Shown here piece after piece: positions 1 through 48,467 of a DNA stretch of 48,467 nt (positions within the stretch are counted from its first letter, which is position 1; every line of letters starts with the position of its first letter). Origin of the DNA: Halorubrum coriense DSM 10284 (GTDB lineage: Archaea > Halobacteriota > Halobacteria > Halobacteriales > Haloferacaceae). Under the pieces are notes generated by a model. That model searched no databases and was not told the origin of the DNA. It was given only the letters and a program-made list of their open reading frames with translations. The position numbers and the translations under genes are program-made. The stretch spans positions 18,714-67,180 of the forward strand of contig NZ_AOJL01000051.1 in NCBI RefSeq assembly GCF_000337035.1. The letters run 5' to 3'.

Positions 1-25
1 GCTCAGAGATGTGTATAAGAGACAG
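1..25. other. Sequencing adapter remnant (Tn5 mosaic end)
   Basis: Bases 7-25 are exactly AGATGTGTATAAGAGACAG, the 19-base mosaic end used by Tn5 tagmentation library kits. The six bases before it (GCTCAG) resemble the end of the kit's read adapters with a mismatch. This is untrimmed adapter, not genome; natural sequence begins near base 26. Confidence 0.97.
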
Positions 26-62
26 CGGCGAGGGCAATAGCGTGGCGGTTCCGACCAGCCAC

Positions 63-70
63 CTTTTTAT
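63..70 (+). promoter_or_regulatory. TATA box of tbp
   Basis: CTTTTTAT is centred about 28 bases before the ATG at 95, the spacing expected when the transcript starts at or next to the start codon. No Shine-Dalgarno sequence lies between, so tbp is probably translated from a leaderless mRNA. Confidence 0.6.
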
Positions 71-94
71 GTCGTTCGGGCGAGAACGTATGTA

Positions 95-655
95 ATGAGG
101 GCCGACCCGAAGGAGACGATCACCGTAGAGAACGTCGTCGCCTCGACGGGGATCGGACAGGAGCTCGATCTCCAGAGCGTCGCGATGGACCTCGAGGGGG
201 CCGACTACGACCCCGAGCAGTTCCCCGGACTCGTCTACCGGACCACGGACCCGAAGTCGGCCGCGCTGATCTTCCGCTCCGGGAAGATCGTCTGTACCGG
301 CGCGAACTCGATCGACGCGGTCTACGAGAGCCTCGACATCGTGTTCGAGGAGCTCCGCGCGCTCCAGATCCCGATCGAAGACCCCGAGGTCACGGTCCAG
401 AACATCGTCACGTCGGCCGACCTCGGCGAGAGTCTGAACCTGAACGCCATCGCGATCGGGCTCGGCTTGGAACACATCGAGTACGAGCCGGAGCAGTTCC
501 CCGGGCTCGTCTACCGGCTCGACGAGCCGGACGTCGTCGCGCTCCTGTTCGGCAGCGGCAAGGTCGTCGTCACCGGCGGGACCAGCCCCGAGGACGCGGC
601 GGCCGCCGTCGACGTGATCGTCGAGGAACTGGACGGGCTCGGACTGCTGGAGTGA
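95..655 (+). CDS. tbp: TATA-binding protein (TBP)
   Basis: General archaeal transcription factor that binds the TATA box and, with TFB, recruits RNA polymerase. The 186 residues are two direct repeats of about 90 residues forming the saddle. Repeat 1 contains NVVASTGIGQELDL and YDPEQFPGLVYR; repeat 2 contains NIVTSADLGESLNLNAIA and YEPEQFPGLVYR. The length is normal for haloarchaea, and the protein is very acidic, as usual there. Haloarchaea commonly carry several TBP paralogues; the sequence alone does not show whether this is the housekeeping copy. The start is supported by the TATA box at 63-70. It stands alone, 78 bases before a small membrane protein. Confidence 0.97.
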   Translation: MRADPKETITVENVVASTGIGQELDLQSVAMDLEGADYDPEQFPGLVYRTTDPKSAALIFRSGKIVCTGANSIDAVYESLDIVFEELRALQIPIEDPEVTVQNIVTSADLGESLNLNAIAIGLGLEHIEYEPEQFPGLVYRLDEPDVVALLFGSGKVVVTGGTSPEDAAAAVDVIVEELDGLGLLE

Positions 656-733
656 CGCGGCGGCGGCCGGGCGTCCCGGTCGGGATTCGGCGCGTTCCGC
701 GGTCACTTTTACCCCTCGGCCCGTAGGCCCGCC

Positions 734-1093
734 ATGCTCTTACAGACGGTGACGCCGGTCTCCGTGCTCGGGACGACCGTCCTGTTGGCGCTGTTCCTCT
801 CCGTGACCGCCCACATCGCGGCCCGGAACGTCCTCGGCGACGTCGACCCGCGGCGCGCCCTCTACATCGGCCCGCTGCCCGCGGTGATCAGCGTCGTCGG
901 GAACGCGCTCGAACTCCCCGCGGGGCTCATCCTCCTCGCGGCGCTCCTCGTCGACGGAACGATGTTCTGGTGGAGCTACGAGCGGTCGCGCCGGGCCGTC
1001 GCCGCGATGACGCTGATCCACGCGGTGGTCACGACGCTGCTCGCCGGAGTCCTGATCCTGATCTCGATCCTGCTCGCGTCGATGCCGGGGTGA
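734..1093 (+). CDS. Small multi-pass membrane protein, function unknown
   Basis: A 119-residue protein with about four hydrophobic segments (roughly residues 5-30, 42-58, 60-80 and 88-117) joined by short charged loops such as DVDPRR and YERSRR. No catalytic motif is visible and the family is not recognised. A TATA-like CACTTTTACC sequence lies about 25 bases before the ATG, suggesting its own leaderless transcript. It ends 30 bases before the 3' end of the convergent helicase gene. Composition matches a conserved haloarchaeal membrane protein; no function can be inferred from context. Confidence 0.75.
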   Translation: MLLQTVTPVSVLGTTVLLALFLSVTAHIAARNVLGDVDPRRALYIGPLPAVISVVGNALELPAGLILLAALLVDGTMFWWSYERSRRAVAAMTLIHAVVTTLLAGVLILISILLASMPG

Positions 1094-1123
1094 GCGACCG
1101 AGAGCGGCGGAATCCCGCCCGCG

Positions 1124-3334
1124 TCACGGCGACGGCGGGGGCCCGTCGTACGCGTCGTGGTCCTGATAGAAGTTCAGGGTCGCGAACTTCAGCTTCGCGG
1201 GGTCGACGTCAAGCAGCTCCTCGCGCTCTTCCGGCGGGAACGCGGACCGGACCGAGTACTTCCCCATGTCGGCGGTCGTGTAGCGCCGGTCGGCGAGGAT
1301 CCGGACGCCGTAGTCGTCGGGGCCGCGGATCACGCGACCGAGCGCCTGTCGGGTCTTGCGGATCGTCGGGATCTCGACCGCGTACGTCCACCCCGGGTCG
1401 CGGGCGCGGTCGCGGTCGGCGAACGCGCGGTCGTAGGCGTCCTGAACCGCCTCGGTGCGGTCCGAGAGGTGCGGGTACGGGACGCCCACGACGACGACCG
1501 TCCGGGCGTCGTCGCCGTCGAAGCTCACGCCCTCGCCGAGCGTGCCCCACAGCGACGTGAACAGCGCCGCGCCGTCGCTGTCGACGAACTCGCTCCGGAG
1601 CCGCTCCTCGTCTTTTCCCGGGCCGTCGAGGTGGATCGGACCGATGTCAGCGGCCGCTCCCGCGTCGCCGCCGACGCTTCCCCCGCTCGCTCCCGCGAGC
1701 CGGTCGTGGTAGCGCTCGGCCTCCGCGTACGACGGGAAGAAGGCGAGCGTGTTGCCGGGCGTGAACCGGATCGCGTCGCGGAGCAGCGACGCCACCGCCT
1801 CTTGGGTCTCCGGGTCGTTACGGTCCGAGGCGAACAACGGCGGGACGTCGGCGGCGAACGTCCGGCGGTTCGACTCGGGGTAGCCCATCCCGTAGGCCAT
1901 CGAGGCGACATCTTCGAGCCCCAACACGTCCTCGGTCACGTCGAACGGGCGCAGCGTCGCGCTCATCAGGACCGAGGCGGCCACCTCGTCGAACAGCTCG
2001 CTCGTGACGCTCCGGGGGATACAGGTGTACAGCTCCGCCCGGCCGTACACCTCGTCGGTCCCCGCGTCGCGCCGGACGGAGACCACCGGGTACTGGCCGA
2101 ACTCCGCGCCCTCGTCCATCCACGTCGAGACGAACCGGGCGGCCGCGAGCGTCTGTGATTCCGACCGGGTGGTCGCCTCGCCGTCGCGGTAGCGGCGCTC
2201 GTACTCCTCGTCTATCGCCTGCCCGAGCTGGACGGCGAGTTCGGTCTCCGCGTCGATCCCGTTCCCCTCGTAGCTGCGGAGGAACGCCAGCGTGAGGTCG
2301 TCGCGGCGGTCGTCGTTGGCGATCGAGACGTCCTCCCAGTTCTCCGTCACGGACTCCGCACCGCCGAAGCCGAGCGCGTCGTCGTACGTCTCGACGAGAG
2401 CGTCGCGGAAGGCGCCGAGGACGTTCTCGGCGGGCTCCGCGCGCGAGTCGTCGCTGTCGGCCAGTTCGTCCAAGGCGGCGTCGAGCGTGTTCTCGGTCAG
2501 CGTCCGGGTGGCGTGGTCGCGGGCGGCGTCCTCGACGTTGTGCGCCTCGTCGAAGACGGTGATTATCTCGCTCGGGTCGCGGTCGATCCACCGGAAGAAC
2601 TGCTCGCGGATGTTCGGGTCGAGCAGGTGGTGGTAGTTACAGACGACCAGGTCGACGCCCTCCATCCCCTCCTTCAGCAGCTCGTAGCCGCACAGCGCGC
2701 GCTCGTCGGCGTACTCGTACACGTCCTCCGGGGTCCGGACGTCCTCGAAGAGCCACGCGAAGAAGTCGTCGGTGTCGCGGGTGAGGTTGTTGCGGTAGTG
2801 TTCGCAGACGTTGGCGGTCTCGTACTCGTCTATCTCCGCCTCCAGCTCGTCGAGTTCGTCCATGACCGCCTCGCGGGCCTCCGCGGCGCTCGCGTCGCCC
2901 TCGCGGCTCTCGGCCAGCAGCTCGCGCTGGCGCGACTCAAGCTCGCGGACCTCGCTCTCCGTCTCGACCATCTCGCGGGTGGTGTCGCGGAGGGTCTGAC
3001 ACTCCTGATAGTCGACGTCGATGTGGCACATCGACGACTTCCCCTTGAAGACGACCGCGCGGATCGGCTCCTCGCGGGTTATCGCGCGAGCGTCTTCGAC
3101 GAACTGCCGCATCTGCTGGTGGACGTTGGTCGTGATGACGACCGTGCGGTCGTGCTCGCGGGCGTGTTCGAGGGCGGGCACGAGCGCGGAGAGGGTCTTC
3201 CCCGTCCCCGGCGCGCCCTCGAACAGCACGTCCTGCCCCCGGTCTAACGCGTTGGCGACCCTGTCCATCGCCTCGCGCTGGTTCGGGTAGGGCTCCTCGT
3301 ACGGGAAGAACCGCAGGTGCGGCGACTCTGACAC
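1124..3334 (-). CDS. XPD/DinG-type superfamily 2 DNA helicase
   Basis: ATP-dependent DNA helicase of the Rad3/XPD/DinG group, probably a DNA repair enzyme. Motif I (Walker A) APGTGKT lies near residue 42, the DEAH box (FDEAHNVED) near 261, and motif VI (QALGRVIRG) near the C-terminus. Four cysteines at about residues 103, 112, 177 and 215 lie between motifs I and II, where XPD and DinG hold a [4Fe-4S] cluster. Their spacing differs from both models because a charged coiled-coil segment (about residues 115-175) sits between the second and third. I chose the GTG at 3334 (736 residues) because a TTTT box lies about 29 bases upstream; a TTG at 3361 in frame is the longer alternative. Confidence 0.88.
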   Translation of the reverse strand: MSESPHLRFFPYEEPYPNQREAMDRVANALDRGQDVLFEGAPGTGKTLSALVPALEHAREHDRTVVITTNVHQQMRQFVEDARAITREEPIRAVVFKGKSSMCHIDVDYQECQTLRDTTREMVETESEVRELESRQRELLAESREGDASAAEAREAVMDELDELEAEIDEYETANVCEHYRNNLTRDTDDFFAWLFEDVRTPEDVYEYADERALCGYELLKEGMEGVDLVVCNYHHLLDPNIREQFFRWIDRDPSEIITVFDEAHNVEDAARDHATRTLTENTLDAALDELADSDDSRAEPAENVLGAFRDALVETYDDALGFGGAESVTENWEDVSIANDDRRDDLTLAFLRSYEGNGIDAETELAVQLGQAIDEEYERRYRDGEATTRSESQTLAAARFVSTWMDEGAEFGQYPVVSVRRDAGTDEVYGRAELYTCIPRSVTSELFDEVAASVLMSATLRPFDVTEDVLGLEDVASMAYGMGYPESNRRTFAADVPPLFASDRNDPETQEAVASLLRDAIRFTPGNTLAFFPSYAEAERYHDRLAGASGGSVGGDAGAAADIGPIHLDGPGKDEERLRSEFVDSDGAALFTSLWGTLGEGVSFDGDDARTVVVVGVPYPHLSDRTEAVQDAYDRAFADRDRARDPGWTYAVEIPTIRKTRQALGRVIRGPDDYGVRILADRRYTTADMGKYSVRSAFPPEEREELLDVDPAKLKFATLNFYQDHDAYDGPPPSP

Positions 3335-3476
3335 GGGGTGGAGTTCGGCGTCACCGGGCAAAAGGAGTCGGGTGGCGGGGCGGAAGTGGTTATCCGGCGC
3401 GTGCGGCGGTGTCGGCCGGCGAAATTAGTTTCAGCGTTCATATATGTTCTGGGGGAGTGCGCCCGCGACGCACGCT

Positions 3477-3495
3477 ACCGGCATTTATTACCGGT
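3477..3495 (+). promoter_or_regulatory. Promoter with inverted repeat around the TATA box
   Basis: ACCGG (3477-3481) and CCGGT (3491-3495) form an inverted repeat whose nine-base centre, CATTTATTA, is the probable TATA box of the gene starting at 3519. A protein bound to this dyad would block TBP, so it looks like an operator. The regulator is unknown. Confidence 0.45.
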
Positions 3496-3518
3496 TGTTG
3501 AGCGTGTGAGATGTACGC

Positions 3519-3989
3519 ATGGCAACTGAAACCGCGACGACAACTGGCGTATCGATTGAAACCGGTAACTGGAAGGCCGGCGTCGCCGGCGGACTCGGCG
3601 GAGCGCTCGTCTTCGGCGCGATGATGTCGGTGCTGACGCCGGGCGTCCTCGAGATGGCGATTCCGGCGATGTACGGCGTCGGCGGTCCCGCCGGGGCCGT
3701 CGGTTGGGTGATCCACATGTCTCACGGCGCGGTCATCGGGGTCGTGTTCGCCGGCGTCGCGAACCTGCGGCCGGGACTCGGCGATTCGATCGGATCGAGT
3801 CTGGGCGTCGGTGCGGGCTACGGCCTGCTCGTCTGGATCGCGCTCGCGGTGATCGCGATGCCGGTCTGGCTGAGCGCCGTCGGGTTCGCGGGCGCGCCGC
3901 CGCTGCCGAACATCGGCGTCGAGAGCCTCGTCGGCCACGTGGTCTACGGTACCGTTCTCGGCGGCGTGTACGCCGCGGTGGCGAACTGA
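3519..3989 (+). CDS. Small conserved membrane protein, function unknown
   Basis: A 156-residue protein with a short polar N-terminus (about residues 1-18) and four hydrophobic segments (roughly 20-45, 55-78, 95-118 and 130-154). It is rich in glycine and alanine, with a histidine in the second segment (HMSHGAV) and another in the last loop. No enzyme motif is seen. The overall look recalls small haloarchaeal transmembrane proteins sometimes mislabelled as histidine kinases, but there is no kinase domain. It is transcribed divergently from the helicase, 184 bases away. The last 19 bases are duplicated in tandem just after the stop codon. Confidence 0.75.
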   Translation: MATETATTTGVSIETGNWKAGVAGGLGGALVFGAMMSVLTPGVLEMAIPAMYGVGGPAGAVGWVIHMSHGAVIGVVFAGVANLRPGLGDSIGSSLGVGAGYGLLVWIALAVIAMPVWLSAVGFAGAPPLPNIGVESLVGHVVYGTVLGGVYAAVAN

Positions 3990-4008
3990 CGCCGCGGTGG
4001 CGGACTGA
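3971..4008 (+). repeat. 19-base tandem duplication across a stop codon
   Basis: CGCCGCGGTGGCGAACTGA (3971-3989) is followed directly by CGCCGCGGTGGCGGACTGA (3990-4008), one mismatch in 19. The first copy carries the last codons and TGA of the 156-residue membrane protein; the second copy lies outside the gene. Confidence 0.9.
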
Positions 4009-4060
4009 CCCCGACGCAGCACCCCGGTTTTTAACCCCCGCGGCGATCATCGATGAGAGC

Positions 4061-4561
4061 ATGTTCGACGAGATCCTCGAGAAGTTCGAGGGGTCACCCA
4101 GCCAGCAGGCAGTGATCCGGCTGTTCTTGGAGCGCGGCTTCTCCGTCAACGAGGAGGGGCGCGTCGTCTCCGGCGGGATCGAGATCCCGTACACCGGCAT
4201 CGCGCGCGAACTCGACGTCGACCGGCGCGTCGTGGACTCCACGACCGACGCGATCCTCGCCGACCCGGAGCTGAAGCGCATCTTCACCAACATCTCGTCG
4301 ATCCCGAGCCTGATGGACCTCGCGCCGGTCTTGGACCTCGCGGTGCTCACCATCGAGGTCGCGGCCGCCGACGAGGCCGGAATCGTCGCCGAAGTGACGG
4401 AGATCTTGGCCGACCGCGACGTCTCGATCCGCCAGGTGTTGAGCGAGGACCCCGAGTTCACCGACGACCCGAAGCTGTACGTGATCACCGACGCCGAGCT
4501 GTCGGGCGACCTGCTCGTGGAGATCCGCGAGCTGGAGTACGTCCGCCGCGTCGGCTTCTGA
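4061..4561 (+). CDS. HTH-ACT domain regulator of amino-acid metabolism
   Basis: A 166-residue protein with an N-terminal helix-turn-helix-like region (about residues 10-75, including TGIARELDVDRRVVDSTTDAIL) and a C-terminal ACT domain (about 90-166, including LTIEVAAADEAGIVAEVTEI). ACT domains bind amino acids; proteins of this layout in archaea are annotated as ACT-containing regulators of amino-acid metabolism. Ligand and target genes are unknown. An open frame continues further upstream, but the ATG at 4061 is preferred: GTTTTTAACC lies about 30 bases before it, and the upstream extension is arginine-rich and unlike a haloarchaeal protein. It lies 182 bases before radA. Confidence 0.85.
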   Translation: MFDEILEKFEGSPSQQAVIRLFLERGFSVNEEGRVVSGGIEIPYTGIARELDVDRRVVDSTTDAILADPELKRIFTNISSIPSLMDLAPVLDLAVLTIEVAAADEAGIVAEVTEILADRDVSIRQVLSEDPEFTDDPKLYVITDAELSGDLLVEIRELEYVRRVGF

Positions 4562-4705
4562 GGCACCGACGACCGCACCGACTCGGGTACGCCGACCAGT
4601 TTCACCGCGCGGCTGGGCGGGTCGATCCGCCGAACGCTTTTGAGCGGTCACGAGCCACGACCGCGCGGCGGTGCGTCGCGGATTTCACTTTCACTCGGGT
4701 GTAAA

Positions 4706-4721
4706 CCAGTCTTTATACTGG
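4706..4721 (+). promoter_or_regulatory. radA promoter with palindrome around the TATA box
   Basis: CCAGT (4706-4710), CTTTAT, ACTGG (4717-4721): a five-base inverted repeat enclosing the TATA box, centred about 30 bases before the radA ATG at 4744. Just upstream the short repeat TTTCACTTTCACTC occurs. This layout suggests repressor or activator control of radA, but no regulator is known from the sequence. Confidence 0.5.
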
Positions 4722-4743
4722 ATGCCGACGAAACGTCGTGTAC

Positions 4744-5775
4744 ATGCCTGAAGACGAACTCGAGGACCTCCCCGGCGTCGGCCCGGCGACCGCGGACAAA
4801 CTCGTGGACAACGGATTCGAGAGCTACCAGTCGATCGCGGTCGCGAGCCCCGGCGAGATGTCGAACACCGCCGACATCGGGGAGTCGTCTGCAGCGGACA
4901 TCATCAACGCCGCCCGCGACGCCGCCGACGTCGGCGGCTTCGAGACCGGCGCGACCGTGCTCGAACGCCGCGAGGAGATCGGGAAGCTCTCCTGGCAGAT
5001 CGACGAGGTCGACGACTTGCTCGGCGGCGGCATCGAGACGCAGTCGATCACGGAGGTGTACGGCGAGTTCGGGTCCGGGAAGTCGCAGGTCACCCACCAG
5101 ATGGCGGTCAACGTCCAGCTTGAACCGGAGAACGGCGGCCTCGACGGCGGCTGTATCTTCGTCGACTCCGAGGACACGTTCCGCCCGGAGCGGATCGACG
5201 ACATGGTCCGCGGGCTCGACGACGAGATCCTCGCGGACGAGATGGAGCGCCGCGAGATTGAGGGGACGCCGAGCGACAAGGAGGCGATGGAGGAACTCGT
5301 CGAGGCGTTCCTCGACCAGATCCACGTCGCGAAGGCGTTCAACTCCAACCACCAGATCCTGCTCGCCGAGAAGGCGAAGGAGCTGGCCGGCGAACACGAG
5401 GAGACGGAGTGGCCGATCCGGATCGTCTGCGTCGACTCGCTCACGGCGCACTTCCGCGCCGAGTACGTCGGTCGGGGCGAACTCGCCGACCGCCAGCAGA
5501 AGCTCAACAAACACCTCCACGACCTGATGCGGATCGGCGACCTGTTCAACACCGCTATCCTCGTCACCAATCAGGTCGCGTCGAACCCCGACTCGTACTT
5601 CGGTGACCCGACGCAGGCGATCGGCGGCAACATCCTCGGACACGCCTCCACGTTCCGGATGTACCTCCGGAAGTCGAAGGGCGACAAGCGGATCGTCCGC
5701 CTCGTCGACGCCCCGAACCTCGCCGACGGCGAGGCCGTGATGCGCGTCCAGAACGAGGGTCTGAAGCCCGAATAA
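4744..5775 (+). CDS. radA: RadA recombinase
   Basis: Archaeal RecA/Rad51 homologue that forms filaments on single-stranded DNA and drives strand exchange in homologous recombination and repair. The 343 residues hold an N-terminal helix-hairpin-helix domain ([18 protein letters not shown], residues 7-24), Walker [10 protein letters not shown] near residue 107, and Walker [12 protein letters not shown] near residue 227, followed by the conserved [13 protein letters not shown] and [14 protein letters not shown] segments. There is no intein. The ATG at 4744 is chosen over an in-frame GTG six bases earlier because the protein then starts MPEDELEDL, as in other haloarchaea, and fits leaderless initiation. 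A terminator-like hairpin follows at 5860. Confidence 0.98.
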
Positions 5776-5859
5776 GCGGGTTCTCTCGGGAGCGATCGAT
5801 CGGTAGCCGGGGCGGCCCGCGACCGACCGATCGAACCCGTCGACGCGTCGTGGATCGGG

Positions 5860-5877
5860 TTGACGAACGTCAATTTT
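5860..5877 (+). terminator. Terminator-like hairpin after radA
   Basis: TTGAC (5860-5864), loop GAAC, GTCAA (5869-5873), then TTTT (5874-5877). A short perfect stem followed by a T run, 85 bases past the radA stop, fits an intrinsic terminator; the stem is short. Confidence 0.5.
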
Positions 5878-6033
5878 CGTCGAGAGGCCTTTAGCGTCCG
5901 GAATTCGCGGGGGACGAACCGTCCGACGACGAGCCGCGAGACGGCGGGCTGGCAATACTCGCCAGAACCGGCCGCGCACCGCCGCTGAACGGACGAGAGC
6001 GGCGGATCGCGGCCGAATGAATAGATAGTTTAC

Positions 6034-6180
6034 ACAACAGTTGTCGGCTTCGAGCGCAACGATTGCCGCGAAATACTCGATGAAACGACCTTATATTCCA
6101 TAGCCACGTCCTTATATCGGACGACCACCGTATTATCAAGCAGATTTCTTCTGAAACTCAACTCGAACGTTTATGTATAG
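6034..6180 (+). promoter_or_regulatory. AT-rich control region upstream of amt
   Basis: The 425 bases between radA and the amt leader frame hold no convincing protein gene. From about 6020 they become AT-rich. Visible elements: palindrome ACAACAGTTGT (6034-6044); two copies of CCTTATAT (6089-6096 and 6110-6117) exactly 21 bases apart, two helical turns; and TTTATGTATA near 6170-6179, the best TATA box, about 29 bases before a GTG at 6201. A long, complex promoter fits nitrogen control of an ammonium transporter, but that control is inferred. Confidence 0.45.
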
Positions 6181-6200
6181 TCGTTCCCGGAAATGGAAAC

Positions 6201-6275
6201 GTGATTCAACACATGAACACGGTCGAAATGCGGTTTGAATCGGACGGGCGTTCAGTAGAGGTGGGAGAGCTGTGA
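6201..6275 (+). CDS. Putative 24-residue leader peptide of amt
   Basis: A GTG at 6201 (in frame with ATG at 6213) opens 24 codons ending at TGA 6273-6275. This stop overlaps the amt start GTG (6272-6274) in the arrangement GTGA. The GTG at 6201 lies about 29 bases after the centre of the TATA box near 6172, fitting a leaderless start; the peptide reads [12 protein letters not shown] near its N-terminus and is mixed in composition, not a signal peptide. The amt Shine-Dalgarno sequence (AGAGGTGG, 6257-6264) lies inside this frame, so amt is probably translated by coupling. Translation of the leader is not proven. Confidence 0.45.
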
Positions 6276-7954
6276 CGGGTGGCGTTCTCGCCTCGATCGA
6301 TCCGAGCGTCCTCGCCGAGGGGATTAACCTGATGTGGGTCGCGGTGGTCTGCTTCCTCATCTTCTTCATGCACGCCGGCTTCGCGATGCTGGAAGCGGGC
6401 CAGGTACGCGCGAAGAACGTGGCGAACCAGCTCACCAAGAACCTGCTGACGTGGAGCGTCGGCGTGCTGTTTTACTTCCTGATCGGCTTCGGCGTCGAGG
6501 GGCTCTCCGCCGGCGGGGGCTTCTCGGCGGCGTCCGCGCTCGGTGACGGCGGCTGGGTCAACAGCTGGCTGTTCGGTGCCGTCTTCGCGATGACGGCGGC
6601 GACGATCGTCTCCGGCGCGGTCGCCGGACGGGCGAAGCTCCGCGCGTACGTGGCGTACACGATGGCCATCTCCGCGGTCATCTACCCGGTCGTCGCGGGG
6701 ATCACCTGGGGCGGCGGCTTCCTCGGCGGCGCAGGGCTCGGGTTCACCGACTTCGCTGGCGGGATGATCGTCCACGGCATGGGCGGCATCGCGGGGCTCA
6801 CGGCCGCGTACGTGCTCGGTCCGCGGATGGACCGCTACGCCGAGGACGGCTCCTCGAACGTCATCCCCGGTCACTCGATGACGTTCGCGGTGCTCGGCAC
6901 GCTGATCCTGGCGTTCGGCTGGTACGGCTTCAACGTCGGCACGACCGCGACCGTCTTCTCGGTCACGGAGTCCGGCGAACTCGCGCTCGGCGGCTACGCC
7001 GCGGTCGGTCGCGTCTCGCTCACCACGACGCTGGGCATGGCCGCGGGCGGCGTCGGCGCGGCGCTGGCGTCGGTGGCGCTCTCGAAGAAGGTCGACACGC
7101 TGTACGTCGCGAACGGGCTGCTCGCCGGGCTGGTCGGCGTGACCGGCATCGCGAACCTCGCGACGTGGTGGGGCGCTATCGCGGTCGGGCTGGTCTGCGG
7201 CCTCCAGCTCCCGATCGTCTTCGAGTTCGTCGCCGACACGATGAAGATCGACGACGTCTGCGCGGTGTTCCCGGTCCACGGCTCGGCCGGGGTCATCGGC
7301 GTCCTCGCGCTGCCGTTCGTCAGCATCAACGGCTTCTCCGTCGACCTGCTCGTCTCGCAGGTGATCGGCGTGGTCGTCATCGCGGCGTGGACCGTGGTCG
7401 CGACGGCGCTCGTCTTCGGGGCGTTCAAGGCCGCCGGTCAGGCCCGCGTCACCCCCGAACACGAGCGCGACGGGCTCGACGTCAGCGAACACGGCGTCGA
7501 GACGTACCCCGAGTTCGGCAAGCCCTCCGTCACCACCGACGGCGGTCGCGTGGCGGGGACGGACGCGAACGAGGGCTCGCCGCGCGCCGACGGCGGCGAG
7601 GAGGACGGCGCGGAGATCAAGATGGTCACGGCGGTCGTCCGGCCCGACAAGCTCGGAGCCATCAAGCAGGCGCTCGCGGAGATCAACGCGCCCTCGCTCA
7701 CCGTGACGAACGTCTCCGGCCGCGGCAGCCAGCCCGCGAAGAAGGGCCAGTGGCGCGGCGAGGAGTTCACCGTCGACCTCCACCAGAAGGTCAAAGTCGA
7801 CGTGGTCGTCGCCGACATCCCGGCCGACGAGGTCGCGGAGGCCATCGCGGACGCGGCCGAGACCGGCGAACCCGGCGACGGCAAAGTGTTCGTCCTGCCG
7901 GTCGAGGACGCGCTTCAGGTCCGCACGGGCGCGACCGGTCCGGAGGCGGTGTAG
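6272..7954 (+). CDS. amt: Ammonium transporter fused to a P-II signalling domain
   Basis: Residues 1 to about 400 are an Amt/Rh ammonium channel with about eleven membrane segments; the family motifs [25 protein letters not shown] and the two pore histidine regions [10 protein letters not shown] and [12 protein letters not shown] are present. After an acidic linker (about 400-447), residues 449-560 form a complete P-II (GlnK) domain: [14 protein letters not shown]-loop [30 protein letters not shown]. The T-loop tyrosines uridylylated in enteric GlnB (Y46, Y51) are W and F here, so that modification is not possible. In most organisms GlnK is a separate gene next to amt; here channel and plug are one chain. 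The GTG start has a Shine-Dalgarno sequence 8 bases upstream and overlaps a leader frame. Confidence 0.95.
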
Positions 7955-8065
7955 CGACGCCGCCGGCGGGTCGGCACCGCACGCGAATCGACGAGCGGAC
8001 TTTTCTCGGGCGGGCATGACGGCGGTTCGGCAACTACTTTCAGCCCGCCGGCCCAACCGTTCTGT

Positions 8066-9403
8066 ATGAACCACGAGCGCTCGCGCGGGCTGTACGACCG
8101 CGCGCTGTCGGTCATGCCGGGCGGCGTCAACTCCTCGGTCCGGGCGACGATGCCGCATCCGTTCTTCATCGAGCGCGGCGACGGCGGGCACGTGATCGAC
8201 GCCGACGGGAACCGGTACGTCGACTGGGTGATGGGATACGGCCCGCTGCTGTACGGCCACGACCTCCCGGACCCCGTCGAGGCCGCGGTTCAGTCGCACG
8301 TCGCGGAGGGGCCGATGTACGGCGCGCCGACGGAGATCGAGGTCGAACACGCCGAGTTCGTGGCGCGGCACGTCCCGAGCGTGGAGTCGATCCGGTTCGT
8401 CAACTCCGGCACGGAGGCGACCGTCTCGGCGGTGCGGCTGGCCCGCGGCCACACCGACCGCGACAAGATCGTCGTGATGCAGGGCGGCTACCACGGCGCA
8501 CAGGAGTCGACGCTCGTCGAGGGGTCGCCCGGGGACGCGCACCCGTCGACGGCGGGGATACCCGAGGCGTTCGCCGAGCACACCCTCCCGATCCCGTTCA
8601 ACGACCCGCAGGCGGCGAAGGAGGTGTTCGCGGAGCACGGCGACGACATCGCGGCCGTGCTCGTCGAGCCGATCCTCGCCAACATGGGGATCGTGATGCC
8701 CGTCGACGGCTACCACGAGACCCTGCGGGACCTCTGTGACGACTACGGCTCGCTGCTGATCTTCGACGAGGTTATCACCGGGTTCCGGGTGGGCGGCCTC
8801 GGCTGCGCGCAGTCGAAGTTCGGCGTCACGCCCGACGTGACGACGTTCGGGAAGATCGTCGGCGGCGGGTTCCCGGTCGGCGCGATCGGCGGGAAGGCCG
8901 AGATAATCGAGGGGTTCACGCCGGCGGGCGAGGTGTTCCAGTCCGGCACCTTCTCCGGGCATCCGGTGACGATGGCCGCCGGCAAGGCCGGGCTGGAGTA
9001 CGCCGCCGAGAACGACGTGTACGAGCACGTCAACCGCCTCGGCCGGCAGCTCCGGGAGGGGATCGCCGAGATCTGCGCCGAGCGCGCGCCGGAGTACACC
9101 GTCGTCGGCACCGACTCGATGTTCAAGACGGTGTTCACCCGCGAGGCACCCGACGACATCGACGCCTGCTGTGCGGGCGGCTGTCGGCAGGACCCGGACT
9201 GCGCCCGGTACGACTCGTGTCCGAAGACGGGGGCCGACGTGGCCGCGGCCGCGACCGACCGCTGGGAACGCGTGTTCTGGCAGGAGATGAAAGACCGCGG
9301 CGTGTTCCTCACGGCGAACCAGTACGAGTGTCAGTTCGCCTCCTACGCGCACACGGAGGCGGACGTCGAGAAGACGCTCGAAGCGTACCGCGAAGCGCTG
9401 TAA
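8066..9403 (+). CDS. hemL: Glutamate-1-semialdehyde 2,1-aminomutase
   Basis: PLP enzyme that converts glutamate-1-semialdehyde to 5-aminolevulinate, the first committed tetrapyrrole precursor in the C5 pathway. The 445 residues show the family N-terminus ([18 protein letters not shown]), the substrate segment [19 protein letters not shown], the cofactor aspartate in [14 protein letters not shown] and the PLP-lysine segment [18 protein letters not shown]. Odd: residues 366-386 carry five cysteines (368, 369, 373, 379, 385) in a short stretch just before [12 protein letters not shown], which suggests a metal-binding insertion. A TATA-like CTACTTTCAG lies about 28 bases before the ATG. It stands alone between amt and the arginine genes. 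Confidence 0.96.
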
Positions 9404-9468
9404 GCCGGGCGACCCGCGTCGACCGGGCCGGCCGGCAAACCTTGCGCGCGCCGACCGGTGCGGAACAG

Positions 9469-9493
9469 TTTTATACCGCAGATCGGTACGTAC
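9469..9493 (+). promoter_or_regulatory. Promoter of the arginine-rich mini-gene before argG
   Basis: TTTTATA (9469-9475) is centred 27 bases before the ATG at 9499, ideal for a leaderless start. The palindrome GTACGTAC (9486-9493) lies between box and start codon and could be an operator. Confidence 0.5.
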
Positions 9494-9498
9494 GGGTG

Positions 9499-9621
9499 AT
9501 GACCGCAGCGGCTCGCCGCGACCTCGTCCGAGGCCGACGAGCCCTGCGACCGCGACGAGACGTCCGACCGCCGCGACCGGCTTCCGGCGCGGCGCGACGA
9601 CAGGCCCGTTCGGGCCAGTAA
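9499..9621 (+). CDS. Putative 40-residue arginine-rich peptide upstream of argG
   Basis: Forty codons from ATG 9499 to TAA 9619-9621; a GTG directly before (9496) is in the same frame. Thirteen of 40 residues are arginine, and ten of those use CGA, a codon that the neighbouring genes use little compared with CGC and CGG. A good TATA box sits 27 bases upstream. A hairpin GGCCC-GTTC-GGGCC (9603-9616) ends three bases before the stop. The argG start follows 137 bases later with its own TATA box. It might be an arginine leader peptide, a small basic protein, or a chance frame: off-frame reading of GC-rich DNA also gives arginine-rich peptides. No family is recognised. Confidence 0.35.
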   Translation: MTAAARRDLVRGRRALRPRRDVRPPRPASGAARRQARSGQ

Positions 9622-9723
9622 TCTTCATCCCTCGTCGCGTTCGCGCCGTTTCGTTCCGAAGAGTCTCGACTCTCGTCTCCGTGAGCCGCCGCGCCGCCAT
9701 TTTCTTACAAAACTGAAACCACT

Positions 9724-9733
9724 GAATTTAAGG
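9724..9733 (+). promoter_or_regulatory. TATA box of argG
   Basis: GAATTTAAGG is centred about 30 bases before the argG ATG at 9758, in a short AT-rich stretch (9697-9733). It fits leaderless argG mRNA. The stretch TTTTCTTA just upstream could end transcripts coming from the mini-gene. Confidence 0.55.
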
Positions 9734-9757
9734 GCGTAGACCGGGTGTACTCTGGTA

Positions 9758-10999
9758 ATGACGAGCGTTGCACTCGCGTTCAGCGGAGGACTCGACACCA
9801 CGGTCTGCGTACCGCTGCTGAAAGAGGAGTACGGCTACGACGAGGTCATCGGCGTGAACGTCGACGTCGGCCAGCCGACGGAGGAGTTCGACGAGGCCGA
9901 GGAGACCGCCGAGGCGCTGGGGCTCGACATCCACGTCGTCGACGCGAAAGCCGAGTTCGCGGACCTCTGTTTCGACGCGGTGAAGGCGAACGCCAGCTAC
10001 CAGGGCTACCCGCTCGGGACCGCCCTCGCGCGCCCGGTCATCGCCGAGGCGATCCTCGGCGTCGCCGAGGAGCAGGGCTGCGACGCCATCGCCCACGGCT
10101 GTACGGGCAAGGGGAACGACCAGCTCCGCTTCGAGGCCGTCTGGCGCGGCTCCGACCTCGAAGTGATCGCCCCCGTGCGCGAGCTCGGCCTCACCCGCGA
10201 GTGGGAGATCGACTACGCCGCCGAGAAGGACCTGCCCGTCGAGGCCGGCGACGGCGGCGTCTGGTCCATCGACGAGAACATCTGGTCGCGCGCGGTCGAG
10301 GGCGGGAAGCTGGAGAACCCGGACTACGAGCCGCCGGAGGACATCTACGAGTGGACCGCCGAGCCGGAGGGCGAGACCACCATCGAGGTGACCTTCGAGG
10401 CGGGCGTCCCCGTCGCCGTCGACGGCGAGGCGATGGACCCGGTCCCGCTCATCCAGCACCTCAATGAGTACGCCGGCGGCTACGGCGTCGGCCGCACCGA
10501 CGTGATGGAGGACCGCATGCTCGGGCTGAAGGTCCGCGAGAACTACGAGCATCCGGCCGCGACCGTCCTGCTGACCGCCCATCAGGCGCTCGAAGACCTC
10601 GTCCTCACGAAGAACGAGCGCTCGTTCAAGAAGGGGATCGAACAGGAGTGGTCCGAGAAGGCGTACGAGGGACTCGTGTTCGCGCCCGTCGTCGACGCGC
10701 TGAACGCCTTCGTCGACGAGACGCAGGACGTGGTGACCGGCACGGCCACGGTGAAGGTCTCCGGCGGCGACTGCCGCGTCGTCGCCCGCGACTCCGAGTA
10801 CGCGGTGTACTCGGAGGAGATGGCCTCGTTCAACACCGAGGACGTCGCCGGCATCGCGCAGTCGGACGCGACGGGCGTCGCGAAGTACCACGGGCTCCAA
10901 GAGCGCCTCGCCAACGACGTGAAAGCGAGCGTCTCGAAGCCCGAGCTCGCGACGGACGGGGCGGGCGAGACGGACGCGTCCGACGCCGACCACGAGTAG
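9758..10999 (+). CDS. argG: Argininosuccinate synthase
   Basis: Joins citrulline and aspartate using ATP to give argininosuccinate, the next-to-last step of arginine synthesis. The 413 residues begin with the PP-loop ATP site ALAFSGGLDTTV, followed by NVDVGQPTEEFDEAEE, the substrate-binding AHGCTGKGNDQLRFE, and the synthase segment TREWEIDYAAEKDLPV. The C-terminal 20 residues are acidic and Ser/Asp-rich, a halophilic tail. The stop codon is followed immediately by the argH ATG, so the two form an operon. Its promoter is at 9724. Confidence 0.97.
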   Translation: MTSVALAFSGGLDTTVCVPLLKEEYGYDEVIGVNVDVGQPTEEFDEAEETAEALGLDIHVVDAKAEFADLCFDAVKANASYQGYPLGTALARPVIAEAILGVAEEQGCDAIAHGCTGKGNDQLRFEAVWRGSDLEVIAPVRELGLTREWEIDYAAEKDLPVEAGDGGVWSIDENIWSRAVEGGKLENPDYEPPEDIYEWTAEPEGETTIEVTFEAGVPVAVDGEAMDPVPLIQHLNEYAGGYGVGRTDVMEDRMLGLKVRENYEHPAATVLLTAHQALEDLVLTKNERSFKKGIEQEWSEKAYEGLVFAPVVDALNAFVDETQDVVTGTATVKVSGGDCRVVARDSEYAVYSEEMASFNTEDVAGIAQSDATGVAKYHGLQERLANDVKASVSKPELATDGAGETDASDADHE

Positions 11000-12541
11000 A
11001 TGGCCGACGACGATCCCGACGCGGCGGCGGACGCCGACTCCGGCGAGGCTGACGACGGCGCGACGAGCCGCGACGCCGGCGGAGGCGACACCGCCATCCG
11101 CCGCGACCGCTTCACCGGCGGCCCCGCCCGCGAGTTCCTGTCGAGCCTCGCCGCGGACGCCGCCATCTTCGAGGCGGACCTCGCGGTCGACCGCGCGCAC
11201 ACGGTGATGCTCGCGGAGCAGGGGATCGTCGATAGCGAGGTCGCGGGCGATATCCTCGCCGCGCTCGACGGGGTGGAGGACGCGGGTCACGGCGCGCTCC
11301 CGGACGGCGAGGACGTCCACGAGGCGATCGAGACCGCGGTCATCGACCGGGTCGGCCCGGACGGCGGCCGGATGCACACCGCCCGCTCGCGCAACGACGA
11401 GGTGGCGACCTGTATCCGGTATCGCCTGCGCGGGGACCTGCTGGACGCCGCCGAGGCGACCGTCGCCGCCCGCGAGGTCCTCGTCGACGTCGCGGGCGAG
11501 CACGCGGAGACGGTGATGCCGGGGTACACCCACCTCCAGCCCGCCCAGCCGACGACGGTCGCGCACTACCTGCTGTCGTACGAGGGCGGCCTCGCCCGCG
11601 ACGCGGAGCGGCTCCTCGGCGCGTACGACCGCGTCAACCGGTCGCCGCTCGGCGCGGCCGCGTTCGCGGGGACGCCGTTCGACGTCGACCGCGACCGGAC
11701 CGCCGAGCTGCTCGGGTTCGACGGGACGGTCCGCAACTCGATGGACGCCGCCTCGGCGCGCGACTTCCTCGCGGAGTCGGCGAGCGCGCTCGCGACCCTC
11801 GCGACGACGCTGTCGGGGCTCGCGGAGGACCTGATCGTATTCTCGAACAAAGGAGTCGTCGAGCTGGCGGACGCGTACGCCTCCACCTCCTCGATCATGC
11901 CCCAGAAGAAGAACCCCGACACGCTGGAGCTGACCCGCGGCGTCGCGGGCGACGCGATCGGCGAGGCGACCGGCACGCTGAGCCTCCTCAAGGGGCTGCC
12001 GCGGGCGTACAACCGCGACCTCCAGCGCGCCCACGCGAGCGTGTTCGAGATCGCGGGCGACGTGCGGGAGGCGACCGAGGTCGCCGCGGGTGCGGTCGCG
12101 ACCACCGAGTGGGACGAGGACGCGCTCGCGGCCGCCGCGGGCGAGGGGTTCTCGACGGCCACCGGGGTCGCCGACCTGCTCGCGATGGCGGGGCTCCCGT
12201 TCCGGACGGCCCACGAGATCGTCGCGAGCGCCGCGCCCGCGGTCGAGGACGGCGACGACCCCGCGACCGCCGCCGCAAAAGTTGACGAGGCCGCACGCGC
12301 CGTGCTCGGCGAGTCCCTCTTCGAACGCGTGTCGCGCGACGAGGTGGAACGCGTCCTCGATCCGGCCGCGAGCGTCGCGAGCCGCGACTCCGCGGGCGGC
12401 CCCGCGCCGGCGGCGGTCGCGGAGGATCTGACGGCGGCGACGGCCGGGATCGACGCGGACGCGACGGCGCTCGACGAGCGCCGCGGGGCCCTGACGGCGG
12501 CGGCCGAGGCGCTCGACGCGGAGGTGGCGACGTATGAGTGA
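11000..12541 (+). CDS. argH: Argininosuccinate lyase
   Basis: Splits argininosuccinate into arginine and fumarate, the last step of the pathway. It belongs to the fumarase/aspartase superfamily; the signature SSIMPQKKNPDTLE is present near residue 300, and DVHEAIE and HTARSRNDEVATC mark the substrate site. The N-terminal 35 residues are an acidic, low-complexity extension before the conserved RRDRFTGGPAREFLSSLAAD, making the protein (513 residues) longer than the usual 450-500. The start follows the argG stop with no gap. The stop overlaps a downstream small frame (ATGAGTGA). Confidence 0.96.
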   Translation: MADDDPDAAADADSGEADDGATSRDAGGGDTAIRRDRFTGGPAREFLSSLAADAAIFEADLAVDRAHTVMLAEQGIVDSEVAGDILAALDGVEDAGHGALPDGEDVHEAIETAVIDRVGPDGGRMHTARSRNDEVATCIRYRLRGDLLDAAEATVAAREVLVDVAGEHAETVMPGYTHLQPAQPTTVAHYLLSYEGGLARDAERLLGAYDRVNRSPLGAAAFAGTPFDVDRDRTAELLGFDGTVRNSMDAASARDFLAESASALATLATTLSGLAEDLIVFSNKGVVELADAYASTSSIMPQKKNPDTLELTRGVAGDAIGEATGTLSLLKGLPRAYNRDLQRAHASVFEIAGDVREATEVAAGAVATTEWDEDALAAAAGEGFSTATGVADLLAMAGLPFRTAHEIVASAAPAVEDGDDPATAAAKVDEAARAVLGESLFERVSRDEVERVLDPAASVASRDSAGGPAPAAVAEDLTAATAGIDADATALDERRGALTAAAEALDAEVATYE

Positions 12542-12713
12542 CCGTCGGACCGACCGCGGCGGGCGTCGCGGTCGGACGCCGAACCGGCCGTCGCGACCGA
12601 ACCGACCGCCGCAGCCCGACCGGCTGCGACGACCGCCGCGGCCGGGGGTCGACCCGCGACCGCCGGTCGCGACCTCGTCTCCGCGAGGAGGCGGACAAGT
12701 GACCGAAATCTGA
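12534..12713 (+). CDS. Putative 59-residue arginine/proline-rich protein coupled to argH
   Basis: ATG 12534 lies inside the last codons of argH, and a strong Shine-Dalgarno sequence GGAGGTG (12520-12526) sits seven bases before it. The frame runs 59 codons to TGA 12711-12713. It encodes 15 arginines and 13 prolines, with no recognisable domain and no membrane segment. The start arrangement is as good as that of the real operon genes at 14-17 kb, which argues for translation. Against it, the Shine-Dalgarno bases also encode ArgH residues, and GC-rich off-frame DNA tends to read as Arg/Pro. The RNA also folds strongly: CCGACCGCG (12550-12558) pairs with CGCGGTCGG (12567-12575). It precedes a terminator and lysW. 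Confidence 0.4.
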   Translation: MSDRRTDRGGRRGRTPNRPSRPNRPPQPDRLRRPPRPGVDPRPPVATSSPRGGGQVTEI

Positions 12714-12748
12714 CAGTCCGGTTCGTCCGGGCGCTTTCGACCGCTTTC

Positions 12749-12786
12749 GCACCGATAGCCGGTGCTTTAGTTAGTGTAATTTTTTT
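12749..12786 (+). terminator. Terminator of the argGH transcript
   Basis: Stem GCACCG (12749-12754), loop ATAGC, CGGTGC (12760-12765), then after an AT-rich spacer seven T residues (12780-12786). T runs end transcription in archaea. It lies between argH and the lysW TATA box. Confidence 0.65.
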
Positions 12787-12834
12787 GGTAAGTTCGGAAC
12801 CTTTATGTGTTCGGGCCGCCCAGCATGGAGTACG

Positions 12835-13023
12835 ATGACGAGCGACACCGACACGCTGACCGCGGAGGACCCGATCACGGGCGAGGAGATCGAGATCCCG
12901 GCCGACGTCGAGGTCGGCGAGATCATCGACAGTCCGGTCACGGGGACCGAACTGGAGGTCATCTCGCTCGACCCGGTCGTCTTGGACGAAGCGCCCGAGC
13001 TCGAGGAGGACTGGGGCGAGTAG
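12835..13023 (+). CDS. lysW: LysW-type amino-group carrier protein without zinc cysteines
   Basis: Carrier protein whose C-terminal glutamate takes the amino acid during LysW-dependent arginine (or lysine) synthesis, protecting its amino group. The 62 residues end in the diagnostic EDWGE. The core (residues 11-50) matches the LysW zinc-ribbon fold, with repeats DPITGEEIEI and SPVTGTELEV. In Thermus LysW these begin CPEC and CEDC; here the four cysteine positions are D12, T15, S33 and T36, so zinc cannot be bound in the usual way. TATA box CCTTTATG (12800-12807) is about 30 bases before the ATG. Next gene is argX, so glutamate for arginine is the likely load. Confidence 0.92.
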   Translation: MTSDTDTLTAEDPITGEEIEIPADVEVGEIIDSPVTGTELEVISLDPVVLDEAPELEEDWGE

Positions 13024-13102
13024 ATGGCGACGACCGCCACGGCCGCGACACGCGAGTGGTCGACATGCGCGTGATCACCGACCCGAACGGAGGGGAATCG
13101 AC

Positions 13103-14017
13103 GTGCGCGTAGGGGTCCTCTACTCGCGGATCCGGAAGGACGAGAAGCTCCTGCTCGGCGAGCTCCGCGAGCGCGGCCACGACGTCGAGAAGATCGACGT
13201 GCGCAAGGAGCGGTTCGGCCTGGACTCGACGACCGCCGCCGTCGACGACCTTGACGTCGTCGTCGACCGCTGCCTGTCGACGAGCCGGTCGCTGTACGCG
13301 ACGCGGTTCCTCGACAGCTACGGCGTTCCCGTCGTGAACGGCCCGGAGACCGGCGACGTCTGCGCCGACAAGGCGAAGAACTCGCTCGCGCTCGCCGAGG
13401 CGGACGTGCCGACCCCGGCGACGGAGGTCGCGTTCACGAAGGAGGCCGCTTTGGAGGCTATCGAGTCGTTCGGCTACCCGTGCGTGCTCAAGCCCGTCGT
13501 CGGCTCGTGGGGGCGGCTGATGGCGAAGATCGACTCGCGGAACGCCGCCGAAGCGATCTTGGAACACAAGGAGACGCTCGGCCACTACGAGCACAAGGTG
13601 TTCTACGTGCAGGAGTTCGTCGACAAGCCCGGCCGCGACGTCCGCGTGCTGGCGGTCGACGGCGACCCGGTCGCGGCGATGACGCGCTCCTCGGAGCACT
13701 GGCTCACGAACGCCGCGAAGGGCGGCGAGACGGAGCCGTTCGACCTCGACGAGCGGGCGACCGAACTCGTCGAACGCGCCTCCGAGGCGGTCGGCGGCGG
13801 CATGCTCGGCGTCGACCTGATGGAGGTGGGAGTCGAGGCGGACACCGCCGAGACCGGCGGCTCCGGCGAGTACACCGTCCACGAGGTGAACCACACGGTC
13901 GAGTTCAAGGCGCTCGACGCGGCCACCGACGTCGACGTCCCCGCGCGGGTCGTCGACTGGCTGGAGGCGAAGGCGGTCGAACTGGCCGACGGAGCCGTCG
14001 TGGGGGCCGACGCGTGA
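13103..14017 (+). CDS. argX: Glutamate-LysW ligase (ArgX/LysX family)
   Basis: ATP-grasp ligase that joins the amino group of glutamate (ArgX) or alpha-aminoadipate (LysX) to the terminal glutamate of LysW. The 304 residues start MRVGVLYSRIRKDEKLL, with the ATP-grasp segments YPCVLKPVVGSWGRLMAKI, YVQEFVDKPGRDVRVLAVDG and the metal-binding end YTVHEVNHTVEFK. Context with argG, argH and argF points to glutamate and arginine, though a dual role in lysine is possible. GTG start with GGAGGGG (13089-13095) seven bases upstream. The 79-base gap after lysW contains two 15- to 16-codon frames and a near-copy of the start region. Confidence 0.93.
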   Translation: MRVGVLYSRIRKDEKLLLGELRERGHDVEKIDVRKERFGLDSTTAAVDDLDVVVDRCLSTSRSLYATRFLDSYGVPVVNGPETGDVCADKAKNSLALAEADVPTPATEVAFTKEAALEAIESFGYPCVLKPVVGSWGRLMAKIDSRNAAEAILEHKETLGHYEHKVFYVQEFVDKPGRDVRVLAVDGDPVAAMTRSSEHWLTNAAKGGETEPFDLDERATELVERASEAVGGGMLGVDLMEVGVEADTAETGGSGEYTVHEVNHTVEFKALDAATDVDVPARVVDWLEAKAVELADGAVVGADA

Positions 14018-15084
14018 CCGCCGAGGCCGACGCGGCGACCGCGGACGCCTACACCGCGAGCGTCGTCGGCGGCACCGGGTTCACCGGCGGCGAGCTGCTG
14101 CGGCTCCTCGCCGGCCACCCGAACTTCGAGGTCGTCCAGGCGACCTCGCGGTCGGCCGACAACATGACCGTCGGGCGCTCGCACCCGAACCTGCGCGGGC
14201 TCGACCTGCGCTTCTCGGACCCCGAGGACCTCGAATCGGTCGACGTGCTGTTCGCGGCGACGCCGCACGGGGTCTCGATGGGGCGCATCGACGAGTTCGC
14301 CGAGGCCGCCGACACGGTCGTCGACCTCTCGGCGGACTTCCGGCTCCCCGAGGCCGCGGCGTACGACGAGTGGTACGACGGCCACGAGTCGCCGGAGTAC
14401 CTGGAGCGCGCGGAGTACGCGCTCCCCGAACTCAACCGCGAGAACCTCCCCGGCGCCGACCTGATCGCGGGCGGCGGCTGTAACGCGACCGCGACGATCC
14501 TCGGGCTGAAACCCCTCGTGGACGCCGGCGCGCTCGGTCCCGAGACCGGCGAGGTCGTCGTCGACGTGAAGGTCGGCTCCTCGGAGGGCGGGGCGGGCGG
14601 CGGCGCGGCCTCCTCGCACCCGGAGCGCTCTGGCGTCGTGCGCCCGTACGCGCCGACCGGTCACCGCCACGAGGCGGAGATCGAGGCGTACCTCGGGCTC
14701 TCCGTCTCCTTCACCGTCCACGCGGTCGACATGGTCCGCGGCGCGAGCGCGACCTGTCACGTCTTCCCCGACGAGCCGATATCGAAGGGGGACCTGTGGG
14801 GCGCGTACCGCGACGCCTACGCCGACGAGCCGTTTCAGCGGATCGTCTCGGGCGGGGGCGGCGTCTACCGCTACCCCGAGCCGAAGGCGGTCGCGGGGAC
14901 GAACCACGGCGAGGTCGGCTTCGAGCTCGACCCCGGCAACCGCCGGGTCGTCGTCTTCTCGGCCATCGACAACATGATGAAAGGCTCCGCCGGGCAGGCG
15001 GTCCACGCGGCGAACGTCGCCCTCGGACTGCCCGAGACGGCGGGTCTCGAGTTCGACGGGCTCCACCCGGTGGGTGCGCCATGA
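14014..15084 (+). CDS. argC: LysW-gamma-glutamyl-phosphate reductase
   Basis: NADPH-dependent reductase that turns the LysW-bound gamma-glutamyl phosphate into the semialdehyde (equivalent to ArgC N-acetylglutamyl-phosphate reductase). The 356 residues show the nucleotide-binding SVVGGTGFTGGELLRLL, the catalytic-cysteine segment GGGCNATATILGLKPL, and KVGSSEGGAGGGAASSHPER. GTG start overlaps the argX stop (GTGA), and the stop overlaps argB (ATGA), so the genes are translationally coupled. Confidence 0.95.
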   Translation: MTAEADAATADAYTASVVGGTGFTGGELLRLLAGHPNFEVVQATSRSADNMTVGRSHPNLRGLDLRFSDPEDLESVDVLFAATPHGVSMGRIDEFAEAADTVVDLSADFRLPEAAAYDEWYDGHESPEYLERAEYALPELNRENLPGADLIAGGGCNATATILGLKPLVDAGALGPETGEVVVDVKVGSSEGGAGGGAASSHPERSGVVRPYAPTGHRHEAEIEAYLGLSVSFTVHAVDMVRGASATCHVFPDEPISKGDLWGAYRDAYADEPFQRIVSGGGGVYRYPEPKAVAGTNHGEVGFELDPGNRRVVVFSAIDNMMKGSAGQAVHAANVALGLPETAGLEFDGLHPVGAP

Positions 15085-16028
15085 CGGGGAACGATTCCGA
15101 GTCGGGGACCGAGCCGCCGGTGGTCGTCAAGGTCGGCGGCGCGAAGGCGGTCGACCCGGCCGGCGCGGTCGGCGACGTCGCGCACCTCGCGGCCAACGGG
15201 CGCGCCGTCGTCGTCGTCCACGGCGGCTCGACGGTCGTCGACGAGACGCTCGGACGGCTCGGCATCGAGCCAGAGTACGTCGAGTCCGCCTCGGGCGTCA
15301 CCGGGCGGTTCACCGACGCGGAGACGATGGAGGCGTTCTCGATGGCGATGGCCGGCAAGCTCAACACCGAACTGACGGCCCGGTTCCGCTCGGCCGGGGT
15401 GGACGCGGTCGGCCTCTCCGGGGTCGACGGCGGCCTCCTCGCCGGGCCGCGCAAGTCGGCGGTCCGCGTCGTTGAGGACGGGAAACGGAAGATCCGGCGC
15501 GGCGACCACTCCGGGCGGATCGAGTCGGTGAACGCCGACCTCCTCGCCGGGCTCCTCGCCGACGGCTACACGCCGGTCGTCTCGCCGCCGATGGCGGGCG
15601 ACGAGGGCGACGGCGAGGTGACGGCGGTCAACGCCGACGCCGACCGCGCGGCCGCGGCGGTCGCGGGCGCGCTCGACGCCGACCTCGTCCTGCTGACCGA
15701 CGTCTCGGGCGTGTACGCCGACCCGGACGACCCCGAGACGCGGATCGACGCGGCCGCGACGCCAGACGAGCTGGCGGCCGTCGAGGACGCCGCCGAGGGG
15801 TTCATGGGGAAGAAGGTGATGGCCGCGAGAGAGGCGTTGTCGGGCGGATCCGACCGCGCCGTGATCGCGGACGCCAACGTCCGCGACCCGGTCGTCGCCG
15901 CGCTCGGCGGCGAGGGAACGACGATCGAACGGTCGGCGCTCGGGGGCGACGGAGCGGCGGACGGCGGCGCTAAAGAGGCGGACGGCGACGGTGCGGACGC
16001 CGAGGCCGAAGGAGGTGAGACCGTGTGA
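15081..16028 (+). CDS. argB: LysW-glutamate kinase
   Basis: Amino-acid kinase that phosphorylates the gamma-carboxyl of LysW-bound glutamate (LysZ/ArgB). The 315 residues begin with a short acidic stretch, then VVVKVGGAKAVDP and VVVVHGGSTVVDETL (ATP and substrate glycine loops), GLSGVDGGLL, and NADADRAAAAVAGAL; LLTDVSGVYADPDDP is typical of the family. The last about 35 residues are an Asp/Glu/Gly/Ala tail without kinase features, a halophilic extension. Overlaps argC by four bases and argD by four bases. Confidence 0.94.
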   Translation: MTGNDSESGTEPPVVVKVGGAKAVDPAGAVGDVAHLAANGRAVVVVHGGSTVVDETLGRLGIEPEYVESASGVTGRFTDAETMEAFSMAMAGKLNTELTARFRSAGVDAVGLSGVDGGLLAGPRKSAVRVVEDGKRKIRRGDHSGRIESVNADLLAGLLADGYTPVVSPPMAGDEGDGEVTAVNADADRAAAAVAGALDADLVLLTDVSGVYADPDDPETRIDAAATPDELAAVEDAAEGFMGKKVMAAREALSGGSDRAVIADANVRDPVVAALGGEGTTIERSALGGDGAADGGAKEADGDGADAEAEGGETV

Positions 16029-17152
16029 GCGGCTTCGTCTTCTCCGAGAAGCCGATCGAGATCGCCTCGGGCGACGGGGTGTACCTCACGGACACGAACG
16101 GCACGGAGTACCTCGACTTCGGGGCCAGCTACGCCTGTACGCCGGTCGGCCACTGTCACCCGGAGGTCGTCGACGCGGCGACGAGCCAGCTGGAGGAGCT
16201 CATGTACGTCCAGGCGTCGTACCCGCACGCGGCGCGGACGGCGCTGTACGAGCGGTTGGCCGACACCGCGCCGGTCGACGTCGACAACGTCTGGCTCTGT
16301 AACTCCGGGACCGAGGCGAACGAGGCCGCGCTGAAGTTCGCCCGGCACGCGACCGGTCGCGAGAAGATCGTCGCGACCACGCAGGGGTTCCACGGTCGGA
16401 CGATGGGGACGCTCGCGACGACGTGGAAGGACAAGTATAAGCAGGGGTTCGGCCCGCTCGCGGGCGGCGTGGAGTTCGTCGAGTACGGCGACGCCGAGGC
16501 GATGCGCGAGGCCGTCGACGAGGACACCGCCGCGGTGATCTTAGAGCCCCTCCAGGGCGAGGGCGGGATCAACCCCGTCTCGACCGAGTACCTCCAGGCG
16601 GTCCGCGTCGCGACCGCCACGTCCGGCGCGGCGATGATCTTAGACGAGATCCAGACCGGGCTCGGTCGCACCGGAGAGCTGTGGGCCGCCGACCGCCATC
16701 ACGTGGTCCCGGACGTCCTCACGACCGCGAAGGGGCTCGGCAGCGGGCTCCCGATCGGCGCGACGCTGTGTCGCGACTGGATCGCCGAGGACGGCGGCGA
16801 CCACGGCTCGACGTTCTCCGGCGGGCCCGTGGTGTCGGCCGCGGCGGGGGCCACGCTCGACGTGATCGAGCGCGAGGACCTGCCCGCGCACGCCGAGGAG
16901 ATCGGGAGCTACCTCCGCGGCGAGCTCCGCGACCGCCTCGGCGACGACGTGCGCGACGTGCGCGGCGACGGGCTGATGGTCGGGATCGAGGTGCGCCGCG
17001 GGTCGAACCGGCTGCTGCGCGACCTCGCCATCGACCACCGGATCCTCGCGCTGCCGGCGGGGCGGACCGTGCTGCGCCTGCTGCCGCCGCTGACGATCGA
17101 ACGCGAGCACGCCGACGCCGTCGTCGACGCGATAGCCGAGGTGGTCGGCTGA
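16025..17152 (+). CDS. argD: LysW-gamma-semialdehyde aminotransferase
   Basis: Class III PLP aminotransferase that converts the LysW-bound glutamate semialdehyde to LysW-bound ornithine. The 375 residues carry DFGASYACTPVGHCHPEV, WLCNSGTEANEAALKFAR, the cofactor aspartate in MILDEIQTGLGRTG, and the PLP lysine in VLTTAKGLGSGLPIGA. GTG start has a full Shine-Dalgarno sequence GGAGGTGA (16011-16018) six bases upstream and overlaps the argB stop. This is the best ribosome site in the operon, so ArgD may be made at a high level. Its stop shares one base with the argE start (TGATG). Confidence 0.95.
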   Translation: MSGFVFSEKPIEIASGDGVYLTDTNGTEYLDFGASYACTPVGHCHPEVVDAATSQLEELMYVQASYPHAARTALYERLADTAPVDVDNVWLCNSGTEANEAALKFARHATGREKIVATTQGFHGRTMGTLATTWKDKYKQGFGPLAGGVEFVEYGDAEAMREAVDEDTAAVILEPLQGEGGINPVSTEYLQAVRVATATSGAAMILDEIQTGLGRTGELWAADRHHVVPDVLTTAKGLGSGLPIGATLCRDWIAEDGGDHGSTFSGGPVVSAAAGATLDVIEREDLPAHAEEIGSYLRGELRDRLGDDVRDVRGDGLMVGIEVRRGSNRLLRDLAIDHRILALPAGRTVLRLLPPLTIEREHADAVVDAIAEVVG

Positions 17153-18330
17153 TGGCGACCGGACAGGAGCGGGATCGGGAGGGAGTCGAGGCGTCCGACG
17201 CCGCGGCCGGCGGCACCGACGTCGTCGCCGGGGGCGGCTACCCCGCGGCCTGCGACACGCCCGCCCGGAAGCTGCTGTACGACATGGTCTCGATCCCCTC
17301 GCCGTCGCGCGACGAGGAGCGGGCGGCCGAGCGCCTCGTCGACTTCTTTGAGGCGAACGGCCGAGAGGCGTGGATCGACGAAGTCGGGAACGTCCGCGCC
17401 CCGGCGAACGACGCCGTCCTGCTCACCTCGCACGTCGACACCGTCCCCGGCGACATCCCGGTCGAGGTGCGGCCCGCGCCGCCCGAGGGCGAGCTGCCGG
17501 AGCCATCGGACGCCCGCGTCGGCGAGCCCGGTGACCCCGTGCTGTGGGGCCGCGGGGCGGTCGACGCGACCGGGCCGCTCGTCTCGATGGCGGTCGCGGC
17601 GGTGAAGACCGGCGTCTCCTTCGCGGGCGTCGTCCGCGAGGAGGTCGACTCCGGCGGCGCGCGCCACCTCATCGGCGACCGCGACGCGCCCGACGCGGTG
17701 GTCAACGGCGAGCCGTCGGGCTGGCAGGGGATCACCCTCGGCTACCGCGGCCTGCTGGAGGGGACGTACGTGAACACCAGCGAGTCGGGGCACTCCTCGC
17801 GGCCGGAGCCGAACGCGATCCAGCACGCGATCGACTGGTGGCACGGCGTCGAGGCGGCGTTCACGCCGGACGACGCGGAGACCGCCGTCTTCGACCAGGT
17901 GACGACCAAGCCCATCTCGGTCGACGGCGGCCTGAGCGACGACGGCCTCGCCGTGGAGACGACGATGGACGTCCAGCTGCGGATCCCGCCGTCGCGACCG
18001 GTCGACGAGATCCACGAGCTCGCGGAGGCGGAGCTGTCGACGGGCACGGTCCACTGGGGCGAGCCGATGCCGCCCGTGATGGAGAGTCCGCGGACCGACC
18101 TCGCGCGGGCGTTCCGCGTCGCGATCCGGAGCGCGGGCGGCGACGTGCGCCTGCTCCGGAAGACCGGCACGAGCGACATGAACCTCTTCGCGGCCGCGTG
18201 GGACTGCCCGATGGTCACCTACGGGCCGGGGAACTCCGACCTCGACCACGCCCCCGACGAGCGGCTCCCGCTCCCGGACCTCGACCGCGCGGTGCGCGTG
18301 CTGACCGACGTCTGCCGCGAGCGACTCTGA
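17152..18330 (+). CDS. argE: LysW-ornithine hydrolase (LysK/ArgE)
   Basis: Zinc peptidase of the M20 family that releases ornithine from LysW. The 392 residues have an extra acidic N-terminus of about 30 residues, then DMVSIPSPSRDEERAAERLV, the metal-binding histidine and aspartate in LTSHVDTVPGD, WGRGAVDATGPLVSM, and the catalytic glutamate pair in VREEVDSGGA. The C-terminal segment RKTGTSDMNLFA matches LysK. The start shares one base with the argD stop. Last gene of the coupled block; argF follows 59 bases later with its own TATA box. Confidence 0.93.
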   Translation: MATGQERDREGVEASDAAAGGTDVVAGGGYPAACDTPARKLLYDMVSIPSPSRDEERAAERLVDFFEANGREAWIDEVGNVRAPANDAVLLTSHVDTVPGDIPVEVRPAPPEGELPEPSDARVGEPGDPVLWGRGAVDATGPLVSMAVAAVKTGVSFAGVVREEVDSGGARHLIGDRDAPDAVVNGEPSGWQGITLGYRGLLEGTYVNTSESGHSSRPEPNAIQHAIDWWHGVEAAFTPDDAETAVFDQVTTKPISVDGGLSDDGLAVETTMDVQLRIPPSRPVDEIHELAEAELSTGTVHWGEPMPPVMESPRTDLARAFRVAIRSAGGDVRLLRKTGTSDMNLFAAAWDCPMVTYGPGNSDLDHAPDERLPLPDLDRAVRVLTDVCRERL

Positions 18331-18389
18331 CCCGCCGCACTCCCCCGAGACCGACCGTTTTCGAACGACACCACACCACCACTCTCACG

Positions 18390-19289
18390 ATGCCACTCGC
18401 CACCAACGACTTCCTCGACATCGACGACGTGACGCCCGCCGAACTGGACGCCTTACTCGACCGCGCCGCCGTCATGAAGGCGGGCGAGGCGGAGCCCCGA
18501 CTCGGGGACGCGACGCTCGGGATGATCTTCGAGAAGCCCTCGACGCGCACCCGGGTCTCCTTCGAGACGGGGATGACGCGGCTGGGCGGCCACGCGATGT
18601 TCCTCGGCCCCGACGACATCCAACTGGGGCACGGCGAGCCGCTGAAGGACACGGCGCGGGTCCTCGGCCGGTACGTCGACGGCGTGATGGCCCGGCTCTT
18701 CGACCACGCGGACGTGGAGGTCCTCGCCGAGTACGCCGACTGCCCCGTGATCAACGGGCTCACCGACGAGGCGCACCCCTGCCAGACGCTCGCCGACCTC
18801 CTCACGATTCGGGAGACGGTCGGCGAGGAGGCCACGGTCGCGTGGGTCGGCGACGGCAACAACGTCGGGCAGTCGTTCGTCGTCGGCGCGGCGATGGCCG
18901 GCGTCGACGTCGAGGTCGCCACGCCCGCCGACTACGGGATGGACCCCGACGTGTTCGATCGCGCCGCCGAGTTCGGCGCGGACGTGGCACCGACGACGGA
19001 CCCGGAGACCGCCGTCGACGGCGCCGACGTCGTCTACACCGACGTGTGGATCTCGATGGGGCAGGAGGACGAGCGCGACGAGAAGCTCGCCGCCTTCGAC
19101 GGGTTCCAGGTGAACGCCGACCTGCTCGCCGGCACCGACGCGAAGGTGATGCACTGCCTGCCTGCGCACCGCGGCGAGGAGGTCACGGACGACGTGCTCG
19201 AGTCCGACCGGGCCTTGGTCTGGGACCAGGCGGAGAACCGGATGCACGCGCAGAACGCGCTGCTCGTCGAACTGCTCGGCGGGGAGTGA
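18390..19289 (+). CDS. argF: Ornithine carbamoyltransferase
   Basis: Transfers carbamoyl from carbamoyl phosphate to ornithine, giving citrulline. The 299 residues carry the carbamoyl-phosphate site EKPSTRTRVSFE, the mid-domain HADVEVLAEYADCPVINGLTDEAHPCQTLADLLT, and the ornithine site MHCLPAHRGEEV. Starting at ATG 18390, CGTTTTCGAA lies about 29 bases upstream, suggesting a separate leaderless transcript although all genes face the same way. Length is normal. A stem-loop follows at 19320. Confidence 0.97.
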   Translation: MPLATNDFLDIDDVTPAELDALLDRAAVMKAGEAEPRLGDATLGMIFEKPSTRTRVSFETGMTRLGGHAMFLGPDDIQLGHGEPLKDTARVLGRYVDGVMARLFDHADVEVLAEYADCPVINGLTDEAHPCQTLADLLTIRETVGEEATVAWVGDGNNVGQSFVVGAAMAGVDVEVATPADYGMDPDVFDRAAEFGADVAPTTDPETAVDGADVVYTDVWISMGQEDERDEKLAAFDGFQVNADLLAGTDAKVMHCLPAHRGEEVTDDVLESDRALVWDQAENRMHAQNALLVELLGGE

Positions 19290-19319
19290 GACGAAAACGG
19301 CGGTCGGCCGGGCCCCGAT

Positions 19320-19341
19320 CGCGACCAAGAGATCGGTCGCG
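19320..19341 (+). terminator. Stem-loop after argF
   Basis: CGCGACC (19320-19326), loop AAGAGATC, GGTCGCG (19335-19341). No T run follows. It lies in the gap between the convergent argF and the EamA transporter and may end transcription from either side. Confidence 0.35.
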
Positions 19342-19377
19342 GCGCGATCGTGGACGCCCGAAACTCGGCACGGACGC

Positions 19378-20286
19378 TTACCCGGAGAGCGTGACGAGCG
19401 ACGCACCCACTACCACGACGAACGCGGCTACAACCAGCGGCCACGTGACTCGCTCGAGGTGGTTAGGGAGGAATAGGGCCGACAGGGCGATAACGATCAG
19501 CGGTGCGGTGTGCGTGATCGGGACCACGATCACCACCGGGGCGGACGCGAGGGCGCCGAAGTACGCGAGCAGTCCGACCGTGCTCGCTACCCCCGCACCG
19601 ACATACCACCGCGCGTGCGGGTTCCTGATGAGCGTGGGAAAAGGGATGCCGCGAAGGCGACGGTATCCCGTGTAACCGGCGAACGCCGTGGTCATCATGA
19701 CCGCGAGCCCGGCGAGGATCGGCGTTCCAGCGTCGAGCCCGATCCGGACGAGGATCGGTTCGATACCGGTGAACCCCGCGGCGGCGACCGGGAACAGCAG
19801 CGACACGCCGACGCTCCGCGGCGAGGCGGTCGACCGGGAGTCGGCAGCGGTCACCCACGAGATAACGGCGATCCCCGCGACGATGAGCGCGATCCCGACG
19901 ACGTGAGGCGGCGTGAGCGATTCGCTGAAAAGCAGCACGGCCAAGACGGCGGCGACCAGCGTCGAGGCCGAGAGTATCGGCGTCGTTCGGCTCGCGCCGA
20001 TCGTCTCGATCCCGGCGAACAGACAGAGGCGCCCGAGGACGAGGCCGGTGACCCCCGCCGCGGCGAACGCCGCGACGGCGACCGGCGACAGGCCGTACGC
20101 CGGATGGTGGCGGACGACGGCCACCGGAACGACGAGCAGGAAGTTGACACCCATCATAACGACGACGGCGTCACCGACATCACCGCCGTCGGTGGCCACC
20201 CGAATCAGGAGGTTTTGGACGGCCAAGAGGACGGCGGCAAGTACCGCGAGGGTGAATCCGACCGAGGAGGCGAATTCGAATACCAC
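19378..20286 (-). CDS. EamA-family drug/metabolite transporter
   Basis: Integral membrane protein of the DMT superfamily with about ten membrane segments in two EamA repeats (roughly residues 10-140 and 155-300). SRTTPILSASTLVAAVLAVLLFSE ends repeat 1, and VVIVVPITHTAPLIVIALSALFL is the matching part of repeat 2. Substrate is not predictable; exporters of amino acids and metabolites are common in the family. GTG start at 20286. The gene and its 200-base upstream region look more AT-rich than the flanking operons, so it may be a later insertion between argF and tatC. It is transcribed toward argF. Confidence 0.88.
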   Translation of the reverse strand: MVFEFASSVGFTLAVLAAVLLAVQNLLIRVATDGGDVGDAVVVMMGVNFLLVVPVAVVRHHPAYGLSPVAVAAFAAAGVTGLVLGRLCLFAGIETIGASRTTPILSASTLVAAVLAVLLFSESLTPPHVVGIALIVAGIAVISWVTAADSRSTASPRSVGVSLLFPVAAAGFTGIEPILVRIGLDAGTPILAGLAVMMTTAFAGYTGYRRLRGIPFPTLIRNPHARWYVGAGVASTVGLLAYFGALASAPVVIVVPITHTAPLIVIALSALFLPNHLERVTWPLVVAAFVVVVGASLVTLSG

Positions 20287-20486
20287 TATCGAAATATTTT
20301 CTCGCCTCGCCTACGCATTTTCTCGTGTAAACGGCCAAACTCCCGATCAAACAGATACGGCGTTACATTTCTTCTGATCATCATGCCGTTAGAAACCGTT
20401 CAGAAGAATATAAAATATTGACGACATATGATAACACATAACATATCTCATGGCGACGGAGAGAACGTTCGAACGCGGAGGAGCGC
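20287..20486. other. AT-rich intergenic region with inverted repeat
   Basis: Two hundred bases of unusually AT-rich DNA between two leftward genes. TTCTTCTGA (20369-20377) is repeated inverted as TCAGAAGAA (20400-20408); AATATAAAATATT follows near 20406-20418, and CATATG lies close by. It probably contains the EamA promoter and the end of the tatC transcript. No gene is supported: a frame of about 20 codons on the minus strand is hydrophobic but has no start signal. Confidence 0.5.
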
Positions 20487-21659
20487 CTAGTTGCCGGTCC
20501 AGCGCAGTATCGCGAGCGTCCCCTCGAAGAGGGCGATCATCGTGAGCGTCACGATGATCGGGGCCATCCCCGTCGGGTCGGGGCTGAACAGGAAGGCGAT
20601 CCCGAGGAACGACCCCCAGAAGATCAGCCGCTTCGCCTCCAGCCACTGCCGCGTGACGAGGTTCATCATGATCGCGAGCATGATGAACAACGGGATCTGG
20701 AAGACGATCGCCATGAACGACAGCATGATGACGATCAGGTTGAACGTCTCCGCGAGCCCGAAGGCGATGGTCGCGGCGTCGGAGGTGTAGGTGGTGAAAT
20801 ACGAGAAGATGGCGGGCAACACGAGGAAGTGCGCGAACGCGATGCCGATCCCGCCGAGGATCAGGCTGGTCGGCACCGCCGCGAGGTAGTACCGACGCTC
20901 GGTCTGGTAGAGGCCCGGGCGCATGAACCGATACGTCTCGTAGACGAACGCCGGGAGCCCGACCACGACGCCCGCGAGCCCGGCGACCTTCAGCCGGGTG
21001 AGCGGCAGTTCGAGGGGCCCGTACAGCCGCGGACGGTTCTCCAGCGGCGCGGGGATGTGGTAGCTCCAGAAGTAGTTGATGAGCTCCGTCGACTCGGTGA
21101 CGACGACGAGCGTCGCCAGCCCGCCGATGAGGAAGACGACCGCCAGCCGGCGCATCATCTCCTCGATGTGTGCGGCGAGCGGCATCTCCTCGTCCGTCTC
21201 CGGCCCCTCGATGCCCTCGAACGGCTCGTCGTCGACCGCCGTCGCGGCGTCGGCGGTCGGCGTCTCCGCGGCCGTCGTCGGCGTGCCGCCGTCGCCGGCG
21301 GTCTCGGTGTCGTATCTCAGCGACGCGGCCGTGGCGTCGTCTGCGCCGGCGGCGGCGGCCGCCTCGTCGCTTCCCGGGGTGTCGGCGTCGGTCGCGTCGC
21401 TTTCCTCGGCGGCGGCGCGCGCGGCGTCCGGTTCGGCCGCGGCGTCGTCCGGCTCGGGACCGTCGTCGGGAGCGGAATCGGGCGCGGCCGGGTCGTCGGA
21501 CGCGTCCCCGTCGGCCTCGGAATCGCCGGTCTCGGGGGCTCCGTCGTCTGACGCGGCGGTCTCGGACCCTTCGTCGACGGCACCGTCGGTGTCGGCCTCG
21601 CCGGCCGACCCGTCGGCGGCTACCGAGTCGTCGTCGCGCGACCGGTCCGAGTCGTCCAT
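20487..21659 (-). CDS. tatC: Sec-independent translocase TatC (single-domain, TatCo type)
   Basis: Core receptor of the twin-arginine translocase, which carries folded proteins across the membrane, the main export route in haloarchaea. Residues 1 to about 158 are an acidic, disordered extension rich in Asp, Glu, Ala and Ser. The TatC domain with six membrane segments follows (160-390). The signal-peptide binding motif F-x2-P-x-L-Y-x2-E-R-R is present (FMRPGLYQTERR, matching E. coli F94 to E103), as is the SPDP loop near the end. At the position of E. coli E170 there is glutamine (VFQIPLF). Divergent from the second tatC; mirror-image promoters lie between. Confidence 0.94.
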   Translation of the reverse strand: MDDSDRSRDDDSVAADGSAGEADTDGAVDEGSETAASDDGAPETGDSEADGDASDDPAAPDSAPDDGPEPDDAAAEPDAARAAAEESDATDADTPGSDEAAAAAGADDATAASLRYDTETAGDGGTPTTAAETPTADAATAVDDEPFEGIEGPETDEEMPLAAHIEEMMRRLAVVFLIGGLATLVVVTESTELINYFWSYHIPAPLENRPRLYGPLELPLTRLKVAGLAGVVVGLPAFVYETYRFMRPGLYQTERRYYLAAVPTSLILGGIGIAFAHFLVLPAIFSYFTTYTSDAATIAFGLAETFNLIVIMLSFMAIVFQIPLFIMLAIMMNLVTRQWLEAKRLIFWGSFLGIAFLFSPDPTGMAPIIVTLTMIALFEGTLAILRWTGN

Positions 21660-21683
21660 TCAGTTGCTGTACGCGACCGGGCG

Positions 21684-21794
21684 GTTATCAACCTTTTCGG
21701 ATAGCGCCGCCGCGCGGCGGCGCTCCGCCCCGCTCGCCGGACCGACCGGCGGGCGCGGCGCGCGCGATCGCCCGCGGTCGAAAAGGTTGATAAC
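21684..21794. promoter_or_regulatory. Mirror-image divergent promoters of the two tatC genes
   Basis: GTTATCAACCTTTTCG (21684-21699) reappears as its exact reverse complement CGAAAAGGTTGATAAC (21779-21794). Each copy is centred about 29-32 bases before the start codon of the gene it faces, so the repeat contains both TATA regions. Between them lies an 80-base, very GC-rich, partly self-complementary spacer. The two genes are probably expressed at matched levels. Confidence 0.75.
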
Positions 21795-21816
21795 GGCGAC
21801 GGCCCTCGCCCTCCGT

Positions 21817-24015
21817 ATGGCGAGCGCCCTCAACGAAGACACCCAGCAGTCGATCGCGGAGGGCCGCGAGACGGCGAAGGCGTTCCTTCGGTCGGTTCAG
21901 AAGGACCTCCAGAAGGTGTTCGTCGTCTTCCTCATCGGCTTCCTCGCGACGTTCTGGGCGCTCCGAACGTACGTCTGGGACCGGCTCCGGGAGGTGACCG
22001 AGTCCAACATGAGCGCGGCGGTCGCCGCGGAGTCGGACATCATCGCGACGACGCCGTTCGAGGTGATCCTCCTCCAAGCGAAGATCGGGCTGATAGTGGG
22101 CGCGATCACCGCGGTCCCGCCGCTGATCTACGTCACCCGCGACGAGCTGCGTCGTCGGGGCATGTGGCCGCAGTCCCCGGTCGCGCGCTGGAAGCTCGCG
22201 CTCCTCGGACTACTCGCGGCCGGGCTCTTCGCGGCGGGCGTCTCCTACGGCGTCTTCGCCTTCTTCCCGCTGATGTTCGGCTTCCTCGCCGAGTTCGGCC
22301 TCGAGGCCGACATCCAGCCGACGTACGGGATCGTGATGTGGACGGAGTTCATCGTCTTCCTCTCGCTGTCGTTCGGCCTCGCCGGACAGATGCCGATGAT
22401 CATCACCGGCCTCTCGTACGCCGAGATCGTCCCGTACGAGACGTTCCGCGACAAGTGGCGCTACGCGGTCGTCGCCATCTTCGTCTTCGGGGCCGTCTTC
22501 TCGCCGCCGGACCCGTTCACCCAACTGCTGTGGGCGTTCCCGCTGGTCGCGCTGTACGGCTTCAGCCTCTACCTCGCGAAGCTCGTCGTCACGGCAAAGC
22601 GGAGCTCCGACCGGATCGACGTGCTCGGCGCGGTCCGGAACCACTGGAACGTCGTCGGGGGCGCCGTCGTCCTCGGTGGCGGGCTCGTGTACGCCTTCTA
22701 CGAGTACGGCGGCCGGACCGCGGTCAACGACCTCCTCCGGCTCGCGGGCAGCACCCGGCGCTTCCTCGAACCGGGGGCCGGCCTCGGCGTCGACCCGACG
22801 ACCGCGCTCGGCGTCTACGCCGCCCTGTGGGCGCTCGCGTTCGTCGCCGTCGCGACGCTGTGGGCGGTGTACACCGACCTCGACACCACGAGCGCGGGCT
22901 ACCAGTACGGCGACCCGACCGCCATCGACGTGAGCGAACTCGACGCGGCGGGCGTGCGGGCGGCCCCCGCAGACGCGTTCGCCGAGATGGAGGAAGAGGA
23001 GTCGCTCGCGCTGGCGCAGGCCGCGATGGACGACGACGACCCGGAGAAGGCGCAGGCGATCCTCGACCGCTTCGACGGGGCGACCGACGAGAGCGACGGT
23101 GACGCCGACGGCGCGGGCGACGAGGGCGACGCCGACGACGGCGGGCTCGTCGAGAACGTCCAGAACCGGGGCTCGCGGGCGGGGTCGACGTTCCTCGCGG
23201 AACTCACCGACGGCGACGAGGAGGAGGCCGAAGACGACATCGGCGGCTACTACAAGGACCTCAAGTTCATCTTCGACTCGCTGCGCTCGCGGTCGTTCCG
23301 GATCGTCGCCGTCTTCGGGGCCGTGATGGCGGCCGCGTTCACGTGGCTGTACCTCGGCGGACTCGGCACCGTCCGCGGCGACCTCGAGCGGCGCGTGCCC
23401 GCGGAGGTCGAGGGCGGGATCAACATCATCACGCTCCACCCGGTCGAGGCGCTGATCTTCATGGTGAAGTTCTCCGTGATGCTCGGGATCTTCGCCGCGT
23501 TCCCCGTCGCCCTCTACTACGCGTGGCCCGCGCTCCGCGAGCGCGGCTTCGTCGCCGGACGGCTCTATCAGGTGTACCTGTGGACGGGCGCGCTCGGAGC
23601 CGGCATGATCGGCGGCTTCGCGCTCGGCTACGCGTACATCGCCCCCGGCCTCATCGGGTGGCTCGTCACCGACGCGCGCCTCGCGGACATGATCATCACC
23701 TATCAGGTGAGCGACTTCCTCTGGCTCGTCATCTACACGACGATCGGGATCGGCTTCCTCGCGGACATCCCCATCGCGATGGTCCTGTTGAACAACGCGG
23801 GCGTCCCGTACCGCGTGTTCCGCAACCGCTGGCGCGAGGTGACGATCGGGATCCTGCTCGCCGCGGCCGTGTTCACCCCCGCGGACGTGATCACCATGTT
23901 CCTCGCGACGATCCCGCTGATGCTGGCGTACGGGATTGGCGTCGGCGTCCTCTTCCTCGTCACCTTCGGGGGCCGGCGGGACCTCTCGCCGCCGGCGGAG
24001 TTCGTCGGGGAGTGA
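21817..24015 (+). CDS. tatC: Double-domain TatC (TatCt type)
   Basis: Haloarchaeal translocase subunit made of two fused TatC domains: residues about 20-270 and 470-732, joined by extra membrane segments and an acidic linker (about 380-465) rich in Asp, Glu and Gly. Each domain keeps the loop before the last segments (FSPPDPFTQ and FTPADVITM). The F-x2-P-x-L-Y-x2-E signal-peptide motif found in the neighbouring TatC is not recognisable in either half, so the two proteins probably do different jobs. At the E. coli E170 position the residues are Q (AGQMPMI) and D (LADIPIA). ATG 21817 is chosen because the mirrored promoter lies about 29 bases upstream. 732 residues, as in other halophiles. Confidence 0.94.
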   Translation: MASALNEDTQQSIAEGRETAKAFLRSVQKDLQKVFVVFLIGFLATFWALRTYVWDRLREVTESNMSAAVAAESDIIATTPFEVILLQAKIGLIVGAITAVPPLIYVTRDELRRRGMWPQSPVARWKLALLGLLAAGLFAAGVSYGVFAFFPLMFGFLAEFGLEADIQPTYGIVMWTEFIVFLSLSFGLAGQMPMIITGLSYAEIVPYETFRDKWRYAVVAIFVFGAVFSPPDPFTQLLWAFPLVALYGFSLYLAKLVVTAKRSSDRIDVLGAVRNHWNVVGGAVVLGGGLVYAFYEYGGRTAVNDLLRLAGSTRRFLEPGAGLGVDPTTALGVYAALWALAFVAVATLWAVYTDLDTTSAGYQYGDPTAIDVSELDAAGVRAAPADAFAEMEEEESLALAQAAMDDDDPEKAQAILDRFDGATDESDGDADGAGDEGDADDGGLVENVQNRGSRAGSTFLAELTDGDEEEAEDDIGGYYKDLKFIFDSLRSRSFRIVAVFGAVMAAAFTWLYLGGLGTVRGDLERRVPAEVEGGINIITLHPVEALIFMVKFSVMLGIFAAFPVALYYAWPALRERGFVAGRLYQVYLWTGALGAGMIGGFALGYAYIAPGLIGWLVTDARLADMIITYQVSDFLWLVIYTTIGIGFLADIPIAMVLLNNAGVPYRVFRNRWREVTIGILLAAAVFTPADVITMFLATIPLMLAYGIGVGVLFLVTFGGRRDLSPPAEFVGE

Positions 24016-24111
24016 GCCGCCCGCGTTCGGGGCGGTCGACGGCGGGAACGGCCGCTCGCGGTCCCCGCGACCGACGGGTATTCCCGCGCGCGCCCGCAAC
24101 GGCAGAGTGAA

Positions 24112-27063
<2,952 letters not shown>

Positions 27064-27147
27064 GGTCCGCCGTCTCCGACGGGTCGTCCGGCTGTCCGTC
27101 GGCGGCCACCCGCAGCTTGATACCGCGGCGCGCCGTCGCTCCGACCG

Positions 27148-27528
27148 ATGCGAGAGATAACCACCGACGACGTACCGGAGGCGCTCGGGCCGTACTCGCA
27201 AGGGATCGTCTCGGGCGACACGGTCCACGTGTCAGGGAAGAGCGGCGTGGATCCCGAGACGGGTGAGGCGTCCGAGTCGGTCGCCGCACAGACGACGCAG
27301 ACGCTCGAAAACGTCGCCACGGTCCTCGAAGCGGCCGGGACGAGCCCGGACGCGATCGTGTCCGCGACCGTCTACCTCACCGACATGGACGACTACGACG
27401 CGGTCAACGAGGCGTACCGCGCGTTCCTCTCGGAGCCGTACCCGGCGCGGACCTGCGTCGAGGTGTCTCGGCTCCCCGCGCCGCTCGACGTCGAGATCAC
27501 GGTTACGGCCGAGCGAGGCGACGACTGA
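27148..27528 (+). CDS. RidA-family imine/enamine deaminase
   Basis: A 126-residue member of the YjgF/YER057c/UK114 (Rid) family. RidA hydrolyses reactive enamines and imines, such as 2-aminoacrylate made by PLP enzymes. Key residues are visible: YSQGIVSGDTVHVSGKSG near the N-terminus, NVATVLEAAG, the catalytic arginine in PARTCVEVSRLP (about residue 105), and the C-terminal glutamate in VEITVTAE. GATACC lies about 28 bases before the ATG, so it is probably a single leaderless gene. It converges with the MutS-like gene. Confidence 0.9.
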   Translation: MREITTDDVPEALGPYSQGIVSGDTVHVSGKSGVDPETGEASESVAAQTTQTLENVATVLEAAGTSPDAIVSATVYLTDMDDYDAVNEAYRAFLSEPYPARTCVEVSRLPAPLDVEITVTAERGDD

Positions 27529-27561
27529 GTCCGCGGCCCGCCGGGAGGGACTGCGCCCGAC

Positions 27562-29589
27562 TCAGAACTTCTCTAACAGGTCGCCGTAGAACTCGCCGCC
27601 GCGGTCGTCCGCGAGCTTCTCGACGATGAGTTCCGGCGTCGACCGCGCGAGGTGCCCCTTCTTCGGCGAGCGGTTCACCCGGAGTTCGCCGTCGACGAGC
27701 CCCTCGGCCTCGATGCCGTCGACCGCGACCGCGAAGTCGGCGGCGTCGCTGATCTCGCGCGCGAGGTGCGAGACGAAGACGGCGGTCGCGTCCTGCTCGT
27801 CGAGCGCCTCCAGGATCCCCGCGATGATCTTCGCCGAGGCCCCGGGCTCGGTGATCGACTCCAGTTCGTCGACGAGGACGAGCCGGCCGTCCGCGCCGTC
27901 GACGAGGTCGCCGAAGTCGCGGAGCGTCGCCTCGAACGCGCCCGCGTCGAGGGTCCCCTGCGACTTCGCGTAGTAGTGGACCTCCTCGAACCGCTCGACG
28001 GTCGCCGACTCGGCCGGCACGGGCATCCCCATCTGCGCGAGGACGACGACGAGGGCGACCAGGTCGAGCGTCGACGTCTTCCCGCCGGAGTTCACCCCGG
28101 AGAGCAGCGTCGCGCCCGAGACGGCGTAGTCGACGGGCTCGGCGTCCGCGAAGTCGACGTCGAGCAGCGGGGAGCGGCCCCCCTCGATGCGGAAGCCACC
28201 GGACGCGTCGTCGCCGGCGTCCCCCCCGTCGGGCCCGACCACCTCCGGCAGCGTACAGTCGAAGTCGCGCGCGAACCGCGCGATCGCCAGCTCGACGTCG
28301 AGCTCTAGTGCGTCGCGGACCAGCGCCTCGACCGGCTCGCGGAGGTCTCCGAGGTCGCTCGCGAGGTCGGCCTTCAGCGTCGCCGCCCGGCGGTCGCGGG
28401 CCGCGGAGAGCTCGGTCCGGAGCCGCGAGACGGCGCTCTCGTCGTGGTCGACCGGGAAGGAGGGGTCGCCGCCGAAGACGCGCTCGGCGAGCTCCGCCTC
28501 CTCGGGCTCCAGGCGGAGCGCGTCGGCGAGGTGGTCGCGGGCGGCGTCGACCGCCTCGTCGTACTCGTCTGCGAGCTCGCGGTCGAGGAGCGAGTCCACG
28601 CGCGCGCCCTGCTCGACGAGGGAGAGGAAGTCGGTCCCCTCGATGGTCACGTCGCGCTCGCGGATCGCCTCGCGCAGCCGGTCGTCGGCGACGGACGCGG
28701 CCGTCGACACCCCGGCGTCGAGGTCGTCGACGGCGGCGGTCAGCCGGTCTAACTCCGCGTCGCCGGCGATGGTCCCGTCGTCGTCGAGCCGCGAGAGCGC
28801 GTCGCGCAGGCGGTCGAGGTCGACGGGCGGGCCGTCCTCGGAGACGGGGTCGCCGGCCGCCGCGGCCGCCTCGTGGACCGCCGCGGCCGCCTCCAGCCGC
28901 TCGCGGTTCTCGGCGAAGAACGCCAGCAGGCGCTCCGGGACCGTCTCCGCGGGCGAGTCGAGCGCGTCCGGGCGGACGACCACGTCGCCCTCCACGTCGA
29001 GGCCGGCGAACGACTCGTCTAAGACGATCACGGAGGCGTACGACCGACCGAGCTCGGAGACGTCGCGCGCGTCCTCGACGGTCTCGACGGAGAGCTCGGG
29101 GACCGCGCTCTCGGCGCGCGCGAGCGTCTCCGCGTCGGCGGTCGCGAGGCAGCGGTCGCGGACGCGGACGGTCGGCGGGTCCGACAGGGGCGCGCAGTCC
29201 GCGAGCGCCTCGCGGACCGCCGGGTCTGGGTCGCGCGCCGCCGCGGCGGCGGCGAACGACTGCGCCTCCTCGATCCGCGAGGCGGACGCGCTCGGGTAGA
29301 ACGTCTCCAGGCGCTTCGCCGCGTAGTCGGTGACGGTGCGCTCGCGCAGCAGGTCGATCGCCTCCCGGTACAGCTCGCGTGCGCGATCGGTGGCGAGCAC
29401 GCGCCCGTCGTCGCCGTGGCGGCGGCGGATCGCCCCGCGGGCGATGCGGGCCGCGCGGGCCTCGTTGACGCCCGGCGCGCGGGCGATGGCGGCCACGTCG
29501 CCGGACTCGACGGTCGCGGCCGGGTCGTCGAGCTCGCGCAGCGCCGCGGCCGTCTTGGCACCGACGCCGGGGATCGCCTCCAGCTCCAT
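27562..29589 (-). CDS. MutS-like ATPase with helix-hairpin-helix domain
   Basis: A 675-residue protein of the MutS/MutS2-related group known from archaea. The N-terminus is a helix-hairpin-helix DNA-binding region (EAIPGVGAKTAAALREL, then ARAPGVNEARAARIARG; residues 4-55). A long helical, charged middle follows (about 60-440), then a MutS-type ATPase: Walker A GVNSGGKTS near residue 495, Walker B RLVLVDELES near 568, and FVSHLAREI near the end. No endonuclease (Smr) domain and no N-terminal mismatch-binding domain are seen, so classic mismatch repair is unlikely; a role at branched DNA is possible. A TATA-like CCTTTAGAC lies about 28 bases before the ATG. Confidence 0.88.
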   Translation of the reverse strand: MELEAIPGVGAKTAAALRELDDPAATVESGDVAAIARAPGVNEARAARIARGAIRRRHGDDGRVLATDRARELYREAIDLLRERTVTDYAAKRLETFYPSASASRIEEAQSFAAAAAARDPDPAVREALADCAPLSDPPTVRVRDRCLATADAETLARAESAVPELSVETVEDARDVSELGRSYASVIVLDESFAGLDVEGDVVVRPDALDSPAETVPERLLAFFAENRERLEAAAAVHEAAAAAGDPVSEDGPPVDLDRLRDALSRLDDDGTIAGDAELDRLTAAVDDLDAGVSTAASVADDRLREAIRERDVTIEGTDFLSLVEQGARVDSLLDRELADEYDEAVDAARDHLADALRLEPEEAELAERVFGGDPSFPVDHDESAVSRLRTELSAARDRRAATLKADLASDLGDLREPVEALVRDALELDVELAIARFARDFDCTLPEVVGPDGGDAGDDASGGFRIEGGRSPLLDVDFADAEPVDYAVSGATLLSGVNSGGKTSTLDLVALVVVLAQMGMPVPAESATVERFEEVHYYAKSQGTLDAGAFEATLRDFGDLVDGADGRLVLVDELESITEPGASAKIIAGILEALDEQDATAVFVSHLAREISDAADFAVAVDGIEAEGLVDGELRVNRSPKKGHLARSTPELIVEKLADDRGGEFYGDLLEKF

Positions 29590-29720
29590 CTACTCGCCGG
29601 TATCGCGGCGACGGTCTAAAGGATGAGGGTCGCTCCCGCGGTCCGGCGGCGCGCGTCCCCGGACGAGGACCGGCGTGCCGGGTGCGACGCCCTTTTTCGC
29701 GCTCACCGCGAACGCCGGCC

Positions 29721-30647
29721 ATGAGCCAAGACGCGCGCGCCGTCGGCGACGGGTCGCTCGACCCCGAGACGGCGACGAAGGCGGCGAGCGCCCGCGAGGC
29801 GCTCGGCGAGCGCGACGGGGTCTTGATCGCGTTCTCGGGGGGCGTCGACTCGGCGGTGGTGGCCGCGCTGGCGGCGGACGCGCTCGGCGACGACGCCGTG
29901 GCGTGTACCGCCCGCAGCGAGACGCTACCGGCGGCGGAGCTCGACGACGCGAGGCGGGTCGCCGACGAGATCGGGATCCGCCACGAGACGGTGACGTTCT
30001 CCGAACTCGACGACCCGGACTTCGTCGCCAACGACGGCGACCGCTGTTATCACTGCCGAACGATGCGGCTCGGCCGGATGTACGAGGCGGCCAAGGAGCT
30101 CGGCATCGGAGTCGTCTGCGACGGGACGAACGCCGACGACCCGGGGGAGGGACACCGGCCCGGGCTCCGCGCGGTCGAGGAGCTCGACGTGTCTTCCCCG
30201 CTGCTCGACGCCGGGATCGCGAAGGAGGAGGTCCGCGCGATCGCCGAGTCGTACGACCTCTCGGTGGCCGACAAACCGTCGATGGCGTGCCTCTCCTCGC
30301 GGATCCCGACCGGGTTGGAGGTGACCGAGGAGCGGCTGACTCGCGTCGAAAAGGCGGAGCGGGTCCTCCGCGAGTGGGGCTTCGAGGGGTTCCGCGTGCG
30401 CGACCACGACGGCCTCGCGCGCGTCGAGATCGCGCCCGACGAACTGGAGCGCGCGCTCGACCCGGCCTTCGCCGACGCCGTCCACGAGCACCTCTCCGAC
30501 CTCGGCTTCGAGTACGTCACGCTCGACATGGCGGGCTACCGGACCGGCAGCGTGAGCCCGGACGGCGACGGCGAGGAGAGCGGGGACGACGAGGGGCCCG
30601 TGGACGGCGACGACGGCGTCGACATCGACCGACGGTATCCGCGCTGA
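29721..30647 (+). CDS. larE: LarE-type ATP-dependent sulfur transferase (PP-loop)
   Basis: Member of the PP-loop family that supplies sulfur for the nickel-pincer cofactor of lactate racemase and related enzymes. The 308 residues show the ATP site FSGGVDSAVVA near residue 40, CYHC (Cys109, Cys112) and SMACLSSRIPTG, whose Cys190 aligns with the sulfur-donating cysteine of LarE. The C-terminal 30 residues are acidic. I chose ATG 29721 because CTTTTTCGC lies about 28 bases upstream; a longer frame opens 39 bases earlier but would include the promoter. No larB, larC or racemase gene is in the window, so the end product is unknown. Confidence 0.88.
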   Translation: MSQDARAVGDGSLDPETATKAASAREALGERDGVLIAFSGGVDSAVVAALAADALGDDAVACTARSETLPAAELDDARRVADEIGIRHETVTFSELDDPDFVANDGDRCYHCRTMRLGRMYEAAKELGIGVVCDGTNADDPGEGHRPGLRAVEELDVSSPLLDAGIAKEEVRAIAESYDLSVADKPSMACLSSRIPTGLEVTEERLTRVEKAERVLREWGFEGFRVRDHDGLARVEIAPDELERALDPAFADAVHEHLSDLGFEYVTLDMAGYRTGSVSPDGDGEESGDDEGPVDGDDGVDIDRRYPR

Positions 30648-30777
30648 GCCGCGGCTCGCGCGCCCGCCGCGGCGCTCGCGCGTTCGACGGCGGCGAGGGT
30701 CAGCGGGCGTTCGCCGCGTTATCACCGGAGAGAACCCGGCGGGAACGCTTATAAACCGTGTTATTCAATCGACACCT

Positions 30778-30981
30778 ATGCGCGAGGCGCAGACGCTGGC
30801 GGTGATAGCCGGCGGCGTCGGCGGAGCCGTGGGGGCGTTCGTCGGCGTCGCGGTCGGCGGGTCCGCCCTCTCGGTGACGCTGACGACCCTCGGAGTCGCG
30901 ACCGTGGTCGGCGTCGGGGTCATCGCGAGCGCGGTCATCGCCGGGGACGTCGAGTTCCTCGCCGACGCGGACGGCGAATGA
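30778..30981 (+). CDS. Small membrane protein, function unknown
   Basis: A 67-residue protein made almost entirely of two hydrophobic, Gly/Ala/Val-rich segments (about 7-32 and 33-56), then a short acidic tail. No family recognised. The TATA box GCTTATAAAC ends about 20 bases before the ATG, its centre about 27, so a leaderless gene is well supported. It is 46 bases before serB and could share its transcript. Confidence 0.7.
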   Translation: MREAQTLAVIAGGVGGAVGAFVGVAVGGSALSVTLTTLGVATVVGVGVIASAVIAGDVEFLADADGE

Positions 30982-31027
30982 GCCGCCGACCGCGCGCTTC
31001 AAGGTCCCGCCGCGACGAACGGGTCCC

Positions 31028-31678
31028 ATGAGTCTCATCGCGTTCGACTTCGACGGGACGCTCTCCGACTCCGAGATGACGGTCCTGCTCGCCGAGCGGG
31101 CGGGCGTCGCCGACGAGGTCGCCGAGATCACCGAGCGGGCGATGAACGACAAACTCAGCTACGCCGAGAGCCTCTACCGCCGCGCGGCGCTGCTTGAGGG
31201 GCTCCCCGCGGCCGACGTCGAGGACGCGTTCGACGCGGTCCGGATCCGCCCCGGGGCCGCGCGCCTCATCGAGCGCCTGCGCGACGAGGGGCACCACGTC
31301 GCCGTGCTCACGGGCGGGTTCGAGCGCGGCGTCGAGGCGGCGCTGGCCCGCGAGGGCGTCTCGGTCGACACGACAGTCGCGAACCGGCTGCCGACCGACG
31401 CCGACGGGGCGCTCACCGGCGAGGCCGAGGGCCCGCTCATCGAGGGGACGAAGGACGACGCGCTCGCCGACCTCGCGGCCGAGGTCGGGGTCCCGATGCG
31501 CGAGACGGTGGCGGTCGGCGACGGCGCGAACGACCTCCCGATGCTGGAGGTGGCGGGAATCGCGGTCGGCTTCGTCCCGAAGTCCGCGGTGCGCCCGGTC
31601 TGCGACTCCGTGGTCGCCTCGATGTACCGGCTCGGGAAGGTGCTGGAAGCCCACGGCGTGCTCGCGGACGGGGAGTGA
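31028..31678 (+). CDS. serB: Phosphoserine phosphatase (HAD family)
   Basis: Removes phosphate from O-phosphoserine, the last step of serine synthesis. The 216 residues show HAD motif I DFDGTLSDSE (residues 6-15), motif II in VLTGGFERGVEAAL, the motif III lysine in GTKDDALADLA, and motif IV VGDGANDLPML. The DxDG(T)-S-E version and length match SerB. Other phosphate substrates are possible because HAD enzymes overlap. Promoter is unclear; it may be read with the small membrane gene upstream. A strong hairpin follows the stop. Confidence 0.88.
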   Translation: MSLIAFDFDGTLSDSEMTVLLAERAGVADEVAEITERAMNDKLSYAESLYRRAALLEGLPAADVEDAFDAVRIRPGAARLIERLRDEGHHVAVLTGGFERGVEAALAREGVSVDTTVANRLPTDADGALTGEAEGPLIEGTKDDALADLAAEVGVPMRETVAVGDGANDLPMLEVAGIAVGFVPKSAVRPVCDSVVASMYRLGKVLEAHGVLADGE

Positions 31679-31698
31679 AACCCGCCGGAACGCCCGAC

Positions 31699-31729
31699 CG
31701 CGGTCGGCGGGGGGTCCCCGCCGACCGCG
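31699..31729 (+). terminator. Perfect 14-base-pair hairpin between serB and crtY
   Basis: CGCGGTCGGCGGGG (31699-31712), loop GGT, CCCCGCCGACCGCG (31716-31729). The stem is perfect and very stable. It begins 20 bases after the serB stop and lies about 30 bases before the crtY TATA box. No T run follows, so it may act as a 3' end barrier or processing site rather than a standard terminator. Confidence 0.5.
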
Positions 31730-31788
31730 TCCGATACCTGACCATGTTTGGCTCAAGGGTTAATGAACGACGGACCGAACGCGTGGCC

Positions 31789-31830
31789 ATGAGCGTCCTC
31801 GCTGGGGTGATCCGATGCTACCGACGCTGA
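31789..31830 (+). CDS. Putative 13-residue leader peptide overlapping crtY
   Basis: ATG 31789 opens a frame MSVLAGVIRCYRR ending at TGA 31828-31830, beyond the crtY ATG at 31815 and in a different frame. The TATA box GGTTAATGA (31758-31766) is centred 28 bases before 31789, so the mRNA should start at this ATG, not at crtY. The crtY Shine-Dalgarno sequence (GGGGTGATC, 31804-31812) lies inside it. This suggests that a leaderless leader is translated first. It is not proven. Confidence 0.4.
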   Translation: MSVLAGVIRCYRR

Positions 31831-32645
31831 CGTATCTCCAGTTCCATCTCGTCTTCAGTCTCCCCGTTTTGGGACTGCTGTGGTACCTCGCGCCGCGATA
31901 CGACGCCGTCCGGCGGCGACGCGCGACGGTCGGGATCGCGATCCTCGTCGCCATCGCGTACGTCTACACGACGCCGTGGATCAGCTACATGATCCGGCGG
32001 GGGGCGTGGTGGTACGCCGACGGCGCGGTGCTCGTCCGCGCGCTGTCTATCCCCCTCGGCGAGTACCTCTTCTTCACCATCCAGACCGTCGTCACCGCGT
32101 TCGCGCTCCACCTGATCGGGTTCGACCCGACGTTCCGCGAGGGCGACTTCGACCGGAAACCCCGGATCGCCGGGGTCGTCGCGGGGCTCGCGATGGTCGT
32201 CGGGGGGCTCTGGCTCACGACCCTCGACCCCTCGTACCTCTACCTCGGCGGGCTGATCGCGTGGGTCGGTCCGGTGTTCGCGCTCCAGTGGTCCGTCGGC
32301 GGGGGGTACCTCGTCCGGACGCCGCGGATGTGGCTCGCGGCGACGTTCGTTCCGGCCGCGTACTTCTGGGTCGCCGACCGGATCGCGATCGCCATGGGGA
32401 CCTGGAAGATATCGACCGAGTTCACGACCGGGATCGCCGTCCTCGGGCTCCCGATAGAGGAGATGCTCTTCTTCGCCTCGGCGGGCGTGATGACGGTCAA
32501 CGGGCTCGTCCTCTTCGAGTGGGTGCTCGACTGGAACGACGGTCGGGGCGGGGTCGCGGAGCTGGCCCCGTCGGGCGAGACCGAGCGGGACGTGCCCGGG
32601 CCGGAGCCGCCGACCGACCCGGAGCCCGACGCGGTCGATGACTGA
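31815..32645 (+). CDS. crtY: Lycopene beta-cyclase
   Basis: Membrane enzyme that closes both ends of lycopene to form beta-carotene. The 276 residues hold two homologous lycopene-cyclase domains (about 1-115 and 125-245, CrtYc/CrtYd type fused), with roughly seven membrane segments. Each domain has its acidic motif: IPLGEYLFF near 80 and LPIEEMLFF near 215. The start LTYLQFH is typical of the family. The last 35 residues are Pro/Asp/Glu-rich. Start is ATG 31815 with GGGGTGATC upstream; a short frame overlaps. The stop overlaps brp by eight bases, so the two form an operon for retinal. Confidence 0.94.
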   Translation: MLPTLTYLQFHLVFSLPVLGLLWYLAPRYDAVRRRRATVGIAILVAIAYVYTTPWISYMIRRGAWWYADGAVLVRALSIPLGEYLFFTIQTVVTAFALHLIGFDPTFREGDFDRKPRIAGVVAGLAMVVGGLWLTTLDPSYLYLGGLIAWVGPVFALQWSVGGGYLVRTPRMWLAATFVPAAYFWVADRIAIAMGTWKISTEFTTGIAVLGLPIEEMLFFASAGVMTVNGLVLFEWVLDWNDGRGGVAELAPSGETERDVPGPEPPTDPEPDAVDD

Positions 32646-33777
32646 GGCGTCGTCGGCGGGGGCGGCCGAGTCCGGTTCGGCGGACGTACGCGAGCGAGGT
32701 CCCGGAGCGGGGGCCGCGGCGGCCCGCGGTGACGCGGACGCCGCGAGCGAACGCGTCGACCGCTGGTTCGCGTATCGCCCGGCGGTGGCGCTGGCCGCGC
32801 TGTTGCCGATCGGGGCCGTGACCCCCCTGTTTCCGGTCGAAGTCGGCGTCGCGACGTTCGCGCTCGGCACCCTCGTCGTCGGGATGGCGCACGGCGCGGT
32901 CGACCACCTGGTCCCGCTCCGGGGCGCGCCGGACGTGTCGCTCCGGCGGTCGATCGCGGTCGTCTCCGTCGTCTACGCGGTGCTCGGCGGCGCGGTCGTC
33001 GCCGCGTTCTTCGTCGCGCCGGTCGCCGCGTTCGTCGGCTTCATCGCGCTCACGTGGCTCCACTGGGGCCAGGGCGACGTGGCGACGCTCGCGATCGCCG
33101 GCGTCGACCACCTCCCGTCGTCAGCGGAGCGGTGGCTGGCGCTCGCGGTCCGGGGCGGGCTGCCGATGGGCGTCCCCCTGCTCGCGCATCCGGAGGAGTA
33201 CCGGCTGGTGGCCGAGTGGATCGTCGGCCTGTTCCTCGTCGACGCGGGCGCGGCCGCGGCGGCGGTCGACCCGCTGTTCGCGCCCGCGGTACGGATCGGC
33301 GTCGGCGTCGGGATGGCGGCCGCGACGCTGGCGTCCGTCGCCCTCGGCTACCGCCGTGTCCGAGCCGGGCGCGACCCCGGCGGCTGGCACCGCGACGTCG
33401 GCGAGCTCGCGGTCCTGTGGGCGTGGTTCCTGCTGGCCGCGCCGGTGTTCGCCATCGGGGTGTACTTCGCGCTGTGGCACGCGCTCCGGCACGTCGGGCG
33501 GCTCGTGCTGGTCGACCCCGAGGCCGCGGGCGCGGCGTCGGCCGGCGACGCGGTCGGCGCGCTCGCCCGCTTCGGTCGGGACGCCGCGCCGCTGACGCTC
33601 GGCGGGTTCCTCGTGGTCGGCGCGGTCGGGGTCTCCGTGCCGGCCGGCGTGGCGGCACCGGGCGACCTGCTGGCCGTGTCGCTGGTCGCCATCGCCGCGA
33701 TGACGCTGCCTCACGTCGTCGTCGTGGCGTGGCTCGACCGACGGCAGGGCGTCTGGCGGCCGGAAGACGGCGCGTGA
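32638..33777 (+). CDS. brp: Beta-carotene 15,15'-dioxygenase (Brp/Blh)
   Basis: Membrane iron enzyme that splits beta-carotene into two retinals, the chromophore of rhodopsins. The 379 residues have an acidic N-terminus (about 45 residues) and then some eight to nine membrane segments. Iron-ligand histidines are in GMAHGAVDH, TWLHWGQGD, ALWHALRHVG and LPHVVVV. It overlaps the crtY stop and is cotranscribed, giving a two-step lycopene-to-retinal module. No rhodopsin gene is in the window, but the pair implies that the cell makes one. Confidence 0.93.
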   Translation: MTEASSAGAAESGSADVRERGPGAGAAAARGDADAASERVDRWFAYRPAVALAALLPIGAVTPLFPVEVGVATFALGTLVVGMAHGAVDHLVPLRGAPDVSLRRSIAVVSVVYAVLGGAVVAAFFVAPVAAFVGFIALTWLHWGQGDVATLAIAGVDHLPSSAERWLALAVRGGLPMGVPLLAHPEEYRLVAEWIVGLFLVDAGAAAAAVDPLFAPAVRIGVGVGMAAATLASVALGYRRVRAGRDPGGWHRDVGELAVLWAWFLLAAPVFAIGVYFALWHALRHVGRLVLVDPEAAGAASAGDAVGALARFGRDAAPLTLGGFLVVGAVGVSVPAGVAAPGDLLAVSLVAIAAMTLPHVVVVAWLDRRQGVWRPEDGA

Positions 33778-33842
33778 GGCGAGCGGAACGCTCGGTGCCG
33801 ACACCGCACCGTTCTTTGGCGGCGGCGGCGTCCCTCCGGTAG

Positions 33843-34457
33843 ATGGACGAGATCGCGATCCGCGACCCGCGGCCGGCGGACGCCGAGCCGCTGGAGGAAC
33901 TCATCACCTCACATTTCAGCGAGGGGAGCTCCTACGGCGTCGACCTCGGGATCGGCGACCCGACGTACCGCGTGCTGGTCGCGGTCGAGGCGGATGCTGG
34001 CGGCGACGCGAACGGAGGCGGCGTCGAAGGCGGCGGTGACGACGGAGACGACGACGCGATCCTCGGCGTGATGGCGCTCCGCGAGTTCGACGACCCGGTC
34101 GACGTGGCCGAGGAGATGTACTTCTTCGACGACCCCGGCCTGCTCCCCGCCGCGGAGCTGTACGGCCACTTGGAGATGGGGTACGTCCGGGACGGCGCGA
34201 CCGGTCGAGGGATCGGGAGCCGACTCCTCGAACGGCTCCACGAGATCGGCGCGGAGCGGGGCGTCGACCTGTTCCTCGCGGACTCGTGGTACCACGGCGG
34301 CGACGACTCGCCGGAGAAGCTGTTCGGCGCGCACGGCTACGAGACAGTCCACCGCGAGCCGATCGAGCGCCCCGCGGCGGAGTGTCCGAAGTGCGAGGAG
34401 ACGTGTACCTGCGAGGCCGCGCTCGCCGTGCGGCGCGTCGCGGGGACCGAACCGTGA
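33843..34457 (+). CDS. GNAT N-acetyltransferase with C-terminal cysteine cluster
   Basis: The 204 residues show a GNAT fold: N-terminal IRDPRPADAEPLEELI, an acidic Gly/Asp-rich insert (about 50-75), the beta-strand EMGYVRDGATGRGIGSRLLERL with the acetyl-CoA loop (R-x2-G-x-G), and LFGAHGYETVHREPIE. Beyond the usual end lies ECPKCEETCTCEAA with Cys181, Cys184, Cys188 and Cys190, a likely metal knot. Substrate unknown. TTCTTTGGC lies about 30 bases before the ATG. The stop overlaps the next gene (GTGA), so the partner is cotranslated. Confidence 0.82.
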   Translation: MDEIAIRDPRPADAEPLEELITSHFSEGSSYGVDLGIGDPTYRVLVAVEADAGGDANGGGVEGGGDDGDDDAILGVMALREFDDPVDVAEEMYFFDDPGLLPAAELYGHLEMGYVRDGATGRGIGSRLLERLHEIGAERGVDLFLADSWYHGGDDSPEKLFGAHGYETVHREPIERPAAECPKCEETCTCEAALAVRRVAGTEP

Positions 34458-34750
34458 ACCACGACCGCGTCCACGCCCGGGAGCCGTCGCACCACGTCGA
34501 CCGGTGGACGGCGGGCGTCGTCGAGTCGATCGGCGAGCGCGACGGCCACGCCGTCGTGACGGTTCGGCCGGTCGCGCCGGACCGAAAGGAGAACGGCGGA
34601 GCGGAAACGGCGGATGACGGGGAGCGCGGAGAATCCGTCGAGCTGACGCTCACGCTCGCCGTGCGGGATCTGTTCGTGAGCCGGCTGCCGATCGACGACG
34701 GCGAGTCCCCGGTCGGCGAGCGCGTGTGGTACCGGAAGCGGGGCGGCTGA
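34454..34750 (+). CDS. Conserved haloarchaeal protein of unknown function
   Basis: A 98-residue, soluble, mostly beta-strand-like protein. Opens HVDRWTAGVVESIGERDGHAVVTVRP, has a charged middle (DRKENGGAETADDGERG) and ends with VSRLPIDDGESPVGERVWYRKRGG. The family is not recognised. GTG start overlaps the acetyltransferase stop by four bases, so the two are likely partners, perhaps as substrate-binding and catalytic parts, which is a guess. Next gene is convergent, 49 bases away. Confidence 0.75.
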   Translation: MNHDRVHAREPSHHVDRWTAGVVESIGERDGHAVVTVRPVAPDRKENGGAETADDGERGESVELTLTLAVRDLFVSRLPIDDGESPVGERVWYRKRGG

Positions 34751-34799
34751 GCGGGCTTGACGGGGACGTCGGTAAGACGAGTCCCCGGCGGCGACGCGA

Positions 34800-36587
34800 C
34801 TACTCCAGCTGGTGGTAGTCCAGCTCGTGGCCCTCGTCGAGGGCGGCCTGGACGGCCTCGCTCGGCGCGTCGACCGGTTCGGTGCGGAGCGTCATGCCGC
34901 CGACGTCGGCCGCGTCGAAGTAGACGTTGCGCCGCCAGTCGGGGTCGACATCGGGGTGGTCGGTGCGGTAGTGCGCGCCGCGGGACTCCTCGCGTTCGAG
35001 CGCGCCGCGGAGGACGGCCTCGGCGGCGACGAGCATGAATCCGACGTCGACCGCGAACTCGAACGATTCGCTGGTCACCGGTCCGACGCGCATGTCCGCG
35101 GCGCGGTCGCGGACGTCGGCGAGCCGGTCGAGCCCCTCGCGCAGCGACGCCTCGTCGCGGAGGATGCCCGCGTGCTCCCACATCAGCTCGCGGAGGTCGG
35201 CGAGCACCGCGTCCACGTCGTGGTCGCCGTCGTTGTCCGCCATCGCGCGCAGGTCGCCGAGGTGCGACTCGACGAGCCCCTCGCGGAGGGCGTCGGGCAC
35301 CGCGCCCGGGCCGTCGACGCGGTCGGCGATCCGCTCGCCGGCGACGACGCCGTACGCGACGGTCTCGGCCAGCGAGTTGCCGCCGAGCCGGTTCGCGCCG
35401 TGGACGCCCGCCATCGTCTCGCCGATGGCGAAGAGGCCGTCCACGTCGGTCTCGCCGTGATCGTCGACGGCGACGCCGCCCATCCCGTAGTGGGAGGTCG
35501 GCGCGACCTCAACGGGCTCCTCGGCCATGTCGACGCCGAGGTCGTCGAACCGCTCGTACATCCGGGGGAGCCGCTCCTCGATGAACTCGGCGTCTCGGTG
35601 AGAGATGTCGAGGTAGACGCCGCCGTTCTCCGTGCCGCGCCCCTCGGCGACCTCCCGCGCGATCGCCCGAGCGACCACGTCGCGGGCGTCGAGCTCCATC
35701 TGGTCGGGCGAGTAGCGCTCCATGAACCGCTCGCCCTCGGCGTTGAACAGGCGGCCCCCTTCGCCGCGGACAGCCTCGGTCACGAGGCGGCCGCTCCACG
35801 GCTCCCACTCGGGGTCGCTCTCGTCGACGGCCATTCCGGTCGGATGGAACTGCATGAACTCCATGTCCATCAGCGACGCCCCCGCGTCGGACGCCAGCGC
35901 CGCGCCGTCGCCGTTGTTCTCGTCGTCCCGGGAGGTGTGGCGGTCGTAGATCGCCGCGTGACCGCCGGCGGCGAGGACGACCGTCCCCGCGTTGAACAGG
36001 ACGAACTCCCCGTCATCCATGTCGAAGCCCACGGCGCCGTGGACCGCCTCGCCGTCGGAGACGAGCTTCGTTATCATCACGTTCTCGCGGTAGGGGACCG
36101 ACAGCTCCTGCGCGCGGTCGACGAGCGCGTTCAACAGCGACTCGCCCGTGTGGTCGCCGGCGAAGGCGGTCCGGCGGAACGACTGCGCGCCGAAGAAGCG
36201 CTGGTCGATCTCGCCGTCCTCGGTCCGCGAGTACTCCATTCCCCACTCGTCGAGCTCGCGGAGGCGCTCGGGCATCTGTTCGGTCACCGTCTCGACCTTC
36301 GCGGGGTCGTTGACCATGTGGCCCTCGTTGAGCGTGTCCGCCGCGTGGATCGCGGGCGAGTCCTCCGGGTCGTGGGTCCCGAGCGCGCCGTTGATCCCGC
36401 CGCGGGCCCACGTGGTGTGGGCGTCGCCGTGCCCGCGCTTCCCGAGGACGAGCACGTCGTCGACGCCGCGCTCGGCGAGTTCGATCGCGGTGCGCGCGCC
36501 CGCCGCGCCGGCACCGACGACGAGGACGGACACGTCCTCGCGTGCGTACTCGACCGAGTCGTCGTCGATCGGTGTGCGTTCAGCCAT
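34800..36587 (-). CDS. Fumarate reductase/succinate dehydrogenase-like flavoprotein
   Basis: A 595-residue FAD enzyme of the SdhA/FrdA/L-aspartate oxidase superfamily. FAD site SVLVVGAGAAGARTAIELAE (about 19-38) is followed by AHTTWARGGINGALG, whose histidine matches the covalent FAD attachment in SdhA/FrdA. Catalytic regions: QFHPTGM, VRGEGGRLF, SHYGMGGV and GANRLGGNSLAE. These favour SdhA/FrdA over L-aspartate oxidase, where the last is GANRLASNSL. There is no iron-sulfur or membrane-anchor subunit next door, so the true partner or electron donor is unknown. A TATA-like sequence lies about 30 bases before the ATG. Confidence 0.85.
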   Translation of the reverse strand: MAERTPIDDDSVEYAREDVSVLVVGAGAAGARTAIELAERGVDDVLVLGKRGHGDAHTTWARGGINGALGTHDPEDSPAIHAADTLNEGHMVNDPAKVETVTEQMPERLRELDEWGMEYSRTEDGEIDQRFFGAQSFRRTAFAGDHTGESLLNALVDRAQELSVPYRENVMITKLVSDGEAVHGAVGFDMDDGEFVLFNAGTVVLAAGGHAAIYDRHTSRDDENNGDGAALASDAGASLMDMEFMQFHPTGMAVDESDPEWEPWSGRLVTEAVRGEGGRLFNAEGERFMERYSPDQMELDARDVVARAIAREVAEGRGTENGGVYLDISHRDAEFIEERLPRMYERFDDLGVDMAEEPVEVAPTSHYGMGGVAVDDHGETDVDGLFAIGETMAGVHGANRLGGNSLAETVAYGVVAGERIADRVDGPGAVPDALREGLVESHLGDLRAMADNDGDHDVDAVLADLRELMWEHAGILRDEASLREGLDRLADVRDRAADMRVGPVTSESFEFAVDVGFMLVAAEAVLRGALEREESRGAHYRTDHPDVDPDWRRNVYFDAADVGGMTLRTEPVDAPSEAVQAALDEGHELDYHQLE

Positions 36588-36703
36588 GAGATAAGTACGT
36601 TCCACACACGGGTAAGCCTCACGCGCGTGTGCGCACGCTCGCGCACGAGAGCGACGACTCGGGGCCCCCGTCGCGTCGCGAGGGCGAGGTCGCCGCGCCC
36701 CCG

Positions 36704-37591
36704 TCAGTCCCACCCCGGCGTGCCGGGCGCGCCCGCGCCGTCTTCGATCTCGCGGACCAGTCGGTCGCGCTCGTCGCCGTCGCGGTCGACGCGGTCGCCG
36801 TCGTTCCCGGCCCGAGTCGTCCACTCGCGGACCGCCGCCCCGACCCACGAGTCGGCGTCGCGGGCGCGCGCTCGGGCCCCGGCCATCCGGCCGCGGTCCA
36901 CGGACAGCGATCCCGGACGAGAGCCGACGGCGGCACCGAGGAACCGGGCGCGGTCGTCCGGGGTCGCCTCGCCGCCGCGGAGCCGCGCGACGACGCCGTC
37001 GAGGTCGGCGGGATCGGGGTACGCGAACACGGACGCCCCGAGCGCCTGCGGCCCGAACGCCGGCGCGGGGAGGTCCGCGGGCGGGTCTTCGTCGAGGAGG
37101 CGGTCGCCGCCGCCGGCGGCCTCGACGCGCTCGCACTCGGTCTCGGCCCCCAGTTCGAGGTTGTGGCCGGGGTACGTTGCGCAGGTGCGCGGGTAGCGGT
37201 CCGAGTCGTGGATCCGACACTGGAGGGTGGTCGGGTCGAGGAAGGCGCAGGCGTCGAGCCAGCGCGGTTCGTCGGTCCCGATCGGCGCGACCGGCTTCGG
37301 CGGCTTCCGGAGGCCGACGACGAAGACGGGGCGGCCGTCGGCGGCGGCGAGGTCGACCCCGTCGACCCGGACGCTGTCGTCGCGCTCGGCCGGCTGGAAG
37401 AGCCGCGGGACGAGGGCGTCGGCCAGACCGTCGTCGACGAAGCGAGCGACCTCGTCGCGGGTGAGCGGCGCGAGGCCGTAGACGTCGTCGAGCGGGGGGC
37501 GCGGTCCGGCCCGGTCGGAGCCCGCCGCCGCCGGGTCGAGCGGCCGCCAGTCGACGCAGCAGCCGGCACACCCCTCACAGCGGAGTTCCAT
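36704..37591 (-). CDS. YkgJ-family cysteine cluster protein
   Basis: A 295-residue soluble protein. The N-terminal motif C5-x2-C8-x2-C11-C12 (RCEGCAGCCVDW) and a second set (LDACAFLDPTTLQCRIHDSDRYPRTCATYP) form the zinc/iron-chelating YkgJ domain. The C-terminal 130 residues are acidic and Arg/Asp-rich with little recognisable structure. Function in the family is unclear; metal binding is the only inference. It ends 116 bases from the flavoprotein gene on the same strand; no coupling is visible. Confidence 0.85.
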   Translation of the reverse strand: MELRCEGCAGCCVDWRPLDPAAAGSDRAGPRPPLDDVYGLAPLTRDEVARFVDDGLADALVPRLFQPAERDDSVRVDGVDLAAADGRPVFVVGLRKPPKPVAPIGTDEPRWLDACAFLDPTTLQCRIHDSDRYPRTCATYPGHNLELGAETECERVEAAGGGDRLLDEDPPADLPAPAFGPQALGASVFAYPDPADLDGVVARLRGGEATPDDRARFLGAAVGSRPGSLSVDRGRMAGARARARDADSWVGAAVREWTTRAGNDGDRVDRDGDERDRLVREIEDGAGAPGTPGWD

Positions 37592-37676
37592 ACAGCCGTG
37601 CTAACGACCCCCATAGGCATAAGCGATGGGCGGGAGACGACCGCGGCCGCCGGCGGAGAAGTGGACCGACGCGCGC

Positions 37677-38273
37677 TCAGAGCTCGCCCTTCGTGCTGGG
37701 CGTGTCGCCGCGGCGCTCGTCGAGGCGGGTGGCGTCGTCGAGCGCGCGCGCCAGCGCCTTGAACAGCGCCTCCACCTCGTGGTGGGCGTTGTCCCCGCGC
37801 TCGAGCGCGGCGTGGAGCGTCAGGCCGGCGTTGTGCGCCAGCGAGAGCGCGAAGTGGTCGGCCATGACGCTCGTGAACTCGCCGACCGACTCCTGCGAGA
37901 ACGCGCCTTCGAACTCGTAGTGCGGCCGGCCGGCCACGTCGACGACGACGCTCGCGACCGCCTCGTCGAGGGGGACCCGGCGGTCGGCGTAGCGCCGGAT
38001 TCCCCGCTTGTCGCCGAGCGCCTCGTCGAACGCCTCGCCGAGGCAGATCGCCACGTCCTCGACGGTGTGGTGGTCGTCGATGTCGAGGTCGCCGTTACAG
38101 CGGACCGTGAGGTCGAAGAGGCCGTGCTTCGCGAACGATTCGAGCATGTGGTCGTAGAAGCCGACCCCCGTGTCGACCTCGCTGTCGCCGTCGCCGTCGA
38201 CCGCGAGCGTGAGTTCGATGGTCGTCTCGCTCGTCTCGCGGGTGACGGCCGCGGTCCGGTCGTGGTCGCTCAT
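37677..38273 (-). CDS. hisB: Imidazoleglycerol-phosphate dehydratase
   Basis: Manganese enzyme that removes water from imidazole-glycerol phosphate in histidine synthesis. 198 residues with the two metal-binding repeats: [15 protein letters not shown] near 66 and [15 protein letters not shown] near 165, plus [14 protein letters not shown] and [12 protein letters not shown]. It is a stand-alone HisB (no phosphatase domain), as in archaea. CTTACGAATC lies about 29 bases before the ATG. hisA is 2.4 kb away on the same strand, so the his genes are scattered. Confidence 0.97.
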
Positions 38274-38387
38274 ACCGGCCCGTCGCGGGGGATTCGTAAG
38301 TCGGTTGCGGGTGGCGCGGGCCCCGCTGCGACCGACCGGCGACGGCTCGGGTCCGCGCCGCGGCGACCGGGTCGAGGGCGGCGGAGG

Positions 38388-38410
38388 ATATTTGTCGCGT
38401 CAGTGACGCG
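38388..38410 (+). promoter_or_regulatory. APC permease promoter with perfect palindrome
   Basis: TATA-like ATATTT (38388-38393) is followed by CGCGTCAGTGACGCG (38396-38410), a perfect palindrome of seven-base arms around one G. It ends 11 bases before the ATG at 38422, so it covers the zone between the TATA box and the likely start site. A repressor bound here would block transcription. Confidence 0.6.
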
Positions 38411-38421
38411 TCTCCACACGT

Positions 38422-39849
38422 ATGGACGGCTCCGACCCCGCCGACGCGAGCGACGCCGCGCCCTCGCCCCCCGACGTCGAGGTCCCGGACGCCCTCGCCG
38501 ACGTCGTCGACGCCGACACCGGGGAGGGAGAGCTCGAACGGACGATCGGGCTCGTCGGCGGCCTCGCGATCGGCATCGGCACGATGATCGGCGCGGGGAT
38601 CTTCGTGTTCCCGGGGCTCGCGGCCGAGAACGCGGGGCCGGCGGCCGCCGTGTCGTTCGCGATCGGCGCGGTCGTCGCCCTGTTGGTCGCGCTGCCGGCC
38701 GCCGAGCTCGCCACGGCGATGCCGCGAAGCGGCGGCGGCTACTTCTTCATCTCGCGGGGGCTGGGCACCGCCCCGGGCGCGGTGGTCGGCCTCGGCCTCT
38801 GGCTCGGGCTCGTGTTCGCCTCCGCGTTCTACCTCGTCGGGCTCGGCAGCTACGCCGGGCAGGTGTTCCTCGAGGCGGGGATCGCGCTCCCGGTCGATCC
38901 CGCGGTCCCGCTCGGCGTCGCGTTCGGCGTCGGGCTCACGGCGCTCAGCCTCTTCGGCACGGAGAACACCGCGGCGCTCCAGAACGCGATCGTGATCGTG
39001 TTGCTCGTCATCCTCACGCTGTTCCTGAGCTACGGGAGCCTCGACGCGCTCGGCGTCTTCGGGGCCGAGAGCGTCCCGGAGCGCTTCTTCCCGCCCGGCG
39101 GGGCGCTCCCGGTGCTCCAGACCGCCGCGCTCGTGTTCACGTCGTACCTCGGCTTCGCGCAGGTGGCGACCGTCGCCGGCGACATCAAGGAGCCCTCCCG
39201 GAACCTCCCGCTGGCGATGGTCGGCTCCGTGGTCGTGGTCGGCGTCTTCTACGTCGTCACCATCTTCGTGGCGACGAGCGCGTTCGGGAGCGCGCGGCTC
39301 GGCGAGTTCGGCGAGACCGCCATGGTGGAGGTCGCCCGCGAGTTCGTCGGCTTCCCCGGCGCGCTCGCCATCGTGATCGCGGGGCTGCTGGCGACGTTCT
39401 CCAGCGCGAACGCGTCGATCCTCAGCGCGTCGCGGGCGGTGTACGCGGTGAGCCGCGACGACCTCATCCCCGAGGCCGCGAGCCGGATCAACCTCGCGTA
39501 CGGGACCCCGCACGTCGCCCTGGGGCTCGCCGGCGGCCCCATCGTCGCGCTCGCGGCGACGGGACAGGTGGAGCTGCTCGCCGAGGTGGCGTCGTTCCTC
39601 CACCTCGTGATGTACGGCCTGATCTGCGTCGCGCTCGTCCGGCTCCGCCGCGAGCGGCCCGACTGGTACGCGCCCGCCTTCCGCTGTCCGGCCGGGGTCG
39701 CCGTCGCCGGCGTCGGCGGGGTCGCGAGCTTCGCGCTCATCGCGTTCATGCAGCCGGCGTCGATCGGCGTCGGCGTCGCGATCATGGTCGCCGCCTACGG
39801 CTGGTACCGGTACTACGCGACCGACGTGGAACTGAGAGGTGACTTCTGA
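38422..39849 (+). CDS. APC-family amino-acid permease
   Basis: Secondary transporter of the amino acid-polyamine-organocation superfamily. 475 residues with an acidic 40-residue N-terminus, then about 12 membrane segments. The first carries the family motif [37 protein letters not shown] is another conserved part. Substrate unknown. The next gene encodes a UspA-type protein one base after the stop (TGA G ATG), a pairing seen often in haloarchaea where the Usp protein may sense or regulate the permease. A palindrome in the promoter suggests substrate-dependent control. Confidence 0.92.
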
Positions 39850-39850
39850 G

Positions 39851-40609
39851 ATGCCCGACACACCCGCGGACGACGACGCACAGCCCGCCCCCGACCGCCC
39901 GTCGGTGTTGGTCCCGCTGGCGGTGTTGGAGGGCGAGTCGCTCCCCGCCGGGACGCCCGAACTGCTCGCGAACGCCCGCGTCGTGCTGCTCGGCTACCAC
40001 GTGATCCCCGAGCAGACCGCGGCCGAACAGGCGCGCGAGCAGTTCGGCGAGACGGCGATGTCGAAGCTCGACGAGTTCGCGGCGCGGCTCGCCACGGCCG
40101 GGGCCGACGTCGAGACGCGGCTCGTGTTCACTCACGACAGGGAGACGACGGTCGACCGGCTCATCTACGAGCACGACTGCCTCGCGGTGTTGGTCCCGAA
40201 CAGCACCGAGCAGGTGGAGTCGGTCCTCGTCGCGCTCCGCGGGACCGTCGGCGTCGGCCGGAACACGCGGCTCGTCGCCGGCCTGTTCGCCGACGCGGGC
40301 GTCGCGGTGACGCTGTACCACGCCCTCGACGAGGGCGAGTCCCGCGACGACGGGGAGGCGTTCCTCAACGGCGTGCGAAGCGACCTCGTCGAACGGGGGG
40401 TCGACCCGGACCGGATCGAGACGGCGGTGGAGGAGGGGGGCGTCCCGATCGACGCCATCGCGAGTCGGGCCGAGTCGCACGACGCGGTCGTGATGGGCGA
40501 GACCGACCCGTCGGTCACCACGTTCGTCTTCGGGATGCCGTCGGAGCAGGTCGCCGAGCGCTTCCTCGGGCCGGTGCTGGTCGTCCAGCGCGAGCGGCCC
40601 GAAGCGTGA
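39851..40609 (+). CDS. UspA-type universal stress protein
   Basis: 252 residues with two Usp-like parts. The N-terminal half begins SVLVPLAVLEGESLPAGTPEL, and the C-terminal half holds SHDAVVMGETDPSVTTFVFGMPSEQVAERFLGPVLVVQRE. The ATP loop G-x2-G-x9-G(S/T) is not clear, so nucleotide binding is uncertain. ATG 39851 is preferred over the GTG at 39839, because AGAGGTGA (39835-39842) sits eight bases before it and would overlap the GTG. It is cotranscribed with the APC permease. Likely a cytosolic regulator of the transporter; this is inferred from context. Confidence 0.87.
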   Translation: MPDTPADDDAQPAPDRPSVLVPLAVLEGESLPAGTPELLANARVVLLGYHVIPEQTAAEQAREQFGETAMSKLDEFAARLATAGADVETRLVFTHDRETTVDRLIYEHDCLAVLVPNSTEQVESVLVALRGTVGVGRNTRLVAGLFADAGVAVTLYHALDEGESRDDGEAFLNGVRSDLVERGVDPDRIETAVEEGGVPIDAIASRAESHDAVVMGETDPSVTTFVFGMPSEQVAERFLGPVLVVQRERPEA

Positions 40610-40646
40610 GCGGAGCGCCGCGGTCGGCCGCCCGACCGGTCGCGGC

Positions 40647-41387
40647 TCAGTCTCCGTCCGCGGCCGCCTGCGCCTCCCGCAAGGAGAACCGGCCCTCGTA
40701 CAGCGCCGTGCCGACCACGACCGCGGCCGCGCCCGCGTCCTTCAGCGCGACGACGTCGTCGACGCTCGCGACGCCGCCGGAGGCGACGACCGGGATCTCG
40801 ACCGCGTCGACCACGCTCGCGACCGCCTCGCGGTCGATCCCCGCCAGTTGGCCCTCCACGTCGACGTTCGTGAAGAGGATCGCGCCCGCCCCCAGCTCCT
40901 CGTAGCGCGCGGCGGCCTCGGCGGGGTCCAACCCCGTCCCCTCGGTCCAGCCCGAGACGACGACCTCGCCGTCCTTCGCGTCGAGGCTGACGACGACGCT
41001 CCCCGGGTGGGTCTCGTCGATCTCGGCGACGATCTCGGGATTTTCGACCGCCGCGGTCCCGAGGATGACGCGGTCGAGCCCCAAGTCGAGGAGGTCGCGA
41101 GCGCCCTCGGCGGTGCGGATGCCGCCGCCGAGCTGGAGGCCGACCCCGTCCGGGACGCTCTCGACGACCGACTCGATCGCGTCGGCGTTGACGCGCTCGC
41201 CCTCGAACGCGCCGTCGAGGTCGACGAGGTGGAGCGTCTCGGCACCGGCCTCGATCCAGCGCTCGGCGGCCGCGACCGGGTCGCCGTAGCGCTTGCCCGT
41301 CCCGCGCTCGCCGCCGACCAGCTGGACGACCTCGCCGTCCTGCACGTCGACGGCGGGGATCACTTCGAACTCCGGGAAGTGGCTCAT
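40647..41387 (-). CDS. hisA: ProFAR isomerase (HisA)
   Basis: 1-(5-phosphoribosyl)-5-[(5-phosphoribosylamino)methylideneamino]imidazole-4-carboxamide isomerase of histidine synthesis, a TIM barrel. The 246 residues begin FEVIPAVDVQDGEVVQLVGGERG (catalytic aspartate in AVDVQDG); the second aspartate lies in FTNVDVEGQLAG, and the phosphate sites are LQLGGGIRT and VVASGGVASVDD. The TATA box GGTTTAATCG lies about 28 bases before the ATG. It converges with the Usp gene. Confidence 0.97.
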   Translation of the reverse strand: MSHFPEFEVIPAVDVQDGEVVQLVGGERGTGKRYGDPVAAAERWIEAGAETLHLVDLDGAFEGERVNADAIESVVESVPDGVGLQLGGGIRTAEGARDLLDLGLDRVILGTAAVENPEIVAEIDETHPGSVVVSLDAKDGEVVVSGWTEGTGLDPAEAAARYEELGAGAILFTNVDVEGQLAGIDREAVASVVDAVEIPVVASGGVASVDDVVALKDAGAAAVVVGTALYEGRFSLREAQAAADGD

Positions 41388-41499
41388 ACGGAAGGGGAGT
41401 CGCGGCCGGCGATTAAACCGGTCGGTTCAGGAGACGGAACGCGCGGGCCTGACTCGGGGGAGCGCCCGACAGAGCCTCGTTCCCGGTCGGCGCGAGAAC

Positions 41500-42429
41500 T
41501 CAGTAGGTCAGTAAATCGAAGAGGAACCCCCGCAGACGAGTGCTGAAGTCTTGCTCGATATCACCGACCGGAGGACGAACGGCGGTCTCTTCGTACCGGT
41601 CGAAGTCGGTCTCAATGCGGTACGTGAGCGATCGTTCGCTTCCGTCCTCTCGGTCGAGCGTGAGGACGCGATGGTCGGTGATCTGCCGGAGTCGCCCCGT
41701 GTCGCGATCGAGCGTCACCTCGATCCGGCAGTCGCCAAGTTCCACGTCCCGCGTGCCGTGCCGAAACGGAACGACCTGTGCGTACGCGTCCGGGCCGGAG
41801 ACGCGGTAGGTGACGGTCTCAGCTGATTCTTCGCTCGTCTTCCAGTCGGTCCGGTGCGGACGGACGAATGCTACCGGGGCCAGTTCGGTCGGATAATCGT
41901 TCGGAGCGATGACATCGGCCCGCGCGTCCGAGACGCGAACCGTACTCCCCGCCGGGGCCGGGGCATCGGTATCGTGGACCACTCTCCCGTCTGTGACGTA
42001 GGTAACGGTGGTCGACGGGAGGGTTTCGGGGTTCCTGAACACTCGACCGTAGTGAAGCGCTGCCCAGAGGTCTGGATGCGGGAGCATCTCCTGATGAAAC
42101 CCGTCGATGCCGGCGTCTCTCAGCGGTCCCCGATACGTGGTCAGCGCGTGTAGATACCGGCGACGCGAGTGTTGGTACCGCCGCCGGTACGCGTCGAGAT
42201 CGTACGGCGCGTCCCCGGTCCCGTCGTCCAGAACCCGAGTCCGAGTGGTCGCCCGGTGGTCGGCTGCCGAGCGATGCTTCGCCGCCGCGATGATGCGCTC
42301 ACGGGGTGAGTCTCCCGTCGGCAGCGGGGGATCGTAGGGACGGATGTCGGCCACGCGGACGCCGCCGTATCCGGCTGCCGTGCCGGCGACGGCCGTACTG
42401 GCGCCGGCGAGAAACTGACGGCGGTTCAT
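41500..42429 (-). CDS. Tat-exported protein of unknown function
   Basis: A 309-residue protein. It begins MNRRQFLAGASTAVAGTAAG, a twin-arginine signal with no lipobox cysteine, so it is probably released or held by its hydrophobic helix. The rest has no recognised family: a basic, Arg/Tyr-rich helix (YRRRYQHSRRRYLHALTTYRG, about 80-100) and a beta-rich C-terminal half with VTYRVSGPDAYAQVVPF and IEVTLDRDTGRLRQITDHR, loosely like LolA-type lipid-binding shapes. Its ATG overlaps the stop of the lipoprotein gene (ATGA), so they form an operon. Composition is somewhat less GC-rich than its neighbours. Confidence 0.78.
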   Translation of the reverse strand: MNRRQFLAGASTAVAGTAAGYGGVRVADIRPYDPPLPTGDSPRERIIAAAKHRSAADHRATTRTRVLDDGTGDAPYDLDAYRRRYQHSRRRYLHALTTYRGPLRDAGIDGFHQEMLPHPDLWAALHYGRVFRNPETLPSTTVTYVTDGRVVHDTDAPAPAGSTVRVSDARADVIAPNDYPTELAPVAFVRPHRTDWKTSEESAETVTYRVSGPDAYAQVVPFRHGTRDVELGDCRIEVTLDRDTGRLRQITDHRVLTLDREDGSERSLTYRIETDFDRYEETAVRPPVGDIEQDFSTRLRGFLFDLLTY

Positions 42430-42848
42430 CCGTCGGTCTCTCCGGACCCCGTCTCGGGCCGCCAGACTGCGACCGCTACGCCCTTCCGCTCCCCGGGTCC
42501 GTCCCAAACCACCCGTGTCCGTGCCGGTCTCGGGATCTCGTGGGTCACCGTCGCCTCGGGAGTGAGCGGAAACGATGCCCTCGGGTTCGTTTGCGTCGGG
42601 CCGACCCACGCGGTTTCACGATCGTCTAAGTCCGGCGTGACGATAGCGAGTCGACCCGTGTTTTCGGTCGTAAGCCGGTTCCCACGCTCGAACGTGACAT
42701 CGAGCGCCGATCGGTCGGGATGCCAGTCGAAGGAGATGAAGACGTTCGGTCTGGTCGTCGGATACGATGCTGTGGAGGGCTCGCTCGGTGCCAGCGAACA
42801 GCCGGCGAGAACGGGTGCGAGCGACGTGAGGAGGGCTCGTCGGTACAC
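42426..42848 (-). CDS. Lipoprotein of unknown function
   Basis: 140 residues starting at a GTG. MYRRALLTSLAPVLAGC gives a short signal with two arginines and a lipobox ending at Cys17. The mature part is beta-rich (NVFISFDWHPDRSALDVTFERGN, TVTHEIPRPARTRVVWDG) with no known family, resembling small immunoglobulin-like exported proteins. GCTTATTTTCG lies about 30 bases upstream. It is the first gene of a pair with the Tat-exported protein; both products are outside the membrane and may form a complex. Confidence 0.75.
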   Translation of the reverse strand: MYRRALLTSLAPVLAGCSLAPSEPSTASYPTTRPNVFISFDWHPDRSALDVTFERGNRLTTENTGRLAIVTPDLDDRETAWVGPTQTNPRASFPLTPEATVTHEIPRPARTRVVWDGPGERKGVAVAVWRPETGSGETDG

Positions 42849-43006
42849 AGTATGAGTCTGCTGTCTGATCGAAAATAAGCACTCGGGGTCCTAGCGACTC
42901 TTCAGCGGGTGACAGTTCCCGGGTCGGCTGCGATCGACACGGGGTGGTAACTCGTCGGAAGTGTCTCGCCCGATGTGGATACCGTGCCGGGTTCGCGCGC
43001 TTCAGT

Positions 43007-43023
43007 CACCGGACGGTCCGGTG
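43007..43023. repeat. 17-base palindrome in a 230-base gap
   Basis: CACCGGAC (43007-43014), G, GTCCGGTG (43016-43023). It lies 56 bases past the stop of the lipoprotein gene read leftward from 43897. The rest of the 42849-43078 gap holds the promoter of the 42848 lipoprotein and nothing else recognisable. It could be a 3' end hairpin or a protein site. Confidence 0.5.
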
Positions 43024-43078
43024 GAGTACACGAACGACAGCGTTCCGACAGAGCCGGAACGTTCGGACGTCCGTCCGC

Positions 43079-43897
43079 TCACACCACCGAGATGAGCAGC
43101 TGCGAGACGTCCTCGTCGTAGGCGGCGGGGTCGGTCGCGAGCGTCTCGGCGGTCTCCGCGTCGGCGAGCTCCGTCACCGCGCGCTCGGCGTCGACCGAGT
43201 CGGGCAGCGACGCCTCGAAGACCGCGATGAGCGGTTCGGTCGGGTACGCGCCGCCGGCGACGATCACGTCGGTCCCGTCGTGCCAGACGCCGAGTCGGGC
43301 TCCGACTTCGACGGGTCCACCCACGTCGGTCGCGGAGCCGGTCGGGAGCGGGACCTCGCCGTCGAGCGCGTACTCGCCGGTCAGCCGCCACACGGTCGCC
43401 GTGTGACCGGACCGGACGGTGGAGATCCCCTCGTCGGCGATCTCGACGTTCTCGATGCCGGCGGTCCGGAGCTGCCCGCGGAAGGCGTCGGTCGCCGCCG
43501 TCTCCACCCGGCGCAGGATCCTGTCCCGGCCGACCGAGGCCGGGAGCCGGTCGACGGCGGGCCGGAGGTCGATCCGCGTCGCGAAGAAGACGACGGGCGA
43601 GCCGTCGGCGTCGACCGTGGCGGCGAGCGCGTCCGCGACGGGCGCGTACTCGAAGACCCGCGTGTGTTCGCGCGCCTGAACGGTAACCGGTCCGTACGAC
43701 TCCTCGAACACGGTGCGCTCGGACTCGTCGGTCCGCCGCCAGTCCTCGATCCGATCGCTCGTCACCTCGGGGGCCGGCACGGGCCCGTCGCGGCCGCCGA
43801 GACAGCCGGCGAGCCCGGCGACGCCGACCGCCGCGCCGCCGGCGAGCAGGCGGCGGCGAGTGGTCCGCGTCGACCGCACGTCGGTGTGCTCGTCCAT
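43079..43897 (-). CDS. Tat-dependent lipoprotein, DUF6517-like
   Basis: 272 residues. The signal RRRLLAGGAAVGVAGLAGC carries twin arginines and a lipobox cysteine at residue 32, so the protein is exported by Tat and lipid-anchored outside. The mature part resembles the haloarchaeal lipoproteins annotated as DUF6517 (YGPVTVQAREHTRVFEYAPV, GYALDGEVPLPTG-like and LGVWHDGTDVIVAGGAYP segments). Family assignment is from memory and moderate. Function unknown. TTTACTCC lies about 27 bases before the ATG. Divergent from thiB. Confidence 0.78.
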   Translation of the reverse strand: MDEHTDVRSTRTTRRRLLAGGAAVGVAGLAGCLGGRDGPVPAPEVTSDRIEDWRRTDESERTVFEESYGPVTVQAREHTRVFEYAPVADALAATVDADGSPVVFFATRIDLRPAVDRLPASVGRDRILRRVETAATDAFRGQLRTAGIENVEIADEGISTVRSGHTATVWRLTGEYALDGEVPLPTGSATDVGGPVEVGARLGVWHDGTDVIVAGGAYPTEPLIAVFEASLPDSVDAERAVTELADAETAETLATDPAAYDEDVSQLLISVV

Positions 43898-44051
43898 GGA
43901 TCGAGGTGGTCCGCGCGGAGTAAATGGATGTCGGGAGTCCGAACCGAGAGAGTCGGTCGGCGGTCCGAGGAAGCCGGCCGGCGCGCTGACCCGGAGACGG
44001 AGCGGCGGGCGAGGACGGATCCCTTATGTAACCACCGAGTACAACAACCGA

Positions 44052-45302
44052 GTGATGACTACCGACGAGAGCGAGACGCGGCGGCGACGCGCCCGGTCAC
44101 ACACCCGACGGCGGTTCCTGACGGCGGCCGGGGCGGCCGGGGCCGTCGCGCTCGCCGGCTGTAGCGCGGAGCAGGTCGACGACGGCGGTGACGGTGGCGA
44201 CGGATCCGGAGACGGCGAGGACGGGTCCGGAGGCGGCGGAAACGAGACGGACGACGGCGGCGACGGCGAGGGGGAGACGCCGACGCTGACGGTGGCGACG
44301 TACTCCAGCTTCATCGACGCGCCCTCCGTGAGCCCCGGCGAGTGGCTCAAAGAGGAGTTCGAGAGCCGGTACGACGCCGAGCTGGAGTGGGCGACGCCCG
44401 ACAACGAGGTGAACTACTACGTCGAGCGCGCCGCCTCGGGGACCGACGTCGACGCCGACGTCTACGTCGGGCTCACGACGGAGGACCTCGTGCGCGTCGA
44501 CGAACAGCTCGACGGCGACCTCTTCGCCGAGGCGGGCGAGGTCGACGGCCGCGACACCGTCAAGGAGGGGCTCCGGTTCGACCCGTTCGACCGGGCGGTC
44601 CCGTTCGACACCGGGTACGTGAGCCTCGTGTACGACAGCACGACCGCGGAGGCCCCCGAGACGTTCGACGGGCTCCTCGACGACGAGCACGCGGGAGCGC
44701 TCATCGCGCAGAACCCCGGGGCCTCCTCCACCGGGCGCGCGTTCCTCCTCCACACGATCAGCCGCTTCGGCGACGGCGGCGTCGCGAGCGACGGCGACGG
44801 GGAGGCGGTCTCGGGCGAGGACGGCGACCCCGACTACGACTACCTCGACTACTGGGCGGACCTCCAAGACAACGACGTGCGCGTGCTGGGGTCGTGGGAC
44901 GACGCGTACGCGGCCTGGAGCGAGGGCGAGGCCCCGATGGTCGTCTCCTACTCCACCGACCAGGTGTTCGCGAACATGGAGGGCGCGGACCTCGACGAGC
45001 ACCAGATCCGCTTCCTGAACGACCAGGCGTACGCGAACCCCGAGGGGATGGCCGCCTTCGCCGACGCGGACGAACCCGACCTCGCCCGGCAGTTCATGTC
45101 GTTCATGCTGGAGCCGGACGTCCAGGGCGAGATCGCCCAGCGCAACGTCGCGTTCCCCGCGGTCGAGGGCGCGGACCTGCCGAGCGACTACGCGGAGCTG
45201 GCACAGGAACCGGCCGACCCGGTGACGTTCACCTACGACGAGCTCCAGGGCTCGGTCGACGCGTGGGTCGAGGCCTGGGAGCGGCAGTTCGCCGGGAACT
45301 AA
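44052..45302 (+). CDS. thiB: Thiamine-type ABC transporter substrate-binding lipoprotein
   Basis: 416 residues. A Tat signal with lipobox (RRRFLTAAGAAGAVALAGC, Cys36) is followed by a Gly/Asp-rich linker of about 40 residues, then a type II solute-binding domain. TLTVATYSSFIDAPSVSPG, DADVYVGLTTEDLV, and VPFDTGYVSLVYDS match ThiB of bacteria, pointing to thiamine or its phosphates. The start at ATG 44052 has CCCTTATGTA about 28 bases upstream. First gene of the importer operon with thiP and the ATPase. No TPP riboswitch was recognised upstream. The ACCGAGT heptamer occurs twice just before the start (44034-44050). Confidence 0.88.
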   Translation: MMTTDESETRRRRARSHTRRRFLTAAGAAGAVALAGCSAEQVDDGGDGGDGSGDGEDGSGGGGNETDDGGDGEGETPTLTVATYSSFIDAPSVSPGEWLKEEFESRYDAELEWATPDNEVNYYVERAASGTDVDADVYVGLTTEDLVRVDEQLDGDLFAEAGEVDGRDTVKEGLRFDPFDRAVPFDTGYVSLVYDSTTAEAPETFDGLLDDEHAGALIAQNPGASSTGRAFLLHTISRFGDGGVASDGDGEAVSGEDGDPDYDYLDYWADLQDNDVRVLGSWDDAYAAWSEGEAPMVVSYSTDQVFANMEGADLDEHQIRFLNDQAYANPEGMAAFADADEPDLARQFMSFMLEPDVQGEIAQRNVAFPAVEGADLPSDYAELAQEPADPVTFTYDELQGSVDAWVEAWERQFAGN

Positions 45303-45329
45303 GCGCGTGACGGGCGAGAGACCGAACGC

Positions 45330-47165
45330 GTGACGGGAGCCGACGGCGATCGGGCGACGGACGGCGACCGCGGTGGCCGAGGGGGCCGCGCGGCCCGCCT
45401 GCGAGAGCGCGTCGAGTCGAACGCGCTGACCGCGCTCGCGGTCCTCACCAGCGCCGCGCTCGTCGTCGCCTTCTACTACCCGACCGCGACGGTCCTGGTC
45501 GAGGCGGTCGTCGTCGACGGCGTCTTCACCCTCGGCGTCTTCGCCGAGGTTCTCACCGACCCGTTCTACTTCGGCGAGCTTGCGCGGCTGCTGTCGGGCG
45601 AGTCGCCGGCCGCGGTCGCGCGGGCGCTGCTCTCTCCGGACCGCCGGCTGGGGATCGTCGGCTTCACCGCGTATCAGGCGGTCCTCTCGACGGTCGCGAG
45701 CGTCGCCCTAGGCCTCCCGGCGGCCTACCTGCTCGCGCGGTTCGAGTTCCCCGGCCGGCGGACGCTGCGCTCGCTCACCATCGTCCCGTTCGTCCTGCCG
45801 TCGATCATGGTCGCGGTCGGGTTCGTCGCCACGTTCGGCGACAACGGCACGCTGAACGCCGCGCTGGGCGCGCTCGGTCTCCCGCCGGTCGACCTCCTCT
45901 TCACCCTCGAAGCCGTGGTGATCGCCCACGCGTTCTACAACGCGCCGCTCGTGGCGCGCGTGACGACCGCGGCGTGGGAGTCGGTGGACGCGAGCGCGGT
46001 CGAGACCGCCCGGAGTCTTGGGGCCGGCCCGGTCCGCGCGTTCGTCGACGTGGTCGCGCCGCAGGTGTACCCGGCCGTGCTGACGGGCGCGGCGCTCACC
46101 TTCGTGTTCACCTTCGGGACCTTCCCCATCGTCCTCGCGCTCGGGGGGTTCCAGCTGGCGACCGTCGAGGTGTTCGTCTACCGGCTCGTGCGCGACCTGA
46201 GCTACGCCGAGGCGGCCGCGCTGGCGATCGTCGAACTCGTGGTCTCGCTGGGGGTCCTCCTCGCGTACCTCCGGTACGAGGCCCGGAACGCGACGAGCAC
46301 GCGCGGCGCGCGACCCCTGTCCCGACGCTCGCTGGTTCCGCCCGCGCCGACGCTCCGCGAACTGCTCCCGCGGGCGGGGCTGGCCGCCTACGTCCTCGTC
46401 GCCGGCGTGATCTTCCTCGCGCCGATCGCGTCGATGATCCTCGCGTCGGTGACCGGCGGCGACGGGGCGCTCACGCTCGACCACTACCGGTTCCTGGTCG
46501 AGCGCCAGCGGACGGGGGCGGCGTTTCAGGTGCGGCCGTGGCCCGCTATCCGGAACTCGCTGGCGTTCGCGGCGGCCGCGACGCTGCTCGCGCTCCCGAT
46601 GGGCGTCGTCGTCGCGGTGTTGACCACGCGCCGGTACCGCGGGCGGACGCTGGTCGACGCGGCCGCGATGGCCCCGCTCGCGGTGTCCGGGATCATCGTC
46701 GGGCTCGGACTCCTGCGGGGGCTCGTCTTCGGCGTCGAGATCGCGGGATGGCGGATCGCCGCGAGCGGCGCGGTCGCCATCGTCGTCGCGCACGCGGTCT
46801 CGGGCTACCCGTTCGTCGTGCGGACCGTCTCGCCCGGGCTCTCCGGGCTGGACCGCTCGCTCGTCGAGTCCGCGCGGGCGCTCGGAGCCTCGCGGGCGCG
46901 GGTGATCCGGGACGTGGAGCTCCCGCTCGTGTGGCCCGCGGTCGTCGCGGGCGCGGCGTTCGCGTTCGCCATCTCGATCGGTGAGTTCACGTCGACGGTG
47001 GTGTTGGCGACCGGGGCCGACGCGTACACGATGCCCGTCGCGATCGAACGGTTCATCGGGCGGCGGCTCGGACCGGCGACCGCCATGGGCGTCGTCCTGC
47101 TCGTCGTCACCGGGCTGAGCTTCGTCGTCATCGAGCGCCTCGGGGGTGAGCACGGTGGGCTCTGA
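45330..47165 (+). CDS. thiP: Thiamine-type ABC transporter permease
   Basis: 611 residues with two fused permease domains (about 50-330 and 345-605), about twelve membrane segments in all, as in ThiP. Each half has the EAA loop that contacts the ATPase: VETARSLGAGPVRAFVDVV near 225 and VESARALGASRARVIRDVEL near 515. GTG start, 27 bases after thiB. A mini frame of eight codons (GTG at 45307) ends at TGA overlapping this start, and the ten bases GCGTGACGGG occur at both places. Confidence 0.9.
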   Translation: MTGADGDRATDGDRGGRGGRAARLRERVESNALTALAVLTSAALVVAFYYPTATVLVEAVVVDGVFTLGVFAEVLTDPFYFGELARLLSGESPAAVARALLSPDRRLGIVGFTAYQAVLSTVASVALGLPAAYLLARFEFPGRRTLRSLTIVPFVLPSIMVAVGFVATFGDNGTLNAALGALGLPPVDLLFTLEAVVIAHAFYNAPLVARVTTAAWESVDASAVETARSLGAGPVRAFVDVVAPQVYPAVLTGAALTFVFTFGTFPIVLALGGFQLATVEVFVYRLVRDLSYAEAAALAIVELVVSLGVLLAYLRYEARNATSTRGARPLSRRSLVPPAPTLRELLPRAGLAAYVLVAGVIFLAPIASMILASVTGGDGALTLDHYRFLVERQRTGAAFQVRPWPAIRNSLAFAAAATLLALPMGVVVAVLTTRRYRGRTLVDAAAMAPLAVSGIIVGLGLLRGLVFGVEIAGWRIAASGAVAIVVAHAVSGYPFVVRTVSPGLSGLDRSLVESARALGASRARVIRDVELPLVWPAVVAGAAFAFAISIGEFTSTVVLATGADAYTMPVAIERFIGRRLGPATAMGVVLLVVTGLSFVVIERLGGEHGGL

Positions 47166-48354
47166 GCGAGCGCCCGGCCGCGGCGGGCGCGAGGGCGCGG
47201 CCGGCGACGCCGACCCCGCCGACGCCCCGGTCGCGGTCGAACTCGACGGCGTCAGCAAGCGCTACGGCGGGACGACCGCCGTCGACGACGTGAGCCTCCG
47301 GGTGCGCGAGGGGGAGTTCTTCACGCTCGTCGGCCCCTCCGGCTGCGGGAAGACGACCACGCTCCGGCTGATCGCCGGGTTCGAGGAGCCGACGAGCGGG
47401 ACGGTCCGCTTCGCCGGCGAGTCGGTCGCGGGCGTGCCCCCTGAGGACCGCGACGTGGGCGTCGTCTTCCAGAGCTACGCGCTGTTCCCGCACATGACCG
47501 TCGGGGAGAACGTCGCGTACGGGCTCAACTTCGCCGACCCGCCCGCGGGCGTCACGCGCGACGAGCGCGTCGCGGAGCTGCTCGAACTGGTCGACCTCCC
47601 CGACGCCGCCGACCGCGACCCCGAGAGCCTCTCGGGCGGGCAACAGCAGCGGATCGCGATGGCGCGGGCGCTCGCGCCCGGCCCCGACGTGCTGCTCTTG
47701 GACGAGCCGATGAGCGCGCTCGACGCGCGGCTCCGCGAGCGGCTCCGCGCGCAGGTGAAGCGGATCCAGTCCGAACTGGGGATCACCACAATATACGTCA
47801 CCCACGACCAAGAGGAGGCGCTGGCCGTCTCCGACCGCGTCGCGGTGATGAACGACGGGAATCCGGAGCAGGTCGCGCCGCCGCGGACGGTGTACCGCGA
47901 GCCCGCCACGCGGTTCGTCGCGGAGTTCGTCGGCGACAACAACGTGTTCGCGGGCCGCGTCACGGGTTCGTCCGACGAAGGCGAACTCGCGGTCGACGTC
48001 GACGGCGGCGACGAGACGCTCCGCGTTGGGGTCGGGAGCGACGGGGTGGCGGGAGACGCGGCCGCGACGCGGTCCCCCGAAGTCAGCGACCGGATCGCCT
48101 TCTGCGTCCGCCCGGAACACCTCCGTGTCGCGAGCGCGGACGAAGCCGCGGGTCACGAGACCGCCGCCCCCGCGGGCGAGAACGCCCTCCGCGCGACCGT
48201 CGCCAGCGCGGAGTTCCTCGGCGAGACGACGCGCGTCACGCTCGACTGGGGCGACCGCGAACTGCTCGTCCGGGCCGTGGATCCCCTCGACGGCGCGGTG
48301 ACGGTCGGGTTCGACCCGGGCGACGCGCACGTGATCGACGTGGATCAGCGCTAA
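47146..48354 (+). CDS. thiQ: Thiamine-type ABC transporter ATP-binding protein
   Basis: 402 residues: an ABC ATPase (about 25-250) and a C-terminal TOBE-like regulatory region (about 255-402). Walker A GPSGCGKTT near 64, Q-loop VFQSYALFPHM, signature LSGGQQQR near 158, Walker B VLLLDEPMSALD near 180. Bacterial ThiQ is about 230 residues, so this is the longer PotA/FbpC-like kind; the thiamine role rests on the neighbours. The start is GTG 47146 inside thiP (20-base overlap); a second GTG at 47155 has GGGGGTGAG five bases upstream and is equally possible. Confidence 0.87.
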   Translation: MSTVGSERAPGRGGREGAAGDADPADAPVAVELDGVSKRYGGTTAVDDVSLRVREGEFFTLVGPSGCGKTTTLRLIAGFEEPTSGTVRFAGESVAGVPPEDRDVGVVFQSYALFPHMTVGENVAYGLNFADPPAGVTRDERVAELLELVDLPDAADRDPESLSGGQQQRIAMARALAPGPDVLLLDEPMSALDARLRERLRAQVKRIQSELGITTIYVTHDQEEALAVSDRVAVMNDGNPEQVAPPRTVYREPATRFVAEFVGDNNVFAGRVTGSSDEGELAVDVDGGDETLRVGVGSDGVAGDAAATRSPEVSDRIAFCVRPEHLRVASADEAAGHETAAPAGENALRATVASAEFLGETTRVTLDWGDRELLVRAVDPLDGAVTVGFDPGDAHVIDVDQR

Positions 48355-48365
48355 TTCCTGCGGTG

Positions 48366-48454
48366 GCGCGTGCCTGCGAGCGGCCGCCACCGGCGGCCGC
48401 GAAGCCAGCACGCGCGAGGGAGTCAGTCGCCGGAGCGAAGCGACGGCGACTGAC
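48366..48454. repeat. Nested hairpins at contig end, probable dispersed repeat
   Basis: Outer arms GCGCGTGC (48366-48373) and GCACGCGC (48408-48415) enclose an inner perfect stem GCGGCCGCC/GGCGGCCGC (48380-48388, 48392-48400; loop ACC). A second hairpin has arms GTCAGTCGCCG (48422-48432) and CGGCGACTGAC (48444-48454). Layout and words such as GCGCGAGGGAGTC and GACGAGGCTGGGG recall a family of intergenic repeats abundant in Halorubrum, from memory. The contig ends 13 bases later in seven G. Confidence 0.7.
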
Positions 48455-48467
48455 GAGGCTGGGGGGG

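Follow-up and report, generated by a model that had tools for sequence, protein, structure and literature searches.

A conserved arginine-codon mini-gene upstream of argG in Halobacteria, a candidate leader-peptide attenuator

The short arginine-rich open reading frame (ORF) that precedes the arginine operon of Halorubrum coriense is probably a cis-acting leader peptide gene that gauges charged tRNA-Arg and controls the operon by ribosome-mediated attenuation, a reading of comparative sequence data to which a probability of roughly 0.7 can be given. The element combines a promoter, a short ORF, in-frame codons that match the pathway and are biased towards rare forms, a hairpin at the stop codon and a G-poor tract, and this combination is conserved across the class Halobacteria. 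An earlier note on this DNA had described a TATA box, an ATG, 40 codons with 13 arginines (10 of them CGA) and a hairpin before argG, all of which are found in the sequence as claimed, and had likened them to an attenuation leader. That likeness is now supported by the conservation of the frame, the arginine codons, the hairpin and the TATA spacing over the class, and points to attenuation as the likely mechanism.

Anatomy of the leader locus

The window, that is, the whole stretch of 48,467 nucleotides that was analysed, contains the following parts of the leader locus:

9469..9476, + strand: TATA box TTTTATAC, 30 nt upstream of the leader ATG, in the distal promoter P1 (from the sequence; same spacing in relatives)
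9499..9621, + strand: leaderless leader-peptide ORF of 40 codons, ATG at 9499 (conserved in relatives)
9504..9548, + strand: hairpin H1 within the 5' half of the leader ORF, arms 9504-9517 and 9536-9548 (compensatory changes, swap test)
9585..9600, + strand: 5' arm of the outer stem, which includes sensor arginine codons (fold, swap test)
9595..9609, + strand: proposed sensor arginine codons closest to the stop, namely CGA CGA at 9595-9600 and CGT at 9607-9609 (class-wide arginine peak)
9603..9616, + strand: inner hairpin GGCCC-GTTC-GGGCC (compensating arms in nearly all relatives)
9617..9631, + strand: G-poor C/T/A tract immediately 3' of the inner hairpin (class-wide G-free run)
9632..9648, + strand: 3' arm of the outer stem, beyond the leader stop (fold, swap test)

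The conceptual translation of the ORF at 9499-9621 is MTAAARRDLVRGRRALRPRRDVRPPRPASGAARRQARSGQ, with the 13 arginines specified by 10 CGA, 2 CGC and 1 CGT codons. The stop codon (9619-9621) lies immediately 3' of the inner hairpin (9603-9616), which is itself nested in the larger stem 9585-9600/9632-9648, with a predicted folding energy of -38.3 kcal/mol.

The arginine operon and its two promoters

Downstream of the leader lie the genes of the arginine pathway and a second, proximal promoter:

9727..9732, + strand: TATA-like box TTTAAG, 31 nt upstream of the argG ATG, in the proximal promoter P2 (sequence, lineage distribution)
9758..10999, + strand: argG, encoding argininosuccinate synthase, at the head of the arginine operon (Pfam PF00764, PF20979)
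11000..12541, + strand: argH, argininosuccinate lyase (Pfam PF00206, PF14698)
12805..13023, + strand: lysW/argW carrier protein (Pfam PF21344)
13103..19289, + strand: argX-argC-argB-argD-argE-argF, the rest of the arginine pathway (ORF translations and the gene set of PMC10433800)

The names of the last six genes are putative and come from reading their translations against that gene set. Given this order of genes, the leader element heads the arginine pathway. Elsewhere in the window, positions 6272-7954 encode an ammonium transporter with a P-II signalling domain fused to its C-terminus (Pfam PF00909, PF00543).

The earlier note had cautioned, correctly, that argG has a TATA box of its own. 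A second TATA box, 31-36 nt before argG, is present in Halorubrum, Haloferacaceae and Natrialbaceae lineages, about half of the lineages, and in these an argG mRNA started at P2 would be leaderless and would escape the leader peptide. Thus, in the window's lineage the leader can control just part of argG expression. Many other lineages, including Haloarcula, have no P2, and there P1 is the sole visible argG promoter; in such lineages argG mostly lies 58-130 nt downstream of the leader, behind a CA-rich 5' region lacking a Shine-Dalgarno sequence.

A conserved element resembling CTATAGRCATCTCT is found ~60-90 nt before the argG start, upstream of the proximal promoter, in Haloferacaceae-type genomes and Haloquadratum (L079, L080, L084, L113 and L151), and is a possible operator.

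Conservation across the class Halobacteria

The same promoter-ORF-hairpin anatomy precedes argG throughout the class (131 regions), low-GC Haloquadratum included. The TATA-spacing rule alone led to a short ORF with an arginine-rich end in 91 of 92 distinct argG upstream regions, the exception being L099, which was found by hand. In 40 further regions, sampled by family, the leader was found directly in 38 and by hand in one, and in L150 only its end was recovered, with the arginine codons and hairpin kept and no start identified. The leader starts of L099 and L119 were assigned by hand rather than by the TATA rule, and in L081 and L153 the leader begins with GTG and its TATA box is poor. The element is also present in two additional lineages. 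Nothing comparable precedes argG in 18 upstream regions from other Halobacteriota, outside Halobacteria; one of these has a small ORF that ends in a hairpin but lacks the arginine run.

The peptide itself drifts in sequence, its length varies from 21 to 50 codons, and the number and spacing of the arginines vary as well. Within Halorubrum, every indel inside the ORF is a multiple of 3, whereas those after the stop are not. The amino acids show no purifying selection (pN/pS 1.27), and synonymous sites are constrained. In-frame indels combined with a lack of selection on the amino acids fit a leader rather than a small protein. The persistence of the frame and of its arginine codons had been set in advance as the point on which the idea could fail, and when it was checked both proved to be conserved across the class, so that the idea survived.

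Arginine codons in the leader frame

In 69 dissimilar representatives, the last 12 codons hold 0.391 arginines per codon in frame, versus 0.176 and 0.072 in the other two frames, and the ATG frame is strictly the most arginine-rich in 54 of the 69. Arginine frequency reaches its peak, 0.3-0.7, between four and ten codons ahead of the stop; farther upstream it is ~0.1. The codons are also unusual, as CGA accounts for 250 of 487 leader arginine codons (51%) versus 17 of 650 in argG (2.6%). In six genes of the window CGA is used for 0 of 128 arginine codons, and the CGA run in the leader is therefore not a matter of local codon usage.

These frame counts answer the further caveat of the earlier note, that GC-rich DNA read off frame also yields arginine. 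The same caveat is countered by the CGA bias, by the Ile/Val-ending leader at ilvB described below, and by low-GC Haloquadratum, whose leader, MDWHWLGVFTPMEGVSIVSMSYNVIGQIRQRRRAI, ends in RQRRRAI before the stop; since the arginine run is present there, it is not a GC effect.

RNA structure around the stop codon

Of 64 representatives, 53 have the stop codon within the hairpin, and class-wide the stop is in or beside this structure. The arms of the inner hairpin occur in compensating versions, namely GGGCC/GGCCC, GGGGTC/GACCCC, GGGGC/GCCCC, GGCCC/GGGCC and GGGCTC/GAGCCC. Because the loops differ in length, a class-wide MAFFT alignment of the terminal hairpin lost register and its pair counts were weak; swap tests were used instead, in which pairing partners are exchanged between genomes and a weakening of the pairing gives a negative z. 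For the inner hairpin z was -7.3, yet the reversed control was also low (-5.3), so the best support for this hairpin is its compensating arms. H1, which shows compensatory changes within Halorubrum, gave z -9.8 across the class (-6.2 when the arms were kept from overlapping). For the outer stem two swap tests gave z -5.1 and -3.9, whereas unrelated segment pairs gave -1.4 to -1.7.

Immediately after the hairpin, the mean longest G-free run is 17.8 nt class-wide, versus 7.1 nt in control windows. No T-run follows the hairpin across the class, the longest run of T being mostly 2-3. Candidate antiterminator pairings (1:3, 1:4 and 2:4) gave swap z of -1.7, -1.4 and -1.7, the last against -1.2 for its reversed control, and none was seen to stand above control.

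Specificity of the anatomy

A strict scan, blind to arginine, required a TATA box 29-34 nt before an ATG, an ORF of 15-60 codons, and a stop in or no more than 5 nt from a 5-bp all-GC hairpin. On both strands of the window the argG leader is the only match, and among the 131 argG upstream regions the scan matches 107. In 1.37 Mb strand-bases of haloarchaeal DNA it returned eight matches: the argG leader of the window, three ilvB leaders and four that are unexplained; the argG site is thus more than a chance arrangement. In addition, a scan of 1.2 Mb from a single Halorubrum genome that ignored gene positions reduced 1178 combinations of TATA box, start and ORF to four loci that have both a stop hairpin and a G-poor tail; two of them are the argG and ilvB leaders.

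A sister element at ilvB

Of 28 ilvB loci sampled, 25 have an ORF of 19-38 codons upstream of the gene (two have none, and one is only partly covered). These ORFs end in IIVGV, IRIVGAL, AIVGV, LVLVGAL and similar sequences, and their stop lies within a GTAGGGG...CCCC hairpin (GGGCC/GGCCC in one case), followed by a G-poor tail. For instance, a leader that begins MRRHTT and ends APIIVGV lies between leuA and ilvB in the window's own genome (upstream at C36:17402, L239) and at L376:19141. Rare codons are again preferred, with ATT making up 27 of 42 leader isoleucine codons versus 27 of 546 in ilvB, and GTA 36 of 93 leader valine codons versus 4 of 1257, although about 25 of those 36 are circular, GTA having served as the search anchor for the table. 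The leaders themselves had been found earlier without that anchor. The hairpin varies too little for the swap test to be informative.

Since the ilvB leader ends in isoleucine and valine with rare codons, the sensor codons match the pathway in both cases, and an amino acid before the hairpin that tracks the pathway is not predicted by a structured RNA or by base composition. Leaders of this layout were sought at hisG, carA, trpB, trpDFEG, hom and pheA and were not found. Upstream of leuA and its paralog (for example L312-L326) there are other recurrent small ORFs, ending in GREILRRR or RVLPGHTGFH, nearly all of them without a stop hairpin.

Attenuation as the probable mechanism, and the alternatives

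Under the attenuation model, RNA polymerase would initiate at P1 and the ribosome would load straight onto the 5'-terminal AUG. When arginine is plentiful, the ribosome would pass the rare arginine codons and depart at the stop. The inner hairpin would then fold, as would the outer stem, with its 5' arm built from those same codons, and transcription would end in the G-poor tract just 3' of the structure. When arginine is scarce, the ribosome would instead stall on the arginine codons and cover the 5' arms, the structure would be blocked, and polymerase would read through into argGH-lysW-argXCBDEF. The same scheme, with isoleucine and valine codons, would apply at ilvB. The anatomy fits such a stalled ribosome; on this reading the leader ORF would be translated, stalling would act as the signal and, less certainly, termination of transcription would be the output.

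Termination would presumably be intrinsic or by aCPSF1/FttA, rather than the control being translational. Archaeal termination involves U-stretches and aCPSF1/FttA (reviewed in PMC8116511), and the G-free, unstructured tract could serve either route. A hairpin gave 59% termination in a Haloferax volcanii reporter (PMC7237163). The lineages in which P1 is the only visible argG promoter also favour attenuation. Against it stand the tract after the hairpin, which is not a T-run, while the strong terminators of Haloferax are T-stretches (PMC7237163), the lack of an antiterminator pairing above control, the escape of argG mRNA from the leader that P2 would allow in Halorubrum, Haloferacaceae and Natrialbaceae lineages, and the fact that most pathways tested are without such leaders. 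Because the U-run is absent and no antiterminator was found, the element is not classed as a classical intrinsic-terminator attenuator. A broader proposal, for which the odds seem even, is that haloarchaea possess a class of amino-acid-specific attenuators with leaderless ORFs and the stop in a hairpin, comprising at least the arginine (argG) and isoleucine/valine (ilvB) leaders, with transcription ending in a G-free tract, perhaps by Rho-like action of aCPSF1/FttA.

The missing T-run would also suit a mechanism in which the leader ribosome decides the cleavage or translation of the mRNA stretch linking leader and argG, with no premature termination, as would the position of argG in lineages without P2, mostly 58-130 nt downstream and behind a CA-rich region free of Shine-Dalgarno sequences. 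However, termination-reinitiation would have to span a long gap, and the sensor codons are directly followed by the hairpin and tract, as in an attenuator; control of translation or RNA stability appears unlikely, though a serious alternative. Quite improbable is an arrest peptide of the fungal type, in which the nascent chain and free arginine stall the ribosome at the stop. An arginine-rich C-terminus adjoining the stop of a pathway-specific peptide is what such a mechanism would call for, but neither the sequence nor the length (21-50 codons; pN/pS 1.27) is conserved, the arginines vary in number and spacing, and the ilvB leader has the same layout with a different amino acid.

The covariation of H1 and the outer stem and the constraint on synonymous sites would equally be expected of a non-coding structured 5' RNA or an operator, the arginine codons being a mere by-product of conserved CGA/TCG pairing. 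This is very improbable, given that the ATG frame is the arginine-rich frame (54/69), indels stay in frame, the hairpin holds the stop, ilvB has isoleucine and valine at the same place, and no Rfam family matches. Finally, a functional arginine-rich small protein that lies beside the operon by chance would have its own promoter, start and stop, as this ORF does, but is hardly credible for a peptide with no purifying selection on its amino acids, no Pfam or NCBIfam match, a location upstream of argG that is conserved, and a counterpart at ilvB.

Implications and comparison with known systems

In bacteria, attenuation by leader peptides is textbook knowledge and requires RNA polymerase and ribosome to be closely coupled. 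Should the proposed class of haloarchaeal attenuators prove real, it would be the first such case in archaea, and direct evidence of transcription-translation coupling in archaeal regulation. A class-wide pair of pathway-matched leaders in genetically tractable haloarchaea would make coupling-based regulation directly testable, and would offer a test of how archaeal transcription terminates conditionally; because the element was not seen in 18 upstream regions of other Halobacteriota, an independent origin of the attenuation logic would be testable as well.

The argG leader matches no known riboswitch, T-box or other leader in Rfam, and its peptide no small-protein family in Pfam or NCBIfam. 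No report of leader-peptide attenuation in archaea was found in the open-access papers that were searched. The fungal arginine attenuator peptide, encoded by the upstream ORF of arg-2/CPA1, is a conserved peptide that senses free arginine. It shares with the haloarchaeal leader the arginine pathway and an upstream ORF; unlike the fungal case, haloarchaea conserve only the arginine codons and the structure of the RNA. The terminators mapped in Haloferax volcanii (PMC7237163) likewise include hairpins that can terminate, with partial read-through, but they were mapped without a link to leader ORFs, and the tract of the haloarchaeal leader is G-free rather than T-rich.

With the bacterial attenuators of trp, his, leu, thr and ilv, the haloarchaeal leader shares a promoter, a short ORF with codons for the end product near its end, rare codons, a hairpin beside those codons and an operon of the same pathway downstream. 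It differs in being archaeal, in its leaderless start, in a stop that is mostly inside the hairpin, and in having no U-run and no antiterminator that could be found. Closest in form are the candidate ilvB leaders of Actinobacteria (PMC1262725), where no such element was found upstream of arginine operons and where the hairpins, unlike those of haloarchaea, are followed by poly-U; there too, short ORFs upstream of ilvB carry isoleucine, valine and leucine codons that overlap a candidate terminator hairpin.
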